A stretch of DNA of 64,000 bases, from contig NZ_ATHI01000026.1 in NCBI RefSeq assembly GCF_000422245.1, positions 1-64,000 of the forward strand, given 5' to 3'. Below, piece by piece: positions 1 through 64,000 of the stretch. Position numbers and translations under genes: made by a program. This DNA comes from Alkalidesulfovibrio alkalitolerans DSM 16529 (GTDB taxonomy: Bacteria; Desulfobacterota; Desulfovibrionia; Desulfovibrionales; Desulfovibrionaceae). Positions within the stretch are counted from its first letter, which is position 1; each line of letters opens with the position of its first letter. Below the pieces are notes generated by a model. That model saw only the letters and a program-made list of their open reading frames with translations. It was not told where the DNA came from and did no database searches.

Positions 1-204
1 GGGGTTTCCTTCTCCCCCTGGACCCCCTCATCCTTCCGCAAAACTTTTTGGTTTTGGGTATGTCAATGTCAAACCAGCAAGCGTTTGTGTAGCCGTTCTT
101 CTAAAACGTATCACCGTCGTGCCCGCGTATGCCCGGCCAACAGGCGCTCCGCCCAGAATCGGGTCAAGGGCTCAGCCCTTGCTCAGCCCTTGCTCAGCCC
201 TTGC
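1..204. other. Non-coding left edge
   Basis: No gene is supported here. Read on the minus strand, the first 45 bases (a GGGGGTCCAGGGGG-type block next to a run rich in A and T) look like the tail of one of the G-rich intergenic elements common in Desulfovibrio-type genomes, so they may belong to the mosaic repeat family described at 20779, 55296 and 57647. The right end holds a short tandem repeat listed separately. Confidence 0.4.
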
Positions 205-209
205 TCAGG
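170..209. repeat. 11-bp tandem repeat at hyuA 3' end
   Basis: The unit GCTCAGCCCTT occurs three times in perfect head-to-tail register, followed by a fourth partial copy. The stop codon of the hydantoinase gene lies inside the last copy. It looks like slippage-type expansion. The unit is too short and lacks spacers, so it is not a CRISPR. Confidence 0.8.
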
Positions 210-2196
210 CATCGCACCGCTCATGGTCGATCTTCACGACCAGGTTGCCCCAGGCGTCCACGGTGGCCGTGGCGAACGGCGGCAGCACGATGGTCGAGGT
301 GTATTCCACCACAATGGCCGGGCCGGGCAGGACGTTGCCGGACAGGAGCTTTTCGCGGTCGATGACCGGGGTGGGCCGCGCGCTGCCCGAGAAGACCACG
401 GGCCGCGTTTCGAGAATGGCCTCGGCGGGCACGTCGTCGACCAGCTTGTCCGCCTTGGCGAAGGCGGGCTTCTCCGGCACGCCGCGCGCCCGCAGCCGCA
501 CGGTGACGATCTCTATGGCCTTGCCGGGGTTGCGGTAGCCGTATTTGCGCTCGTGCTCGGCCTCGAAAGCCTCGGCGAAATCCTCGGCGTAGGGCGTGAT
601 GATCTCGAAGGACTGGCCCTGGTAGCGCATGTCCAGGAACTTCTCGAAGTGCATTGCCCCGGCCGCGAAGCCCTCGGCCGCGAGATCGGCCGAGCCCTGG
701 GCGATGAGCGGTGAGAAATGGCCGTGCAGGTCGTCGGTCGTGGTTGCGCGGGCCTGGAGCATCACGGTCTGCGAATAGTCCTTGATGACGTCGGCCATGA
801 TCATGCCCACGGCCGAGAGGATACCGGGGTTTTTGGGGATGAAGACGCGCGGCATGGAGAGCTGTTTGGCCAGGAAACAGGCGTGCAGTCCGCCCGCGCC
901 GCCGAAGGAGAAGAGGGTGAACTCGCGCGGGTCGAAGCCGCGTTCCACGGAGATGACGCGGATGGCGCGCTCCATGGTGGCGTTGGCGACTTCGAGGATG
1001 CCCTCGGCCAGGGCCTTTTCGGACAGCCCGGCCTTGTGCGCCATGTCGGCCACGGCCGCGTTCAGGGTCTCGGTCTCAAGGCGCATGCCGCCGCCCAGGA
1101 ACCGCTCGGGGATCAACCGGCCCAGAAAGAGGTTGGCGTCCGTGGTGGTGATCTCCGTGCCCTTGCCGTAGCAGATGGGGCCGGGATCGGCCCCGGCGGA
1201 TTCGGGGCCCACGGTCAGCGCGCCGCCCTCGTCCAGGCGGGCGATTGAGCCGCCGCCCGCGCCCACGGTGTGGATGTCGATCATGGGCACCTTGACCGGG
1301 TAGCCCTCGATGGCCGACTCCAGAGTGAGGGGCAAGGAGCCGTCGATAAGCGCCACGTCCGTGGAGGTGCCGCCCATGTCGAAGGTGATGAGGCGCTCGA
1401 AACCAGCGGCCGCGCCCAGGTGGAACGCGCCCACCGCGCCTCCGGCCGGGCCGGAGAGGATGGTGCGCACGGACTCGCGCATGGCCGTCTCGGCGGAGAT
1501 GGAGCCGCCGTTGGACTGCATGATGCGAAGCGGCGTCTTCTCGCCCGCCTCCGCGCGCAGCCGCGTCAGGTAGCGCGACATCTTGGGCGAGACGTAAGCG
1601 TTGATGACCGTGGTGGAGGCGCGCTCGAACTCGCGGAACTCGGCCAGGATCTCGTGCGAGAGCGAGACGGCCACGCCGGTGTCGGCGAAGGCCTCGCGCA
1701 CGGCCAGCTCGTGCGAGGGGTCGAGGAAGGAGAAGAGCAGGCACACGGCCACGGATTCGCACCCGGCTCTGGCCACGGCCTGCGCCGCTTCGCGCGCGGC
1801 CTGCGCGTCGAAGGGCTGCACGGTCTCGCCCGCGCTGCCGATGCGGCCGGGCAGGCCGAAGCGAAGCTCGCGCGGCACGATGTGCGCGGGGCGGCGGTAG
1901 TGCAGGTCGTAGAGCCGGTGGCGGTTCTGGCGGCCGATCTCGATGACGTCGGTGAAGCCCAGATTGGCGATGAGCGCGGTCTTCACGCCCTTGCGCTCCA
2001 GGATGGCGTTGGTGGCCACGGTGGAGCCGTGGATGATGGACACGGACCTGTTTCCGGCGATGTGGCGCACGCCCTCGATGACCGCGCGCGAGGGATCGTC
2101 CGGGGTGGAGAGGCGCTTGTGCACGCCGAAGGACGCGCCGTCCTTGTAGATGAAGTCGGTGAAGGTGCCGCCGGTGTCCACGCCGATGCTGAGCAT
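205..2196 (-). CDS. Hydantoinase/oxoprolinase family protein, subunit A
   Basis: A 663-residue member of the HyuA family (ATP-dependent N-methylhydantoinase, 5-oxoprolinase A or acetone-carboxylase-like subunits). The N-terminus GVDTGGTFTDF is the family's actin-like phosphate-binding loop. FDMGGTSTDV near the middle and the Gly-rich FSFGGAGGLHA stretch complete the nucleotide fold. The start at 2196 is chosen because it places AGGAGG just upstream and begins at the family N-terminus; a longer reading frame adds 63 unrelated residues. These proteins normally work with a HyuB partner, which is not in view; the downstream side is the window edge. It diverges from a TRAP transporter that may import its substrate (inference). 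The exact substrate cannot be assigned. Confidence 0.9.
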   Translation of the reverse strand: MLSIGVDTGGTFTDFIYKDGASFGVHKRLSTPDDPSRAVIEGVRHIAGNRSVSIIHGSTVATNAILERKGVKTALIANLGFTDVIEIGRQNRHRLYDLHYRRPAHIVPRELRFGLPGRIGSAGETVQPFDAQAAREAAQAVARAGCESVAVCLLFSFLDPSHELAVREAFADTGVAVSLSHEILAEFREFERASTTVINAYVSPKMSRYLTRLRAEAGEKTPLRIMQSNGGSISAETAMRESVRTILSGPAGGAVGAFHLGAAAGFERLITFDMGGTSTDVALIDGSLPLTLESAIEGYPVKVPMIDIHTVGAGGGSIARLDEGGALTVGPESAGADPGPICYGKGTEITTTDANLFLGRLIPERFLGGGMRLETETLNAAVADMAHKAGLSEKALAEGILEVANATMERAIRVISVERGFDPREFTLFSFGGAGGLHACFLAKQLSMPRVFIPKNPGILSAVGMIMADVIKDYSQTVMLQARATTTDDLHGHFSPLIAQGSADLAAEGFAAGAMHFEKFLDMRYQGQSFEIITPYAEDFAEAFEAEHERKYGYRNPGKAIEIVTVRLRARGVPEKPAFAKADKLVDDVPAEAILETRPVVFSGSARPTPVIDREKLLSGNVLPGPAIVVEYTSTIVLPPFATATVDAWGNLVVKIDHERCDA

Positions 2197-2633
2197 GTGT
2201 CCTCCTGAAGTCGCCGCGCGAAATGTGCAGGATGCGTGCAGGGACGCGGGCGGGTGGCAGTATGGCGCGTGATTGGCTCGGGGGCAAGGCCCGCGTGTAG
2301 CCTTCGCGGACAAAGTGGACCGGAATGGCTCGGGTTGTCGGAAACGGCACGAATCGCGCACATATTCGTCAACTAGGCGCAACACATTTGTAGAAAATCG
2401 CGGGGAAATCCGCTATGAAATGCGCCACGCCGAGACGCCGGGGAGACGTTGCCGCGCATCCAAAACCCCGTGACGGGCGTGGAGCGGGCGCTCCTGGCCG
2501 ATATCTCGGCGAGAGGCGTATTCAGGGGGATTCTCGGCACGAGCCTTGCTTCGCGCCGTCCGGATTCCTCGTCATCTTTTTCCGTCCCGGTGCGCTCTGA
2601 CCAGGGACGGCCACCAGCAAAGGAGGTTTCTTC
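2197..2633. other. Divergent control region hyuA / TRAP
   Basis: This 437-base region holds no convincing gene. Near the TRAP side it contains one strong sigma-54 element (listed separately). Two poorer GG-N10-GC matches at 2263 and 2345 are probably chance in GC-rich DNA. No promoter for hyuA was recognised. Confidence 0.6.
2535..2550 (+). promoter_or_regulatory. Sigma-54 (-24/-12) promoter of TRAP operon
   Basis: CGGCACGAGCCTTGCT matches the consensus TGGCACGNNNNTTGCW at every defined base except the first, with correct GG-to-GC spacing. Transcription would start near 2561, giving a leader of about 73 bases with AAAGGAGG before the dctP start. RpoN control of C4-dicarboxylate-type transport is known elsewhere. 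The cognate enhancer-binding activator is not in this window. Confidence 0.7.
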
Positions 2634-3611
2634 ATGCTCCGCAAGGCCCTGCTCCTGTCCTGTCTGCTCGGGCTGCTTCTGGCCGCCCCGGCGAGCGCCG
2701 CGACCATCCGCATGGATATGAACGCCATCTATCCCGAATCGAACTTCCACTCGCAAGGCGCCATCGAATTCGCCAAGAAGGTCGAGGCCGCGACCAACGG
2801 CGGCGTGGTCATCACGGTGCACGCGGGCGGCGCGCTGGGCTTCAAGGGACCCGAACTGCTGCGCTCGGTCAAGGACGCGGCCGTGCCCATGTCCGACATC
2901 CTGATGGGCGTGGTCGGCGGCTCCGAGGAGATCTTCGGCATCTCCTCCATGCCCCGCGTGGCCACCACCTATGAAGAGGCCCGCAAATTCTACGACATCG
3001 CCCGCCCGGCCTACGAAAAGGCTTGCGAGCGCTGGAACCAGAAGCTGCTCTACGCCGCGCCCTGGCCGCCCTCGGGCATCTTCGCCAAGCGCGCCATGAA
3101 CACTCCCGACGATCTGCGCGGCCTGAAAATCCGCACCTACGATCGCAACGGCGCGCTCTTCCTCGAGGCTGCGGGCTCGCACCCCATGTCCCTGCCCTGG
3201 GGCGAGGTCTATTCGGCCCTGCAGACCGGCCTGGCCGACTCAGTGCTGACCTCGGCCGTGTCCGGCAAGGACGGCAAGTTCTGGGAAGTGCTCTCCGACT
3301 TCGCCGAGATCGGCTACGCCTTCCCCCTGAACATGGTGACCATCAACCTCGACTGGTGGAAGGCGCTCTCCAAGGAGCAGCAGGACGCCATGCTGGCCGT
3401 GGCGGCCGAGGTCGAGGCCTCCCAGTGGCAGGTTTCCGCGACCCAGAACGCCGAGGCCATCGCGGCCGTGAAGGCCGGGGGCATCAAGGTCCAGACGCCG
3501 CCCGCCGCCGTGCAGGAGCGTCTCGACGAGATAGCCAGGAAGATGCTCGACGACTTCCTGGCCACGGCCAAGCCCGAGACCAAGGCCGTGTTCGAGGCCT
3601 ACCTGAAGTAG
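2634..3611 (+). CDS. dctP: TRAP transporter solute-binding protein (DctP type)
   Basis: A 325-residue periplasmic binding protein that captures a carboxylate-type solute and delivers it to the DctQM membrane proteins. A classic signal peptide ends at about residue 22 (Leu-rich core, then APASAA). The mature part has the TRAP-type features: GALGFKGPELLRSVKDG-like N-lobe residues, a KIRTYD segment around 165 and the SLPWGEVYSALQTGLAD segment that frames the conserved carboxylate-binding arginine. AAAGGAGG precedes the start. It is first in a tight dctPQM operon behind a sigma-54 promoter. The divergent hydantoinase suggests a cyclic amide or related acid as substrate, but this is only context. 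Confidence 0.93.
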   Translation: MLRKALLLSCLLGLLLAAPASAATIRMDMNAIYPESNFHSQGAIEFAKKVEAATNGGVVITVHAGGALGFKGPELLRSVKDAAVPMSDILMGVVGGSEEIFGISSMPRVATTYEEARKFYDIARPAYEKACERWNQKLLYAAPWPPSGIFAKRAMNTPDDLRGLKIRTYDRNGALFLEAAGSHPMSLPWGEVYSALQTGLADSVLTSAVSGKDGKFWEVLSDFAEIGYAFPLNMVTINLDWWKALSKEQQDAMLAVAAEVEASQWQVSATQNAEAIAAVKAGGIKVQTPPAAVQERLDEIARKMLDDFLATAKPETKAVFEAYLK

Positions 3612-3618
3612 CTGTTAG

Positions 3619-4113
3619 ATGATCTCACGCTTCATCGTCATAGTGGAGGGCCTGTCCAAGGGCACGGCCCTCCTTTCCGCCCTGGCCCTGGCCTGCCTCG
3701 CCGCCCTGACCCTGGCCGAGATCGGCGCGCGGGCCCTGTTTGGCATGTCGCTGATGGTGACCACGGAATACGGCGGCTACCTATTGCTCGCGGCGGTGTC
3801 CCTGGGCTTTGGCCTCACCCTGCGCGACGGCGCGCTCATCCGCATCACCATGATCCGCCGCCTGCTGCCGCCCGCGGCGCGCAAGGGCATGGATGTCTTC
3901 GCCTGCGCGGGCGGGCTGGCCGTCTCGATTTTCATCCTCTGGCATTCCGCGCGCATGGTCGCGGACCACAAGCGGCTCGACATCCTGGCCGACTCCATGG
4001 CCGAGACGCCGCTGTGGATTCCGCAGCTTCTGGTCCCGATCGGCTTTTCGCTCTTCGCCCTGCAACTTCTGGCCACGGCCGCGCGCCTGCTCACACGGGA
4101 CGAGGAACAATGA
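3619..4113 (+). CDS. dctQ: TRAP transporter small permease (DctQ)
   Basis: A 164-residue integral membrane protein with four hydrophobic segments (about residues 15-37, 48-70, 90-110 and 130-152), the size and topology of DctQ subunits. It lies 7 bases after dctP and overlaps dctM by ATGA, so the three proteins are translationally coupled. DctQ is the small membrane partner that supports DctM during sodium-coupled uptake. Confidence 0.9.
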   Translation: MISRFIVIVEGLSKGTALLSALALACLAALTLAEIGARALFGMSLMVTTEYGGYLLLAAVSLGFGLTLRDGALIRITMIRRLLPPAARKGMDVFACAGGLAVSIFILWHSARMVADHKRLDILADSMAETPLWIPQLLVPIGFSLFALQLLATAARLLTRDEEQ

Positions 4114-5444
4114 TCGAGGATCCGCTTCTTCTTTCGGCCGCCCTGGTGGCGGTCATGTTCGCGCTTCTGCTCTCCGGGCTTTGGATCGGCTTTTCGCTCT
4201 TCGCCACGGGCGTCATCGGCATGCTCCTGCACAAGACGAACCTGCCGCCGACCATCTCGGTCTGGGACCGCATCGGCGACCTGATGGCCAATTCGGCCTG
4301 GAACTCGCTCAACTCCTGGGCGCTCTCGGCCCTGCCCCTGTTCGTGCTCATGGGCGAGATATTGTACCGCACGGCGATCTCGAAAAAGCTCATGAGCGGC
4401 CTTGCGCCCTGGCTGTCCTTCATTCCGGGCAGGCTGTTGCACGTCAACGTGGTGGCCTGCTCGCTGTTCGCGGCCATCTCGGGATCGAGCGCCGCGACCA
4501 CGGCCACGGTGGGCAAGATCACCTACCGCGAACTGGCCGCGCGCGGCTACGACAAGGGGCTGGCCCTGGGCTCGCTGGCGGGCGCGGGGACGCTCGGCTT
4601 CCTCATTCCGCCCTCGCTGATCATGATCATCTACGGCGTGCTCGCGGACACGAGCATAGGCCAGCTCTTCATCGCGGGCATCGTGCCGGGGCTCATGATC
4701 GCGCTGTGCTTCTCGGGCTGGATCGTCTTTCGCGTGCTGCTCAACCCCTCGCTCACGCCGCGCTACCGCGAATCCTACACCGCCGCCGACCGCATGGCCG
4801 CGGTGCGCGACATCCTGCCGGTGGTGGCGTTGATCCTGCTCGTGCTCGGCGGCATCTACGCGGGGTTGACCACGCCCACCGAGGCCGCGGCCCTGGGCGT
4901 GCTCGGCGCGCTGTGCGTGGCGGCCTGGTTCCGCGAACTCAACTGGAAGAATCTCTCCGAGGCCTTCCTCGCGGCCGTGAAGACCTCGACCATGATCTGC
5001 TTCATCATCGCGGGCGCGGCCTTCCTTTCGCAGGTCGTGGGTTTCATCGGCGTGGCCAGGGCGCTGTCCTCCTTCATCGCGGGGCTGGAGCTCTCGCCCT
5101 ATGCGCTGATCCTGGTCATCGCGATCATGTACGCCATTCTGGGCATGATGCTCGACGGCATCTCCATGGTCGTCATGACGCTGCCCATCGTGCTGCCCAT
5201 CGTGGTCCAGGCCGGGTTCGACCCGCTGTGGTTCGGCATCTTCGCCGTGATCATGGTCGAGCTGTCGCAGATCACGCCGCCCGTGGGCTTCTCGATCTTC
5301 GTGCTGCAGCACATCTCGGGCCACGAGCCGCCCTTCATCCTGCGCCAATCCTTCCCGTTCTTCGTGCTGCTGCTCGTGGTCGCTGCGGTGCTCACGGTCT
5401 TCCCGCAGATCGTCCACTTTTTGCCCGACCAGATGATCCGATAG
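4110..5444 (+). CDS. dctM: TRAP transporter large permease (DctM)
   Basis: A 444-residue polytopic protein that forms the sodium-coupled translocation path. Typical DctM blocks are visible: SLNSWALSALPLFVLMGEIL, the GSSAATTATVGK stretch near residue 130, the GTLGFLIPPSL motif, and the C-terminal MLDGISMVVMTLPI and ITPPVGF motifs. The start at 4110 overlaps the dctQ stop and is preceded by GAGGAACA. A longer in-frame reading begins inside dctQ and is not needed. Substrate specificity is set by DctP and is unknown. Confidence 0.93.
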   Translation: MIEDPLLLSAALVAVMFALLLSGLWIGFSLFATGVIGMLLHKTNLPPTISVWDRIGDLMANSAWNSLNSWALSALPLFVLMGEILYRTAISKKLMSGLAPWLSFIPGRLLHVNVVACSLFAAISGSSAATTATVGKITYRELAARGYDKGLALGSLAGAGTLGFLIPPSLIMIIYGVLADTSIGQLFIAGIVPGLMIALCFSGWIVFRVLLNPSLTPRYRESYTAADRMAAVRDILPVVALILLVLGGIYAGLTTPTEAAALGVLGALCVAAWFRELNWKNLSEAFLAAVKTSTMICFIIAGAAFLSQVVGFIGVARALSSFIAGLELSPYALILVIAIMYAILGMMLDGISMVVMTLPIVLPIVVQAGFDPLWFGIFAVIMVELSQITPPVGFSIFVLQHISGHEPPFILRQSFPFFVLLLVVAAVLTVFPQIVHFLPDQMIR

Positions 5445-5606
5445 GGCAAGGGCGCGCTTCGCCGTCTTGACGCCGCGTGCTCCGGGCCCTACACCGGAGC
5501 ATGCGCGACCCCACGGACAGGACGCCGCCCATGGGGCAGCGCGCCTTCTGGGGCCGCGGCCCGGCCTCACGCATCCGATCGAACGTCACGGAGTGAACCA
5601 AATCGC

Positions 5607-6029
5607 ATGGATACCTACTGCATCGTCCGCACCGAGCATCTGAACCACTACGGCCATCTTTTCGGCGGGGCCATGCTGGCCTGGATCGACGAATTCGCCT
5701 GGCTCACGGCTTCGCTGGATTTTCCGGGCTGCAAGCTGGTGACCATGGCCATGGACGACATCGTCTTCAGGAAGCCCGCGCACTGCGGGGCCATCCTGCG
5801 CTTCTCCATCGAGCCCGAGCGCCAGGGCAAGACCTCCGTGACCTACCGCGTGGTGGTTTTCGCGGACGAGCCGGGCGCGACCTGCGAGAAGGAGATCGTC
5901 TCCACGACCATCACCTTCGTGCGGCTGGACGACCTGGGCGGCAAGCTGGCCCTGCCCGCGGTGGAGAAGTACCGCTCGCTGGACAGCGGCCATGGGCCAA
6001 AGCCGGTGACCGCGCCGCACGCGCCCTGA
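5607..6029 (+). CDS. Acyl-CoA thioesterase, hotdog fold
   Basis: A 140-residue cytosolic protein of the YciA/BACH-like hotdog family, which hydrolyses acyl-CoA thioesters. The motif HYGHLFGGAMLAWIDE (residues 12-27) carries the family's HGG-type loop and the catalytic acidic residue on the following helix. MDDIVFRKPAHCG is the matching second strand region. It overlaps sfsA by TGATG. A weak GGAG lies 14 bases before the start. A second thioesterase of the same superfamily lies at 57787. The physiological acyl chain is unknown. Confidence 0.85.
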   Translation: MDTYCIVRTEHLNHYGHLFGGAMLAWIDEFAWLTASLDFPGCKLVTMAMDDIVFRKPAHCGAILRFSIEPERQGKTSVTYRVVVFADEPGATCEKEIVSTTITFVRLDDLGGKLALPAVEKYRSLDSGHGPKPVTAPHAP

Positions 6030-6751
6030 TGCCCCAGGTTCTACCCTTTCCGCCCGGTACGCGGGCCGCGACGCTGATCAGGCGCGAGAAGCGCTTCCTG
6101 GTGCAGGTCGCCTTCGCCGAGGCAAAAGAGCCCCTGTGGGTCCACACCAACAACTCCGGCTCCATGCTCGGCCTGATCCGGCCGGGCCTAGCCGCGTTCG
6201 TCTCGCCCGCCCCAAACCCAAAGCGCAAGCTGCCTTTCACCCTGGAGGCGGTCGAGGCCGGGAGCGGCTATTGCTGCGTGAACACCCAGGTTCCCAACCG
6301 CATGCTGGCCTTCGCCTACGAGCACGGGCTGATCCCTGAACTGCGCACGGCCACGTCCATGCGACCCGAGGCCCGCGCGGGCGAGTCGCGTCTGGACGCC
6401 CGCTTCGAGACGGCCCAAGGTCCGTTGTGGGTGGAGTGCAAGAACGTGACCCTGGCCGAGGACGGCGTGGGGCTGTTTCCGGATGCGCGCACCGAGCGCG
6501 GGAAGAAGCATCTGGAGGAGTTGATGCGCCTGGCCGCGCAAGGGGCCAGGGTGGCCACCTTCTACCTCGTCACGCGCCGCGATGCGGCCTGCTTCGGCCC
6601 GGCCTGGTGCGTGGACGAGGACTACGCGCGCACCTTTCATGCCGCGCTTGCGGCCGGAGTCATGGCCTGGCCCTGGCTGGCCGAGGTCGATGCGAGCGGG
6701 GTGCGATTGTCGCGCCGCCTGCCCGTCGTGGGCGAGGATGCGGGCGGCTGA
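6029..6751 (+). CDS. sfsA: SfsA family DNA/RNA nuclease
   Basis: A 240-residue protein of the sugar-fermentation-stimulation A family. Members have an N-terminal OB-like part that binds nucleic acid and a C-terminal PD-(D/E)XK nuclease fold. Visible signatures are HTNNSGSMLGL (35-45), the LDARFE and VECKNVTL strands carrying the nuclease acidic and lysine residues, and the hallmark FPDARTERGKKHLEEL. Full length for the family. Its start overlaps the thioesterase stop. It converges on the truncated fur gene with only 4 bases between stops. Confidence 0.9.
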   Translation: MPQVLPFPPGTRAATLIRREKRFLVQVAFAEAKEPLWVHTNNSGSMLGLIRPGLAAFVSPAPNPKRKLPFTLEAVEAGSGYCCVNTQVPNRMLAFAYEHGLIPELRTATSMRPEARAGESRLDARFETAQGPLWVECKNVTLAEDGVGLFPDARTERGKKHLEELMRLAAQGARVATFYLVTRRDAACFGPAWCVDEDYARTFHAALAAGVMAWPWLAEVDASGVRLSRRLPVVGEDAGG

Positions 6752-6755
6752 AGGC

Positions 6756-7082
6756 TCAGGTACTGGGTTCGAGCCTGCCGCAGCTTGGGCAGACGTGGCG
6801 CGCGGCATGGTCCGTGGCGTTCTCGGGGAGCACGTAGCGGCGCGGGCTGTCGCGATAGCTCATCTCGCGCACCAGGCCCGCCTCGGCGAGCAACTTCAGG
6901 GTGCGGTAGACCGTGGCCATGCTGACCCTGGCGTCGCGCGAGCGCACCCGGACGAACACCTCCTCGGGGCTCAGACATCGCCGGGCTTCCTCGATCTCGG
7001 TCAGAATCAGGCGGCGCTGCGCGGTCAGCTTGAGGCCGTTGGCCGCGAGGTAGGCGATGAATGCGTCGAGTCTGTTTCGCAT
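6756..7082 (-). CDS. Fur-family regulator, C-terminally truncated
   Basis: A 108-residue protein with the Fur winged-helix N-terminal domain intact: LKLTAQRRLILTEI and the recognition helix VSMATVYRTLKLLAEAGLV (53-71). The start of the metal-binding dimerisation domain is present, with one CPSC pair (C98, C101), but the protein then ends in LEPST. Normal Fur/PerR proteins run about 130-150 residues, with a further strand-helix-strand section and often a second CxxC. The stop directly abuts the end of sfsA, and no continuation was found in other frames. Either a deletion removed the end or this is a naturally short regulator. It may act at the feo operon Fur box, but that site could equally serve a Fur encoded elsewhere. 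Confidence 0.8.
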   Translation of the reverse strand: MRNRLDAFIAYLAANGLKLTAQRRLILTEIEEARRCLSPEEVFVRVRSRDARVSMATVYRTLKLLAEAGLVREMSYRDSPRRYVLPENATDHAARHVCPSCGRLEPST

Positions 7083-7151
7083 GGTCCTTTTCCCGATGGA
7101 GAATGGCCCGCCCCCGCCGGGGGAGACAGAAGCGGGCCGCGAGGTAGGGAA

Positions 7152-7964
7152 TTACTTCATGTCCACGGCCTTGACCCAGATCACGGCATCCTGGGAAAGC
7201 TCCTTGCCGTTGAACTCCTCGTCCGGGCCCACGCCCAGGGCCGCGAAGCCCCAGTATCCGGCGCGGGGCAGGCCGTAGGTGAAGACGCCGTTCTCGTCGG
7301 CGAAGATGGTCTGGACCTCGAAGGCGGCCTGCGGGGCCTCGATCGCGCCCTTCTCGGCGAAGGCGCGCTCGTTTTGCAGCGGCTCGTGGTTCAGGTACTC
7401 GACCTCGATCTCCGCGCCGGGCACGGGCTTGCCGTCGGAGAGCACCACGCCGCGGAAGACGTTGCCGGTCCAAAGGGCGTAGGGCTTGTCCAGGGGCACG
7501 ATCTCGGCCTTCAGGCCCAGTGGCTCGTTCCAGTGGCCGGGCATGCCCGCCACGTTGACGATGTTCTTGGTGATCTGCTGGATGTAGGCATCCTCTTCCT
7601 TCTCGTAGTAGGGCGCGGGCACGAGCACGAAGATGTGGTCGCCCATGCTGCGCACGGGCACCTTGGCCTCGAAGGCCTTGCCGGTGTTGGTCGTGCTTTT
7701 CCAGGAGATGGGCTTGAGCGAGGACATGAGGTCCGTGGTCCTGGGCTCGCCGTCGCCGCGCTGCGAGACCAGGTAGAAGGCCTCGGGGGTCTCCATGTCC
7801 ATGGTGTAGCCCGCGTCGAAGGGATGGGTGAAGACGATGGAGAGGTGCAGCTCGCCGCCCTGCTCCAAGGCCAGTTCGGGGGTGTGGACGAGCTGGAAGT
7901 GGGCCATGGCCGGGCTGGCCGCAAGGCCCAGGCAAAGGGCCAATCCAAGGATGATGCGTTTCAT
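7152..7964 (-). CDS. DUF4198-type exported protein, probable metal-uptake accessory
   Basis: A 270-residue periplasmic protein. A signal peptide ends near residue 22 (ASPAMAHF), leaving a His near the mature N-terminus. The beta-rich body, with THPFDAGYTMDMETPEAF early and GVFTYGLPRAGYWGFAALG late, matches DUF4198 proteins. That family is found beside nickel, cobalt and iron uptake genes. The start at 7964 has GAAGGAGA upstream; a longer frame adds 16 residues without a signal-peptide start. It is the last gene of the feoA-feoA-feoB-exported protein run, 69 bases after the preceding gene. A role in delivering or sensing iron at the outer face of the membrane is inferred from context only. Confidence 0.75.
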   Translation of the reverse strand: MKRIILGLALCLGLAASPAMAHFQLVHTPELALEQGGELHLSIVFTHPFDAGYTMDMETPEAFYLVSQRGDGEPRTTDLMSSLKPISWKSTTNTGKAFEAKVPVRSMGDHIFVLVPAPYYEKEEDAYIQQITKNIVNVAGMPGHWNEPLGLKAEIVPLDKPYALWTGNVFRGVVLSDGKPVPGAEIEVEYLNHEPLQNERAFAEKGAIEAPQAAFEVQTIFADENGVFTYGLPRAGYWGFAALGVGPDEEFNGKELSQDAVIWVKAVDMK

Positions 7965-8033
7965 GGTGTTCTCCTTCGGTCGTATGGTTTTGGCCGGGCG
8001 GCGTGCGGTCACCCGGCCCAGGCGGCATGGCTG

Positions 8034-8354
8034 CTAGAAGATGTCCTTGCCCTGGATGGTGATGATGTGGCCCTCGCCCGCGTCGAAAATTACGGTGTAG
8101 TCACCCTCGGGTTTGTCGAAGACGAACTCGCCGTGCGCGTCCATTTGTCCTTCGAGGATGGTCGCACCGCCTGCGTCGAGCACTTTCATGGCGGTGCCAG
8201 CGGCCGATGAGCCGTCGGAGAAGCCGCCCTCGCAGACGACCGTGCCGTCGCCGGGCGCGTAGCAGGAGCAAAGCGGGGTGTGGGCCAGCGCCGCGCCCGA
8301 AAGGGCGAGGCAAAGGGCCAGGGCCAGGGTCAGGGTCGTGATTTTACGGCGCAT
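8034..8354 (-). CDS. Small exported beta-sandwich protein of the feo operon
   Basis: A 106-residue protein with a clear signal peptide cleaved near residue 24 (SGAALAH). The mature part begins HTPLCSCYAPGDGTVVCEGGFSD, a short Cys/His-rich section (C29, C31, C41) suited to metal or disulfide chemistry. The rest is strands ending in EGHIITIQGKDIF, resembling a carboxypeptidase-regulatory-like or transthyretin-like fold. AGGAGGT precedes the start. It sits 11 bases after feoB, so it is almost certainly co-transcribed with it. No function is established; it may pair with the DUF4198 protein that follows. Confidence 0.75.
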   Translation of the reverse strand: MRRKITTLTLALALCLALSGAALAHTPLCSCYAPGDGTVVCEGGFSDGSSAAGTAMKVLDAGGATILEGQMDAHGEFVFDKPEGDYTVIFDAGEGHIITIQGKDIF

Positions 8355-8365
8355 GTTGGTACCTC

Positions 8366-10843
8366 CTATGCGCTGCGTTTGAAACGGTCGGGGTTGACGA
8401 GAGCCATGGCCAGGGTCGCCCCAAGCGCCAGGGCGTAGAAGGCTCCCATGGCCTGAAGCCCGTTCAGGCCAAGCACTCCGCCGCCCGTGAAGACGAGGCA
8501 GGCGAAGCCGAAGCCGAGCAGGATGGGGTAGCCCATGGCCAGAAGCATCCATTTGGTCTCTCCGGCCTGCACCTTGACCATCATGGAGGCCGCGATGCAG
8601 GGCGGGTAGGTGGCCATGAAGAGCATCAGCGCCAGGGCGTGCAGGGCGGTGAAGCCCGTCTCCTGCTCGCGCATGCGCTCGTCGAGCGCCTGGCCGCCCT
8701 CGGCGCCTTGTTCGTAGAGCGCGCCCAGCGTGGCCACGGTGCTCTCCTTGGCCGCGAAGGCTGCGAGAAGCGAGATGTTGATGCGCCAGTTGAAGCCCGC
8801 GAACTGCGTGACGGGCTCGAGCGTGCGGCCAAGCCGCCCGAGGAAGCTCGAATCCAGGCGCTCGGCGCGCATCTCGTGCAGCAGCGTGCGGCGGTCGCGC
8901 ACCAGCGTGGTCAGGTTGCGCGCGGCCGCGCGCGACTCGGGGTCGAGAGGCATGACAAAGGCGAAGAAGGCCGGATTCTGTGCCGCGAACGACGCGTTCA
9001 CCGTCTCGACCTGCTCGCGGGTCGCCGCAGCCATGCGGGCCGAGCGGTAGGCCTCGGAGAAGTTCACGAGATCGGTCAGGTCGTTCGCGCCCACGGTTCC
9101 TTCCAGGGGCGTTCCTGCGAGCGAGGCCAGGAACGAGGACTGCAACTCCCCGGCCCGCGTCTCGAAGTGCTCCAGGCGGTCGCCGGGCAGGCCGGGAAAG
9201 CGCATCAGCACGAAGACCACCACGGCCACGGCCGCGACGATGGTGATGATGCGCTTGATGAACAGCCAGACGCGCTCGACGGCTCTGCGCAGGACCACGC
9301 TCAAAGTCGGCAGGTGGTAGGGCGGCAATTCCATGATGAAGGGGGCGCTCTCGCGGTTGCGCAGCACGGTCAGGGAGAGCAGCTTGGCCATGGGCAGGGC
9401 CACCAGGATGGTCACCGTGGCGATGAAGAACATGGCCACGTCCTTGTGCGCGGGGAAATAGGCCCCTACCAGGAGCACGTACAGCGGCACCTTGGCTAGG
9501 CAGTTCATGAGCGGGACCACGAGGATCGTGGCCAGGCGGGCGCGTTCGTCCGGGATGGCCCGGCAGGCCATGACGCCGGGGATGGCGCAACCGCCCACGT
9601 AGACCCCGCCCAGGATCAGGGGCAGGGTGGACTGGCCGTGCAGCCCGAAGCGCCGGAAGATGCGGTCGAGCAAAAAGGCCATGCGCGGCATGTAGCCCGA
9701 GTCCTCGAGCACGGCGATGAGGGCGAAGAGGATGAAGAAGATCGGGATGTAGTTGAGCAGGGTGTTCAGGCTGTCCATGAACCACAGGCTCAGAGCGCGC
9801 ACCAGCGGCTCGTGCAGGAACCCCGGGGCGGGCAGGGCCTGGGCCAGGGTCTCGCGCAGCCAGGCCAGCAGGGGCCAGGTCATCTCGGTCAGCTTGTACC
9901 CCTGGACGATGGACAGGTGGTAGAGCGCGAAGAGCACGCCCACAAGTATCGCCGGGCCCATGAAGCGGTGGCAGACAAAGGCGTCGAGGCGGTCGGTGAG
10001 GTTCTTTTGCGGCGCGCCGTCGCGGCGCACGCAGGCCGCGGCGATGGCCGTGGCCGTCTTGTGGCGCTGGATGGCGGCGATCTGCTCCGGGGACTGCCCG
10101 GTCTTTGCCTCCACGTCCGCGCGCAGCCCCTCGGCCTCGGCCAGCAGGGTCACGGCGTCGGGCAGGGCGGCGCGGGCAAGCTTGTGCGCCTCCTCGTCGC
10201 CTTCGAGCAGCTTCAGGGCCAGCCAGCGCGGCGGGCAGGAGAGCGCCGGGGCGTCGCCAAGCCGCCGGATCAGCGTCTGCAAGGGGGCCTCGAGCGGGCC
10301 GTAGTCCACCTGGGGAAAGGTGGAGGGGGCCTGCTGCTTCGGATGTGCTGCGGTTGTTTCGGCCAGGGCCGCGCGCAGGGCCTCCCGGCCCTTGCCTTTG
10401 CTGGCCGTGCAGGCCGCCACGGGCGCGCCCAGGCGCCTGGAGAGCTCGTCCACGTCGATGGAGAAGCCGCGTCGTTCGGCCACGTCGAGCATGTTCAGGG
10501 CCACGACCACGGGCAGGCCGAGCTCCATGATTTGAAGCGTCAGGGACAGGCTGCGCTTGAGGTTGGCCGCGTCCACGACGTTGATCACGGCCTGGGGGCG
10601 GTCCCGCAGGAGGAATTCACGCGCCACGCGCTCTTCAAGGGAGTAGGAGGTCAGGCTGTAGGTGCCGGGCAGGTCGACCAGTTCGACGCGCAATGCTTCG
10701 TGGCTGAAGAATCCGGTCTTCTTCTCCACGGTCACGCCGGGGTAGTTGGCCACGTGCTGGCGCGCGCCGGTGAGCATGTTGAAGACCGTGGACTTGCCGC
10801 AGTTGGGCTGCCCGGCCAAGGCCGCGAGGATGCGCCGGGTCAT
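8366..10843 (-). CDS. feoB: Ferrous iron transporter FeoB
   Basis: An 825-residue inner-membrane Fe(II) importer. The cytosolic N-terminal G domain shows G1 GQPNCGKST (11-19), G3 VDLPGTYSL and G4 NMLD. A helical linker leads to the polytopic transport domain with GGVYVGGCAIPGVMACRAIPDERARL (two Gate-type regions), MPRMAFLLDRIFRRFGLHG and repeated hydrophobic helices. It overlaps feoA by 4 bases. The length exceeds the common 700-780 because of a soluble insert between about residues 560 and 670. It is co-regulated with the FeoA genes from the Fur box at 11528. Confidence 0.96.
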   Translation of the reverse strand: MTRRILAALAGQPNCGKSTVFNMLTGARQHVANYPGVTVEKKTGFFSHEALRVELVDLPGTYSLTSYSLEERVAREFLLRDRPQAVINVVDAANLKRSLSLTLQIMELGLPVVVALNMLDVAERRGFSIDVDELSRRLGAPVAACTASKGKGREALRAALAETTAAHPKQQAPSTFPQVDYGPLEAPLQTLIRRLGDAPALSCPPRWLALKLLEGDEEAHKLARAALPDAVTLLAEAEGLRADVEAKTGQSPEQIAAIQRHKTATAIAAACVRRDGAPQKNLTDRLDAFVCHRFMGPAILVGVLFALYHLSIVQGYKLTEMTWPLLAWLRETLAQALPAPGFLHEPLVRALSLWFMDSLNTLLNYIPIFFILFALIAVLEDSGYMPRMAFLLDRIFRRFGLHGQSTLPLILGGVYVGGCAIPGVMACRAIPDERARLATILVVPLMNCLAKVPLYVLLVGAYFPAHKDVAMFFIATVTILVALPMAKLLSLTVLRNRESAPFIMELPPYHLPTLSVVLRRAVERVWLFIKRIITIVAAVAVVVFVLMRFPGLPGDRLEHFETRAGELQSSFLASLAGTPLEGTVGANDLTDLVNFSEAYRSARMAAATREQVETVNASFAAQNPAFFAFVMPLDPESRAAARNLTTLVRDRRTLLHEMRAERLDSSFLGRLGRTLEPVTQFAGFNWRINISLLAAFAAKESTVATLGALYEQGAEGGQALDERMREQETGFTALHALALMLFMATYPPCIAASMMVKVQAGETKWMLLAMGYPILLGFGFACLVFTGGGVLGLNGLQAMGAFYALALGATLAMALVNPDRFKRSA

Positions 10844-11067
10844 GCCGTCTCGACCTCCACGTGGGCGGCCTCGGCGTGACGCACGCTCACGTGCGAGCCG
10901 TCGACCTCGAGATCCACGGGATCGACCAGGGGGGCGTTGCGCACCACGCGCACCTGCGTTCCGGGAAAGAAGCCGAGGTCCATCAGGCGCAGGCCGAGCT
11001 GGCCTGTGGCCGTGATCCGGGCGATGGTGCAGCGGTCTCCGGGGGCGATGTCGTTCAGGGTGGGCAT
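10840..11067 (-). CDS. feoA: FeoA domain protein (proximal to feoB)
   Basis: A 75-residue SH3-like cytosolic protein that supports FeoB. Family pattern: short N-terminal LNDIAPGD, GQLGLRLMDLGFFPGTQVRVVRNAPLVDPV, and the closing strand with DGSHVSVRHAEAAHVEVE. It overlaps feoB by ATGA. The ribosome-binding site is weak, so it is probably translated by coupling to an upstream cistron. One of two FeoA copies in the same operon. Confidence 0.92.
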   Translation of the reverse strand: MPTLNDIAPGDRCTIARITATGQLGLRLMDLGFFPGTQVRVVRNAPLVDPVDLEVDGSHVSVRHAEAAHVEVETA

Positions 11068-11192
11068 TGGCGTCTCACTTGATTTTGTTTTCGACTTTCA
11101 TTCGCAATACGAAGGCGTGGCAGTCCCTGAAAGGGCTTCCCGTCCGCCAGTCGGCTTGGACGGCGGGCCGGACCGGCGGAGCGGTCTGGCGC

Positions 11193-11495
11193 TCAGGCCA
11201 CCAGAATGCCGTCCGCCACGTTCCTGCCGAGGGTGAGGCGGCTGCCGTCGAGGCTGACGAGCAGGGGGCCTCCGCCGCAATTGCTGACCACGTGGACCTC
11301 GACGCCGGGCACGAGCCCCATGGACTCGATGCGGGTGCGGATGTCGCGCTCGCCGGAGAAGCCGAGAATCAGGGCGCTGTCGCCCTCTGCCATGGCGGCC
11401 AGGGTGCCGGTCTTGGGCAGGCGGGGCGTCGCGCACTGTTCGGAGCCGAGGGATGTGCCGGGGTGCCGTTTCTGCTGGACGGGTTCTCGGGACAT
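11193..11495 (-). CDS. feoA: FeoA domain protein, second copy with N-terminal extension
   Basis: A 100-residue FeoA-type protein and first gene of the iron operon. Its N-terminal 35 residues are a low-complexity extension with one Cys, followed by the SH3-like core: FSGERDIRTRIESMGLVPGVEVHVV, GGPLLVSLDGSRLTLGRNVADGILV. The start at 11495 has AAGGAG at good spacing and lies 33 bases from a Fur box. The 125-base gap to the next feoA is larger than other gaps in the operon. Paired FeoA proteins ahead of FeoB are common in Desulfovibrio-type genomes. Confidence 0.88.
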   Translation of the reverse strand: MSREPVQQKRHPGTSLGSEQCATPRLPKTGTLAAMAEGDSALILGFSGERDIRTRIESMGLVPGVEVHVVSNCGGGPLLVSLDGSRLTLGRNVADGILVA

Positions 11496-11527
11496 GGAGG
11501 GCTCCTTGTGTTGATTGAATATGAGAG

Positions 11528-11542
11528 CGATAATTGTTATCA
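11528..11542 (-). promoter_or_regulatory. Fur box controlling feoAAB operon
   Basis: CGATAATTGTTATCA matches the 7-1-7 Fur consensus TGATAATnATTATCA at 12 of the 14 defined positions. It sits 33 bases upstream of the first feoA. On the minus strand it overlaps a plausible -35 (TTGATA), with a TATTCA -10 sixteen bases further on, so a bound Fur would block RNA polymerase. Confidence 0.85.
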
Positions 11543-12048
11543 ATCGAGAGAGGCGTATAGCAAGCGAATTACGGGAAAGGCAAGTGTAAATTTGGATTTC
11601 TTGTGACCATGGCCTGGCGGGTGGAAGATCGAGGCCTTGCCCTGCTGTCGGCCTGAGCGCCCCGGGGCAGTCCGTGCCGTGTCCGTGCGATGTGTGGCGG
11701 GAACCGGAAAGGGCTCCCGCGCCGACGGGACATATCCTCTGGATTTGATCCGCATGCACCTATGCGGACCCTGCGATATGTGCGTTTAAGCAGGCTTATC
11801 CAAGCTCTATTGCTGTTTTGTGGAAAAAAACAACTCTTATTGCGAAATATTTTTAAAAACTTGGTGTTACCATAGAAAATAAAATTGCTGTTGGTTGTGG
11901 AAGGGGTTGTATTTTGGGACGCTTCGGACATCGGCTTGACATTGAATTTCAAAATCAATAGAAGGAGGCCGTCCTCCACTCTGGATAGGATGCCACGGTG
12001 CGGCCCGGTCCGGTGTGCGGACGTGTATTTATGGAGGGGGTGCGACGG
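11543..12048. other. AT-rich control region feo / diguanylate cyclase
   Basis: Apart from the Fur box this region has no supported gene. From about 11770 to 11965 it is markedly AT-richer than its surroundings. TTGACA at 11936-11941 could be the -35 of the diguanylate cyclase gene, but the -10 is poor (ATAGAA). A 20-codon frame at 11990-12052, whose stop overlaps the chosen GGDEF start, might couple translation but has no other support. Confidence 0.5.
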
Positions 12049-13116
12049 ATGAAGGCGAGCGCGTCGAGCCGGGCCGCTGACGAACCGGCTACAGAACGCG
12101 GGCAGGACCCAAACCTTTCCGCGCTGCCGGGAAGGGCTGCCCGCTGGTTCTCGGAGCGTGCCTCCGGCCGCAGGCAGGCGCTTCGCGGTCGGCCTGGTTG
12201 CGGGATGTCCGCGACGACGCTCTTGTGCCTGCTGCTGTTCGCCGTATCCGTACTGCCCCTGGGAGTCGCCATGCACCTGGCGTATGAACGCCGCCTGGAC
12301 GACCTGACGGGCTTTCTGGCCCTGGCCGTGGTCGCGGGCATCGTGCTCGCCTGGCCCATCGCGCATCTGGTCGGACACTATGTGATTCTTAAAAACATCA
12401 AAGAAATCAATAGATTTTGTCTGGCAATCAAGCAGGGAAATTACGCGACCGAGTTCGCCCTGCCCGAGGAGCGCGACGAGGAGCACGATCTCGTTCGCCT
12501 CAAACGCAACCTGAACTGGATGGCGCACTCCATCGCCAGTCGCGAAGATTGGCTGCACGCCCGACTGAACCAAACCACGGAAAGCAAGCGGCGCTTCGAG
12601 GACCTCTCGTTGCGGGATCCATTGACTGACATCGCCAACCGACGCGCCTTTTCCGAGCGCCTGCACGAGATGGCCCGCGTGGCCCGCGCCACGCGTACGC
12701 CGTTTCATCTGCTGCTCGTGGACTGCGACAATTTCAAGAGCGTCAATGACGCCTTCGGGCACTTGGCGGGCGACGAGCTTTTGCGGCGGCTCGCGGCCAT
12801 TCTGCGCACCAGCGTGCGCGACGGAGACTGCCCGTTCCGCTATGGCGGCGACGAGTTCGGCGTGCTCGTGGTCAGCCGGGGTGCGGACGAGGCCAGGGCC
12901 GTGGCTGAGCGCATACGGCAGCGGTTTGCGGGCGAAGGCATCGGCCGGGCCACGCTTTCCATAGGTCTGGCCGCCTTCGACCCCGAGGCGGTGGACCTTG
13001 CGGCCGAATGCGAAGCGTTGGTCGCGCGCGCGGACGCCGCCGTCTACGAGGCCAAGCGCGCGGGTGGCGACCGCATCGTGGCGCAGGCCGATAAAATCAT
13101 GGCCGCCTCGGCCTGA
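12049..13116 (+). CDS. Membrane diguanylate cyclase (GGDEF)
   Basis: A 355-residue protein that should make cyclic di-GMP. Two membrane helices lie near residues 53-75 and 85-108. A HAMP-like linker with predicted coiled coil follows (NIKEINRFCLAIKQGNYA onward), then a GGDEF domain from about residue 190. The active-site loop RYGGDEFG is intact. RDGD five residues before it is the product-inhibition I-site, so both synthesis and feedback inhibition look functional. No EAL domain. The start at 12049 has GGAGG 11 bases upstream; a GTG at 11998 would add 17 residues. It is followed closely by the FeoB-associated Cys-rich gene, which suggests a link between iron status and c-di-GMP (inference). 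Confidence 0.9.
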   Translation: MKASASSRAADEPATERGQDPNLSALPGRAARWFSERASGRRQALRGRPGCGMSATTLLCLLLFAVSVLPLGVAMHLAYERRLDDLTGFLALAVVAGIVLAWPIAHLVGHYVILKNIKEINRFCLAIKQGNYATEFALPEERDEEHDLVRLKRNLNWMAHSIASREDWLHARLNQTTESKRRFEDLSLRDPLTDIANRRAFSERLHEMARVARATRTPFHLLLVDCDNFKSVNDAFGHLAGDELLRRLAAILRTSVRDGDCPFRYGGDEFGVLVVSRGADEARAVAERIRQRFAGEGIGRATLSIGLAAFDPEAVDLAAECEALVARADAAVYEAKRAGGDRIVAQADKIMAASA

Positions 13117-13149
13117 ACGGCCTGGGCCAAAAACTGAAAGGAGAGCGCA

Positions 13150-13305
13150 ATGAACGAATGGCTCGATTATGCGATAGTCGGCGCGGTGGTGGCTGTGGCT
13201 GTGGGATATCTCGTACGCAGATTCATGGCTGCCAGGTCGAAGAAGAGCGGTTGCGGCTGCGGCGAATGCGGCTGCGGCAAAGGTCCCGGCCAGGGGCTCG
13301 GCTGA
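13150..13305 (+). CDS. FeoB-associated Cys-rich membrane protein
   Basis: A 51-residue gene. The protein starts MNEWLDYAIVGAVVAVAVGYL, a single membrane helix, followed by a basic stretch and the Cys-rich tail CGCGECGCG. This layout is that of the FeoB-associated Cys-rich membrane protein family (Pfam FeoB_associated), short proteins often encoded next to feoB and proposed to bind iron at the cytosolic mouth of the transporter. AAAGGAGAG precedes the start. It lies 33 bases after the diguanylate cyclase gene and is separated from feoAB by that gene, on the opposite strand. Confidence 0.8.
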   Translation: MNEWLDYAIVGAVVAVAVGYLVRRFMAARSKKSGCGCGECGCGKGPGQGLG

Positions 13306-13339
13306 CGCGCGAGCACAAGGGTTTTGCCTTCGCTGCGCT

Positions 13340-13549
13340 TCAGCCCTTGATCCGGCCCGGATCGTCCGAGCCGAACTCGGCCATCAGTTCCACCTGGGCG
13401 GCGTCGAATTCGCGGAAGGTGAATTCGTAGCCCTGCGCCCTGATGAAGTCCCACCGGGCATCGTCGTCCGCCAGCGCCTCGACCTGCCGCTTGAACGCGG
13501 GATCGGTGCGCATGCGCCGCATGTATGCCTTGGCGTTCTCCGTGGACAT
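13340..13549 (-). CDS. Nif11-family small protein
   Basis: A 69-residue protein with the Nif11 pattern: MSTENAKAYMRRMRTDPAFK at the start, then RWDFIRAQGYEFTFREFDAA. Nif11 domains occur both as small proteins of unknown role in nitrogen-fixing and anaerobic bacteria and as leader regions of ribosomally made peptides. This one ends GRIKG and lacks the double-Gly cleavage site and a core peptide, so a natural-product precursor is unlikely. The start at 13549 has GGAGGGAGA upstream. No modification enzyme is adjacent. Confidence 0.75.
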   Translation of the reverse strand: MSTENAKAYMRRMRTDPAFKRQVEALADDDARWDFIRAQGYEFTFREFDAAQVELMAEFGSDDPGRIKG

Positions 13550-13761
13550 ATGGTCTCCCTCCTGTTTGTCGAGAATCAAATTCTGCCATCATCGGCCGCA
13601 TGGCAAGGAAAATGCGCCGGATCTTTCGCGCGGGCCTCAACATTTCCGCCCCGAAGGTGTAGCTTCTCGAGCAAGACCGAAGGACAAGCCGATCGCGTCC
13701 GTGCGCGGCGCGTGCGGCATGATCCCGGCCGACCGGCCGGCGGGCAAGGGAAGACCGTTCC

Positions 13762-15174
13762 ATGAGCATGATCCGTTACCCCGGCACGTATACCGACCTG
13801 TACCAGTTGACCATGGCCCAGGCCTACTACCTGGGCGGGACGCGGGAGAACGCCGCGGTCTTCGACTATCTCTTCCGGAAGAATCCCTTTGACGGCGGCT
13901 ATGCGGTCTTTGCAGGACTCGAGGACGCGCTGTCGGCTTTGGAGGAGTTGCGCTTCGAGGAGCGAGAGATCGGTTTTTTGCGCGAGCAGGGCTTCGACGC
14001 ACGCTTCCTCGAATACCTGCGCGGCTTCAGGTTCACCTGCGACGTGCACGCCGCGCGCGAGGGCGAGGTGGTCTTCGCGACGAGTCCCGTCCTGAGCGTC
14101 AAGGGACCGATCATCGAGGCCCAAATCGCCGAGACGCTTTTGCTCAACATCCTCAACTTCCAGACGCTGGTGGCCACCAAGGCCAGCCGCATGCGCTTCG
14201 CGGCCGGGGACCGTTCACTGGTCGATTTCGGACTCCGCCGGGCGCAGGGCCTGGGCGGCTACCACGCCAGCAGGGCCGCGGTCATCGGCGGATTCGACGC
14301 CACGAGCAACGTCCGGGCCGGGATGGATTACGGCATCCCCGTCTCCGGCACCCTGGCCCATTCCTTCATCCAGAGCCACGATGACGAGCTGGCCGCCTTC
14401 AGGGCCTTCGCCGAACAAAGACCCCAAAACTGCATCCTCCTCGTGGACACCTACGACACCCTGCGCAGCGGCGTGCCAAACGCCATCGCCACGGGCAGGG
14501 AGATGGAGGAGCGCGGCCATCGCCTGGCGGGCATACGCCTCGACAGCGGCGACCTGGCCTACCTCGCCAAGAGGGCGCGGGCCATGCTCGACGAGGCCGG
14601 ACTTGGCTACGTGCGCATCGTGGCATCGAGCCAACTGGACGAGCACGCCATCAAAAGCCTTGTGGAGCAGGCCGCGCCCATAGACGCCTTCGGCGTGGGC
14701 ACGAGCCTCGTCACGGGCAGGCCGGACGCGGCCCTGGACGGGGTCTACAAGCTCGCCTTCGCCAACCGCGGCCCGCGCATCAAGATCACCGAGGAGACCG
14801 AGAAGATCACCCTGCCGCAGCTCAAGCAGGTCTTCCGGCTCCTGGATGGCGAGGGGAACTTCTACGGCGCGGACGCCGTGGCCTTGGCCGGGGAGAAGGA
14901 CGTGGAAGCCATGCACCACCCGTTCGACACCTTGAAATCGCTGTCCACCAGGGGATTCGCCAAGGAGCGCATCTCAAGGCCCGTCATGCGCGGCGGCGCG
15001 CGCACCCAAAAGCCGCTTTCGGTGCGCGAGATCGCCGCGTTCGCCAAGGCCAGGCTCGGGCAACTGGAGGATGAATACAAGCGCTTCGGGCGCCCCTACG
15101 TCTACAAGGTGGGGATCAGCGACCGGCTCAAGGCGGTCCGGGACCGGCTGATCGCACGCTACAGGAGGGCATGA
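13762..15174 (+). CDS. pncB: Nicotinate phosphoribosyltransferase
   Basis: A 470-residue enzyme that joins nicotinate to PRPP, with ATP hydrolysis, to give nicotinate mononucleotide in the Preiss-Handler NAD salvage route. Family segments are TDLYQLTMAQAYY (residues 12-24), FGLRRAQG with the HxS-type region GTLAHSFIQS, DTYDTL, and IRLDSGDLAYL near 255. It is followed 4 bases later by pncA, which supplies nicotinate from nicotinamide, so the two form a salvage operon. The start ATGAGC has AAGGGAAG upstream; a second Met three codons in is possible. Confidence 0.95.
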   Translation: MSMIRYPGTYTDLYQLTMAQAYYLGGTRENAAVFDYLFRKNPFDGGYAVFAGLEDALSALEELRFEEREIGFLREQGFDARFLEYLRGFRFTCDVHAAREGEVVFATSPVLSVKGPIIEAQIAETLLLNILNFQTLVATKASRMRFAAGDRSLVDFGLRRAQGLGGYHASRAAVIGGFDATSNVRAGMDYGIPVSGTLAHSFIQSHDDELAAFRAFAEQRPQNCILLVDTYDTLRSGVPNAIATGREMEERGHRLAGIRLDSGDLAYLAKRARAMLDEAGLGYVRIVASSQLDEHAIKSLVEQAAPIDAFGVGTSLVTGRPDAALDGVYKLAFANRGPRIKITEETEKITLPQLKQVFRLLDGEGNFYGADAVALAGEKDVEAMHHPFDTLKSLSTRGFAKERISRPVMRGGARTQKPLSVREIAAFAKARLGQLEDEYKRFGRPYVYKVGISDRLKAVRDRLIARYRRA

Positions 15175-15178
15175 GGCC

Positions 15179-15802
15179 ATGAAGACGCTCATCCTCGTGG
15201 ACATCCAGAACGATTTCATGCCCGGCGGCGCGCTGCCCGTGCCGAGGGGCGACACCATCGTCGAGGTGGTCAATGGCCTGCAACCGGGCTTCGGACTGGC
15301 CGTGGCCACGCAGGACTGGCATCCGCCCGGGCACGCGAGCTTCGCCTCGCAGCATCCGGGACGCGCGGCCTTCGAGAGCGTCGAACTCGACGGCCTGCCC
15401 CAGACGCTGTGGCCCGACCACTGCGTGCAGGGCGAATGGGGGGCGAAGTTCCATCCCGATCTCGACACGCGCGCGGTGCAGGCCATCTTCCGCAAGGGCG
15501 TGGACCCGAGGGTGGACAGCTATAGCTGCTTCTACGACAACGCGCGGCGCAGGAGCACAGGGCTGGCCGGATACCTGCGCGAGAAAGGGGCCACCGAGCT
15601 CTACTTCTGCGGTCTGGCCGCCGAGATCTGCGTGTTCTACAGCCTGCGCGACGCCCTGGACTTCGGTTATCCCTGCGTGCTCATCATGGACGGGGTGATG
15701 CCGCTCGATGAGCGGGAGTACGAGAAGGCCAGGGACGAACTGCACACGGCGGGCGCGCGGCTCATGCGGGCAAGGGACGTCTTCTGCGAGATTCCAGGGT
15801 AG
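15179..15802 (+). CDS. pncA: Nicotinamidase
   Basis: A 207-residue isochorismatase-fold enzyme that deamidates nicotinamide to nicotinate. Catalytic Asp is D8 in LVDIQNDFMPGGAL. DWHPPGHASF supplies the metal-binding Asp/His pair, and the conserved Lys is in FRKGVDP. The nucleophile Cys lies in CGLAAEICV, a variant of the usual CGLATDYCV. It forms an operon with pncB, whose AGGAGGGC end serves as its ribosome-binding site. Confidence 0.93.
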   Translation: MKTLILVDIQNDFMPGGALPVPRGDTIVEVVNGLQPGFGLAVATQDWHPPGHASFASQHPGRAAFESVELDGLPQTLWPDHCVQGEWGAKFHPDLDTRAVQAIFRKGVDPRVDSYSCFYDNARRRSTGLAGYLREKGATELYFCGLAAEICVFYSLRDALDFGYPCVLIMDGVMPLDEREYEKARDELHTAGARLMRARDVFCEIPG

Positions 15803-15828
15803 GGAGGGAGGGGGCGGAAAAGAGCGGC

Positions 15829-16434
15829 TCAGCGTTTGCCAATGAAGCCTAGCGCCGTCAGGTGCGAGGCCCAGGCAGACCATGCGCCGGAGAGGAACTC
15901 CACGCGCATGGACGCGGGATGAAAGCGCGCCGCGGCGTCGAGATCGAGGGAGCACTTGCGGTCGTGGTTGGTGTGCGAGAGCCGCAGAAGCCAGGTTCCG
16001 CCCGGTTCGGGGCAGGCGTCCTCCACATGCAGGGTGTGGCCGGTGGGCATGCCGCGCTTGGCGTTGGCGGCCAGGATGAGCACGCTGCCCGTCGTGGGCA
16101 GTGAGGTCGTCGCGCCACGATTTTTCTCGCAGGCGAACCACTGCACCGGGCTCGTGTCGTCCAGGCGGCAGGTCATGATGCCCGTGCGGCAGCGGGAGTA
16201 GATCAGGCTCTGAGGCTGACAGCGGCCTCCGTTCACAGCCGGGACGAGGCGGTAGCACGCGTCGCGCGCGTCGGCCGCGGCCGCGGGAGCCGGACAGACG
16301 GGGAGGGCGGGTTCCTCGGTCGGAAGCTCCTCTCCCTTGGTCGATACGGGCAGGTCGGCCGCGCGGGCCGTGACGGCCTGAAGAAAGACGAACAGGGCGG
16401 CGAAGGCCGCGCAGATATACAGCAGCTTGCTCAC
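15829..16434 (-). CDS. Exported protein of unknown function, CHAP-like
   Basis: A roughly 201-residue protein with a signal peptide or N-terminal anchor (LLYICAAFAALFVFLQAVTARAA). The exported part has six Cys in its first half, including CRTGIMTCRL and WFACEK. It ends with GHTLHVEDA and SHTNHDRKCSL, a pattern reminiscent of CHAP-type Cys/His hydrolases, but I cannot place a catalytic pair with confidence. A GTG at 16434 with GGGAG 11 bases before it is taken as start; an upstream TTG would add 6 residues. It converges on pncA with 26 bases between stops. Confidence 0.6.
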   Translation of the reverse strand: MSKLLYICAAFAALFVFLQAVTARAADLPVSTKGEELPTEEPALPVCPAPAAAADARDACYRLVPAVNGGRCQPQSLIYSRCRTGIMTCRLDDTSPVQWFACEKNRGATTSLPTTGSVLILAANAKRGMPTGHTLHVEDACPEPGGTWLLRLSHTNHDRKCSLDLDAAARFHPASMRVEFLSGAWSAWASHLTALGFIGKR

Positions 16435-16594
16435 GTGGCAGCCAACTCCCAAAACCGGATGCCGCGCGATTGAATTCGGCAGGCGGGCGTTCTGGACGCC
16501 TCTTCGCGCGGCCGGGCTGCTCTATCTTCAGTCCGGCCCGGCGTCAATGACGTCCGAGCGTCCGCGCGTTCCGGCCGCTCAAGGCCCGATGAGA

Positions 16595-16630
16595 AAAGGC
16601 CCGCCCCCGAGAGGGAGCGGGCCTTTGGCG
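16595..16630 (-). terminator. Terminator of glnN
   Basis: Inverted repeat AAAGGCCCGC / GCGGGCCTTT with a 12-base loop. On the minus strand it is followed by TTTTCTC, 29 bases after the glutamine synthetase III stop codon. Confidence 0.75.
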
Positions 16631-16654
16631 GGACGTGGGACAGGGCGGGAGAAG

Positions 16655-18829
16655 CTACTTGATGAAGCACATTTCCATGTAGGAGGGCAGCGGCCAGTAG
16701 TCGTCGTTGACCACTTGTTCGAGTTCGTCGGCCCAGCGCCGAACCTCGTTCATGGCGGGCAGCACCTTGTCGCACAGGTACTTGGCTTCGGCCAGGGCGT
16801 CCTTGGCCTCGTGCGCGCACAGCTTCTCAAGATCGAGGATGGCGTCCTGCAGGCCGCGCAGCTTTGCGGTCACGTCGTCCAGGGCGATGGAGCGATACTC
16901 CTTGCCGATGGCCTTCATGTTGGCGCAGGTCGCGGCCAGGTCGCTCTGGTAGCGGATTGCGCCCGGCAGGATCATGGTACGGGCGATCTTGACGGTCAGG
17001 GCGGCCTCGGTCTTGATGGTGCGGCTGTAGAACTCGGTGTATATCTCCTGGCGGGAGTGCAGTTCTCGGCCGGAAAGCACGCCGTACTTCTCGAACAGCT
17101 CGATGACCTCGGCCTTGGTCAGCTCGGGCAGGGCGGCCGGGGTGTTGGGATGGTTGGGCAGGCCGCGCTTCTTGGCTTCCTTGTGCCACTCCTCGGAGTA
17201 GCCGTTGCCGTTGAAGATGATGGCCTCGTGCTTCTTCATGATGTCCTGGATGATCTCGGTCACGGCCTGATTGAGGCCGGCCTTCTTGCCGCCGGTCTTC
17301 TTCTCGATCTCGGTGGCGATGTAGTCCAGGGATTCGGCCAGCATGGTGTTCAGGGCGACCTGGGAGCCCGCGATGGACATGGAGGAGCCCACGGCGCGGA
17401 ACTCGAAGCGGTTGCCGGTGAAGGCGATGGGGCTCGTGCGGTTGCGGTCGCCCGGGTCCATGGGCAGGGGCGGCAGGGTGTCCACGCCCACGTGCATCGC
17501 GTCCTTCTTCTTGGAAGACTTGGCGCCGCCGTTCTTGATCTGCTCGAAGACGTCGGTCAGCATCTCGCCCAGGTAGATGGACATGATAGCCGGAGGAGCC
17601 TCGTTGGCGCCCAGGCGATGGTCGTTGCCCGCCGCAGCCACGGTGGCGCGCAGAAGACCGCCGTACTTGTGGCAGGCGCGGATCATGGCCGCGCAGAAGA
17701 CCAGGAACATGGCGTTGGCGTGCGGCGTCTCGCCCGGATCGAAGAGTGAACCGAGTTCGGAGTTGCCGATGGAGTAGTTCAGGTGCTTGCCCGAGCCGTT
17801 GATGCCCGCAAAGGGCTTCTCGTGCAGCAGGCAGGCCATGCCGTAGCGCCTGGCCACGGAGCGCAGGGTGTGCATGATGATCTGGTTGTGGTCGGTGGCG
17901 ATGTTGCCCTGCTCGAAGATCGGGGCGATCTCGTACTGGGCCGGAGCGACCTCGTTGTGGCGGGTCTTAACGGGCACGCCGACCTTGAACAGTTCGCGCT
18001 CGACTTCCATCATGAAGGCCAGCACGCGGCGGGGAATCGCGCCGAAGTACTGGTCCTCGAACTCCTGTCCCTTGGGCGACTTGGCCCCGAAGAGGGTGCG
18101 ACCGGCCAGGTAGAGGTCGGGGCGGGCGTAGTAGAAGTTGCGGTCGATGAGAAAATATTCCTGCTCGGGACCGGCAAAGCAGGTCACCGGAGCCTCGACC
18201 TTTTTGCCGAAGAGCTTGAGCACGCGCTGGGCCTGGGTGTTCAGGACCTGCAAGGAGCGCAGGAGCGGGGTCTTCTTGTCCAGGGCCTCGCCGGTCCAGG
18301 AGACGAAGGCCGTGGGGATGCACAGCACCGTGCCATTGGGGTTCTCCAGGATGTAGGCCGGAGAGGTCACGTCCCATGCGGTGTAGCCGCGCGCCTCGAA
18401 GGTGGTGCGCAGGCCGCCGGAGGGGAAGGACGAGGCATCGGGCTCGCCCTGGATGAGCATCTTGCCGTCGAACTCGGCCAGCGCGCCGCCCTTGCCGTCG
18501 GGCACCAGGAAGGAGTCGTGCTTCTCGGCGGTCAGGCCGGTCAGCGGGTAGAAGACGTGGCAGAAGTGGGTAGCGCCCTTGGAAATGGCCCAATCTTTCA
18601 TGGCCTGGGCCACGATGGTGGCCACCGTCGGGTCGAGCTTCTCGCCTTTCTCAATGGTCCGCTTGAGTGACTTGTAGACCTCTTTGGGCAGCATGGCCTT
18701 CATGACCTTGTCATTGAAGACGTTGCTGCCGAAGATGTCGGTGGCGCGGGTCTCGGCGAAGCTGAGCGGTGCCGAGATGGGCTTGAAGTTGTTGACGGCG
18801 GCGATGGCGTTCATACGACCCTGATTCAT
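16655..18829 (-). CDS. glnN: Glutamine synthetase type III
   Basis: A 724-residue, dodecameric-type glutamine synthetase that makes glutamine from glutamate, ammonium and ATP. The length and the GSIII-specific N-terminal region ([15 protein letters not shown], then [18 protein letters not shown]) set it apart from GSI. Catalytic-domain motifs include [39 protein letters not shown] and [12 protein letters not shown]. The start at 18829 has AAAGGAG upstream; the longer frame adds 58 residues across the promoter and is rejected. Transcription is probably from the sigma-54 promoter at 18869, implying control by nitrogen status. It diverges from a GSI gene at 19398. Confidence 0.95.
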
Positions 18830-19397
18830 GCAATACTCCTTTTCCTGGATGTGCCGCCGGAGCGCCCCGGCAGCCGACGTGCCATAAAAAATATCCGAAC
18901 GCGCGAGGCCCGGATTCCCTCTCGATTCCCCCGCTTGCGCGCGGGTGCCCGGCGACAAACAAGAACCGGGCCAGAGTCTTCTTTGTTCGTAAAACCAATG
19001 CATTGCGAGCGAGGCGACCCTCCTTGGCGGTGCTCGTTTTTACAAAAAAGAAACATAGGGCACAAAGTCGATGCCTTTTTTGCAAAGCCTCGCATGGAGG
19101 GTGGGGCGAGTTCTTTGTTTGTTGGTGCTTCTGTGGTTGTGTAAACACCGACATTCCAGAATAAAGTGATATATTTCAAGTAATAGTGAGGCTTGGCGGC
19201 GCGGCGGAATGGCTGTGGACCAAAAAATGACAAAATGGTAACCATTGGCGTAGCCTTTTTGTTGCGAGTTTGTGACCAGTTGAAATGGTTGGTTTTTTCA
19301 GTCTGGATTTTTTGTCGGGACCGTGGCATGATAAATGTTGTGTTATCCCCGGATTGGGGAATGAGGAACAACCCGAAATTTCGCAAGGAGCGGCTGC
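18830..19397. other. Divergent control region glnN / glnA
   Basis: 568 bases without a supported gene, AT-richer than the flanks towards glnA. It holds the strong sigma-54 element of glnN. On the glnA side TGGCATGATAAATGTT (19324-19339) has the -24 half of a sigma-54 site but GT in place of the -12 GC, so glnA control remains uncertain. Activator sites could lie anywhere between. Confidence 0.6.
18869..18884 (-). promoter_or_regulatory. Sigma-54 (-24/-12) promoter of glnN
   Basis: On the minus strand the sequence is TGGCACGTCGGCTGCC, with a perfect -24 half (TGGCACG) and CTGC at -12 with correct spacing. The start would fall near 18858, giving a leader of about 29 bases with AAAGGAG before the ATG. 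This geometry strongly supports function and points to an NtrC-like activator encoded elsewhere. Confidence 0.85.
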
Positions 19398-20741
19398 ATG
19401 GAAACCCCCGTGTTCAACTGCAAGAACGCCGACGACGTGCTCAAGGCGGTCAACGACTATAACGTGAGCTTCCTCCAGTTCTGGTTCGTGGACATCATGG
19501 GCAACCTGAAGAGCTTCCAGATCCTGCCCAGCGAACTCGAAGGCGCCTTCGAGGAAGGCATGGGATTCGACGGCTCCTCCATCCTCGGCTTCACGCGCAT
19601 CGAGGAGTCCGACATGGTCGCCTTCCCCGATCCCACCACTTTCCAGCTCGTGGCTTGGCGGCCCACGGAGCGGCCCGTGGCGCGCATGTTCTGCTCCATC
19701 CGCTACCCGGACGGAACGCCTTTCGTCGGCGACCCGCGTTATGTGCTCAAGCGCGTGCTCGATAAGGCCGCCGCCAAGGGCTACACCATGTACGTGGGCC
19801 CCGAACTCGAATTCTTCCTCTTCACGAGCCCGAGCGATCCCCGCGTGCTCGATCTCGGTGGCTACTTCGACGCGCCGCCGCTCGACCTGGGTAACGACAT
19901 CCGCCGCGACATCATTTTCTCCCTGACGCGCATGGGCATTCATGTCGAATACTCGCACCACGAAGTCGCCCCCTCGCAGCACGAGATCGATCTGCGCTAC
20001 CAGGAGGCCCTCAAGATGGCCGACACGGCCATCACCTACAAGGTCGTCATCAAGGAGACCGCGCGCAAGCACGGCTGCTACGCCACCTTCATGCCCAAGC
20101 CCTTGTTCGGCGAGAACGGCTCGGGCATGCACACCCACCAGTCGCTGTTCAAGAACGGCCGCAACGCCTTCTTCGATGCAGGCGAGAAGTTCAACCTCTC
20201 CAAGGACTGCAGGGCCTACATCGCGGGACTGCTCAAGCACGCCAAGGAGTTCTGCGTCCTGACCAACCCCATCGTCAACTCCTACAAGCGCCTCGTGCCC
20301 GGTTACGAAGCCCCGGTCTACATCGCCTGGGCCAACCGCAACCGCTCGGCGCTCATCCGCGTGCCCATGTACAAGCCCGGCAAGGAAGCCGCCACGCGCA
20401 TCGAACTGCGCAGCCCGGACCCGACCTGCAACCCCTACCTCGCCTTCGCCGCCATGCTCGGCGCGGGCCTGAAAGGCATGGAGGAAGGCTACGAGCTCTC
20501 CACCCCCGTGGAAGAGAACATCTTCAAGATGACCGAGCGCGAGATGTTCGACAGGGGTATCGACTCCCTGCCCGGATCGTTGCAGGAGGCCATTTCCCAC
20601 TTCGAAAACTCCGAGCTCATGAAAGAGGTGCTCGGCGAGCACATGCACGCCGCCTACCTCGAAGCCAAGAAGGCGGAGTGGGACGAGTACCGCACCCACA
20701 TTTCCGAGTGGGAGCTTAAGCGCTACCTCCCCACCACCTAG
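19398..20741 (+). CDS. glnA: Glutamine synthetase type I
   Basis: A 447-residue GSI. Motifs: MGFDGSSILGF (beta-grasp domain), GPELEFFLF, the HHEVAPSQHEIDLRY metal and glutamate site, NGSGMHTHQSLF, NSYKRLVPGYEAP and the arginine flap IELRSPDPTCNPYLAF. The length and the C-terminus EWELKRYLP, without the NLYDLP adenylylation site, place it in the GSI-alpha group. That group is regulated by feedback or protein partners rather than AMP addition. The start has AAGGAGCGGCTGC upstream. It is divergent from GSIII, so the cell has two structurally unrelated-length enzymes for the same step. Confidence 0.96.
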   Translation: METPVFNCKNADDVLKAVNDYNVSFLQFWFVDIMGNLKSFQILPSELEGAFEEGMGFDGSSILGFTRIEESDMVAFPDPTTFQLVAWRPTERPVARMFCSIRYPDGTPFVGDPRYVLKRVLDKAAAKGYTMYVGPELEFFLFTSPSDPRVLDLGGYFDAPPLDLGNDIRRDIIFSLTRMGIHVEYSHHEVAPSQHEIDLRYQEALKMADTAITYKVVIKETARKHGCYATFMPKPLFGENGSGMHTHQSLFKNGRNAFFDAGEKFNLSKDCRAYIAGLLKHAKEFCVLTNPIVNSYKRLVPGYEAPVYIAWANRNRSALIRVPMYKPGKEAATRIELRSPDPTCNPYLAFAAMLGAGLKGMEEGYELSTPVEENIFKMTEREMFDRGIDSLPGSLQEAISHFENSELMKEVLGEHMHAAYLEAKKAEWDEYRTHISEWELKRYLPTT

Positions 20742-20778
20742 GGTGGGGCGTGAAAAATCCGCGATCGCGGCGTTGAGA

Positions 20779-21000
20779 GCGGGGCTCTGCCCCGCGCCCC
20801 GCCGGGGGAGATGATCTCCCCCGGACCCCTGCGATTCCCGAAACCGTCTGCGACGGCTTCGGGAAAGCATGATTCAAGGGCGTATCACCGCCGCACCGAC
20901 GTCGGCGTTGCCAACGATGGCTTGGAAGCGAATCGCAGGGTCCAGGGGGCTCAGCCCCCTGGCGGTGGAGGTCTGGAGGAGGCAGCGCCTCCTCCAGCGG
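20779..21000 (+). repeat. Mosaic palindrome element, copy 1
   Basis: An intergenic block built of short palindromes in series: GCGGGGC..GCCCCGC, CCGGGGGAG..CTCCCCCGG, TTCCCGAAACCGTC..GACGGCTTCGGGAA, CCAGGGGGC..GCCCCCTGG and GGAGGAGGC..GCCTCCTCC. Spacers containing GGGCGTATCACCGCCGCACC and GTTGCCAACGATGG join them. The same modules recur reversed at 55296 and in shortened form at 57647. Confidence 0.85.
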
Positions 21001-21033
21001 CAACGCAGCAGACGGTGCTTTCTGAACGGCCTG

Positions 21034-21510
21034 CTAGTCGGGCAGGGCGCCTTCGAGCCTAAGCAGGTATTCCTTCATTTCCAGTCCGGGACCGAAGCCG
21101 TGCAGTCCTTGCGAGCCGAGCACTCGGTGGCAGGGCACAACCAGCGGCCAGGGGTTTTGGGCCATGCATTGGCCCACGGCCCGCGCCGCCTTTGGGTTGC
21201 CCGCCTTGGCCGCCAGTTGTCCGTAAGTCAGGGTCTGGCCCTTGGGCACCTCGGCGAGGATTTCGAGCACTTTGCGCCTGAAGGGCGGCAGGGTCCCCAT
21301 GCGCAGCGGGAGCCTGGGCCATTTGTCGAGCCGACCCGCCACGTAGCGTTCCAGGGCGTCTTGCAGGCTCTGGCCGATGCGGCCCAGGGGGTGGGGCATG
21401 AAATCGTCGCGCGACCAGGCCAGAGCGATGGCCGCGAGGTCGTCTCCCTCCCAGCGCAGCGTCAGGGCCAGGGGCTTGGCGCAGAGATATTCGTAGCGGG
21501 CAGTGCTCAT
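21034..21510 (-). CDS. ogt: Methylated-DNA-protein cysteine methyltransferase
   Basis: A 158-residue suicide repair protein that removes alkyl groups from O6-alkylguanine. The acceptor Cys is C127 in the invariant VVPCHRVLGS. The helix-turn-helix region precedes it (GQTLTYGQLAAKAGNPKAARAVG) and the EYLLRLEG tail closes the active-site domain. The N-terminal domain is short, as in Ogt. GGAGGAAACC precedes the ATG, which overlaps the stop of the radical SAM gene by 4 bases, so the two are co-translated. Confidence 0.93.
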   Translation of the reverse strand: MSTARYEYLCAKPLALTLRWEGDDLAAIALAWSRDDFMPHPLGRIGQSLQDALERYVAGRLDKWPRLPLRMGTLPPFRRKVLEILAEVPKGQTLTYGQLAAKAGNPKAARAVGQCMAQNPWPLVVPCHRVLGSQGLHGFGPGLEMKEYLLRLEGALPD

Positions 21511-22451
21511 GGTTTCCTCCCGTGTACGTGGTTCGGCCCGGTTTCCGGATGATAGTCCATGCCTTGGTGCGCGTCGAGTCGGGTCAAGATGTTTTCGATG
21601 GCGCGGCGAAGCGCGGGGCGGTCGGCGGCCCACGCTGGAGCGGCCAGTTCGCCCGGCGCGGGATCGGCGTGCAGGCGGTGGATGACGACGTCGGGCCGCA
21701 GGCGCTCGAGGCAGCGCGCCAGACCTTGGACGTAGGCATCCATCTCCGGCGGGATGAATCGTCCGGCCTGCCAGGCGCTTTCCAGGGCGCTGCCTCGGCT
21801 GACGAAGAGGTTGTGGAATTTGACGCCCGCCACGGGCAGCCGGTTCAGGAAATCGATGGTCGAAAGCCAGTGCTCCTGGGTTTCGCCCGGCAGCCCGAGG
21901 ATGACGTGGCCGCAGACGAGAAGGCCGCACGCGGCCGCGCGCTCGCAGGCTGTTGCGAAAGAAGCCGCGTCGTGGCCCCGGCCGATGCGCGTCAGGGTGG
22001 CGTCGTGGGCCGACTGCAACCCCATGTCGAGCCAGATTTCGCCGAGGGGCACTGCGGCGATGGCCGAAAGCTTCTCGTCGTCGAGAGTGTCGGGCCGCGT
22101 GGACACGGCCAGGGCGAGGCAGTCCGGCAGGCTCGCGGCCTCGGCCAAAAGCGCCGCCAGGCGTGCAAGGGGCAGGTGGGTGGCGGTATGGTCCTGCAGA
22201 TAGGCCATGAATCCGACGTGCGCGCCGTATTTGCGCCGTGCCCGGGCCGCCCAGCGCTCCCATTGCGCCGCGAGCGGCAGATGCGAAAGGCCGGAGCCCG
22301 CGCCGCGCGGCGAGCAGAAGGCGCAGCCGCCCGTTCCGGCCGTGCCGTCGCGGTTGGGACAGTCCGCGCCCACGTCCAGGGGGATTTTTTGCACGCGGCG
22401 GCCGAAACGCGCGCGCAGGTGCGTGGCCAGGGAGAAGAATCTTTGGTTCAT
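21507..22451 (-). CDS. TIGR01212 family radical SAM protein
   Basis: A 314-residue enzyme of the YhcC/TIGR01212 group, related to the Elp3-type radical SAM fold. The cluster motif is the stretched form CPNRDGTAGTGGCAFC. Other family segments are HVGFMAYLQDHTATHLPL, VSTRPDTLDDEKL, GLQSAHDATLTRIGRGHD and CGHVILGLPGET. The reaction for this family is not established; members are thought to modify RNA. It is upstream of and overlaps ogt, an association that may only be operon sharing. Confidence 0.9.
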   Translation of the reverse strand: MNQRFFSLATHLRARFGRRVQKIPLDVGADCPNRDGTAGTGGCAFCSPRGAGSGLSHLPLAAQWERWAARARRKYGAHVGFMAYLQDHTATHLPLARLAALLAEAASLPDCLALAVSTRPDTLDDEKLSAIAAVPLGEIWLDMGLQSAHDATLTRIGRGHDAASFATACERAAACGLLVCGHVILGLPGETQEHWLSTIDFLNRLPVAGVKFHNLFVSRGSALESAWQAGRFIPPEMDAYVQGLARCLERLRPDVVIHRLHADPAPGELAAPAWAADRPALRRAIENILTRLDAHQGMDYHPETGPNHVHGRKP

Positions 22452-22520
22452 GAGGCCTTCGCGATCGCCGCCGGGCAGGCCGTTGCGATCCTTGTTGCGG
22501 GTGCCTGGGTCTTCTGGTAG

Positions 22521-23633
<1,113 letters not shown>

Positions 23634-23733
23634 GCCAGGGGCGCCACACGAACCGGTCGCACGCCAGACGCGCAGCTTGGGAGACCGCGATGCCCCTTTC
23701 GACTGACCAGCGCGCCGCACGGGGCGCACAGCG

Positions 23734-24726
23734 ATGACACGGCGCAGTGGCTACAAGCGCGCCGCGCTCGTCTTCGTCCTCGTTCTCATCGGCTATTTAA
23801 GTCTCTATACGTGGAACCTGAAGACGGGCATTCTCGACCGTCTCGCCACGCGCACGGGACTCGAATTCACGGGCCATGTCCTGTTGCCCGGCGAATGGGC
23901 GCGCCAGCAGGCTCTTGGCTTGTGGTCGGGCTACGTGGACCTTGTGGACGTTCGCGAGGAGAACGAGCGGTTGCATCTCGTCGTGCACGAACTGATTTCC
24001 GAGAACGTGCGCCTGCGTGAGCAGGCCGCGAGCGTACCACGGCTCGAACGCCTCCTGGGTTTTGCGCCGGCTGAGAATTGGACGGCGCGCGCGGCCAGGG
24101 TCATCGGCCAAAAGCTGGGGCCCACCGGAGCGCTCGGCTCCGTCCTCGTCGATTTGGGCGAGGCGCACGGTTTCGCCAACGACGCCCCGGCGGTGATCCC
24201 CGAAGGCGTGGTTGGCCGCGTGCTGCGAACCTCGCCGAACTATTCCACGGTGCTTCTCCTTACGGACCAGAACAGTCGGGTCGCGGTCATGGGCAGCGAG
24301 AACCGCACCACCGCGATTCTTTCGGGCGGAGGACCGGACGAACTCTTCGACCTCAAATACGTGCCCGTGAGCGGCACCCTGAGTGTGGGCGAACTGCTTG
24401 TGACCTCGGGGCTCGACGGAATCTTTCCCAAGGGGCTTCCCGTGGCGCGGGTGGTGCGGGTCGAGCAGCCCGACGTCTCGCTGTTCCAAAGCGCCCAGGC
24501 CGAGCCGCTTTTCGACGTGCGTGGGGTGGAGGAACTGTTTCTGCTGGCCCGTCTCGACGGTGGGGAGGCGGCTGAGGACATTGATGGCGGCCAGGCCGCG
24601 GCCAGGCCGATGGGCGCACCGCCCGAAGTGCAACTGCCGCCAGAGCCGGACGTGCCGATCATGGAGCAACTTCCCTCCGGCGATGGTTCCGGCTCCGCTC
24701 CCGAAGGCCGGGATAACGGGGGCTAG
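23734..24726 (+). CDS. mreC: Rod-shape protein MreC
   Basis: A 330-residue periplasmic scaffold anchored by one N-terminal helix (AALVFVLVLIGYLSLYTW). A coiled coil follows at about residues 65-105 (DVREENERLHLVVHELISENVRLREQA, given here as its span only), then the two-barrel MreC domain with GFANDAPAVIPEGVVGRV and VTSGLDGIFPKGLPVARV. The last 60 residues are Pro/Glu/Gly-rich and poorly conserved. It precedes mreD by 2 bases. MreC is thought to activate PBP2-RodA, both encoded just downstream. Confidence 0.93.
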   Translation: MTRRSGYKRAALVFVLVLIGYLSLYTWNLKTGILDRLATRTGLEFTGHVLLPGEWARQQALGLWSGYVDLVDVREENERLHLVVHELISENVRLREQAASVPRLERLLGFAPAENWTARAARVIGQKLGPTGALGSVLVDLGEAHGFANDAPAVIPEGVVGRVLRTSPNYSTVLLLTDQNSRVAVMGSENRTTAILSGGGPDELFDLKYVPVSGTLSVGELLVTSGLDGIFPKGLPVARVVRVEQPDVSLFQSAQAEPLFDVRGVEELFLLARLDGGEAAEDIDGGQAAARPMGAPPEVQLPPEPDVPIMEQLPSGDGSGSAPEGRDNGG

Positions 24727-24728
24727 GC

Positions 24729-25205
24729 GTGCGGGTTTTCCTGTTCTGGCTTTGCTTTACAATTGTCGCCATTTGGGGCCAATATCTCCTTCCAGGGACG
24801 GATTTCCTGGCCGCCGGGCTCGTGGTCAGCATGCAGGAACAGGACCGCAGCCGTACTTTGTGGCTGGCCGTGCCATGGATTCTTTTGCAGGAGGGCATGG
24901 GCAACCTGGCCTTCGGCATGATGCCCCTGCTGTACGGCTCCCTGGCCCTGGCCTTCTATTTCGGACGCTGGCTCTTCGAGGCCAGGAACATCCTGTTCAT
25001 CTGCCTGCTCGGTTTTTTCAGCGGTGCTTCGCAGGCGTGGTTGGCCCTGACCATGGCCGGACTCCAGGGAGTTGCGCCGGAGCGCGGCGCGGTGCTCGCG
25101 ACAGCGTTGCTCCAGGCACTGCTCTTCCCGCTCCTGTGGCTCACGGCACAGAAAATGTATGCCCGGTTCGTGACCAGACATGCGCAGCGCGTTGCAACAA
25201 CATGA
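24729..25205 (+). CDS. mreD: Rod-shape membrane protein MreD
   Basis: A 158-residue, very hydrophobic protein with about five membrane helices, in the position and size of MreD. Sequence conservation in MreD is low, so the assignment rests largely on location between mreC and mrdA. It uses a GTG start 2 bases after the mreC stop. Its 3' end overlaps mrdA by 26 bases. Confidence 0.85.
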   Translation: MRVFLFWLCFTIVAIWGQYLLPGTDFLAAGLVVSMQEQDRSRTLWLAVPWILLQEGMGNLAFGMMPLLYGSLALAFYFGRWLFEARNILFICLLGFFSGASQAWLALTMAGLQGVAPERGAVLATALLQALLFPLLWLTAQKMYARFVTRHAQRVATT

Positions 25206-27075
25206 CGGCGCGTCCGCTCCCCGCAGCGGACTCGTTCTTCTCCAGGTCCTCGTGGTGGGACTTTTTTGCCTTTTCGCCATCCGTCTGTGGTACCTGCAGA
25301 TCCACAAGGGCGAATTCTATTCTGAAAAGGCGCGCGACAACCGCCTGCGCCACGAGTCCATGTACGCACCGCGAGGCCTGATCCGCGACCGGCTCGACCG
25401 TCTGTTGTCCTGGAACGAGCCGGCCTATGCCCTGGCCGTGGTGCGTGAGGACGTGCGCGACATGGACGCCACCCTGGCCAAGGTTGCACAGTGGACCGGC
25501 ATCCCCCGCGAGGAGATCGATCGCATCTACGAAAAGGGCCGGCGTCGGACCAAGAGCTTCGAGCCGCTTATCCTGGCCACGGACATGGCGCCCGAACTGT
25601 TGGCGCGGGCCGAGGCCAATGTTTTTCGCTGGCCCGGCCTCGAAATTGTGGTCAAGCCCAAACGATTTTATCCGCAAAACGATCTCCTGGCACACGTCTT
25701 GGGATACGTGGCCGAGGCTAACGAAGAAGAACTCGAGCGCGACAAGGGGCTGTCGCTGGGCGATTCCGTGGGCAAGCGCGGTATCGAGCTTGTGCGGGAG
25801 CAGTGGCTGCGAGGGGCCAAGGGGCTTCGGCAGATCGAAGTCGATGCCGCAGGGCGGCAGCTGAGCTCTCTGGTGGTGCGGGACCCGCGTTCGGGCAACG
25901 ACATGAGGCTGTCTGTCGATCTGGACATCCAGGTGCTGGCCTCGCGGCTGCTCGACGAGCACGAGCATACCGGCACCGTGGTCGTGATGGAGCCTTTCAC
26001 CGGCCAAGTTCTGGCCCTGGCTTCGCGGCCGTCTTTTAATCCGAACGTTTTCGTGGGAGGTCTTTCGAGCGCAGACTGGGCCAAGCTGCGCGACGACCCC
26101 CGTCATCCCATGCAGAACAGGGCCACGCAGAGCGTGTATCCTCCCGGCTCGACCTTCAAGACCCTGGTCGCCGCGGCCGCCTTGCACGAAGGTCTGATCG
26201 ACCCGAGAAAGACGGTTTTCTGCTCCGGCTCCACGTCGCTCGGCAGCCACGTCTTCCGCTGCTGGAAGAAGGAAGGCCATGGACACGTGGACTTCAAGCG
26301 GGGACTGGTCGAGTCGTGCGACGTCTATTTCTACGATCTCGGGCAGCGTCTTGGCGTGGACCGCATCGAGGCGTTCGCCCGCAAGGCCGGGTTCGGCGCG
26401 GCCTCGGGCATCGAGCTTCCCCACGAAAAAAGCGGACTCGTGCCCAGCCGCCAATGGAAGCTCAGGCGTTTCGGCGAGCGCTGGCAGGGAGGCGAGAACC
26501 TGAACTTGGCCATTGGCCAGGGTTATACCCAGGTCTCACCGATCCAACTCGCCAGATTTTACTCCGCGCTGGTCAACGGCGGGCACGTGGTACGGCCCAC
26601 CCTGCTCATGGACGCCCAGCCCGGGGAGGTCGAACGGTTGCCGCTCTCGGACAGGCACATCGAAATGCTCCTTGAGACCATGCGCGACACCGTGGACGTG
26701 CAGCACGGCACGGCAAGACGACTGCGCACTCCGGGCGCAGCCATGGGTGGCAAGACGGGCACGGCCCAGGTGGTGCGCCTGCGCGAGGAACTGCGTGGCG
26801 TCAAGGCTTCGGAAATCGAGTACCGCTTTCGCGACCACGCCTGGATCGCCACCTGGGGCGTCAAGGACGGCCGGGCAGTGGTCATCGTGGTCATGGTCGA
26901 ACACGGCGGCAGCGGATCGGGTACGGCCGGGCCCATTGCCAAGGCGCTTTACGACTATCTCTTCATCGAGGCCAGGGAGAAGCTCGATGCCTGGCCCTAC
27001 GTGATTCCCGAGGGTTCGACCAGCCCCATCGCCAAGGTCGCAGCGCCGCCCAATCCCTGGGAGGGAAAGCCGTGA
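25180..27075 (+). CDS. mrdA: Penicillin-binding protein 2 (elongasome transpeptidase)
   Basis: A 631-residue class B PBP that cross-links peptidoglycan during rod elongation. A single N-terminal anchor (LVLLQVLVVGLFCLFAIRLW) is followed by the pedestal domain, with APRGLIRDRLDRLL. The transpeptidase motifs are S324-TFK in YPPGSTFKTL, S379-CD in VESCDVYFYDLG, and K525-TG in GGKTGTAQV. The active site is therefore complete. It overlaps mreD and rodA, giving tight coupling with its glycosyltransferase partner RodA. Confidence 0.96.
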   Translation: MRSALQQHDGASAPRSGLVLLQVLVVGLFCLFAIRLWYLQIHKGEFYSEKARDNRLRHESMYAPRGLIRDRLDRLLSWNEPAYALAVVREDVRDMDATLAKVAQWTGIPREEIDRIYEKGRRRTKSFEPLILATDMAPELLARAEANVFRWPGLEIVVKPKRFYPQNDLLAHVLGYVAEANEEELERDKGLSLGDSVGKRGIELVREQWLRGAKGLRQIEVDAAGRQLSSLVVRDPRSGNDMRLSVDLDIQVLASRLLDEHEHTGTVVVMEPFTGQVLALASRPSFNPNVFVGGLSSADWAKLRDDPRHPMQNRATQSVYPPGSTFKTLVAAAALHEGLIDPRKTVFCSGSTSLGSHVFRCWKKEGHGHVDFKRGLVESCDVYFYDLGQRLGVDRIEAFARKAGFGAASGIELPHEKSGLVPSRQWKLRRFGERWQGGENLNLAIGQGYTQVSPIQLARFYSALVNGGHVVRPTLLMDAQPGEVERLPLSDRHIEMLLETMRDTVDVQHGTARRLRTPGAAMGGKTGTAQVVRLREELRGVKASEIEYRFRDHAWIATWGVKDGRAVVIVVMVEHGGSGSGTAGPIAKALYDYLFIEAREKLDAWPYVIPEGSTSPIAKVAAPPNPWEGKP

Positions 27076-28187
27076 CGCCGATGGATCGCAGGCTCTTCCT
27101 GCACATCAACTGGGGGCTTTTGGCCCTGGTGCTGATTCTTTTCGGCGTCGGTGTCATGAACCTCTATTCGGCCTCGGGAATACGGCTCGAAGGCGGCATA
27201 GCGGTCTCGGCCTTCTATCAGAAGCAACTCGTCTGGGGGGGCATGGGGCTGTGCGCCATGCTCGCCTTCATGCTCTTCGACTACCGGCACCTCAAGGTGC
27301 TGGCGTGGCCGCTTTACTGGCTCACCGTCGCGCTACTCGTCTATGTGTTGTTCATGGGCAAGGTGGCGGGCGGTGCACAGCGCTGGATCTCCCTGGGATT
27401 CATGAACTTCCAGCCGTCTGAGCTGGCCAAGATCAGCGTGCTGATCATAGGCGCGCGGATTCTCGCCAGGGGCGCGGGGCCGCTCGGATTCAAGGACCTG
27501 GCCTACGTGCTCGGCGTGGGCAGCCTGCCCGCGCTGCTCGTGGTCATGCAGCCGGACCTTGGGTCGGGACTCTCAATCCTTCTCCTTTTGGGCGGCATGG
27601 TGCTCTTCAGGGGGGTGCGGCCCAGCATCCTCAAGCTCGCCGCCGTGCTCGGCCCCTGTCTCGTGCCCCTTGGCTGGTTCGGGCTGCACGACTACCAAAA
27701 GCGGCGCATCATGACCTTTCTCGATCCGACCAACGACCCGCTTGGCGCAGGCTATCATATTATACAATCGCAGATTGCCATCGGGTCGGGCGGCCTGACC
27801 GGCAAGGGCTTCCTGGGCGGAACCCAGAGCCAGCTCCGCTTTCTCCCGGAGAAACACACGGATTTCGCCGTGGCCGTGTTCGGCGAGGAATGGGGTTTTC
27901 TTGGCATGGTCGCCCTGCTTGCGCTGTTCTGCTTCTTTCTGCATCAGTTCCACCTTGCGGCGAGTGAGGCCAAGGATCGTTTCGGCGCATTCCTCTGCGG
28001 CGGGGTGTTCTTCTATTTCTTCTGGCAAATCTGCATCAACATCGGTATGGTTCTCGGGCTCATGCCCGTGGTCGGCATTCCGCTGCCGTTTGTTAGTTAC
28101 GGCGGCAGCGCCCTGCTGGTGAACTTCTGTCTGATCGGCATCGTCATGAACGTTTCCATGCGCCGCTTCGTATTCAAACAGGCCTGA
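27072..28187 (+). CDS. rodA: Rod-shape glycosyltransferase RodA
   Basis: A 371-residue SEDS-family membrane protein with about ten helices that polymerises glycan strands together with PBP2. SEDS signatures include AGGAQRWISLGFMNFQPSELAKI, QPDLGSGLS, the GSGGLTGKGFLGGTQSQLRFLPE loop with its essential acidic residue nearby, and the closing LPFVSYGGSALL. A GTG start overlaps the mrdA stop by 4 bases. Confidence 0.96.
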   Translation: MTPMDRRLFLHINWGLLALVLILFGVGVMNLYSASGIRLEGGIAVSAFYQKQLVWGGMGLCAMLAFMLFDYRHLKVLAWPLYWLTVALLVYVLFMGKVAGGAQRWISLGFMNFQPSELAKISVLIIGARILARGAGPLGFKDLAYVLGVGSLPALLVVMQPDLGSGLSILLLLGGMVLFRGVRPSILKLAAVLGPCLVPLGWFGLHDYQKRRIMTFLDPTNDPLGAGYHIIQSQIAIGSGGLTGKGFLGGTQSQLRFLPEKHTDFAVAVFGEEWGFLGMVALLALFCFFLHQFHLAASEAKDRFGAFLCGGVFFYFFWQICINIGMVLGLMPVVGIPLPFVSYGGSALLVNFCLIGIVMNVSMRRFVFKQA

Positions 28188-28201
28188 AGGGGGCTGGGCT
28201 C

Positions 28202-28573
28202 ATGTTCGGGAGAAAGACTATGGCCAAAGACGAGATCAATGCCTTTCTGGGGGCCGGCACGGCCTACCAAGGCAAGCTTCATTTTCAGGGCTCGGTTCGC
28301 ATCGACGGGGTTTTCCATGGCGAGGTGACGAGTGAGGGAACGCTTGTGGTCGGCCAGGAGGCCGACGTGCAGGGTACCATCAATGTGGGACAGCTCGTCC
28401 TTTCCGGCCGCATGACCGGCGAGGTTCACGCGCGTGAAAAGATCGTCCTGCACCGCACGGCAAACCTCCAGGGCTGCCTGTTCACGCCGGTTCTGGTCGT
28501 GGAGGAGGGTGCGGTGGTGGAAGGCTCGATCACCATGAACGGATCGCCCAAGGCCGAGACGGTCGCCGAATAG
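28202..28573 (+). CDS. Bactofilin
   Basis: A 123-residue cytoskeletal protein that self-assembles through a right-handed beta-helix. The repeating GxxxxG strands are visible throughout (FQGSVRIDGVFHGEVTSEG, VGQEADVQGTINVGQ, SGRMTGEVHAREK). The N-terminal FLGAGTAYQGKL matches the family. It follows rodA by 14 bases, so it is likely the last gene of the shape operon, and a terminator follows at 28648. Bactofilins position wall enzymes or polar structures in several bacteria. Confidence 0.92.
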   Translation: MFGRKTMAKDEINAFLGAGTAYQGKLHFQGSVRIDGVFHGEVTSEGTLVVGQEADVQGTINVGQLVLSGRMTGEVHAREKIVLHRTANLQGCLFTPVLVVEEGAVVEGSITMNGSPKAETVAE

Positions 28574-28647
28574 GCTTCGGCTGCCGGGTACGGCGCACGG
28601 GACGCTTTCGCCGGGGCGGCGGGAAGGCGTCAACGCGGCGACCTTGA

Positions 28648-28670
28648 ATCTGCCTCTGGCGGATTTTTTT
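28648..28670 (+). terminator. Terminator after bactofilin
   Basis: ATCTGCC / GGCGGAT hairpin with a 3-base loop and one T-G pair, followed immediately by a run of seven T. It separates the shape operon from the ATP synthase operon. Confidence 0.75.
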
Positions 28671-28717
28671 GCGTGAAAAACCGCACAATACCGCATGGGG
28701 CCGCGTAGTTCGGGCCT

Positions 28718-28733
28718 TGGCGGGCAATTTGCG
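28718..28733 (+). promoter_or_regulatory. Candidate sigma-54-like element upstream of atp operon
   Basis: TGGCGGGCAATTTGCG has full TGGC and TTGC blocks at the correct spacing, implying a start near 28744 and a leader of about 77 bases. A sigma-70 type TTGACA also occurs at 28746-28751, with a weak -10 (TAAACC) 17 bases later. Which of them is used cannot be decided from sequence; an RpoN-driven ATP synthase would be unusual. Confidence 0.35.
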
Positions 28734-28820
28734 TTGAAAAAGCCTTTGACAGGGGATTTTGAATCACGTAAACCCCGTCTGTCCTTGAACCAAAATTCAC
28801 AACCTTTCCCGGGGGCGCGC

Positions 28821-29237
28821 ATGATAGATATCGACGTTACTATCTGGATTCAGCTCGCGAACTTCCTCATCATCTGGTTCATCATGAACCAGATTCTCCT
28901 GAAGCCGATCCGGGGAATCATAAGGAAGCGCGCCGAGCACAAGAGCGAGCAGCTCGACGCCATCACCGGTTTCACCGACAACGCTTCCAAGAAGCTGAAA
29001 GACTTCGAGGCTGCTCTTGCGCAGGCCCGCGCGGCGGGCGCGGCCGAGCGCGAGGCGCTCAAGGCCAAGGCCCAGGAGCGCGAGCAGGAGCTGATCTCCG
29101 CCGCGCAGCAGGAGGCCTCGGCGCAGTTGGCTTCGGCCCGGGCCGATCTCGGCGCGCAGGCCGACAAGGCTTCGCAGGCCCTGAAGGCGAACGTTCGGGC
29201 GATGGCCGAGAAGGCCACCGCCAGGATTTTGGGCTAG
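28821..29237 (+). CDS. atpF': ATP synthase F0 subunit b'
   Basis: A 138-residue peripheral-stalk subunit. One N-terminal membrane helix (WIQLANFLIIWFIMNQILL) is followed by a long charged coiled coil with a high Ala/Glu/Lys content. It pairs with the b subunit encoded next, and a b'/b heterodimer replaces the usual b2. The start ATGATAGATATC follows GGGGG; the longer frame adds 42 non-homologous residues. The a and c subunit genes are absent, as in many Desulfovibrio-type genomes that keep them elsewhere. Confidence 0.88.
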   Translation: MIDIDVTIWIQLANFLIIWFIMNQILLKPIRGIIRKRAEHKSEQLDAITGFTDNASKKLKDFEAALAQARAAGAAEREALKAKAQEREQELISAAQQEASAQLASARADLGAQADKASQALKANVRAMAEKATARILG

Positions 29238-29255
29238 GAACACGGGAGGTCGAGC

Positions 29256-29822
29256 GTGAAAAGGATGTTCAAGAGCGTCGCGTTGGCGGCCGTGATGGTG
29301 GTGCTCGCCTGTGGTGTCGCCCACGCGGCCGGAGACGGACACGAGATTCCCTGGATGAACTTTTTCCTCCGTGTGCTGAACACGGTGATCGTCGTGGCCA
29401 TCATCTGGAAGTTCGGCGGCAAGGCAATCGCCGGTTTCTTCCGGGGGCGCACGGACCAGATCAAGCACGAGTTGGCGGATTTGGCCCAGCGCCGCAAGGA
29501 CGCCGAGGTCAAGCTCAAGGACGTGGAGAAGGGTATTGCCAACCTTGAGGCCGAGAAGGCGCAGATCCTGGCCGAGGCGCGTAGCCAGGGCGAGGTCATG
29601 AAGGCCGCCATTGTCGCCGAAGCCGAGAAGAAGGCTGCCCAGATCAAGGCCGCCGCCGAGATGGCTGCCGAGACCGAACGCAAGGTGATGATCGAGCAGA
29701 TCCGCGAGGAGGTCGCCGAGATGGTCGTCCAGACCGCGGCCTCGATCATCAAGGACAAGCTGACGGCCGAGGAGCATCAGAAACTGGTCGATAAATACGT
29801 AACAAAGGTGGTGCTCAATTGA
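29256..29822 (+). CDS. atpF: ATP synthase F0 subunit b
   Basis: A 188-residue stalk subunit. It starts with a signal-like hydrophobic stretch (VALAAVMVVLACGVAHA), then a second hydrophobic segment (WMNFFLRVLNTVIVVAIIW) and a long coiled coil. The extra N-terminal hydrophobic region suggests a cleaved signal or a two-helix form, known for b subunits of Deltaproteobacteria. GTG start with GGGAGGT upstream. It overlaps atpH by 4 bases. Confidence 0.9.
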   Translation: MKRMFKSVALAAVMVVLACGVAHAAGDGHEIPWMNFFLRVLNTVIVVAIIWKFGGKAIAGFFRGRTDQIKHELADLAQRRKDAEVKLKDVEKGIANLEAEKAQILAEARSQGEVMKAAIVAEAEKKAAQIKAAAEMAAETERKVMIEQIREEVAEMVVQTAASIIKDKLTAEEHQKLVDKYVTKVVLN

Positions 29823-30370
29823 CCGACAACATCATCGCCCGCAGGTACGCCAAGGCGCTGTTCGCCATCGGCGTTGAGAAGGGCGGGGACGAGCTTCCCG
29901 CCTACGGCAAGGACCTGGCCGCCCTGGCCGAGGCCTGCAAGGCCTCGCCGGACATCACGAAGGTCTTCCGGAGCCCCATCTTCAGCGCCGCGGACAAGAA
30001 GGCCGTGGTCGGGAAGCTTCTGGACAAGATCGGCGTGGGTCAGATGGTTCGCAACTTCTGTCTGCTTCTGGCCGACAAGGATCGGCTTGGATTTTTGCCC
30101 GCCATCCAGGCGGTGTTCGCCGAGCTTCTGGATGCCCATCAGGGCGTGCTGCGCGGCAACTTGGTGACGGCGGTCAAGCTTCCCAAGGCCAAGCAGGAAG
30201 CGATCAAGCAACAGCTGGAAAGCCAGGCCAAGGCCAAGCTCGTGCTCGGGTACGAGGTGGACCCGGAGATTCTGGGCGGCGTTGTCCTGAAGGTTGGCGA
30301 CAAGGTGTTGGACGCGAGCTTGCGCGCGCAACTTTCCATGCTCAAGGAACAAATCATAAGGGGTGAGTAG
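29819..30370 (+). CDS. atpH: ATP synthase F1 subunit delta
   Basis: A 183-residue stator subunit linking the b stalk to the alpha-beta head. The N-terminal six-helix domain starts [14 protein letters not shown]. The C-terminal conserved strand region is [26 protein letters not shown]. It uses a TTG start overlapping the atpF stop, with AAAGGTGG upstream. Confidence 0.92.
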
Positions 30371-30374
30371 GGCC

Positions 30375-31883
<1,509 letters not shown>

Positions 31884-31897
31884 GCGGGGTATGAATC

Positions 31898-32770
31898 ATG
31901 CCATCGCTCAAGGACGTTAAAAACCAGATCGGCGCCGTCAAGAAGACGAAGCAGATCACCAAGGCCATGAACATGGTGGCCTCGGCCAAGCTTCGCAACG
32001 CCCAGAACCGCATCGAGCGCTTTAGGCCCTACGCCGAGAAGTTCTACGATATGCTGGGCGACTTGGCCGCCGGCGCGGACCCGAGCGTGCATCCGCTGCT
32101 GGAGCGCCGCGACGAGATCAAGACCGTGGGCATCCTGGTCGTGACCTCCGATCGCGGCCTGTGCGGCAGCTTCAACACCAACCTGAACCAGGCCGCCAGA
32201 AAACTCGCCGAGGAGAAGAAGGCGGAAGGGAAGGACGTCAAGTTCTTCTGCGTCGGCAAGAAGGGCCGCGACTTCCTGCGCAAGCGGGGCTTCGAGATCG
32301 CCCAGTCCTACGCCGACAAGATGAACAGCTTCGACTTCACCTTGGCGAACCAGCTCGGCCTGGAAGTCATCGGCGCCTACATGAAGGGCGAACTCGACGA
32401 AGTCCATCTGGTCTTCGGCGAATTCATCTCCATCGCCCGCCAGATTCCCCGTTCCCTCATGGTGCTGCCCATGCAGAGCACCGGTGAGTCAGAGGCCAAG
32501 GGCTCGGCCATCGAATACATCTACGAGCCTTCGGTCGAGGGCCTGTTGGCGGAGCTTCTGCCCCGCTTCATCAAGGTCCAGATATACCGCGGCCTGCTCG
32601 ATACCTCGTGCAGCGAGCATGCGGCACGCATGGCGGCAATGGACAACGCCACCAAGAACTGCGACGACATGATAGGGTCGCTGACGCTGAAGTACAACAA
32701 GGCTCGTCAGGCGACCATCACCAAGGAACTCATGGACATCGTCGGCGGCGCCGAGGCGCTGAAAGGATAA
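31898..32770 (+). CDS. atpG: ATP synthase F1 subunit gamma
   Basis: A 290-residue rotor shaft. Family ends are intact: N-terminal SLKDVKNQIGAVKKTKQITKAMNMVAS-type helix, the DRGLCGSFNTN core motif and the C-terminal helix with AMDNATKNCDDMIGSLTLKYNKARQATITKEL. Both coiled-coil helices that form the shaft are therefore present. It follows atpA by 14 bases. Confidence 0.96.
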   Translation: MPSLKDVKNQIGAVKKTKQITKAMNMVASAKLRNAQNRIERFRPYAEKFYDMLGDLAAGADPSVHPLLERRDEIKTVGILVVTSDRGLCGSFNTNLNQAARKLAEEKKAEGKDVKFFCVGKKGRDFLRKRGFEIAQSYADKMNSFDFTLANQLGLEVIGAYMKGELDEVHLVFGEFISIARQIPRSLMVLPMQSTGESEAKGSAIEYIYEPSVEGLLAELLPRFIKVQIYRGLLDTSCSEHAARMAAMDNATKNCDDMIGSLTLKYNKARQATITKELMDIVGGAEALKG

Positions 32771-34189
<1,419 letters not shown>

Positions 34190-34198
34190 GGTAGCACA

Positions 34199-34624
34199 AT
34201 GGCCCAGATCCATCTCGAAATCGTCACCCCGGACCGCAAGGTGCTCTCGCAGCCCGTGGATTACGTGGGTGCGCCCGGCATCGAGGGCGAGTTCGGCATC
34301 ATGGCCAACCACGTGCCCTTCCTGTCGGCCCTTGGCATCGGAAACCTCTATTACAAGGACAGCGGCAAGTACCACTACGTCTTCGTGGCGGGCGGATTTG
34401 CCGAGGTGAGCGACAACAAAGTCACCATCCTTGCCGAGGTTGCCGAAAAGGCCGCCGAGATCGACGTGGAACGCGCTCGTAGGGCCAGGGAACGTGCCGA
34501 GGAGCGGACCCGCCTCCAGAAGGAGGAGATCGACTTCGCCCGTTCCCGCGCCGCCCTGCAACGGTCGCTGGCGCGCATGCGCTGCCGCGCTTCCGCCGAG
34601 TCCGCAGGCACCTGCGTCCTCTAG
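34199..34624 (+). CDS. atpC: ATP synthase F1 subunit epsilon
   Basis: A 141-residue rotor and regulatory subunit. The beta-barrel domain contains [15 protein letters not shown]-type sequence (here [21 protein letters not shown]) and the [14 protein letters not shown] strands. A two-helix C-terminal domain of Arg/Glu-rich sequence can inhibit ATP hydrolysis. The C-terminal 20 residues are unusually rich in Ser, Cys and Arg. It ends the operon, with a terminator 28 bases later. Confidence 0.94.
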
Positions 34625-34651
34625 TCCCACACCGAACCGACGCCCCCTGGA

Positions 34652-34685
34652 GCGCGGGTCCGAAAGGGCCCGCGCTTCTTTTTTT
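34652..34685 (+). terminator. Terminator of atp operon
   Basis: Perfect GCGCGGGTCC / GGGCCCGCGC-type hairpin with a CGAAA-like loop, followed by TTCTTTTTTT. It lies 28 bases after the atpC stop. Confidence 0.9.
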
Positions 34686-34814
34686 GGGGGCGAGGCGTGA
34701 AAACTCCGCGATGCCCGCGTTGCCGCGGCAAATCCGGACCCTCGCGTATCGGCAATACGCATCGACCCCGGATTTGCCTTGCGCCTTGGCCTCACGGTTT
34801 TTGAAGCCTCGCCC
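34686..34814 (-). repeat. Covarying hairpin repeat, copy R1
   Basis: A large inverted repeat, outer arms GGGCGAGGC / GCCTCGCCC, inner arms GGCAAATCCGG / CCGGATTTGCC around CGCGTATCGGCAATACGC. On the minus strand the left part (GGCTTCAAAAACC..CAAGGCGCA) matches the other copies at 47911, 49372, 50459 and 58669, while the central arms differ in sequence but remain self-complementary. Confidence 0.8.
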
Positions 34815-35057
34815 GAGACTCATCTTCAGAACACCCCTCGCTCACTGTGTTTGCGGGTCTTGGTCTCACGTCCGCCAAGAAATCGCCAAGGGTTCTGGAG
34901 AAACGGGCGGGCATCATTGACGCGAGAACAGAAAGAGCGGGCTCGTCACGCGCGCCTCTTCCAAGGCATTCGAAGTGGCTCGTGCGCTGTCCCTATGTCT
35001 GAGTTCTCCCCATCCGAGAGTGGAGCCGCCGCGTGGGGCATGGCGAAGGCGAGATAG

Positions 35058-35073
35058 TGGCGCCAAATTTGCA
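35058..35073 (+). promoter_or_regulatory. Sigma-54 (-24/-12) promoter of radical SAM pair
   Basis: TGGCGCCAAATTTGCA has complete TGGC and TTGCA blocks with correct spacing. The predicted start near 35084 leaves a 34-base leader containing GAGGAAGGG before the ATG at 35118. The geometry resembles the glnN promoter in this window. Confidence 0.7.
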
Positions 35074-35117
35074 AGCGGGGCACTGTTTGGAACATTTGCG
35101 CGCAGCCGAGGAAGGGC

Positions 35118-36206
35118 ATGTCAGAGAAAATTTTCAGTTATCTCGAAGTCCACGCTGTTGACCACTGCAACAACAATTGCCGCTGGTGCAACAACCATTC
35201 TCCCTTCTGTCCGGAGCGGGAATATGCTGCCGGGGAATACATCCCCTGGATGGAAAAACTCGAAAAGAAGGGAATCGAGTACGACATGATCTCGGTCATG
35301 GGCGGCGAGCCCTTTCTGCACAAGAATTTGACAGGCTTCGTGCTTGAGCTTCGACGTCGGTTTCCGCGAAAGTCTCTCGCGATTTCAACAAACGGGTTTT
35401 GGCTGGGTGAGGAGCAGATAGAGAGCTACCAGATGTTATGGAAGCTCACGGACATTCTATTCATTTCACTGTACCCCAATCTGCTGCGTGGGCTGAAGGA
35501 TGGCGGAGACGTCACGCCCTTGCTCCACAAGATCACAAAGCACAATCCTCATCTCAAGATCGATCTCAGACAAAAACAGACGTTCAGAATGATCGCGTAT
35601 TCCGAGGAGCCTGTCGAACCGAACACGTTTTGCGGGACGTCGGAATGCACGACCCTTTTGGCGGATGGGCGTCTCGCCCGCTGCGGATTGGGCGGCTACG
35701 CAGGCTATAGCCCGAATGTAGGCGAGGCGTTTAGGTCCTCGAAGCATATGTTCTTCGATCTGAATCGGAAGTTCTCAAAGGGGGAGTTCTGGAACTGGCG
35801 GCGTCGCTGGCCTTTTGACGCTTGCTACCATTGCGATAGCTACAAGTGGCGAGAGACGAATTGGAAGGCCGAGAAGGGCAAGCGAAGACGCCTTGATCTC
35901 GAACTGGAACATGATCGATTGGCTGGCGGCAGATTGATGGCGCTTGGAAACTTCACGCAAGCTGAGAGTCTTTTTCGCAGGACTGCAGAAAAATATCCTT
36001 TAGATGCAGCGCTTTGTAATGACCTTGCGGTTTGCGTCAGCCATCGTGAGCCGCTGGAAGCGCTCGCCTATCTGGCGAAAGCCCTCGAAATCGATCCTGA
36101 CCATGACGACGCGAGGGCGAATCTCCGCCGACTTCGGCATGTTCTGGGCAGGGGCACTGAAAACGCGAGGCCTGAAGTATGTTCCGCAGATGCAGGCGTC
36201 CGGTAG
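35118..36206 (+). CDS. Radical SAM protein with SPASM-like cysteines and TPR tail (1)
   Basis: A 362-residue enzyme. The SAM-cluster motif is C17-NNN-C21-RW-C24, followed by NNHSPF; the GGEP SAM-binding motif is at residues 62-65. A second Cys set, C172, C177, C189, C236 and C239, is spaced like a SPASM/twitch auxiliary cluster. After about residue 260 the protein turns to TPR-like helices (FTQAESLFRRTAEKYPLD, then EALAYLAKALEIDPDHDDA). The CNNNCRWCNNHSPF form resembles radical SAM proteins found in surface-polysaccharide or flagellin-modification loci, but no substrate is indicated. It is followed 42 bases later by a paralogue. Base composition is visibly lower in GC than the neighbours, which suggests acquisition by transfer. 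Confidence 0.85.
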   Translation: MSEKIFSYLEVHAVDHCNNNCRWCNNHSPFCPEREYAAGEYIPWMEKLEKKGIEYDMISVMGGEPFLHKNLTGFVLELRRRFPRKSLAISTNGFWLGEEQIESYQMLWKLTDILFISLYPNLLRGLKDGGDVTPLLHKITKHNPHLKIDLRQKQTFRMIAYSEEPVEPNTFCGTSECTTLLADGRLARCGLGGYAGYSPNVGEAFRSSKHMFFDLNRKFSKGEFWNWRRRWPFDACYHCDSYKWRETNWKAEKGKRRRLDLELEHDRLAGGRLMALGNFTQAESLFRRTAEKYPLDAALCNDLAVCVSHREPLEALAYLAKALEIDPDHDDARANLRRLRHVLGRGTENARPEVCSADAGVR

Positions 36207-36248
36207 GGTTTCTCGTCAACAAGCAGCCTGCGGGCAAGGAGTAGCGGC

Positions 36249-37271
36249 ATGTCTGTAAGGACAGTTGATTGGATAGAAATACATGCTGTTGACCATTGCA
36301 ACAACAATTGCCGATGGTGCAACAATCATTCTCCATTCGCCAAGGAAAGATTTTATGAACCTGAAGAATATTTCCATGGACTCGATGAACTGCGGCGTCG
36401 TCGAATAAATTTCAATGTACTTTCAATCATTGGCGGAGAGCCATTTCTCCATCCAGAGCTCGAAAACTTCATATTTCAAATCAAGAGCCGCTATTGTCGC
36501 CCGATCATGCTGACGACAAACATTTTTTGGCTTTCTGAGATCGACGTCGTATGCCACCTCGATCTTCTGAAGCTGGTCGACATCCTTAATGTGACGTTGT
36601 ATCCGAATATTGTGAAAAGTCTTGGCGGATACGAAGCTGCCGAGCATCTTCTCAGCAAGCTAAGGGCGCTTCTTCCTAAGACGAATGTCAAACCAATGCG
36701 GATAGAGCACGTATACCGCAAGCTTGAATTTACGCGTGAAAAAATGATCGTGGACAAGCATTGCTATAACGCCGAGTGTACGAATCTCATGGCGGACGGA
36801 CGTTTGGCCCGATGCGGACCGGGCGCCTACGCCCACCTGCACCCGGATGCCCCCCGGGAATTTTGCGAGTCAAAGGACATGTTCTACGATCTGAAAAGCG
36901 ACAAAAGGGACTTCTGGCACTGGAAACACCAATGGCCACTCGACGCGTGCGCATATTGCAACCACTTTCAGGCAATCAAATCACCATGGAAAGTGGAAAA
37001 GGGAGTCTTGCGGAAGAAGCGGTACGAGAGCGACTACAAAATGCGGATCGCCGACCGCTTGGCGGAGGCTGGTGCATGGGCGCAGGCGGGCCGGATTTAT
37101 CTCGCGATAGCTGAAGAAACTGGGCCGGACAGCCTCGTGTATGGGAAGATTTCCGAAGCGTATCGCAACTTAGGGCAGCCTGTCCTGGCTGAGAAATTCC
37201 TGAACCTGTCGCGCAAGGTTTCGAACGTCGAGACCGCGCAAGGTGATTGCGCGGAAAGCCACGTCGTTTAG
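36249..37271 (+). CDS. Radical SAM protein with SPASM-like cysteines (2)
   Basis: A 340-residue paralogue of the preceding gene. The first 30 residues are nearly identical (IHAVDHCNNNCRWCNNHSPF). C17, C21, C24 and GGEP match exactly. The auxiliary set C172, C177, C189, C234 and C237 keeps the same spacing, and MADGRLARCG is shared. The C-terminal 80 residues are helical and TPR-like (ADRLAEAGAWAQAGRIYLAIA) but diverged. AAGGAG precedes the ATG. It is the most AT-rich gene in the window. The pair looks like an old tandem duplication whose copies now handle different substrates or form a heterodimer (inference). Confidence 0.85.
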   Translation: MSVRTVDWIEIHAVDHCNNNCRWCNNHSPFAKERFYEPEEYFHGLDELRRRRINFNVLSIIGGEPFLHPELENFIFQIKSRYCRPIMLTTNIFWLSEIDVVCHLDLLKLVDILNVTLYPNIVKSLGGYEAAEHLLSKLRALLPKTNVKPMRIEHVYRKLEFTREKMIVDKHCYNAECTNLMADGRLARCGPGAYAHLHPDAPREFCESKDMFYDLKSDKRDFWHWKHQWPLDACAYCNHFQAIKSPWKVEKGVLRKKRYESDYKMRIADRLAEAGAWAQAGRIYLAIAEETGPDSLVYGKISEAYRNLGQPVLAEKFLNLSRKVSNVETAQGDCAESHVV

Positions 37272-37301
37272 ACGGCAATTTGCGGTATCATATCAAACGG
37301 A

Positions 37302-37343
37302 AAGGGGACCGGAATGCCTGGGGGAAGGCATTCGGGTCCCCTT
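37302..37343. terminator. Bidirectional terminator, radical SAM pair / nrdD
   Basis: A long hairpin AAGGGGACC-G-GAATGCC / GGCATTC-G-GGTCCCCTT lies between convergent genes, 31 bases after the radical SAM stop and 20 bases after the nrdD stop on the other strand. There is no long T run on either side, so termination may be moderate. Confidence 0.7.
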
Positions 37344-37362
37344 CGCGTTGAGGCCGCCAAGT

Positions 37363-39426
37363 CTAGCAGATCATGTCGGCGCTGATGGCGGAGAAGACGA
37401 TGCGGTCCATGTATTCGGCCTTCTTGCCCTTGTTCCATTGCGACACCGGGCGGTAGTAGCCCACGATGCGCGTAAAGACCTCGGTCTCGGCGCCGCAGTC
37501 GGGGCATTCGAACATCTCGCCCCGGATGTAGCCGTGCTCCTTGCACACCGAGAAGGTCGGCGTGATGGAGAGGTAGGGGATCTTGGTCTTGGTGAAGGCC
37601 TTGACGATGAAGCTTTTGAGCGCCTTGGTGTCGGCCACGGCCTCGCCGAGGAAAGAGTGGAAGACCGTGCCGCCCGTGTACAGCGGCTGGAGCATGTTCT
37701 GGTGCTCCAGGGCGTGGAAGATGTCCGTGGTCTCGTCCACGGGCAGGCAGGTGGAGTTGGTGTAGTAGGGCGTGCCGTTGCCCGAGGCCGCGATGTTCTC
37801 GTAGAGCGACTTGTCGATCTTGGCCAAGCGGTAGCTGGTGCCCTCGGCCGGGGTGGCTTCCAGATTGTAGAGGTTGCCCGTCTCTTCCTGGAAGCGCCGG
37901 GTCAGGTCGCGCAGGTGGTTCAGGGCGCGCTGCATGAAGCGGATGCCCGCATCGGTCTGGATGCCCTTGCCAAGCAGATTCAGACAGGCCTCGTGGCCGC
38001 CCACCAAGCCGATGGTCGAGAAGTGGGCCCGGTAGCCGTTCTTCAGGTAGCGCTTGGTCCAGGGGAACAAGCCGCGATCGAGGTTGTCGTTGACCAGCTT
38101 GCGCTTGAATTCGAGAGAGTTGCGGGCAAGCTCCGCGTATTCGGTGAGCAGGTCGAGGAAGTCCTCCTCGCCCTGGGCGAGATAGGCGAGCTTGGGCAGG
38201 TTCAGGGTGACCACGCCGATGGAGCCGGTCAGGTCGCCCGCGCCGAAGAGGCCGCCGGTCTTGTTGCGCAGTTCGCGCAGGTCCATCTGCAGGCGGCAGC
38301 ACATGGAGCGCACGTCCTCGGGATCGAGGTCGGAGCTGATGAAGTTCTGGAAATAGGGCGCGCCGTACTTGGCGGTCATCTGGAGCAGCAGTTCGCCGAT
38401 CTCGGATTCCCAGGGGAAGTCCTCGGTGACGTTGTAGGTCGGGATGGGGAAGGAGAAGATACGGCCGTGGTAGTCGCCCGCGAGCATGACCTCGAGGAAG
38501 GCCTTGTTGATCATGTCCATCTCGGCCTGGAAGTCACTGTAGGTGGCGTCTTGCAGCGCGCCGCCGATGATCACGGCCTCCTTGCCCAGGTGGCGCGGGG
38601 CCTTGAGGTCGAAGGTCAGGTTGGTGAAGGGCGACTGGCCTCCCCAGCGCGAGGTGGTGTTCAGGTTAAAGACGAACTTCTGCATGGCCTGCCGGACCTG
38701 TTCGTAGGTCAGGCCGTCGTGGCGGATGAAGGGCGCGAGGTAGGTGTCGACGTTGTTGAAGGCCTGCGCCCCGGCCCACTCGTTCTGCAGCGTGCCCAGG
38801 AAGTTGACCATCTGGCCCAGGATGGAGTCGAAGTGCCGGGCGGGACCGGCCGAGGAGCGGCCTTCGAGGTTGAAGCCCTCGAGCAGCAAGTCGCGCAGCG
38901 ACCAGCCCGCGCAGTATCCGGCCAGGCCGAAGGAGAGGTCGTGGATGTGGAAGTAGCCGTGCTCGTGGGCCGCGCGGATCTCCTCGGGATATTTCTCAAG
39001 GGCATAGCGCGCCTGCACGGTGCCCGAGAGGTGCAACATGAGCCCCTGGAAGGAGTGGGTCATGTTGGCGTTCTCGTTGACCCGCCAGTCGGCCTTGTTG
39101 ATGTAGTTGTCGATGGTTTCTTTGATATCGACGTAGGCCTGTTTCTGGTCGCGCAACTGCCGGCGCTTCTCGCGGTAGACGATGTAGCGCTTGGCCACGT
39201 CGAACAGTCGCGACTCCATGAGCACGACTTCCACGAGATCCTGGACCATCTCCTGCTCGGGAACGTCCGTCCCCTCAAGCTTACCCTCAACCTTACGGGC
39301 GAGCCTGCGGGCGAGGATCGGGTCCTTGATCCCGCTGGCTTTCAGGGCTTTCAGGATGGCGCCTGCGATGCGCTCCGTGGACCAGGTTTCCTGGCATCCG
39401 TCGCGTTTGCGGATCAGCGTGGGCAT
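37363..39426 (-). CDS. nrdD: Anaerobic ribonucleoside-triphosphate reductase
   Basis: A 687-residue class III ribonucleotide reductase that makes dNTPs without oxygen. An N-terminal ATP-cone regulatory domain (residues 1-95, starting PTLIRKRDGC) is followed by the 10-stranded barrel. The C-terminus carries the zinc-type cysteines (CKEHGY and CPDCG) and the glycyl-radical site in TRIVGYYRPVSQWNKGK. The start at 39426 has GAGGAGG upstream. The radical is installed by NrdG, encoded directly upstream and overlapping. Oxygen exposure would cleave the radical protein. Confidence 0.96.
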   Translation of the reverse strand: MPTLIRKRDGCQETWSTERIAGAILKALKASGIKDPILARRLARKVEGKLEGTDVPEQEMVQDLVEVVLMESRLFDVAKRYIVYREKRRQLRDQKQAYVDIKETIDNYINKADWRVNENANMTHSFQGLMLHLSGTVQARYALEKYPEEIRAAHEHGYFHIHDLSFGLAGYCAGWSLRDLLLEGFNLEGRSSAGPARHFDSILGQMVNFLGTLQNEWAGAQAFNNVDTYLAPFIRHDGLTYEQVRQAMQKFVFNLNTTSRWGGQSPFTNLTFDLKAPRHLGKEAVIIGGALQDATYSDFQAEMDMINKAFLEVMLAGDYHGRIFSFPIPTYNVTEDFPWESEIGELLLQMTAKYGAPYFQNFISSDLDPEDVRSMCCRLQMDLRELRNKTGGLFGAGDLTGSIGVVTLNLPKLAYLAQGEEDFLDLLTEYAELARNSLEFKRKLVNDNLDRGLFPWTKRYLKNGYRAHFSTIGLVGGHEACLNLLGKGIQTDAGIRFMQRALNHLRDLTRRFQEETGNLYNLEATPAEGTSYRLAKIDKSLYENIAASGNGTPYYTNSTCLPVDETTDIFHALEHQNMLQPLYTGGTVFHSFLGEAVADTKALKSFIVKAFTKTKIPYLSITPTFSVCKEHGYIRGEMFECPDCGAETEVFTRIVGYYRPVSQWNKGKKAEYMDRIVFSAISADMIC

Positions 39427-40054
39427 GTGTCCTCCTCGGGGGCACGTAGGCATTGACGGTCAATGAAAAGCCCGCGGGCAGCAGCGCCCGCGCGGCGTCG
39501 ATGTCTGAGGGGGAGAGCAGGGGAACCCGGGTCATGCGGAAAGCGAAGGACTTCGGGCGTTCCCGGGCCAGATCGAAGACCTGGCTGAGATTTTCCGCCG
39601 CTATCTTGGCATCGGCTTTGCCGCCGGTCAGGGCGGGATACAGGTCGACGGGCCCTTTCACGTCCACGTGGATCTCCTCGACCAGTTCCCGGTCGAGGAC
39701 GTCGGCCAGGACGTCGGGCCGCATGCCGTTGGTGTCGAGTTTCACGGGCAGGCCGAAGCGACCGATGTCGCCGAGAAAGCCGCAGAGTCCGTCGGCAATG
39801 GTCGGTTCGCCGCCGGAAACGACGATGCCGTCCAGCCAGTCCCGGCGACGCTCGATGAAATGCAGCGCGTCCGGGGCGAAGATGGTGGGCAGGGACTCGG
39901 GGCGCCATGCCAGGTCTGCGTTGTGGCAGGTGGGGCAGCCGAGATTGCAGCCGGAGAGGAAGAGCACGGCCGTGGACCGGCCAGGCCAGTCGCACAGGCT
40001 CAGAGGCTGAATGCCACGCAGTCTTTCCCAGGCGTCCGATGGGGTGTGGCGCAT
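39293..40054 (-). CDS. nrdG: NrdD activating enzyme (radical SAM)
   Basis: A 253-residue activase of the TIGR02495 type that abstracts hydrogen from the NrdD glycine. SAM cluster C36-NLG-C40-PT-C43 in GCNLGCPTCHN; GGEP-type motif in VVSGGEPTIADG; KLDTNG and VDVKGP segments follow. Homology features stop near residue 205 (TVNAYVPPRRTH). The remaining 48 residues are Arg/His/Pro-rich and lie over the first 134 bases of nrdD in another frame, an unusually long overlap. Either this tail is real, or translation normally ends earlier in related species and a frameshift has extended it here. Confidence 0.88.
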   Translation of the reverse strand: MRHTPSDAWERLRGIQPLSLCDWPGRSTAVLFLSGCNLGCPTCHNADLAWRPESLPTIFAPDALHFIERRRDWLDGIVVSGGEPTIADGLCGFLGDIGRFGLPVKLDTNGMRPDVLADVLDRELVEEIHVDVKGPVDLYPALTGGKADAKIAAENLSQVFDLARERPKSFAFRMTRVPLLSPSDIDAARALLPAGFSLTVNAYVPPRRTHAHADPQTRRMPGNLVHGAHRRRHPESPESQRDQGPDPRPQARP

Positions 40055-40688
40055 CTCGTCCCGTCGTTTCGCGACCGAAGCCGCAAGGTTGCATCAGTAT
40101 TTCGGCCGTGTGGCCGACGTATCGTCAGTTCCGCGAAAACGCCGGGTGCGTTTCCATTGTTGGACGCGGCATCCGGCATATTCGTTTCGTCGCGGGCGGG
40201 ATGCGCTGTCGCGCGGTTGTTGCGTCCGCGGCGGTCCGTTTTGTTGTGCCGGGCGATATCGCGGCGCGGCGCAACGGTATGGTGCAGGCGGTTCGCGCGT
40301 ATCGCGTGGTCGCGACGCGCGATTTGTGGTCAAATACTGCACGGCCAACGTTTTGTACAGACCCCATCCGGGATTTCATGGTCTCATCCTTCCACAGCCG
40401 ACGCATGCCCGCCAGCGCGCGCTTCCGGCAGCGGGCGTGTCTGTTTTCCACATCGGACTATCGCCTGGAGAGTCCTGTTGCCGGGCTTTGCAGGTCGTGG
40501 GTGTGGAAAAACATTTTTTGGACGCAGGTGCAGAGCAGGGATGCAAACCCCTCGACATCGCGGTGTTTTCCGATGCGCCACGGTTTTTTCCTTGCGCATT
40601 GCGCCTGTTGCATTAGAATTGAAACAGGTGGCCGAAGCGGGGGGTATTCTCCGCGGCACGCGAATCACGAGCACACAGGAGCGAATCC
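40055..40688. other. Intergenic region nrdG / lipoprotein
   Basis: 634 bases with no gene I can support. Overlapping frames here lack ribosome-binding sites and any recognisable domain. It must hold the nrdGD promoter, but no clear FNR or NrdR box was seen. Composition is less GC-biased than coding flanks. Several short palindromes such as ATCGCG..CGCGAT occur around 40300. Confidence 0.5.
40592..40619 (+). promoter_or_regulatory. Candidate sigma-70 promoter of the lipoprotein gene
   Basis: TTGCGC, 16 bases, then TAGAAT (five of six matches to the -10 consensus). The start would fall about 60 bases before the lipoprotein ATG. Confidence 0.35.
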
Positions 40689-41210
40689 ATGCCGAACACG
40701 AGAACATCCGTTTTGTCCCTCACTATCCGGGCGGCGCTTTTGCTGACCGTCCTCGGTCTGGCCGCCTGCGGCGGCGAGGCTGCCAAGGGGCCAGGCGGCG
40801 TGACTGGATGGGAGCAGGGGGGCGAGTTCGACCGCCTCTACTCCATCGCTGAATTCGACAAGATCAAGGGGTATTTCGTGCGTACCGTCGATACCGTGCC
40901 CCTGCCGGGCATGGCCGTGGGCGTGGCGGTGGTCGTGCGCGACCGCGCGGACAACGAGTCCGTGACCGTGGTGCTCGGCCCCAAGGAATACGTGGGGCCG
41001 CTGATGGACAAGCTGGCGCTGCGCGACGGCGAGCGCATCAACGCCTACGGCGCCTGGGCGCGGGTGGGCGACAAGGATGTCATCATCGGCACCAAGATCA
41101 AGAAAACCGAGACCGAGTTCGTCAAGGTGCGCCGCACCAAGGACGGCATGCCCTATTGGGCCATGTCCCCCGATGAGGTGGCCAGGGAGCTTGAGGGCGA
41201 CGACGACTAG
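40689..41210 (+). CDS. Putative lipoprotein of unknown function
   Basis: A 173-residue protein with a lipoprotein signal: basic N-terminus, hydrophobic core and lipobox LAAC (Cys at residue 27). The mature part is about 145 residues of mixed strand/helix, with DRLYSIAEFDKIKGYFVRTVD and IINAYGAWARVGDKDVIIGTKI-type segments that suggest a small OB- or beta-barrel fold. No known domain was recognised. ACAGGAG precedes the start. It overlaps the convergent HD-domain gene by 4 bases at the stops. Confidence 0.75.
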   Translation: MPNTRTSVLSLTIRAALLLTVLGLAACGGEAAKGPGGVTGWEQGGEFDRLYSIAEFDKIKGYFVRTVDTVPLPGMAVGVAVVVRDRADNESVTVVLGPKEYVGPLMDKLALRDGERINAYGAWARVGDKDVIIGTKIKKTETEFVKVRRTKDGMPYWAMSPDEVARELEGDDD

Positions 41211-41764
41211 CCGCCCGCCTTCGCTTCGACCATTTCCCGCAGCCGCAGGTAGCGTCCGCGTGTGACCTCGTCCTTGGCGAGGTCCGCGCGGGCGGCCAGA
41301 ATCTCTGCAAAGCGCCCTCGGGCATCGGTCAGATCTTCAACCAGCCCTGGCTCTTCCATGATGTCCGAGAGCTTGTCGGCATAGATCGCCAGAGCCTCCT
41401 CAGGGCGCGTCACACGCCTGTCGCCAGGCGGCAGTCCGTAGTGCGTGGCCTCGTCCGGCGGCACTCCCGCGCGCACGTGCTTGACCATCACCGCCAGCAC
41501 CTCCTGGGGCAGGCCGAGTTCGCGGCCGATGCGCGCGCCCTCCTCGCCGTGCGTGATGCCGCTCGTGACCACCTTGCCGAGGTCGTGGAAAAGCGCCCCG
41601 CGCACGGCCAGCCGTTCGTCCAGTCCTTCCCGCATTTCCTTGGGCATGGCGTCCAGCAGTTCGCCGACGATGCCGGCCACGAGGATCGAATGCGCCAAGT
41701 CTTCTTCGGTGAGGCCCGCGCGGCGCAAAAGGACGACGTCATCCGGATCGATGCGTGTGTTCAT
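41207..41764 (-). CDS. HD-domain phosphohydrolase-like protein
   Basis: A 185-residue protein with an HD metal-binding pattern: H25 in LAHSILVAGIVGELL, H60-D61 in ALFHDLGKVV, a further H72 in ITHGEEG, and D130 in IYADKLSDIM. HD proteins of this size hydrolyse nucleotides or other phosphoesters. GGAAGG precedes the ATG. It is the third gene of a DUF2148-MFS-HD operon, 20 bases after the transporter. The substrate is unknown. Confidence 0.85.
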   Translation of the reverse strand: MNTRIDPDDVVLLRRAGLTEEDLAHSILVAGIVGELLDAMPKEMREGLDERLAVRGALFHDLGKVVTSGITHGEEGARIGRELGLPQEVLAVMVKHVRAGVPPDEATHYGLPPGDRRVTRPEEALAIYADKLSDIMEEPGLVEDLTDARGRFAEILAARADLAKDEVTRGRYLRLREMVEAKAGG

Positions 41765-41784
41765 GATCTTGCCCTTCCTTCCGG

Positions 41785-43011
41785 TTACGAATTCCTGCCC
41801 TCGGCGGCGCCCTTTCGCACGTCGCGCGTGGCGGCCACGAACCAGGGCACGGAGACGAGGAGCAGCGCGGAGATGATGGCGAAGGCCGGGGCATAGCCCA
41901 GGGACGCCACGAGCAGGCCCGCGACGATGGGGCCGGCCGCATGGCCAACGTCGAAGATGGTTCCGAAGACGCCCATGGCCGTGCCGTACTGGTTGGCCTT
42001 GCACAGCTCCGCGACCATGGCCGCCGAGGAGCTGGTGACCAGCGCCTCGCCCAGGCCGAAGACCAGACAGGCGGCCAGAAGCGCCCAGAATCCGGCGAGC
42101 CAGGGCACGGCCGCGAACGAGACGGCGCAGCACAAGAGCCCGGTCACGATGAGCGGCTTTCGGCCCGCGCGGTCGGAGACTCGGCCCATGAGCGGCTTGG
42201 CGAGCATTGTGACGACGATCTGAGAGGCCCACAAAAGACCCGCCTCGAAGGCCGAGAGTCCGGCCACGGTCACGGCGTAGATGGGCAAGAACGCTTCGAG
42301 CGCGCCCATGCTCATGTTCTGCACGCCTTCCATGGCCGAAGCCGCCACCACGCGCCGATCCGAGGAGACCTCCCGGATTCCCGAGACGAAACGGCCCAGC
42401 CGCTCGCCGAATCCGCCTCCCGCCACCTGCTCCTCGCGCAGCAGGGTGCGAAAGCCAAGCAGCAGGGCGGAGAACCCGGCCAGGCCGCAGACGGCGTAGA
42501 CCATGGGGAACGCCCACGGCGCGTAGCCGCCTTCCGGCAGGGCCGTCAGGGAGAGCATGAGGCCGCCCACGGGCGCGCCGAGCAGCCCGCCGATGATGCC
42601 CACGGAAGAGAACCAAGAGAGCAGTTCGCCCTTGCGCGCCCCTGCGATGTCAGCGACCACGGCCATGGCCACCGGACCGTAGATGGCCGTGGCGAAGCCG
42701 TGCAGGAAGCGCACGGCCACAAGCTGCCAGTAGTCGGTGATGAACAGGTAGGCGAAGGGCGCGAGCCCGAAGAAGACGAGCCCCGCGAGCATGGTCCTGC
42801 GGCGGCCGATGACGTCGGACAGCGCGCCGGACGGCAGCTTGAAGAGGATGCCCGTAACCGTGGAGATGCCCACGGCCAGACCCACCGCCTCGGGCCCTGC
42901 GCCAAGCGTCAGGGCGAAGAGCGGCAGCACGGGGTTGCGGGCCAGGGCGTAGGAGAAGCGGGCCAGGAAACCTACCCAGCACAGGCGGGCGAATTGCGAA
43001 CCGGTGTTCAT
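41785..43011 (-). CDS. Major facilitator superfamily transporter
   Basis: A 408-residue protein with twelve hydrophobic helices and the loop 2-3 signature GALSDVIGRRRTM; the equivalent second-half loop is GRVSDRAGRKPLI. These mark a drug/proton-antiporter-like MFS carrier. The start at 43011 (MNTGSQF) gives the normal N-terminus; the longer frame adds 45 residues that overlap the upstream gene. Specific cargo is not predictable. Its position in an operon opposite a ChrB-family gene makes export of a toxic ion or compound possible (inference). Confidence 0.9.
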   Translation of the reverse strand: MNTGSQFARLCWVGFLARFSYALARNPVLPLFALTLGAGPEAVGLAVGISTVTGILFKLPSGALSDVIGRRRTMLAGLVFFGLAPFAYLFITDYWQLVAVRFLHGFATAIYGPVAMAVVADIAGARKGELLSWFSSVGIIGGLLGAPVGGLMLSLTALPEGGYAPWAFPMVYAVCGLAGFSALLLGFRTLLREEQVAGGGFGERLGRFVSGIREVSSDRRVVAASAMEGVQNMSMGALEAFLPIYAVTVAGLSAFEAGLLWASQIVVTMLAKPLMGRVSDRAGRKPLIVTGLLCCAVSFAAVPWLAGFWALLAACLVFGLGEALVTSSSAAMVAELCKANQYGTAMGVFGTIFDVGHAAGPIVAGLLVASLGYAPAFAIISALLLVSVPWFVAATRDVRKGAAEGRNS

Positions 43012-43054
43012 GGTCGTGCTCCGTGTCCGGGCGGCCGAGGCCGCCCGGGCGATG

Positions 43055-43621
43055 CTACTTCTTCGCGGCCTGGCGGTCGTGGAAGATGCTCTTGCCGTAG
43101 TAGCCCACGGGCAGGCCCATGACCACGTCGGCCTCGATGACCCCAAGCGCCCGCGCGGCCGCGCCCACGCGCTGCTGCACGCGGCTGTCCACGCTGAGCA
43201 GCGCGGCGGTCTTGGCGGCCGAGGCCAGGGCGCAGCCGATGTCGATCATGCGCATCATGCAGTGCGGGCCGCCATAGCCCATTTCCTTGGCGATCATCTT
43301 CCTGTTTGTGGCCATGTCCTTGCAGGTGGGGTAGCCGCAGGCTCCACAGTCGTAGCCCGCGAGGTTGGACTCGCGCAGTCCCACCAGGACCAGAGCCTGG
43401 GTGTTGGCGATGTTGTCCGCATCGCGCAGCCAGTAGGCTTCGTTGGTGCTCTTGGGCGCGAACTCCTTCATGGCCTGGGCGATCCTGGCCAGGGTCGCGT
43501 CGTCCTCCACGACCACGATCTCCAGAAAATCCTTTCCTCCGGCCTTGGGCGCGGTGCGCATGCTCCCGGCCAGCATCCGGGCGGCGGTGACGGCGGCGTC
43601 TTTCATTGACTCCTTCGACAT
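43055..43621 (-). CDS. DUF2148 ferredoxin-domain protein
   Basis: A 188-residue protein of a family frequent in anaerobes. Cysteines C92, C95 and C100 in YDCGACGYPTCKDM plus C121 and C130 could hold an iron-sulfur cluster. The C-terminal half (LGVIEADVVMGLPVGYYGKSIFHDR) is the conserved family tail. No reaction is known. First gene of an operon with an MFS carrier and an HD protein, with GAGGAGCC upstream and the palindromic operator at 43669 about 50 bases before its start. Confidence 0.88.
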   Translation of the reverse strand: MSKESMKDAAVTAARMLAGSMRTAPKAGGKDFLEIVVVEDDATLARIAQAMKEFAPKSTNEAYWLRDADNIANTQALVLVGLRESNLAGYDCGACGYPTCKDMATNRKMIAKEMGYGGPHCMMRMIDIGCALASAAKTAALLSVDSRVQQRVGAAARALGVIEADVVMGLPVGYYGKSIFHDRQAAKK

Positions 43622-43668
43622 GGCTCCTCCTCGCCGGTGTCAGATCCGGCTCGTTTCCGATGTTGCAA

Positions 43669-43699
43669 TTGACATATTGTTAATATGTCAATATGTCAA
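43669..43699. promoter_or_regulatory. Palindromic operator DUF2148 / chrB
   Basis: TTGACATATT-GTT-AATATGTCAA is a perfect 10-bp inverted repeat with a 3-base spacer, followed by a third half-site, ATATGTCAA. It lies between divergent genes and overlaps TTGACA -35-like hexamers on both strands. It has the look of a binding site for a dimeric winged-helix regulator (ArsR or MarR size), with cooperative binding to the extra half-site. Confidence 0.7.
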
Positions 43700-43804
43700 T
43701 TGGCACATGAAAAATTATCTTGTCTGTCAACTGTAGTTTTCTTTCAATGACCGCAACGCTCCCGCGAAGGCCATTTGTCGCGGCGATGCCTGGAGGAAGG
43801 TGGA

Positions 43805-44764
43805 ATGGACCCGATGAACTGGCTCTTGCTGATCCACAACATCCCGCCCAAGCCCGGCTATCTGAGGGCCAAGGCGGCGCGAAGGCTTGCGGCGCTCGGG
43901 GCCGTGGCGCTCAAGAACGCGGTCTATGTGCTGCCCGATGGCGGGTCTCGTTTCGAGGATCTGGCTTGGCTGGCCAAGGAGATCGAGGACAGCGGGGGCA
44001 AGGCCTTCGTCTGTCGCGCGGCCTTCGCGGCCGGGCTCGACGACGCCCAGGTGCGCGTTCGTTTCGTGTCCGTGAGCGACGAGGCGTATGCGCGCCTGAC
44101 CCAGGAGATGCTCTCCTTCCGGGAATCCCTCGCATCCGGGGATTCTGGCGAAGAGGGGATCGAACAGGCACTCGGCCGCTTCGCCAAGGAGTTCGCATCG
44201 CTCAGGAGCCTCGACTTTTTCGGTGCGCCGGGCCGCGAGACCGTGGAGGGGCTGCTCGCGGCCCTGCGCGCCAGGCTCGCGGAGCTTCGTGCCGGGGGAG
44301 CCGCGACCGGGGGCGGGGAGGCGCGCGGCCCGCAAACGCTCACGGGGCTCGTCTGGGTGACGCGGCGCGGCGTGCACGTGGACCGCATCGCCTCGGCCTG
44401 GCTCATCCGCCGTTTCATCGACCAGAAGGCGAGGTTTCGCTTCGTCGACGAGCGCGAGCACGTTCCCGCGCCCGGCGAGGTGCGCTTCGATATGCTCGCC
44501 GGGGAGTTCACGCACGAGAACGACCTGTGCACCTTCGAAGTCCTGGAGCGGCGGCTCGATGCGAACGATCCGGCGCTTGGGCGGCTGGCCGAGATCATCC
44601 ACGACATCGACCTCAAGGAGGAGCGCTTCGGGCATCCCGAAACCGCGGGACTTCGCGTGGCCCTGGAGTCCCTCGCCCTGGTCGTGCCCGAGGACGAGCG
44701 GCGCATCGAGCAGGGCGGAGCGATCCTTGATCTGTTCTACGAGAGCTTTCGACTTCGGGGCTGA
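43805..44764 (+). CDS. chrB: ChrB-family chromate-resistance protein
   Basis: A 319-residue protein with both ChrB parts. The N-terminal domain is LLLIHNIPPKPGYLRAKAARRL with LKNAVYVLP. The C-terminal chromate-resistance domain runs from about residue 188 (GLVWVTRRGVHVDRIASAWLIRRFID) to the FHPE-like HPETAGL region. ChrB acts as a chromate-sensing factor or resistance protein next to the ChrA exporter in other bacteria. No chrA is present here; the nearest exporter is the divergent MFS protein. GGAGGAAGG precedes the start at 43805, and the longer frame adds 10 residues. Confidence 0.85.
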   Translation: MDPMNWLLLIHNIPPKPGYLRAKAARRLAALGAVALKNAVYVLPDGGSRFEDLAWLAKEIEDSGGKAFVCRAAFAAGLDDAQVRVRFVSVSDEAYARLTQEMLSFRESLASGDSGEEGIEQALGRFAKEFASLRSLDFFGAPGRETVEGLLAALRARLAELRAGGAATGGGEARGPQTLTGLVWVTRRGVHVDRIASAWLIRRFIDQKARFRFVDEREHVPAPGEVRFDMLAGEFTHENDLCTFEVLERRLDANDPALGRLAEIIHDIDLKEERFGHPETAGLRVALESLALVVPEDERRIEQGGAILDLFYESFRLRG

Positions 44765-44925
44765 TGCAGCGGCTCATGCGCGGCGGGCGACCGCCTGCGT
44801 GTAAAGAGCGGCCGTTTGTCGAAATGGGTGGCGCACGGCGGCGCGATTGTTGTATGGAGCATGATGAGCCGCGCCCGCATGCGTGGGGCGATGCGTGGCA
44901 CTGACGATCCTTGGAGGAGGCCATC

Positions 44926-45126
44926 ATGTACCGCTACTATTGTTCCGAGCCCGGATGCAGGGGGCACTTGGCCGCGTTCGAGCGCTGCGCCGACGTGCGG
45001 GCCTTCGCACTGGTGCGAAGCATCTGTCGCGACTGCCTTCGCCCGGCTGCGGAGTGCCCGTCGTGCCGGGTCTCCCCGGCCGTGGGAGCGTCGTGGCTCT
45101 GGGGCGCTGCTCCCTTGCCAGTCTGA
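44926..45126 (+). CDS. Small Cys-rich zinc-ribbon-like protein
   Basis: A 66-residue frame starting MYRYYCSEPGCRGHLAAFE with strong GGAGGAGG upstream. Cysteines come as C6-x4-C11, then CRDC and CPSC, a plausible one- or two-zinc site. The last 15 residues lack regular character. It may be a genuine small zinc-binding protein, but no homologue was recognised and the coding signal is short. Confidence 0.5.
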   Translation: MYRYYCSEPGCRGHLAAFERCADVRAFALVRSICRDCLRPAAECPSCRVSPAVGASWLWGAAPLPV

Positions 45127-45248
45127 TCGACGCTACGAGGGATTCTTCGGAACAGGGCGCGGCGAAAGAAGCACGCCCCCCTTGCCCAAACGCTTGGTCG
45201 TGCGTAGGAGAAACGCAGTGCGCCGCCATGACGGCGCAAGGGAGATGC

Positions 45249-46655
45249 ATGCCTGATACGCGCGACCGGACCGGCTTTGCGGCGGCCATGGGTGGAATCC
45301 TCCGCCCTGCATCGTGGGCCGCGTTCGTCCTCGTCCTGATCGTCATTCTGCCGGGAATCGTCGGCGCGGCCGCCACGCCTCCGGGCCAGACGGCCGGGCA
45401 CGCGGCCGTGGGCGAAGACGACGGAGCCTGCCGGATCGCCGCCGGGTCGGCCGTCCTGCTCGACGCCGCCACCGGCCGGACCCTGTTCCAGCAGGACCCT
45501 GACAAGAGCATTCCGCCCGCATCGCTGGCCAAGGTCATGGCCATGTTCGTGGTGCTCGACGCCGTGCGCGCGGGTCTGGTCTCCCTCGACGACGAGGTGG
45601 TGATCAGCGCCGAGGCCGCCGCCACGGGCGGGTCACGCATGCATCTCAAGGAAGGCGAGACGGTCACGCTCGACAACCTGCTCAGGGGCATGGCTGTGTC
45701 CTCGGGCAACGACGCGGCCATGGCCGCGGCGGAGCACGTGGGCGTCAGTGTCGCGGCCTTTGTCGCGGCCATGAACGCCAAGGCCGCTCTCCTGGGCATG
45801 GAACGCACCGTCTTCGTCAATCCCACGGGCCTGCCCGCCAAGGGCCAGACCACCACGGCCCACGACATGGCCGTGATGACCAGGGAATACCTGCGGGCGC
45901 ACCCCAAGGCGCTCGATTACCACTCGCAGACGCGCCTCGTGCACAACGGGGTGCGGACCCGCAACAAGAACCCGCTGCTCGATGCCTGCGAAGGAGCGGA
46001 CGGGCTGAAGACCGGCTGGATCAGGGCCTCGGGCTACAATCTCATCACCACGGTCAAGCGCGGCGAAACGCGCCTCGTTGGCGTGATACTGGGGGCCAAG
46101 ACCCCGGACATGCGCTCGCGCGAGAATCTGCGTCTGATGGAGGCCGGCTTCACCGCGCTCGAGCATTCGCTGACCGTGAACGAGGCGTTGCCCCAGGTCG
46201 CGGTTCCCGAGCCAGCCCCTCCCCCGGCCGCGAAAAAGGCCCCCGCCTCGAAGAAATCCGTCGCCAAGCCCGCGCCGAAGCAGGCCGCCCCGAAGAAGGC
46301 CGAGTCGCGGGTGGTGGCCGAAATAAGCGACAAGCGGCTCACGGTCGTCTCTGATGTCCCGAAGTCGGGCGCGTCGGTCAAACCAGCCGTCAAGAAAGCC
46401 GATCCCAAGCCTGCCGCCAAAAAATCCGAGTCCAAGAAGTCCGATCCCAAAAAAGCCGCGCAGGCCAAGGCCCAGCCAGCGGCCAAGAAGGCGGAGAAGA
46501 AACCCGCAGCACAAACCGCCGCCAAAGTCGCCAAGGCCGAGGCCGCTGGGAAAAAGCCCACCCAGAAGGCGGAATCCAAGGCCATGTCGGCACCGAAGAA
46601 GCCGACCCAAAAGACGGACCCGAAGACTACAGCCAAGGCTGAGTCCGCGCAGTAG
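45249..46655 (+). CDS. D-alanyl-D-alanine carboxypeptidase with basic C-terminal tail
   Basis: A 468-residue class C low-molecular-mass PBP that trims D-Ala from peptidoglycan stems. The export helix is near residues 20-42. Active-site motifs are S92-LAK95, S152-GN and K254-TG, all intact. The catalytic domain ends near 310. The last 150 residues are a low-complexity tail rich in Lys, Ala and Pro, with repeats of the KKAxxKKxxPK type, unlike the amphipathic anchor helix of ordinary DacA. Such a tail could bind the acidic cell wall or outer-membrane anions. The start has AGGGAGA upstream; an ATG at 45228 is poorer. Confidence 0.88.
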   Translation: MPDTRDRTGFAAAMGGILRPASWAAFVLVLIVILPGIVGAAATPPGQTAGHAAVGEDDGACRIAAGSAVLLDAATGRTLFQQDPDKSIPPASLAKVMAMFVVLDAVRAGLVSLDDEVVISAEAAATGGSRMHLKEGETVTLDNLLRGMAVSSGNDAAMAAAEHVGVSVAAFVAAMNAKAALLGMERTVFVNPTGLPAKGQTTTAHDMAVMTREYLRAHPKALDYHSQTRLVHNGVRTRNKNPLLDACEGADGLKTGWIRASGYNLITTVKRGETRLVGVILGAKTPDMRSRENLRLMEAGFTALEHSLTVNEALPQVAVPEPAPPPAAKKAPASKKSVAKPAPKQAAPKKAESRVVAEISDKRLTVVSDVPKSGASVKPAVKKADPKPAAKKSESKKSDPKKAAQAKAQPAAKKAEKKPAAQTAAKVAKAEAAGKKPTQKAESKAMSAPKKPTQKTDPKTTAKAESAQ

Positions 46656-46720
46656 TTCCCTGCAAGGCGGCGTTGTATGACGCGCCTGGCATCTGTTGAG
46701 CCGTGCCGCGTTTTCGGGTT

Positions 46721-47290
46721 ATGGCGAAGAACATGAACGACGGTCCCGGCTATTCCGGCAGTGCCGCATCTTCAGCCTCGTTCGATGCGCTGCACGTCCA
46801 TCTGCGTGCAGACTTGGCGGACGACATAGCCACGCTCGGCGCGCGACTTTTGGCGCGCGGCCGGATGCTGGTCACGGCGGAATCGTGCACCGCCGGCCTA
46901 GTGGCGTATCTGCTGACCACTGTGCCCGGAGCCTCGGACTGGTTCGCTGGCGGAGTGGTGGCCTACTCCCTTGAAGCCAAGGAGCGGCTGCTCGGCGTGC
47001 CGCGCGGAATTCTCGACGCGCACGGCGCGGTCAGCCGCGAGACCGTGCGCGCCATGGGCAAAGGCGCGCTCGACCGCTTCGGCGCACAGGCTGCGGTGTC
47101 CGTGTCCGGCGTGGCCGGTCCCACGGGCGGCACGGCCGCGACCCCGGTGGGCACGGTTGTCGTCGGTTGGGCCTGGCCGGACGGGGCGGACGAGCAAATT
47201 TTCAGCTTCGCGGGCGACCGGGCTGCGGTCACGGCCCAGGCCGCGTGCGCGGCCATCGGCGGGCTATTGGCCCGGATCGGGGAGGGCTGA
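46721..47290 (+). CDS. pncC: CinA-like nicotinamide-nucleotide amidase
   Basis: A protein of about 190 residues of the CinA C-terminal family, which deamidates NMN to nicotinate mononucleotide in pyridine salvage. Signatures: VTAESCTAGLVAYLLT, the GGVVAYSLEAKERLLGV segment, GAVSRETVRAMGKGAL and SVSGVAGPTGGT. The N-terminal 25 residues are extra and poorly conserved. There is no good ribosome-binding site; GTG at 46703 and ATG at 46733 are alternative starts. It overlaps thpR, and it complements pncB-pncA at 13.8 kb. Confidence 0.88.
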   Translation: MAKNMNDGPGYSGSAASSASFDALHVHLRADLADDIATLGARLLARGRMLVTAESCTAGLVAYLLTTVPGASDWFAGGVVAYSLEAKERLLGVPRGILDAHGAVSRETVRAMGKGALDRFGAQAAVSVSGVAGPTGGTAATPVGTVVVGWAWPDGADEQIFSFAGDRAAVTAQAACAAIGGLLARIGEG

Positions 47291-47910
47291 TGCGGGTCTT
47301 CGTCGGCCTGGATCTGCCGCCCTCTTTCCAGGATGAGCTGGCCAGGCTCGTGGCGCGCGCTCGCGCCGCCTCACGCGCGGACGTGCGTCCCACCCGGCCC
47401 GGCGCGTGGCACCTGACGCTCGCCTTTGTGGGCGAAATTCCCGCTGAACGAATCAACGTCCTGCGCGAGGCCCTGTGCGGCGTGCGCCACCCCGTGTTCC
47501 CGCTCACGCCCGGCGGCTTCGGCGGCTTTCCCGATTCGTCTCGGCCGCGCGTGCTCTGGGTGGGGCTTGCCCAGGGCGGCGTGGAATGCGCCGGACTCGC
47601 GGTCAAGGTGCGCGAGGCGCTTGCGGCGCGCGGCGTGGCCTGTGACGACAAGCCGTTCGTGCCGCATCTGACAGTGGCCAGGGTCGGAAGTTGCGGTCGG
47701 CGGGACATCGAGCCCTGGCTCGCGGCCATGGCCGCGACGCGCTGGCCCACGACCCTGGCGCGGGAGTTCGTGCTCTTCGAAAGCCAGCTTGGTTGCGGGG
47801 GGCCGGTGTACGGGAAATTGGCCGTCTTTCCGCTTGATGGCGGGGATGACGGGCAGGAGCCGCCGGGGCTGGCGCAGACTGTGGATCGCCGCGAGACCGG
47901 GGCGGCCTGA
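47290..47910 (+). CDS. thpR: RNA 2',3'-cyclic phosphodiesterase ThpR
   Basis: A 206-residue 2H phosphoesterase. The two catalytic HxTx motifs are HLTLAF (around residue 40) and HLTVAR (around residue 128). Family members open 2',3'-cyclic RNA ends and were first described as 2'-5' RNA ligases. The last 25 residues extend beyond the fold. The start overlaps the preceding amidase stop (TGATG), a pairing common in bacteria. Confidence 0.92.
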   Translation: MRVFVGLDLPPSFQDELARLVARARAASRADVRPTRPGAWHLTLAFVGEIPAERINVLREALCGVRHPVFPLTPGGFGGFPDSSRPRVLWVGLAQGGVECAGLAVKVREALAARGVACDDKPFVPHLTVARVGSCGRRDIEPWLAAMAATRWPTTLAREFVLFESQLGCGGPVYGKLAVFPLDGGDDGQEPPGLAQTVDRRETGAA

Positions 47911-48004
47911 GGGCCTCGCGGCGCAACGACAAACGCCGGACCAGGCGCGCGCGAGGTCCGGCATTTTCGTGCGCCGTGCATCCGGCGCGTTTCGAGCGGC
48001 CCGC
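47911..48004 (-). repeat. Covarying hairpin repeat, copy R5
   Basis: On the minus strand the element starts GGGCCGCTCGAAACGC..GGATGCACGGCGCACGAAAA, matching the left box of the other copies. Central arms GCCGGACC / GGTCCGGC surround a GC-rich loop instead of the CGTAT..ATACG core. The same hairpin serves as the thpR terminator. Confidence 0.7.
47935..47967 (+). terminator. Terminator of pncC-thpR
   Basis: GCCGGACC / GGTCCGGC hairpin with a 12-base loop followed by ATTTT, 24 bases after the thpR stop. Confidence 0.65.
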
Positions 48005-48039
48005 AAAGGCGTCTTGGGAGACGTCCTCGGGTCGTCGGA

Positions 48040-48528
48040 TTAGACGTAGTCGCCGCGATTGAACTTGATGGTTTCCGTCACGGAAAGAATTTCCATCTCA
48101 TCCACCAGCGACTTCAGTTCGGGATTTTTGGACGCGAGATCGGGATTCTCGGTCTTGATGCGTTCCACTTCGCCGCCGATGCGCGCGAGAACGGCATAGG
48201 CGTCCTTCAGCCCCGCTTCCTCGCCGGGCGTTTCAAGCCGTTGGGCGTACTCTTCCCATTCGCCCAGAAGGCGTTCGATGTTGTCCATGATCGTTCGCTC
48301 CGCCTGCTGGTTTGGGGCGACAGGGGCATTCACGTGCAGCAGGGGACTCGTCCCCAGCGGCTTCACACCCGCGCCTTCGACCTGTGCAGGCCCCGCGTCC
48401 TGCCTCATGGCGTCCAACTCGCGCGCAAGCAGATCGCCGAACATCCCGCACTTCTCGGATGTTTTGCGGGCCGTGCGTTCGGCCTCCTGCTGCTCGACGG
48501 CGCCGACGTGATCGTTGGTGATCTTCAT
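48040..48528 (-). CDS. Conserved-looking protein of unknown function, sigma-54 controlled
   Basis: A 162-residue cytosolic protein without recognised domains. The N-terminal half is polar and probably flexible. The C-terminal half (IMDNIERLLGEWEEYAQRLE to VERIKTENPDLASKNPELKSLVDEM, given as ends) is helical and acidic, closing with SVTETIKFNRGDYV. The start at 48528 is preferred over the Met two codons upstream because GGAAGAGGAG then has normal spacing. A strong sigma-54 promoter lies 33 bases upstream. In Desulfovibrio-type bacteria RpoN often drives flagellar or surface genes, so a motility role is possible but not shown. Confidence 0.75.
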   Translation of the reverse strand: MKITNDHVGAVEQQEAERTARKTSEKCGMFGDLLARELDAMRQDAGPAQVEGAGVKPLGTSPLLHVNAPVAPNQQAERTIMDNIERLLGEWEEYAQRLETPGEEAGLKDAYAVLARIGGEVERIKTENPDLASKNPELKSLVDEMEILSVTETIKFNRGDYV

Positions 48529-48849
48529 GGCCATCTCCTCTTCCGGTTTGGCCCTGGAAAAGCAAGAATCCTGCCAACCTTATTGACGTCCCAACATATC
48601 GGAAGGATTCGAAATTCTCTTTAGGTTGCGGAGGAATTTTTTGCCCCCGCTAGGCGTCTTGCACCTCGCGCTGCCATTTCCGGCATCAAGATTCAAAAAT
48701 ACAGGGGAACAAAGCTCTTGTCTATGCGCCCAGCATCTGGCAAAAAATACAAAGACCCGTATGGCGGCGCGGAAGCGGTCGGGTCTGCGGATGGATTTGC
48801 CGCGCCGAGCATGTGAGGCGGCCTTGCACGAGGCCGGGAGGTGATTGCC
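48529..48849. other. Intergenic region unknown gene / universal stress protein
   Basis: 321 bases between divergent genes. It holds the sigma-54 promoter of the minus-strand gene. On the plus-strand side a GACCCG..CGGGTC hairpin at about 48760-48786 is the only structure noticed. A 72-codon frame at 48626-48844 lacks a ribosome-binding site and is not called. Confidence 0.5.
48561..48576 (-). promoter_or_regulatory. Sigma-54 (-24/-12) promoter of the 162-residue protein gene
   Basis: On the minus strand TGGCAGGATTCTTGCT matches the consensus at all defined bases but one. The start would fall near 48549, leaving a leader of about 20 bases that contains GGAAGAGGAG. Confidence 0.8.
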
Positions 48850-49305
48850 ATGGCACAGATCAAGCGGATTTTATGCGCGGTTGATTTTTCCGAGGCGAGC
48901 CCGCTCGTTGCGTCGTACGCCAAGCTTCTGGCCCAGGGCCTCGACGCCGAGGTTCTGGTGCTGTACGTCGCGCCGTCGCTCTCGCAGTACGTGGGCTTCC
49001 ACGTGCCGCCGAGTTCCATCGAGACCTTCGTCAAGGACATCGTTCAGGGGGCGGACGCCACCATGGAGAAGTTCCTGGACGAGAACTTCGCGGGCGTCCG
49101 CGCCCAGGGCGAGGTCGCCACGGGCTATGCGGCCGAGGAGATTCTCAACCACGCCAAGGACCAGAAGGTGGATATGATCATCATGGGCACCCACGGCCGC
49201 AAGGGAATCGATCGTATTCTTTTCGGCTCCGTGGCCGAGAAGGTGGTCAAGTCGGCCATCTGCCCGGTTCTGACCGTGCGCCCCGAGAAGTACGCGACCG
49301 AGTAG
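48850..49305 (+). CDS. Universal stress protein
   Basis: A 151-residue UspA-fold protein. It starts KRILCAVDFSEASPLVASYAK and ends with the ATP-binding signature GTHGRKGIDRILFGSVAEKV followed by PVLTV, so it belongs to the nucleotide-binding branch. GGGAGG lies 8 bases before the ATG. Universal stress proteins accumulate under starvation and redox stress; the exact role here is not shown. A perfect hairpin about 100 bases downstream probably ends transcription. Confidence 0.93.
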   Translation: MAQIKRILCAVDFSEASPLVASYAKLLAQGLDAEVLVLYVAPSLSQYVGFHVPPSSIETFVKDIVQGADATMEKFLDENFAGVRAQGEVATGYAAEEILNHAKDQKVDMIIMGTHGRKGIDRILFGSVAEKVVKSAICPVLTVRPEKYATE

Positions 49306-49371
49306 CCCGGCCGGTCCGATCAGGCCAAGCCGAGGGAGGGCCGATTCTTCCCTGGGAAGCGTCGGCCCGTC

Positions 49372-49494
49372 AGGCTGCTCAAAAAGCCCTGGATGCACGG
49401 GCGCACAAAAAGTTCAAACCCTCGCGTATTGGCAATACGCGAGGGTTTGAACTTTTCGCCGCAACGCCGCAGGCGGCGTCTTTTCAGTGGTCTG
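49372..49494 (+). repeat. Covarying hairpin repeat, copy R2
   Basis: Left box GGCTGCTCAAAAAGCCC..GGATGCACGGGCGCACAAAA, then a perfect 23-bp inverted repeat around GGC, then GCAACGCCGCAGGCGGCGTC and TTTTCAGTGGTCTG. Aligned with R1 (minus) and R3 (minus), outer boxes are conserved while the central arm sequence differs. Confidence 0.85.
49408..49456. terminator. Perfect 23-bp hairpin, bidirectional terminator
   Basis: Arms 49408-49430 and 49434-49456 are exactly complementary, with a 3-base loop. They begin AAAAGTTC and end GAACTTTT, so transcripts from either side meet a stem followed by T residues. It lies between the convergent universal stress protein and TPR genes. Confidence 0.85.
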
Positions 49495-50295
49495 TCAGGC
49501 AAGGTTCTTGGCGGCGAGATACTTCAGGAACTTGCCCGCTTCCTCGAACTGGGGATTGATCTCCAGCGCCTTTTCCAGGGAGGCCTTGGCGGCCGCGAAA
49601 TCGCCCATCTCGAAGAAGACCCGGCCTCGGTTGTAGTGCAGGTTCTCGTCCATGGGCGAGAGTTCCGCGGCCCGCGAATAGAATTCGAGCGACTGGCCGA
49701 AGAGTTTGTTCTTGCGCAGGTTGATCCCGAACTCGTTGAACAGGTGTTTGTGCTCGGATTCGAAAGCCGCGTCGAGCTTGACCAGACGCTTGAGGATGTC
49801 CTCGGCCTTGGCGGACTCGCCGCGCGCCATGTAGCACAGACCAATGCCGAAATTGGCGCGCACGTTGTCCTCGTCCACCTTCAGGGCGTTGCCGTACTCC
49901 ATCTCCGCCGAGTAGGTCTCCCCACGCTGGCGGTGACGGTCCGCGCGCGCCAGGGTCTTTTGCAGCTCCCGCATCTTGGGGAAGACTTCCTTCTGGTAGA
50001 ACTCGGGCTCGGGAACGTATTTTTCGAGGAGTTCCTCCTTGCCGATGGTCTCCTTGTCGCCGCTGGGAACGAGGCCGGTGTTCAGCGCCTGCAGCTCGAT
50101 CTCGCCCGCGTCGTTCTCCTCGGCAAAGTAGTAGGCCTGCTGCACGGTCTTGCGCTGGGTCACGCCCGTGCCGACCTTGACGAGCTTCTGGGTGGAGAAG
50201 ACGCCCCGGATCTTGTTGTTTTCAAGCATGGTGAGGCCGGATTTCGATTCGTCCGCCATGAACAGTCCGCCCGGTTGAGTTGCTGAGGAGCGCAT
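49495..50295 (-). CDS. TPR-repeat protein
   Basis: A 266-residue cytosolic protein. The N-terminal 110 residues are a distinct segment (LTMLENNKIRGVFSTQKLVKVGTGVTQRKT) of the kind seen in Desulfovibrio-type TPR proteins. The C-terminal half has four or five TPRs (RGETYSAEMEYGNALKVDED, NKLFGQSLEFYSRAAELSPMD, GDFAAAKASLEKALEINPQ). It probably mediates protein contacts; no partner is indicated. The start at 50295 has GGAG at normal spacing; Met at 50259 is a credible alternative. Confidence 0.85.
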   Translation of the reverse strand: MRSSATQPGGLFMADESKSGLTMLENNKIRGVFSTQKLVKVGTGVTQRKTVQQAYYFAEENDAGEIELQALNTGLVPSGDKETIGKEELLEKYVPEPEFYQKEVFPKMRELQKTLARADRHRQRGETYSAEMEYGNALKVDEDNVRANFGIGLCYMARGESAKAEDILKRLVKLDAAFESEHKHLFNEFGINLRKNKLFGQSLEFYSRAAELSPMDENLHYNRGRVFFEMGDFAAAKASLEKALEINPQFEEAGKFLKYLAAKNLA

Positions 50296-50458
50296 GGTCA
50301 CTCCGCAATGTAGGGAATCGGCGGTTTTTTCGCAACAGCGGGCGCGACGCGGGTGTCTTGCGGCCGCCATGCAAACGCCACGAAAAGGTTGACTATTTTC
50401 TGGTGGAGGGGCTTTTTCGCCAAAAGGGCGTTTGAGCTTGATGACAAGCGCCTGTGCA

Positions 50459-50500
50459 GGCCGTTCAAAAAGCCTCGGATGCAAAGCGCAAAAAATCAAG
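50459..50500 (+). repeat. Covarying hairpin repeat, half copy R4
   Basis: GGCCGTTCAAAAAGCC and GGATGCAAAGCGCAAAAAA match the left box of the family. The central hairpin and right box are missing, so this is a decayed or truncated copy. The surrounding 280-base gap holds no gene. Confidence 0.65.
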
Positions 50501-50578
50501 GCTTACGAGCTACAAACAAGCGGGGGTTGGATTATTCATAGCTCCACAGCGGATGATGGGACCCTTGGGAGGCCTGAT

Positions 50579-51004
50579 TCAGTCTCGACGAATCCGCCTG
50601 CGCAGGGCAAGCCGGGCCATGGTCAGAACGAACAGCGCCATGATCCCGCCCAGATGGGCCAGGACGACCGTCTGGGCGGCCACGGGCGGCAACGCGCCCC
50701 ACACGGTGTTGTGCGCCACGTGCATGAGTCCAGTGACGATGACGGCCAGATAGACCCCGGCGCGCAGGTACAGGCCGGGAGTCGCCCGTCGCGGCCCCGC
50801 CAGCCAGACTGTGACCGTCCACCCGGCCAGGAGCAGGAACAGGGCGGCGGCCGCATAGTGCACGGCTGAGGTCGCCGAATAGTCGGCCAGCCAGCCAAGG
50901 CCCGGCAGGTCGGCGATATGATAGCGCTTCATGATCGGCATCTGGGCGAAGCCGGTCAGGGCCAGCACGGCCACAAGGGCGGCCCAGGCGTTCTTACGGT
51001 TCAT
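50579..51004 (-). CDS. Four-helix membrane protein, possible b-type cytochrome subunit
   Basis: A 141-residue protein with four hydrophobic segments and His residues placed near their ends (KRYH at 30-33, VHYAAAAL, LMHVAHNTVWG, LAHLGG). Paired histidines in helices are what a diheme quinone-facing subunit needs, but the pairing cannot be proven by eye. It overlaps the Fe-S protein gene by 11 bases, so the two are made together. It likely anchors or exchanges electrons with the exported Fe-S protein. No catalytic subunit is adjacent. Confidence 0.7.
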   Translation of the reverse strand: MNRKNAWAALVAVLALTGFAQMPIMKRYHIADLPGLGWLADYSATSAVHYAAAALFLLLAGWTVTVWLAGPRRATPGLYLRAGVYLAVIVTGLMHVAHNTVWGALPPVAAQTVVLAHLGGIMALFVLTMARLALRRRIRRD

Positions 51005-52010
51005 GGCGGTCCTTCTGGGAGTCTTTTCTGCGTCCGGCGAGGATCGCGAGCACTCCGGCGGCGATTCCGGCCAGCGGCGCGCCAAGCACGGCGGCCGCGT
51101 ACTTTTCCTCGTTGCGCATGACCGAGGGGGCGTCCGGGAAGCCGGGACGCCCGGGCCCCGTGCCCACAGCCGCGTCGAGCAGTTCGAAGGGTACGGGCGA
51201 GAGATAGATGGTGTTGGTGCCGCCGTTCTCGTCCAGGCCGTAGAGGAAATGGCCGCGCTCGGCCGCCAGGGTCTTGGCCCTGGCCACGATCTCGTCGCGC
51301 GGGCCGATCTGTTGCACGTCCATGGGACATGCCTCGATGCAGGCGGGCAGGCCGCCCGATTCCACCCGGTCCTGGCAGCGATCGCACTTGAACATCACGC
51401 CGTTGCCCGCGAAGGCGGGCAGAAGATCGAGATAAAGCCCAACGCCCGATTGGCGCTGTGGAATGCTCCAGGGACAGACGTCGCGGCACTTGGCCCCGCC
51501 CAGGCAGGTGGACTCGTCGATGCGCACTGCGCCGTTCGTCTCGCGCCGGGCCGCGCCGAAGGGGCAGAGCTTGGCGCAGGGCGGATTGACACAGTGCAGG
51601 CAACGCCTGGGCGCATGGACGAGATGGGTCCTTCCCTGGTATGTGACCTCGGCGCTTTGGATGAAAAGACGGGTGTAGGGCGTCAGGCGATCGTCCACGT
51701 GCTTTTTGTCCGAGAAGTCCTCGGGCTTGGCGCGCGCCGGATACATCGTCGGGATGGGCCGCACCGGCTCGGGCACGTGATCCATGGAGCGCGTCCGGCA
51801 GGCCTCGACGCAGGCCCCGCAGCCGATGCAGCGGGAAAGGTCGATCAACGTGGCCAGCTCGATGGTTCTGGGCGCTGATGATGCCGTGGCGGCCTTGGCC
51901 GTGCCAGGGGCGAGACAGGCCGCGCCTGCGGCCGCGAGCCCGCCCAGGAAGGCCCGCCTGGACAGGCCGCGTTCTTTTGCCGGAGTCGTTTCTTCGGGGT
52001 TCTTGCTCAT
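50994..52010 (-). CDS. Tat-exported 4x[4Fe-4S] electron-transfer protein (HybA-like)
   Basis: A 338-residue periplasmic electron carrier. A Tat signal LSRRAFLGGLAAAG lies at about residues 16-29. Four cluster-binding groups follow: CIGCGACVEAC; CLHCVNPPCAKLC; CLGGAKCRDVC; and CDRC..CIEAC. A C-terminal hydrophobic segment (APLAGIAAGVLAILAG) would anchor it in the membrane, as in HybA. The start MSKNPEET at 52010 is the first that gives a proper Tat signal. Its operon partner is the small membrane protein downstream. The pair lacks any molybdopterin or hydrogenase subunit nearby. Confidence 0.88.
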   Translation of the reverse strand: MSKNPEETTPAKERGLSRRAFLGGLAAAGAACLAPGTAKAATASSAPRTIELATLIDLSRCIGCGACVEACRTRSMDHVPEPVRPIPTMYPARAKPEDFSDKKHVDDRLTPYTRLFIQSAEVTYQGRTHLVHAPRRCLHCVNPPCAKLCPFGAARRETNGAVRIDESTCLGGAKCRDVCPWSIPQRQSGVGLYLDLLPAFAGNGVMFKCDRCQDRVESGGLPACIEACPMDVQQIGPRDEIVARAKTLAAERGHFLYGLDENGGTNTIYLSPVPFELLDAAVGTGPGRPGFPDAPSVMRNEEKYAAAVLGAPLAGIAAGVLAILAGRRKDSQKDRHEP

Positions 52011-52036
52011 GTCGGTTCCATATTCAAAGGAGATTG

Positions 52037-52061
52037 CACTATACCCTGTGCCGGTATAGTG
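52037..52061. promoter_or_regulatory. Palindromic operator Fe-S protein / glutaminyl cyclase
   Basis: CACTATACC-CTGTGCC-GGTATAGTG is a perfect 9-bp inverted repeat with a 7-base spacer, midway between divergent genes. On the plus strand TATAAT follows immediately (52062-52067), so a bound regulator would occlude the promoter of the cyclase gene. No regulator is encoded next to it. Confidence 0.65.
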
Positions 52062-52080
52062 TATAATTCGGGTTCGAAAA

Positions 52081-52968
52081 ATGTCCAGATCATTTTTGCG
52101 TGGCCGACTCCTTTTTTTCGCCCTGCTCGCGGCGGGGCTCGCCCTGGCCTGCGCCGGGCAGGTGCGCGGCGAAGCGTCTGCGCCGGTGCTTCCGGCGCGA
52201 ATCGTTGCTGCATACCCGCACGATCCTTTGGCCTTCACCCAGGGGCTGGTCATGCTCGGACCGCACCTCGTGGAGAGCACCGGGCTTTACGGCCGCTCGG
52301 AGCTGCGCCTCGTGGAGATCGAGAGCGGACGGGTGCTTTCCCGCTCGCGGCTGTCCGGCCGCCTCTTCGGCGAGGGCGTGGCCGTGGCGCCCGGCGTGGG
52401 CGGCTTGGTCGCGCCGCACGCCCCGGCCATCGTCCAACTCACCTGGCAGGAGGGCAAGGCCCTGGTCTACGACGCCGCGACCTTCGACATCCTTGGTGAA
52501 TTCCGCTACCAGGGAGAGGGCTGGGGGTTGGCCTTCGACGGACGCCGCCTGCTCATGTCCAATGGCTCGTCGCGCCTCTCCTTCCGCGATCCCGCCACAT
52601 TCGAGGAGCGCGGCTGCGTGGTCGTGAAGGACGGCGGACGCGAGGTGGTGGGGTTGAACGAACTGGCCTGGCTGCCGCCGGGCGTGGGCCCTGGGAGCGG
52701 CTCCGAGGGGCTCGTGCTGGCCAACGTCTGGCAATCGGTCCACGTCGTGGCCGTGGACCCGGAAAGCGGCGAGGTACGCTGGCGGCTCGACCTTTCCGAG
52801 GCCTGGCAGCGAAGTGGCCACGCTGGCAGCGAGCGCAACGTGCCTAACGGCTTGGCTTACGACGAGCGTAATGGGCGGCTCTTGGCCACAGGAAAATTCT
52901 GGCCCTGGCTCTTCGCCCTGGAAATACCCCAAGCGCTGCCCCGCGAGGGCGGCCGAGAGACGCCATGA
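52081..52968 (+). CDS. Glutaminyl-peptide cyclotransferase
   Basis: A 295-residue exported enzyme of the bacterial/plant-type glutaminyl cyclase family (five-bladed beta-propeller) that converts N-terminal Gln to pyroglutamate. The N-terminus (LLFFALLAAGLALACAG) is a signal peptide, possibly a lipoprotein signal. Family motifs are YPHDPLAFTQGL, STGLYGRSELR, GEGWGLAFDG and NVPNGLAYD. TATAAT ends only 13 bases before the ATG, so the leader is very short and no ribosome-binding site is evident. It overlaps the next gene by 4 bases. Confidence 0.9.
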   Translation: MSRSFLRGRLLFFALLAAGLALACAGQVRGEASAPVLPARIVAAYPHDPLAFTQGLVMLGPHLVESTGLYGRSELRLVEIESGRVLSRSRLSGRLFGEGVAVAPGVGGLVAPHAPAIVQLTWQEGKALVYDAATFDILGEFRYQGEGWGLAFDGRRLLMSNGSSRLSFRDPATFEERGCVVVKDGGREVVGLNELAWLPPGVGPGSGSEGLVLANVWQSVHVVAVDPESGEVRWRLDLSEAWQRSGHAGSERNVPNGLAYDERNGRLLATGKFWPWLFALEIPQALPREGGRETP

Positions 52969-53777
52969 CCGACGCCGCGAGCGAAAATTCGAAGGTCATC
53001 AGAGCCGAGGCCGAGAGCGTGCCCACCACAGGCAACGCCATGCCCGACCTGGACATCCTGGAGATGCCGGTCGAGGGCGTGGCCGCCTTCTGGCTCTCGC
53101 TCAAGAAGCTGTGCGATCTTCGGCGCGGCAAGAAGATCATGGCCGAGGAGGCCGAATACACGGCCGAGCCCTTCATCCGCCATCTGCTGCTCATCGGTCT
53201 GGAGCCCTGGCCCGAGGAGGCGGTGCGCCGCGCGGTCGAGGCAAAGGCCGCGACCATCCGCGAGGGCTACCGCAGAAAGCTCGCGCTGATGCGGCTTGGG
53301 CTCATGTCCCTGACCACGCGCGAGAATCCCCGCCTGACGTTAACGCGCATGCACGCGCTCTTTCCGGCCATGGCCCTGGACGAGGAGAAACTCCTGCGCG
53401 TGGCCCAGGGATTGATGAAGAGTCTAGCCGATCCCGGCGCGGACAGACGGACGCTCCTTGGCGTGAGCACGCGCCTGCCACCCGACCGGCTCATGGTCAA
53501 ACTGCTCTTCTACGCGGTGCACTCTCGCCGCCACGGCGCGCAGTCGTTGCGCGAGCTTCTGCCCCACGCGGGCTCGGCCGCCTTCGTCGAGGGTCTGACC
53601 ATGATCCTCGACGGTTTCGATCCCGAGTTCGTGCGCGAGACTGTCCAGGTCTCCCACGAGGAACTTCTCCTCGACGCCCGGCGCAAGATGGAGATGGCCC
53701 TGGAGATGTTCCTGGCCATCCGCGCGCGTCTGAACTACGATCAGATATACACCCTGGCCCTGTCCTACATCCCCTGA
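52965..53777 (+). CDS. Helical protein of unknown function
   Basis: A 270-residue soluble, almost wholly helical protein with no signal peptide. Residues 1-25 are polar. The rest is regular amphipathic helix (EEAVRRAVEAKAATIREGYR, GLTMILDGFDPEFVRETVQ), ending LNYDQIYTLALSYIP. No domain was recognised. Its ATG overlaps the cyclase stop, so it is translated with an exported enzyme although itself apparently cytosolic. Confidence 0.7.
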   Translation: MTDAASENSKVIRAEAESVPTTGNAMPDLDILEMPVEGVAAFWLSLKKLCDLRRGKKIMAEEAEYTAEPFIRHLLLIGLEPWPEEAVRRAVEAKAATIREGYRRKLALMRLGLMSLTTRENPRLTLTRMHALFPAMALDEEKLLRVAQGLMKSLADPGADRRTLLGVSTRLPPDRLMVKLLFYAVHSRRHGAQSLRELLPHAGSAAFVEGLTMILDGFDPEFVRETVQVSHEELLLDARRKMEMALEMFLAIRARLNYDQIYTLALSYIP

Positions 53778-53965
53778 CGGACCGTCCCGAAAGTCCCGCC
53801 TGTTGCATCGCCGCCCGCGTCCCGTGCCTCATGCGGTCTTTACGGGGAGAGCGGCGAACGGTAATACCGGAGCGCAACGACACAAAGGAGGGCGGCCGCC
53901 GCCAGGGTTTTCGCGAGGTTCACGAGAGCGTTGCGGGAACGTTGCCGGAAACGGGCCGCACGGCC

Positions 53966-55276
53966 ATGCGCGCACATCTTCTGAATATCCCCTGCTGCAA
54001 CACGGGCGGCCGTCCGCTCAGCGAGGCCGATCTTTTCGGCCGCGCGGTCCTCGTCCAGTTCTTCGACGACGACCCGGCCGGGCTTCTCGCCTGGCGCGAG
54101 ACCGCCGAGTTCATCGCGGACCAGGGCCGGGGAGTGCTGCCCTGCGGCGTCTTCAGCCCCGAGGACGCGGCGGCGGCCGAACGCGAGACCATGCGCAAGA
54201 TGGTCCGCCGCCTGAACGTGGTCTGGCCTGTGACGGCCGACGCCTCGGGCGACCTGCGCGCGGTCTTTGCCGTGCCGCGCCTGCCCCTAACCGTGCTGCT
54301 CGACCCCGATGGCAACGAGGTCTGGCGCGGCGAGCCGGACGACCTGCCCGAGACGGGCGCGATCATTGCCGCTTGGCGCAGGGACGGGCTGCTCGACACG
54401 ACGCCCTTCGTGCCCTCGCCCGAGGAGGAACTGCGCTTCGACGACGTGCTGCATTTTCCCGAGGCTGTGGCCGCGTGCGACGGCCTCGTGGTGGTGGCGG
54501 ACACGGGCGCGCACCGGCTCATGGCGGGCCGCTTCATCGACGAACGACCCCTGGCCGTGGTGGAGTGGATCGTTGGCAAGATGCCGGGTTTTTCCTCCGG
54601 CACCTTTGCCGAGGCGAGCTTCTTCGGGCCGCGCGGCCTGGCCTTCTCGCCGGACGGCAGCGCCCTGGCCGTGGCTGATTCCCTGAACCACGCCGTGCGG
54701 CTCGCGGACCTGGAGACGCGGACGGTGCGCACGCTGCCGGGTTTCGTGCGCCTGCCCACGGCCGTGGCCTACCTGGGCGAGACGCTTTTCGCGGCCGCGC
54801 CGTGCGCCGGCGCCATCGTGCGCATGAACGAGAAAGGGCCTGAGATCGCGGCGCGCGTGCCCGGTGTGCTGGCCTTGGCCGGGGACGGGGAGCGGCTATG
54901 GTTCCTGGATGGCGCGGGAGGCATCGGCTGGTTCGATCCAGGCAACGGCGCGACCGGCGCGCTTGCCCTCTCGCGGCCGCTCGTCCGGCCCGCCGGGCTT
55001 TGCCTGGCACAGGCCGACGGCCTCCTGCTCTGCGTGGCCGAGACCGGCGCGAACGCCGTGGCCACCATCGATCCGGCCACGGGCGAGGTCAAAACGCGCG
55101 CGGGCAAGGGCAGGGGCTACGTGGACGGCTTCAGGCCGCGCTTCTTCGGCCCCAGGGGCATCGCGGCCATGAGCCGCACCCTGTTCGTGGCCGACACCAG
55201 CAACCACGCCCTGCGCGCCGTGAGCCTGGCCGAGAGCGGCGCGGGCAGCGTCACGCTGTACGCCGCAGCCGAGTGA
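53966..55276 (+). CDS. Thioredoxin-like/NHL-repeat protein
   Basis: A 436-residue protein. The first 150 residues resemble a thioredoxin or peroxiredoxin-like fold (RAVLVQFFDDDPAGLLAW, VPRLPLTVLLDPDGNEVW) but have no CxxC; a CC pair near residue 10 is in a different place. From about 160 onward are NHL/beta-propeller repeats (FHFPEAVAACDGLVVVADTGAHRL-type, FFGPRGLAFSPDGSALAVADSLNHAVRLADL, and a late FFGPRGIAAMSRTLFVADTSNHALRAV). The layout parallels NHL-repeat proteins with an N-terminal thioredoxin-like domain. No signal peptide. The ribosome-binding site is weak; AAAGGAGGG at 53884 suggests a possible upstream non-ATG start. Confidence 0.78.
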   Translation: MRAHLLNIPCCNTGGRPLSEADLFGRAVLVQFFDDDPAGLLAWRETAEFIADQGRGVLPCGVFSPEDAAAAERETMRKMVRRLNVVWPVTADASGDLRAVFAVPRLPLTVLLDPDGNEVWRGEPDDLPETGAIIAAWRRDGLLDTTPFVPSPEEELRFDDVLHFPEAVAACDGLVVVADTGAHRLMAGRFIDERPLAVVEWIVGKMPGFSSGTFAEASFFGPRGLAFSPDGSALAVADSLNHAVRLADLETRTVRTLPGFVRLPTAVAYLGETLFAAAPCAGAIVRMNEKGPEIAARVPGVLALAGDGERLWFLDGAGGIGWFDPGNGATGALALSRPLVRPAGLCLAQADGLLLCVAETGANAVATIDPATGEVKTRAGKGRGYVDGFRPRFFGPRGIAAMSRTLFVADTSNHALRAVSLAESGAGSVTLYAAAE

Positions 55277-55295
55277 ACCGGGATTTACTGGATCG

Positions 55296-55512
55296 CCCGG
55301 AGGAGGCTCCGCCTCCTCCGGACCACCTCCGCCAGGGGGCTCAGCCCCCTGGACCCCGCGATTCGCATCGAAACCATCGTTGGCAAAGCCGACTTCGGTG
55401 CGGCGGCGGTGATACGCCTCTGAACCATGCTTTCCCGAAACCGTCGCAGACGGTTTCGGGAATCGCAGGGGGGCCGGGGGGATCATCCCCGGGGGAGATC
55501 ATCTCCCCCGGC
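55296..55512 (-). repeat. Mosaic palindrome element, copy 2 (inverted)
   Basis: The same modules as at 20779 in reverse order and orientation: GGAGGAGGC..GCCTCCTCC, CCAGGGGGC..GCCCCCTGG, AACCATCGTTGGC, TTCCCGAAACCGTC..GACGGTTTCGGGAA and GGGGGAGATCATCTCCCCC. One extra GGGGGGATCATCCCC module is inserted. Confidence 0.85.
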
Positions 55513-55519
55513 AAAGGTA

Positions 55520-56617
55520 TTAGGCTGCGGTCGTCAGGCGGCGCATGGCGCGCTTGACGGGGCTGAGCATCGTTTCGAGCCAGCCCGTGGCGGCCTCGCT
55601 GTTTTTGCGGCTATGCAAAGAGGCCAGTAGCGTTTCGAGTTCCGCCACCTCGGTGTTGTGCTCGCGCGCCGTGTCCAGCACCTCGCGGGCGCGCTCGTCC
55701 TGGCCCACGATGCAGTAGGCGCGCGCTAGGCAATGCGCCACGGCCGCGCTCTCCGGGGTCAGCTTGAGGGCCTTTCGCCAGGCGAGCAGCGCCTCGGCGT
55801 AGTCCTCGTTGAGCCACAGCCGCTTGCCCAGGGCGTAGAAGGGGTTGTCCGTCTCGGCGCCGGCGGCGCGCAACTCGGCGAAGAGCACCCGGACCTCGAA
55901 GAACCTGTCCTGTTCGGCCAGGCAGTGCACGGCCTTGCGCATGTGCTTGAAGTATTTTCCGAGGTCGCCGATGCCTTTGTAGGCACGGGCCAGTCCCTCG
56001 TGGGCTTCGGCGTAGGCCGCGTTCAGGTTCAGGGCCTGATGGAAGGCGGAGATGGCGGCCGGGAAGCGCCCCTTGAGCAGAAGCCCCATGCCGCGTTCCA
56101 CCGCGCCCCTGGCCGGACTGACGGCGTGGGTGCGGCTGGTCGCCTCGTCCGCCGCTTCGATTTCCGGAAGGCTTGCGAAGGCGTTCTTGAGCGCCCTGGC
56201 CTTGGCCAGCATCACGGCCGTCGCGCCGGGCAGGGTCGTGTTGCGCCTGGCCTGGCGCATCTGCCGCTCCAGAGCGGCCAGGGAGTAGGGCCGCACCACG
56301 TAGCCATGGCAGCCCGCCGCGATGGCGGAAAGAATGGCCCTCTCGTCGCGGGCCGTGGCCGCCATGAGCACAGGCAATTGCTGCAGGCGCGGCGCAAGGC
56401 GCACGCGTTCGAGCAGGGTCAGGCCGTCCATGTCGGCGAGCCGTTCGTCGCAGATCAAAAGGTCCGCCTCTTGGGCCTCCAGATAAGCCAACGCCTCGTC
56501 GCCCCGCTCGAAGCACACGGTCAACGCGGCCCCGGCCTGTTTGGCCATGGTTTTGTCCGTGCGTGCGTGTCCATCATTCGCGCTGGCGATGACCACCGTT
56601 CCCATGCGTCGCGCCAT
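55520..56617 (-). CDS. Degenerate receiver-domain protein with TPR repeats
   Basis: A 365-residue protein. Residues 5-125 are a response-regulator receiver fold. The phosphoacceptor Asp is present (D57 in LLICDERLADMDG), but the acidic pair normally in the first loop is missing and the invariant Lys is replaced by Arg (R109 in VVRPYS). Phosphorylation may be altered or lost. From about residue 170 there are TPR-like repeats (GRFPAAISAFHQALNLNAAYAE, EDYAEALLAWRKALKLTPES). No output DNA-binding domain, so action is probably by protein contact. AGGAG precedes the ATG. A sigma-54 promoter lies 40 bases upstream. Confidence 0.85.
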   Translation of the reverse strand: MARRMGTVVIASANDGHARTDKTMAKQAGAALTVCFERGDEALAYLEAQEADLLICDERLADMDGLTLLERVRLAPRLQQLPVLMAATARDERAILSAIAAGCHGYVVRPYSLAALERQMRQARRNTTLPGATAVMLAKARALKNAFASLPEIEAADEATSRTHAVSPARGAVERGMGLLLKGRFPAAISAFHQALNLNAAYAEAHEGLARAYKGIGDLGKYFKHMRKAVHCLAEQDRFFEVRVLFAELRAAGAETDNPFYALGKRLWLNEDYAEALLAWRKALKLTPESAAVAHCLARAYCIVGQDERAREVLDTAREHNTEVAELETLLASLHSRKNSEAATGWLETMLSPVKRAMRRLTTAA

Positions 56618-56656
56618 GTTCTCCTCCAGGAAAAAACTGCCTTCGGCCAGGAAGAA

Positions 56657-56672
56657 AGCAGGAACGATGCCA
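56657..56672 (-). promoter_or_regulatory. Sigma-54 (-24/-12) promoter of receiver-TPR gene
   Basis: On the minus strand TGGCATCGTTCCTGCT has TGGCA at -24 and TGCT at -12 with correct spacing. The predicted start near 56646 leaves a leader of about 29 bases with GGAGGAG. Confidence 0.7.
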
Positions 56673-56761
56673 GAAGCGTGGAGGCGCGCGGTGCAAGGCC
56701 TCTCGACGGCCTTGGCCGTCGCGTGCTAGGATGCCGCGCACTACGAGCGAAGGAGCAGGTA

Positions 56762-57610
56762 ATGAGCGTGACTTTCCCGGCCAGTGTGCCGTTTTACAAG
56801 ATGCAGGGCAGCGGCAACGATTTCGTGGTCATCGACAACCGCGCGGCGAGGATTCCCGAACTGGAGATGCAGCGTTTCGCCGTGGCCGCGTGCCGTCGGG
56901 CCTTCGGCATCGGCGCGGACGGCATCTTCTTCCTCGATCTGCCCAAGGAACGTACTGACGTTGACGTAATCTGGCATTTCTTCAACGCTGACGGCTCCCG
57001 GGCCGAGATGTGCGGCAACGCCTCTCGTTGCGCCGCGCGGCTCGCGCACATGCTGGGCATGGCCGGACCGGGGCTTTCCATCGGCACGGACGCGGGCGTG
57101 GTGCGCGCCGAGGTTTTCGAAGACGAGCGTGAGGTGCGGGTGCAGCTCACGCCGCCGTGCGGCCTTGAGACCGGCATCGCCCTGGATCTGGGCGGCGGCG
57201 AGGCCTTCACCGGCCACTTCGTGAACACGGGCGTGCCGCACGCCGTGATCTTCGTCGAGAACGTCGAGAATGTGGACGTGGACCGCCTGGGCCGGGCGAT
57301 CCGGTATCATGCCCGTTTCGCCCCGGCTGGAACCAACGTCAATTTCGCCCAGATCGTCTCGGCCGAAGCTATCTCGCTGCGCACCTACGAGCGCGGCGTG
57401 GAAGGTGAGACCTACGCGTGCGGCACCGGCGCGAGCGCGGCGGTCTATCTGGCCCACCACCTGAAGCTGACCGGGCCTGACGTGCAGGTCACGACCTCGG
57501 GGGGCGAGCGTTTGGGCATCGGCGTGGTCGAGGGCGCGCTGTTCCTGCGCGGCAAGGCCGAGATCACCTTCAGCGGCGTCTTGAATCTGCAAAGCGTCGG
57601 CCTGGCCTGA
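56762..57610 (+). CDS. dapF: Diaminopimelate epimerase
   Basis: A 282-residue enzyme that interconverts LL- and meso-diaminopimelate for lysine and peptidoglycan synthesis. It has the duplicated epimerase fold with both catalytic cysteines: the first in EMCGNASRCAAR (around residue 82) and the second in YACGTGASAA (around residue 220). The FYKMQGSGNDFVVID N-terminus and PAGTNVNF segment confirm the family. GAAGGAG precedes the ATG. Confidence 0.96.
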   Translation: MSVTFPASVPFYKMQGSGNDFVVIDNRAARIPELEMQRFAVAACRRAFGIGADGIFFLDLPKERTDVDVIWHFFNADGSRAEMCGNASRCAARLAHMLGMAGPGLSIGTDAGVVRAEVFEDEREVRVQLTPPCGLETGIALDLGGGEAFTGHFVNTGVPHAVIFVENVENVDVDRLGRAIRYHARFAPAGTNVNFAQIVSAEAISLRTYERGVEGETYACGTGASAAVYLAHHLKLTGPDVQVTTSGGERLGIGVVEGALFLRGKAEITFSGVLNLQSVGLA

Positions 57611-57646
57611 TTTCCGTCGGGTACAGTCGTCGGGGGCAGGGGCCTG

Positions 57647-57760
57647 TCATCGCCGCACCGGCGTCGGCTTTGCCAACGATGGTTTCATTGCGAATCCAGG
57701 GTCCAGGGAACATCGTTCCCTGGCGGTGGAGGTCTGGGGGAGGCGGAGCCTCCTTCGGGC
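57647..57760 (+). repeat. Mosaic palindrome element, copy 3 (short)
   Basis: A shortened copy: CATCGCCGCACCGGCGTCGG, GCCAACGATGGTTT, CGAATCCAGGGTCCAGGGAAC..GTTCCCTGG and GGTGGAGGTCTGGGGGAGGC..GCCTCC. It follows dapF, in the same orientation as the copy after glnA. The palindrome arms differ from copy 1 (CCAGGGAAC versus CCAGGGGGC) yet remain self-complementary. Confidence 0.8.
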
Positions 57761-57786
57761 TATCCCGCACTTTGCGGCATGATCGC

Positions 57787-58257
57787 TCAGATCTTGGCGC
57801 GCCGGGTGCGGGCGTCGCGCCGCCAGGCCGCCTCGCGTGAGCGCCGTTCGTCCTCGGCCGTCTCGGGGATGAGCGGCGGCACGATTGTGGGGCGGCCCTC
57901 GGAGTCGAGGGCCACGAAGGTCAGGAAGGCCGTGGCCACGTGGCGCGTCTCGCCCGTGAGCAGGTCCTCGGCCTCGGCCCGCACGCCGCATTCAAGCGAG
58001 GTCTTGCCCACGCCGTTGACGCTGGCCCGAAACGTCACCAGTTCGCCCACGGACACAGGCTGGTGGAAATCCATGCGGTCGATGGAGGCCGTGACCGCGT
58101 TCATGCGGCAGTGACGCATGGCAGCCACTCCCGCAGCCACGTCCATATACTTCATCAGCACGCCGCCGTGCACGCTGCCGAAGGGGTTTGCGTCCTGCGG
58201 TTCCATGACGCGCGAGAGCGTGAAGCGCGAGGCGGACACCGGGCGTCCTTCGTCCAT
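57787..58257 (-). CDS. Acyl-CoA thioesterase, hotdog fold (second)
   Basis: A 156-residue hotdog protein of the BACH/YciA type. DANPFGSVHGGVLMKYMDVAAGVAA (residues 22-46) holds the HGG loop and catalytic Asp. SIDRMDFHQPVSVGELVTF is the paired strand motif. The C-terminus is a basic extension (RRSREAAWRRDARTRRAKI). It is more typical of the acyl-CoA thioesterase II-like cytosolic group than the protein at 5607. Chain-length preference is unknown. Confidence 0.88.
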   Translation of the reverse strand: MDEGRPVSASRFTLSRVMEPQDANPFGSVHGGVLMKYMDVAAGVAAMRHCRMNAVTASIDRMDFHQPVSVGELVTFRASVNGVGKTSLECGVRAEAEDLLTGETRHVATAFLTFVALDSEGRPTIVPPLIPETAEDERRSREAAWRRDARTRRAKI

Positions 58258-58340
58258 GGATTCCCTCGAAAATCGTTTTTACGATCTCTCTAGCTGCTTT
58301 GCGACTTTTGGTCTACATGTGAAAGAAAAAGGAGCATGCC

Positions 58341-58667
58341 ATGGCAGCCAAACACAGCGAAAAGCTTCCCAAGCATTACCGTCGTCTCAACGAACGCCAT
58401 CCGGCTCTGATGGAGGCCGTGCAGGCCCTGGGCAAGACCGTGCAGGAGATGGGCCCGCTGGACTCCAAGACCGTGCGCTTGGTGCAACTCGCGGGCGCGG
58501 CCGCCGCCTATTCCACGGGCTCGGTGCAAAGCCACGCCCGCAGGGCGCTGGAGGCCGGGGCCACGCGCGAGGAGATCGAGCATGCCATCATCAGCCTGAC
58601 CTCGACCATCGGCTTCCCCAACGTGGCCGCTGCGCTGGACTGGGTACATGATGCGCTGAAAGACTAG
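58341..58667 (+). CDS. Carboxymuconolactone decarboxylase-family protein lacking CxxC
   Basis: A 108-residue helical AhpD-like protein. The core LDSKTVRLVQLAGAAAAYSTGSVQSHARRALEAGATREEIEHAI aligns with the family (given here by its ends, residues 40-83). The redox CxxCxxxH of AhpD-like members is replaced by SVQSH, with only the His kept, so a peroxidase-coupled disulfide role is unlikely. Decarboxylase-type or structural roles remain possible. AAAAGGAG precedes the start. Confidence 0.85.
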   Translation: MAAKHSEKLPKHYRRLNERHPALMEAVQALGKTVQEMGPLDSKTVRLVQLAGAAAAYSTGSVQSHARRALEAGATREEIEHAIISLTSTIGFPNVAAALDWVHDALKD

Positions 58668-58668
58668 T

Positions 58669-58788
58669 AGACTGTCCCGAAAGCACCATCTCGGCACTGT
58701 CGCAAAAGCGCCGGACCTTCGTGTATGCGAATACACGTCGGCCCCGGCGCTTTTGTGCGCCTTGCATCTGGCGCTTTTCGAACAGTCT
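58669..58788 (-). repeat. Covarying hairpin repeat, copy R3
   Basis: On the minus strand: GACTGTTCGAAAAGCGCC..GATGCAAGGCGCACAAAA, then arms AGCGCCGG / CCGGCGCT around GTGTATTCGCATACAC, then a right box ending GGGACAGTCT. The ends AGACTGT / ACAGTCT are themselves inverted. The arms share no sequence with R1 or R2 but pair perfectly. Confidence 0.85.
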
Positions 58789-58841
58789 GCGAAGCGGTAT
58801 TCTTCAGGTGCCTACTGGCGGCCAGCCTGGATTTGGGCGCG

Positions 58842-58876
58842 AAAAAAGGCGCGACGGCAACCGTCGCGCCTTTTTT
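58842..58876. terminator. Terminator of valS (bidirectional)
   Basis: AAAAAAGGCGCGACGG / CCGTCGCGCCTTTTTT with a 3-base loop, 22 bases after the valS stop on the minus strand. Symmetric T/A runs allow it to act in both directions. Confidence 0.92.
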
Positions 58877-58897
58877 GCGTTCAGAGCGACTTGCGCT

Positions 58898-61549
58898 TCA
58901 CCCCATCACGCTCACGAGGCGCTCGCGCAGCGCATTGAGCTTGTCGCGCTTCTCGTCCATGGCGGTCAGCTTTTCGCGTTCCTTTTGCACCACGTCGGCC
59001 GGGGCGTTGGCCAAGAAGCCGTCGTTGTTCAGCTTCTTCTGGACCACGGTGTAGTCCTTTTCGATCTTGCCCAGCTCCTTGTCCAGGCGGGCAAGCTCGT
59101 CCGCGAAGTTCACCGCGCCTTCGAGCGGCACCCGGATCTCGACCCCGCCCGCCACCACGGCGGCCGAGGCCTTGGGCGCGCGAACGTCCGGCCCGGCCTC
59201 GATCGCGCCCACGCGCGCCAATCGCCGGATATGCTCGGCGTTGTCGCGGATCACGGCCAGGGCGGATTCGTCCTCGCAGCGCATGAGCGCGGAAAGCTCC
59301 AGGGACGGCGCGATGTTGAGCTCGCCCCGGATGTTGCGGATGCCCACGATGATCTCCTGCACGAGCTTCATGCGGGCCTCGGCCGCGGGATCGGCGCACT
59401 CGGGCCGCGCGGCCGGGAAGGGCGCGGTGGCCAGGTTGGAGGGGGCCGCGCCGGGCAGGTGCGACCATATCTCCTGGGTCACGAAGGGCATGATGGGGTG
59501 CAGAAGCGTCAGCGTCTCGGCCAGCACGGTCAGGAGCACGCGGCGCGCGGCCTCCTTCTCCTGGTCCGAGCCGGTCTGCATGTCCAGCTTGATCATCTCC
59601 AGATACCAGTCGCAGAACTCGCGCCAGACGAAGCCGTAGAGCGTCTGGGCGGCGTCGTTGAAGTGGTATGTGGTCATGGCCTGGTCCACCTCGGCCTTGA
59701 CCGTCTCCAGGCGCGAGAGGATGTAGCGGTGGTGCAGGCCCGTGGCCGCGGCGGGGGAGGCCTCCTTCGGCTCGCCGTCGAGGTTCATGAGCGCGAAGCG
59801 GGCCGCGTTCCACAGTTTGTTCACGAAGTGGCGGTAGCCCTCGATGCGCGCCTCGGACATGCGTATGTCGCGGCCCATGGCCGCGAACGCGGCCAGGGTG
59901 AAGCGCAGCGCGTCGCAGCCGTACTTGTCGATCATCAGCAGGGGGTCGATGACGTTGCCCGTGGACTTGGACATCTTCTTGCCGTCCTCGTCGCGCACCA
60001 GGGCATGGATGTACACGTCGCGAAACGGCGCCTTGTCCATGAAGTGCAGGCCCATCATCATCATCCGGGCGACCCAGAAGAAGAGGATGTCGAAGGCCGT
60101 GACCAGCACCGAGGTGGGGTAGAACACGGCCAGATCGCGCGTTTTCTCGGGCCAGCCCATGGTCGAGAAGGGCCACAGGGCTGAGGAGAACCATGTGTCG
60201 AGCACGTCCTCGTCCTGGCGCAGCGCGCCTCCGCAGGCACAGTGGTCCGGGTTAGCGCGCGAACAAATGGTCGCGCCGCAGTCGGCGCAGTACCAGACCG
60301 GGATGCGGTGCCCCCACCAGAGCTGGCGCGAGATGCACCAGTCGCGGATGTTGTCCAGCCAGTTGAAATACGTCTTTTCCCAGGAGGGCGGATGGATTTT
60401 CGTCTCGCCCATCTCCACGGCCTTGCGCGCCCGCTCGGCCAGGGTCTTCACGGCCACGAACCACTGCATGGAGACGTGCGGCTCGATGGTCGTGGCGCAG
60501 CGGTAGCACTGGCTGATCTTGTGTTCGTAATCCTCGATCGCGGCCAAAAGCCCCTGGGCGTCGAGGTCGGCCGCGACCTTCTCGCGGCAGGCGGCCGCGG
60601 ACATGCCCTGATAGGCAGACCCGGCCTCGGCGGTCATGTCGCCGCGGTCGTCGATGACCTTGATCACGGCCAGCCCGTGCTTTTTGCCCAGGTCCCAGTC
60701 GTTCATGTCGTGCGCGGGCGTGACCTTCAGGCAGCCGGTGCCGAATTCGCGTTCCACGTAGGCGTCGGCAATGATCGGGATGCGGCGGCCCGTGAGCGGC
60801 AGGATGACTTCCTTGCCGATCAGCGCCTGGTAGCGTTCATCCTCTGGATGCACGGCCACGGCCGTGTCGCCGAGCATGGTTTCGGGCCGGACCGTGGCCA
60901 CCACGACCTCGCCCGAGCCGTCGGCCAGGGGGTAGCGGATCTTGTAGAGGCGTCCCTTGTGCGGCGCGTATTCCACCTCGTCGTCGGCCAGGGCGGTGTG
61001 GCAGCGGGTGCACCAGTTGATGATGTACTCGCCGCGATAGATGAGCCCCTGCTCGTAGAGCGAGACGAAGACCTCGCGCACGGCGCGCGACAGCCCCTCG
61101 TCCATGGTGAAGCGCTCGCGCGTCCAGTCCACGGAACTGCCCAGGCGGCGAATCTGGTTGGTGATGCGGCCGCCGTACTCCTCTTTCCACTTCCAGACTT
61201 CTTCGAGAAATTTTTCGCGGCCCAGGTCGTGACGGCTCTTGCCCTCGGCCTTGAGCTTGCGCTCGACCACGTTTTGCGTGGCGATGCCCGCGTGGTCCGT
61301 GCCGGGCAGCCAGAGCACCTTTTTGCCCTTTTGGCGTTGGTGGCGGCAGATCATGTCCTGCACGGTCTCGTTCAGGGCATGGCCCATGTGCAGCGCGCCG
61401 GTGACGTTGGGCGGCGGGATGACGACGGAGAACGGCTCGCCCGGTCCGTCGGGATCGGGCGTGAAGGTCTTCTCCTGTTCCCAGTGCGCGCCCCAGCGGG
61501 CTTCGACATCGGCGGGCTCGTAGCCCTTGGGCAGGGTGGATTCGGCCAT
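58898..61549 (-). CDS. valS: Valyl-tRNA synthetase
   Basis: An 883-residue class Ia synthetase that charges tRNA-Val. The ATP site motifs are HMGHAL (within PPPNVTGALHMGHAL) and KKMSKSTGN. The editing domain includes TVRPETMLGDTAVAVHP. LWWGHRIPVWYC, followed by a Cys-rich ribbon with CADCG and CACGG, is normal. The C-terminal coiled-coil arm (about 65 residues, LARLDKELGKIEKDY onward) is intact. The start at MAESTL has AAGGAG upstream; the longer frame is rejected as it adds 110 unrelated residues. No T-box or leader structure was noticed. Confidence 0.97.
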   Translation of the reverse strand: MAESTLPKGYEPADVEARWGAHWEQEKTFTPDPDGPGEPFSVVIPPPNVTGALHMGHALNETVQDMICRHQRQKGKKVLWLPGTDHAGIATQNVVERKLKAEGKSRHDLGREKFLEEVWKWKEEYGGRITNQIRRLGSSVDWTRERFTMDEGLSRAVREVFVSLYEQGLIYRGEYIINWCTRCHTALADDEVEYAPHKGRLYKIRYPLADGSGEVVVATVRPETMLGDTAVAVHPEDERYQALIGKEVILPLTGRRIPIIADAYVEREFGTGCLKVTPAHDMNDWDLGKKHGLAVIKVIDDRGDMTAEAGSAYQGMSAAACREKVAADLDAQGLLAAIEDYEHKISQCYRCATTIEPHVSMQWFVAVKTLAERARKAVEMGETKIHPPSWEKTYFNWLDNIRDWCISRQLWWGHRIPVWYCADCGATICSRANPDHCACGGALRQDEDVLDTWFSSALWPFSTMGWPEKTRDLAVFYPTSVLVTAFDILFFWVARMMMMGLHFMDKAPFRDVYIHALVRDEDGKKMSKSTGNVIDPLLMIDKYGCDALRFTLAAFAAMGRDIRMSEARIEGYRHFVNKLWNAARFALMNLDGEPKEASPAAATGLHHRYILSRLETVKAEVDQAMTTYHFNDAAQTLYGFVWREFCDWYLEMIKLDMQTGSDQEKEAARRVLLTVLAETLTLLHPIMPFVTQEIWSHLPGAAPSNLATAPFPAARPECADPAAEARMKLVQEIIVGIRNIRGELNIAPSLELSALMRCEDESALAVIRDNAEHIRRLARVGAIEAGPDVRAPKASAAVVAGGVEIRVPLEGAVNFADELARLDKELGKIEKDYTVVQKKLNNDGFLANAPADVVQKEREKLTAMDEKRDKLNALRERLVSVMG

Positions 61550-61700
61550 GTGATCTGAACTCCTTGGGGGGTCTGGCGATGGAGGGCCTGCTTGTACACC
61601 AGGGCCGCACGGCGCGCAACAAAGCCCCAGGGGCCGCGAAAACGCGTCATGTTTGGCTTTGTCTTGATCAGCCCGCCCGCCCGGTGCTACCAAGACGGGC

Positions 61701-62975
61701 ATGGCCGATATCTGCGTGTTGTGGGACGACGTCCATCTGTGGGGCCTGATGCTGCGGCGGGCGCTTTCGGCCTTCGAGCTGCCCGCGCGCCTCGTCACCG
61801 GGGCCGAAATCGGCGAGGGGCTGTTGCGCGAGCAACCGCCCAGGGTTCTCATCGTTCCCGGCGGCAACGCCAGGGCCAAGGCGCGTGCCCTTGGGCAACG
61901 GGGCCTTGGCGAGGTGCGATCCTTCGTTGCGGGGGGCGGCGGCTACCTCGGTTTTTGCGGAGGCGCGGGGCTTGGGCTCACGGACGGCGAGTCGAGCCTT
62001 TCCTTGTGCCCCTGGTGCCGCAAGCCCTTCACCTCGCGCATGCAGCACCTCGTCTCGGGCTTCATGCGCGTCCTGCCGGGCGAGCCGGACGCCTTCGCGC
62101 CGACCCCGGCTGGCGAGGGCGCTCCCGAGCCCGAGTTTCCGGTCTGGTGGCCGGGCCGCTTCGCGCCCCGCGAGGACGACGGCGTGACCGTCCTGGCCCG
62201 CTACGGCGGTCCCGGTTCCGAACTGTGGGTGGCGGACATCCGCCTGGACAACCTGCCGGTCTCGGCCTTCGACGACTGGCAGGCGGAATACGGCCTCACG
62301 CTCTGGCCGAGCTTCATGCAAGGCCAGCCGTGCCTGGTGCGCGGCCAAGTGGGCGAGGGCAGCTATGTGCTCTCCTACGCCCATCTGGAGACGCCAGGCG
62401 CGCCCGAGGCCAACCGCTGGCTCGCGCACATCCTCTCGCGCCTGCTTGGCCGCGATGACGCGTCGCTCCAGGCGTCGTCCCTGGCTGTCCCGGCCTGGGA
62501 CGTGGCCGCCGAGCCCGTGCTTTGGGACGATCCGGTGCTGGCCCGGGCGTGGCGCGTCGTGGAGGAACTGGTCCGGCTCGGTCAGGAGCACTTCCTGCTC
62601 TTCGAGCGCACGCCCTGGCTCATCGGCTGGCGGCGAGGGTTGCCGGGCCTGCAACTGAACGCCCTGCGCACCCTGGTGCGCGCGGTCCAGGCCCGCGAAC
62701 CCGGCCACGAGGCGCGGCGCTTTTGGGCCGCAAGGGCCGATGATTTCGCCCGCGACCTCGATCTCTACGGCCGCGCCGTGACCGGCTACCTTCTGGCCGA
62801 ACGGCTGGACATGACGCTCTCGCATTCGCCCGGCGCGCCCGCCGTGACCGGCCTTTCAGACCGCCGCGCCGCGCTCTTCGGCCCGCCCCAGGGCATCAGG
62901 CAGGCGGGCGGCGGGCTGCACGCGCGCCTGCAAGGCCCCCTGGAAGAACTGGCCCGGCTGCTGCTCACGGCCTGA
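61701..62975 (+). CDS. BPL_N / glutamine-amidotransferase-like protein of unknown function
   Basis: A 424-residue protein. The first 230 residues resemble the BPL_N domain, a class I amidotransferase-like fold: ICVLWDDVHLWGLML, RVLIVPGGNARAKA, and the nucleophile elbow GYLGFCGGAGLGL with its Cys. CPWCRKPF adds a CxxC. The remaining 190 residues are helical and unassigned. No signal peptide. The catalytic His/Glu partners of a true amidotransferase could not be placed, so it may bind rather than hydrolyse. It diverges from valS. Confidence 0.7.
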   Translation: MADICVLWDDVHLWGLMLRRALSAFELPARLVTGAEIGEGLLREQPPRVLIVPGGNARAKARALGQRGLGEVRSFVAGGGGYLGFCGGAGLGLTDGESSLSLCPWCRKPFTSRMQHLVSGFMRVLPGEPDAFAPTPAGEGAPEPEFPVWWPGRFAPREDDGVTVLARYGGPGSELWVADIRLDNLPVSAFDDWQAEYGLTLWPSFMQGQPCLVRGQVGEGSYVLSYAHLETPGAPEANRWLAHILSRLLGRDDASLQASSLAVPAWDVAAEPVLWDDPVLARAWRVVEELVRLGQEHFLLFERTPWLIGWRRGLPGLQLNALRTLVRAVQAREPGHEARRFWAARADDFARDLDLYGRAVTGYLLAERLDMTLSHSPGAPAVTGLSDRRAALFGPPQGIRQAGGGLHARLQGPLEELARLLLTA

Positions 62976-63042
62976 TGGACACGTTGACATCGCACGGGCT
63001 TTCGGCAAGGCATGTCCCATTGCCCCACACGCGGAGGCGCGC

Positions 63043-64000
63043 ATGAACGGCATCAGGCTCAGCATCTTCGACCTCTTCAAGATCGGCCCTGGGCCGTCCA
63101 GCTCGCACACCATCGGCCCCATGCGCGCGGCGCGCGACTTCAGCGCCGAGGCCGCGCGCCTCGGTGACGAGACGCTTTCCCGCGCGGCGCGGATCGAGGT
63201 CAGCCTCTTCGGCAGCCTGGCCGCCACGGGCCGGGGGCACGGCACGGTCAGGGCGGTGCTCGCGGGGCTCTTGGGCATGGAGCCGGAGAACTGCCCGCCC
63301 GAGTTCCTGGACGATCTGGCCGCCGATCCCGACCGGGTGCGCGAGATCGCCATCGGCCCGGCCCGACTCACGTTTTCCCCTACGTCCGTGATCTTCGACA
63401 CCGAGCGCCGCGACATCCCCCACCCGAACACGCTGGCCTTTCGCCTTCTCGACGCCGGAGGCCACGGCCTCTTCGAGAAGGAGTATTATTCCGTGGGCGG
63501 CGGGTTCGTGCAATGGAAGGGGTTTGAGCCGCCCGCGCGCGGCGAGCCGCAATACCCCTACGCGACCATGCGCGGCCTGCGCGAGCAACTCGACACTTAC
63601 GGCCCAGGGCTGGCCCGGCTGATGCTGGAGAACGAGAGCGCCGTGACCGGCGCGTCCGAGGTGGAGGTCATGGCCGGGCTGGACACGGTGCTCGGGGTCA
63701 TGGAGGCCTCGGTGCGAAACGGCCTCGCGGCCGAGGGCGTCTTGCCGGGCGCGCTTGGGCTGCATCGCAAGGCCAGGACGCTGCTCACCCGTTCAGGGAG
63801 CAAGCAGCGCGAGGCCGACCGTTTCATCGCCGAGTTGTGCGCCTGCGCCTTCGCCACGGCCGAGGAGAACGCGGCCGGGCACGTCGTCGTCACAGCGCCC
63901 ACCTGCGGCGCGGCCGGGGTGGTTCCGGCCGTGGCCCACGTCATGCGCGGCCGTCTCGGGTTGTCCGAGCAGTCCATTCGCGAGGGATTGCTGGCGGCGG
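63043..64000 (+). CDS. L-serine ammonia-lyase (partial, runs off window)
   Basis: The first 319 codons of an iron-sulfur L-serine dehydratase, which deaminates serine to pyruvate. The N-terminal beta domain starts SIFDLFKIGPGPSSSHTIGPMRAA, the family signature. The catalytic alpha domain is entered by residue about 190 (NESAVTGASEVEVMAGLD) and carries the cluster-binding region TAPTCGAAGVVPA. The frame is open at the right edge, so the C-terminus and remaining cluster cysteines are not visible. GCGGAGG precedes the ATG. It is a single-chain (SdaA-type) enzyme judging by the fused domains. Confidence 0.93.
   Translation, partial: MNGIRLSIFDLFKIGPGPSSSHTIGPMRAARDFSAEAARLGDETLSRAARIEVSLFGSLAATGRGHGTVRAVLAGLLGMEPENCPPEFLDDLAADPDRVREIAIGPARLTFSPTSVIFDTERRDIPHPNTLAFRLLDAGGHGLFEKEYYSVGGGFVQWKGFEPPARGEPQYPYATMRGLREQLDTYGPGLARLMLENESAVTGASEVEVMAGLDTVLGVMEASVRNGLAAEGVLPGALGLHRKARTLLTRSGSKQREADRFIAELCACAFATAEENAAGHVVVTAPTCGAAGVVPAVAHVMRGRLGLSEQSIREGLLAA

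Follow-up and report, generated by a model that had tools for sequence, protein, structure and literature searches.

Two adjacent genes in the stretch of DNA analyzed here (64,000 nucleotides of the Alkalidesulfovibrio alkalitolerans DSM 16529 genome, hereafter the window) encode radical-SAM enzymes, and the explanation that we favor, at slightly under an even chance, is that they are SpeY-like twitch radical-SAM oxidoreductases making a keto group, likely on a surface glycan, at one of its sugars or polyols. The closest solved structure to both proteins is SpeY, a dehydrogenase acting on a sugar-like ring; the genes seem to have arrived by horizontal transfer as a small AT-rich cargo, and their family is rare.

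Organization of the locus

The pair consists of two ORFs on the same strand with a spacing of 42 bp, flanked by atpC (34199-34624) and the convergent nrdD.

34649..34678, + strand: probable intrinsic terminator behind atpC, parting the pair from the atp operon (13-pair stem, then a T run)
35118..36206, + strand: gene 1, twitch radical-SAM protein with C-terminal TPR, 362 aa (Pfam, model, SpeY match)
36249..37271, + strand: gene 2, paralogue from a different subclade, 340 aa (ORF, sequence comparison, PDB matches)
37296..37349, no strand assigned: inverted repeat, possible two-way terminator for gene 2 and the convergent nrdD (24-nt arms, 88% complementary, 6-nt loop)

Both ORFs lie within the coordinates given in the original prediction, and C17, C21, C24, GGEP, C172, C177, C189 and the CxxC that it named were all present in the sequence. 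The two proteins are 38% identical over 305 residues, and the near-identity claimed for their N-termini was confirmed, residues 12-30 being identical. AAGGAG lies upstream of the start of gene 2, 42 bp past the end of gene 1. With the terminator-like stem on one side and the inverted repeat on the other, the pair therefore looks like its own two-gene unit; around the stem, three terminator-like sites were found against 3.8 expected, and the inverted repeat was absent from the list of the terminator scan. The window contained no RNA families at gathering scores and no tRNAs.

Cysteine pattern and protein class

Pfam Radical_SAM (PF04055) matched both proteins above gathering score (gene 1, 7.9e-12; gene 2, 1e-10), and the assignment of the pair to the radical-SAM enzyme class is firm. 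In the search against radical SAM subfamily models that had been proposed, the core domain was thus recognized by Pfam, but no NCBIfam family reached its curated cut-off among the best 25 of 33 matches for gene 1 and of 30 for gene 2; MoaA, for instance, scored 39.4 against a cut-off of 284.

35166..35189, + strand: gene 1 C17-X3-C21-X2-C24, predicted SAM-cluster ligands (invariant in 16/16 rows)
35631..35633, + strand: gene 1 C172, predicted auxiliary-cluster cysteine 1 (invariant in 16/16 rows)
35682..35684, + strand: gene 1 C189, predicted auxiliary-cluster cysteine 2 (invariant in 16/16 rows)
35823..35834, + strand: gene 1 C236-X2-C239, last two predicted auxiliary-cluster cysteines (invariant in 16/16 rows)
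35892..36155, + strand: gene 1 TPR-like helices, residues 259-346 (Pfam and model)
36297..36320, + strand: gene 2 C17-X3-C21-X2-C24 (alignment)
36762..36959, + strand: gene 2 auxiliary region, C172, C189 and C234-X2-C237 (alignment)
37020..37238, + strand: gene 2 C-terminal TPR-like helices, residues 258-330 (model, four helices)

The residues that are invariant throughout the 16-row alignment, in which both window proteins are included, include among others E10, H12, H16, C17, N18, C21, C24 and GGEP, and also L67, H68, N92, C172, C189, P232, C236, C239 and W249. Both proteins have GGEPFLH, together with SLYP in gene 1 and TLYP in gene 2. Five auxiliary cysteines had been predicted, and all of them occur in both proteins, but C177 is not invariant: it is present in 11 of the 12 core rows, is a serine in the relative G017 and is missing from three wider relatives. 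The four invariant cysteines would fit a single auxiliary cluster of the twitch pattern. The SPASM motif, as given in a part of PMC6231123, is CX9-15GX4C-gap-CX2CX5CX3C-gap-C with seven cysteines; its CX2CX5CX3C was found in neither protein, and the cysteines after the CxxC are C300, C306 and C355 in gene 1 and C334 in gene 2. A SPASM domain is therefore ruled out by the cysteine pattern, and the earlier description of the pair as SPASM-like has to be replaced by the one-cluster twitch pattern.

Predicted structures and their closest matches

The predicted fold of gene 1 is well supported (pLDDT 80.5, pTM 0.82), and the model of gene 2 is weaker (pLDDT 70.8). The cysteine-bearing stretches were weakly modeled, with block-mean pLDDT of 58-68 in gene 1 (residues 151-180 and 231-250) and of 34-49 in gene 2 (151-180 and 221-250), and the SAM-cluster loop 21-30 had means of 57 and 39, respectively. 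SpeY was the top profile match (E 5e-14 over residues 8-122), followed by EpeE/YydG (6.6e-10), ahead of BtrN (2.2e-4). When gene 1 was compared by Foldseek, SpeY occupied the first four places (E 2.8e-10 to 7.8e-10) and BtrN came next (1.8e-5), and with a second aligner SpeY reached Z 20.0 with an rmsd of 3.1 over 239 residues (model residues 2-255), while the TPR rows stood at Z 15.0 and below and BtrN at Z 13.7 over 211 residues. The first four PDB matches of gene 2 were likewise SpeY (E 2.0e-6 to 4.0e-6); viperin and EpeE came next, and BtrN was found only at rank 26. The Foldseek value of EpeE was 1e-4 for gene 1 and 1.8e-4 for gene 2, in the latter case above BtrN. Gene 1 has the four cysteines of the twitch class in a fold that matches SpeY through residue 255, and the SpeY/BtrN-type fold with the auxiliary cysteines was found for gene 2 by sequence and by its weaker model.

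Having a fold in common does not determine which reaction is catalyzed. The authors of the SkfB study state, in a part of PMC6231123, that fold or function is hard to predict from sequence networks in this subfamily. One alternative, which we consider unlikely, is that the pair are radical-SAM sugar epimerases, which would begin with the same step as the oxidoreductases but in which a hydrogen donor, for example a cysteine, would then quench the radical, with inversion of a hydroxyl of a glycan sugar. The rank of EpeE/YydG, second by profile and among the next Foldseek matches, is consistent with such a reaction, and the extra C177 could be the donor; however, SpeY, a dehydrogenase, was first in every comparison, BtrN outranks EpeE for gene 1 by Foldseek, and the putative donor is replaced by serine in G017. 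The uneven support from BtrN, which is outranked by EpeE in the profile comparison and by viperin and EpeE for gene 2, nevertheless speaks against the oxidoreductase explanation.

The appearance of viperin among the PDB fold matches, next after SpeY for gene 2, speaks for another possibility, namely that these are anti-phage viperin-type genes, isolated and foreign, that make chain-terminating nucleotides. The PADLOC pVip model matched with E values of 2.6e-9 and 1e-9, and the sporadic spread of the genes as AT-rich cargo would suit a defense function. In contrast, the pVip match covers only residues 9-140, the shared radical-SAM core (profile positions 2-131 of 257-262), the NCBIfam viperin model gave scores of 29.5 and 30.1 where its cut-off is 180, the twitch cysteines and a TPR are present, and the flanking genes are atpC and nrdD, with no nucleotide kinase. 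Viperin-type defense was rejected as the explanation because the likeness to pVip is limited to the core and the full-length match failed, and we keep it as a minor rival of very low probability.

Both proteins end in TPR-like helices, as had been predicted. In gene 1 these were recognized by Pfam (TPR_19, 2.6e-8) and in the model, which has five helices of this type; Pfam gave no TPR match in gene 2, where four helices (residues 258-330) appear in the model, with pLDDT of 87-95 over residues 261-320. TPRs bind peptides, and the proteins might be peptide or protein maturases, of a RiPP-like kind, whose TPR would bind the target protein, a reading that we rate as quite improbable. Twitch and SPASM enzymes include peptide modifiers, according to a part of PMC6231123, and in the case of FlmG of Caulobacter, as a part of PMC7591256 describes, specificity is conferred by an N-terminal flagellin-binding domain. 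Against this, Pfam detected no peptide-recognition domain in either protein, and the short ORFs beside the pair were unconvincing as precursors when judged by eye. As far as Pfam and inspection by eye reach, the claim that neither a precursor peptide nor a known modification gene adjoins the pair is supported, no evident partner having been found beside it.

Foreign composition and probable insertion

The GC content of gene 1 is 0.536 and that of gene 2 is 0.503, while the 1-kb stretches of the window are mostly at 0.60-0.70. At third codon positions the values are 0.63 and 0.59, compared with 0.85-0.92 for the atp genes and nrdD, and the codon scores are -1.00 and -1.03, compared with -0.23 to -0.51. 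Among the 48 script-called genes, the codon use of the pair is the most deviant, save for two doubtful ORFs (at 11292 and 18826). The pair is thus AT-richer than its flanks, as had been claimed, and differs from them in codon use as well. The congeners G001 and G002, neither of which gave a match to the family, lack the following segment at the matching sites.

34616..37364, no strand assigned: segment without homology to the sites after atpC or nrdD in two congeners; contains the pair (blastn)

Homology to the congeners stops at 34615-34616 and restarts at 37363-37365, so that about 2.75 kb are missing there. In G001, atpC and nrdD share a contig but are separated by 84 kb, and in G002 they lie on different contigs, each followed by other genes; the neighborhood was therefore rearranged as well as inserted into. 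No convincing direct repeats flank the pair as insertion marks, and the two upstream ORFs scanned in the window contain no transposase or other mobile remnant. The composition and the gap in the congeners bear out the prediction of a foreign-looking two-enzyme insert.

Foreign composition and the lack of a match in two congeners would also be expected of decaying passengers without a present role, and one relative, G148, is a strong match (3.4e-63) with two in-frame stops. Decay is, all the same, very unlikely for the pair itself, in which both frames are intact, the ribosome-binding sites are present and every invariant residue is kept. A phage or plasmid origin was considered and rejected: the phage collection and viral contigs gave zero matches to the family, the plasmid collection gave one distant match (Planctomyces, 29% identity), the PHROGs matches were weak and mostly to generic radical-SAM families, and the viral fold matches were generic.

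Spread and ancestry of the family

The family-wide counts rest on script-called genes, partly from contigs of 4-7 kb. In the genome that carries the pair, genes 1 and 2 are the only strong matches, next to two weak ones (5.5e-6 and 9.5e-5). Among 348 genomes of the order, 16 match at 1e-12, of which 12 do so at 1e-60 or better, the present one included, and the remaining four are distant (1e-14 to 1e-17). Two full copies occur in this genome only, while G661 has one copy split over two contigs. In a sample of the phylum, five of 395 genomes match, again counting the present one; among the other four is G148, with the strong match mentioned above. A scan of the species-genome collection with gene 1 alone returned zero relatives, and an alignment-based pattern scan of the same collection returned six loci, in Nitratidesulfovibrio oxamicus, three Desulfovibrionaceae MAGs, a Geobacter MAG and one distant bacterium.

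A tree of 18 proteins joins gene 1 to the protein of G716 (support 97/97; 63% identity) and puts gene 2 in a clade with those of G017 and Geobacter UBA6802 (98/97). Forcing the two into one clade was rejected with a p-AU of 0.0005, a value that is optimistic because the clade was named after viewing the tree. Given the different subclades and the rejected one-clade test, the pair is not a fresh duplication, and recent tandem duplication was discarded, the nearest kin of each gene being in other genomes. The pair would be either two subfamilies brought together or the outcome of an old duplication after which each copy spread on its own.

Candidate sigma-54 promoter

A candidate RpoN site lies 60 bp upstream of gene 1.

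35058..35073, + strand: candidate sigma-54 promoter TGGCGCCAAATTTGCA, TGGCGCC-N4-TTGCA (two mismatches to the Desulfovibrionales motif)

The sequence TGGCGCC-AAAT-TTGCA was compared with tGGcacg/tTGCt, the Desulfovibrionales motif in a part of PMC4641369, which also reports that, in D. vulgaris, the largest sigma-54 group has to do with the exterior of the cell (37 of 85 operons). RpoN is encoded in the genome, and the predicted site exists, but the pattern alone is at chance level: with up to two mismatches, 12 matches occur in the window against 12.0 expected, another sigma-54 pattern has one match against 0.42, and five of the 47 other called genes in the window have a comparable site upstream. 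Sigma-54 control of the pair is plausible. Sites with up to two mismatches within 130 bp upstream were found for three of 13 family genes (gene 1, G047 and G007; gene 2 is left out of this count and G661 is included). In G007, the site TGGCGCGGAATTTGC, 56 bp upstream of the family gene, resembles that of gene 1. Outside the family, a comparable site was found for one other gene, which appears twice because its locus is represented by two copies; this comparison covered the called genes of 27 loci (307 genes, family genes and duplicate loci included). Together, these sites are suggestive of sigma-54 control.

Gene neighborhoods of the relatives

Eleven independent loci were compared: the window, G079, G017, G047, N. 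oxamicus, G574, Geobacter, G007, G716, G657 and the G660/G663/G661 site. Neighboring genes were predicted with an in-house script, and for some of them the name was assigned by eye; near the relatives, only ORFs of at least 60 aa were considered. A glycosyltransferase gene adjoins the family gene in five of the 11 loci and is not adjacent in six, this window included; for scale, PF00535 matches 21 times in the 3.2 Mb of the genome of the pair, with two of these matches apparently sharing a reading frame. In G079, a GT2 lies on one side and an NTP transferase on the other, with a CDP-glycerol transferase close by. Geobacter UBA6802 has a multi-domain glycosyltransferase upstream and a GT2 one small ORF downstream, and the adjoining gene in G007 is WbsX. 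In G657 and N. oxamicus a convergent GT2 lies downstream, that of N. oxamicus being barely past the Pfam cut-off (24.2 against 23.3 bits). At the site in genus g8, a phosphomannomutase/phosphoglucomutase gene is on one side, and the remaining five loci have no adjoining glycosyltransferase. Mapping the neighbors across genomes thus revealed a recurrent glycosyltransferase but no partner gene shared across the 11 loci. Of the surface or flagellar glycan or protein proposed as target, a surface glycan fits about half of the relatives' loci, and nothing in the stretches examined pointed to a target that is a protein or part of the flagellum.

Glycerol-phosphate genes near the family gene in G079, Geobacter and, by eye, G716 form a weak theme. 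TPR-glycosyltransferases like the neighbor in G079 also occur elsewhere in the genome of the pair, among what appear by eye to be housekeeping genes. Glf (UDP-galactopyranose mutase, PF03275), encoded three genes from the family gene in Geobacter and in genus g8, was rejected as a partner: it is present in 67 of the 348 order genomes, is absent from the genome of the pair and occurs in only five of the 12 genomes that match the family strongly.

Seven of 13 family genes have a GC content about 10 or more points below their own flanks, and the other six range from -5 to +4 (gene 2 is included here and G661 left out, and the flanks were only 2-3 kb for two). In G574, a transposase fragment (DDE_3, 2.3e-18) directly precedes the family gene, and helix-turn-helix pieces, which we take to be of the kind found in transposases, lie on both sides of it. 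A phage integrase gene is located about 7 kb from the copy in G657.

Proposed reaction and comparison with known systems

In the oxidoreductase explanation, SAM bound on the C17/C21/C24 cluster would give rise to a 5'-deoxyadenosyl radical, which would abstract a hydrogen from a hydroxyl-bearing carbon, and the second electron would pass to an auxiliary [4Fe-4S] cluster with a full set of ligands (C172, C189 and CxxC), leaving a keto group. For BtrN, a part of PMC9012708 states that, after hydrogen abstraction, the low-potential four-cysteine auxiliary cluster likely takes the second electron. These electron-acceptor parts of BtrN appear to be present in the pair, and therefore oxidation of a carbinol carbon is the best supported reaction; the chance that the pair oxidizes an alcohol is about even. 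A glycan as the substrate is somewhat likely; most probably, the enzymes would act on a surface glycan, at a sugar or a polyol. The C-terminal TPR might recruit a glycosyltransferase or a carrier, and the two copies, coming from different subclades, may act at different positions.

A broader proposal, which we regard as doubtful, is that twitch radical-SAM enzymes with TPR tails form a mobile family that rewrites the surface glycans of sulfate reducers by anaerobic radical oxidation, its genes traveling singly as AT-rich cargo into unrelated chromosomal sites, with two subfamilies stacked here for two positions. Prophage O-antigen modification genes alter a resident glycan similarly. Oxidation of surface glycans by radical-SAM enzymes outside antibiotic pathways would, to our knowledge, be a new role.

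SpeY (PDB 7wzv, 7wzx, 7x0b), titled a twitch radical SAM dehydrogenase, shares with the pair the fold over model residues 2-255, CX3CX2C, GGEPxLH and (S/T)xYP, its own versions being GGEPLLH and SVYP, and the order of auxiliary cysteines (C...C...CxxC, as read from the alignment of SpeY to a closer relative, 1.1e-53). It differs in its identity of only 18-19% over the structural match and in having N and Q where the pair has H12 and H16, and the match stops before the TPR of the pair. Among the matches listed in a search of the open-access literature, no article dealt with the family of the pair or with SpeY. BtrN (PDB 4m7t), a 2-deoxy-scyllo-inosamine dehydrogenase, has the same twitch fold and four-cysteine auxiliary cluster, but with 20% identity, an rmsd of 4.3 and a match ending at residue 243, before the TPR, and it acts in an antibiotic pathway. 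The peptide epimerase EpeE/YydG shares the radical-SAM core, with a profile match ending at residue 147 and a peptide substrate. Wider, low-scoring radical-SAM proteins (L079, L081, L082 and L085), some of which are located in what look by eye like surface-polysaccharide clusters, are set apart by a long branch with support of 100/100. Those that were aligned (L079, L081 and L082) share E10, H12, H16, GGEPxLH, C172, C189, CxxC and W249 with the pair, whereas all four are only 20-24% identical to it and, at 259-289 aa, are too short for the TPR part.

The role of SpeY is in the biosynthesis of spectinomycin, and thus both it and BtrN, the characterized enzymes, belong to antibiotic pathways. 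The pair's family, in contrast, is scattered through Desulfovibrionaceae as genes that appear to have moved, with glycosyltransferases beside about half of the loci. It would be a convenient system for studying radical chemistry on sugars of the cell surface, and the pair brings two distinct subfamilies together in one genome.

Genomic surroundings of the family

The atpC and nrdD genes are adjacent in the window (34199-39453); in two congeners they are 84 kb apart or on separate contigs. The insert that carries the radical-SAM pair in the window coincides with this rearrangement of the atpC-nrdD neighbourhood. An ORF judged by eye to be NrdG-like (39293-40054, minus strand) shares more than 130 bp with the start of nrdD, and its C-terminus is unusual.

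On both sides of the homologue in genome G574 lie disrupted remnants that resemble transposases, with DDE_3 and helix-turn-helix segments (L016:9350-9990 and 11060-11800); they are evidence of mobile-element activity next to one family member. Beyond the order, a sequence that matches the family strongly (L077, G148:C6:478382-479227) looks decayed, because it contains two in-frame TAA codons.

Glycerol-phosphate themes recur around the family gene in three genomes:

L009:9044-12198, CDP-glycerol transferase, G079
L017:13490-15215, glycerol-3-phosphate dehydrogenase, Geobacter MAG UBA6802
L069:3377-7403, glycerol uptake/kinase/dehydrogenase set (by eye), G716

The A. alkalitolerans genome itself encodes glycosyltransferases of the TPR type that share 36-38% identity with the G079 neighbour (L098:9131-10777; L099:9643-11259); by eye, their genes are set among housekeeping genes, not in glycan clusters.

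As for the distant relatives, the single plasmid-borne one (Planctomyces sp. SH-PL62 plasmid, L044:11998-12834, 29% identity) has three genes annotated as glycosyltransferases, together with one for an iron-sulfur scaffold, approximately 3-10 kb away, and those of genomes G010 and G722 (L082:9098-9919; L084) are located in or near clusters with genes that by eye resemble those for acyl-carrier protein, ketoacyl synthase and short-chain dehydrogenase.
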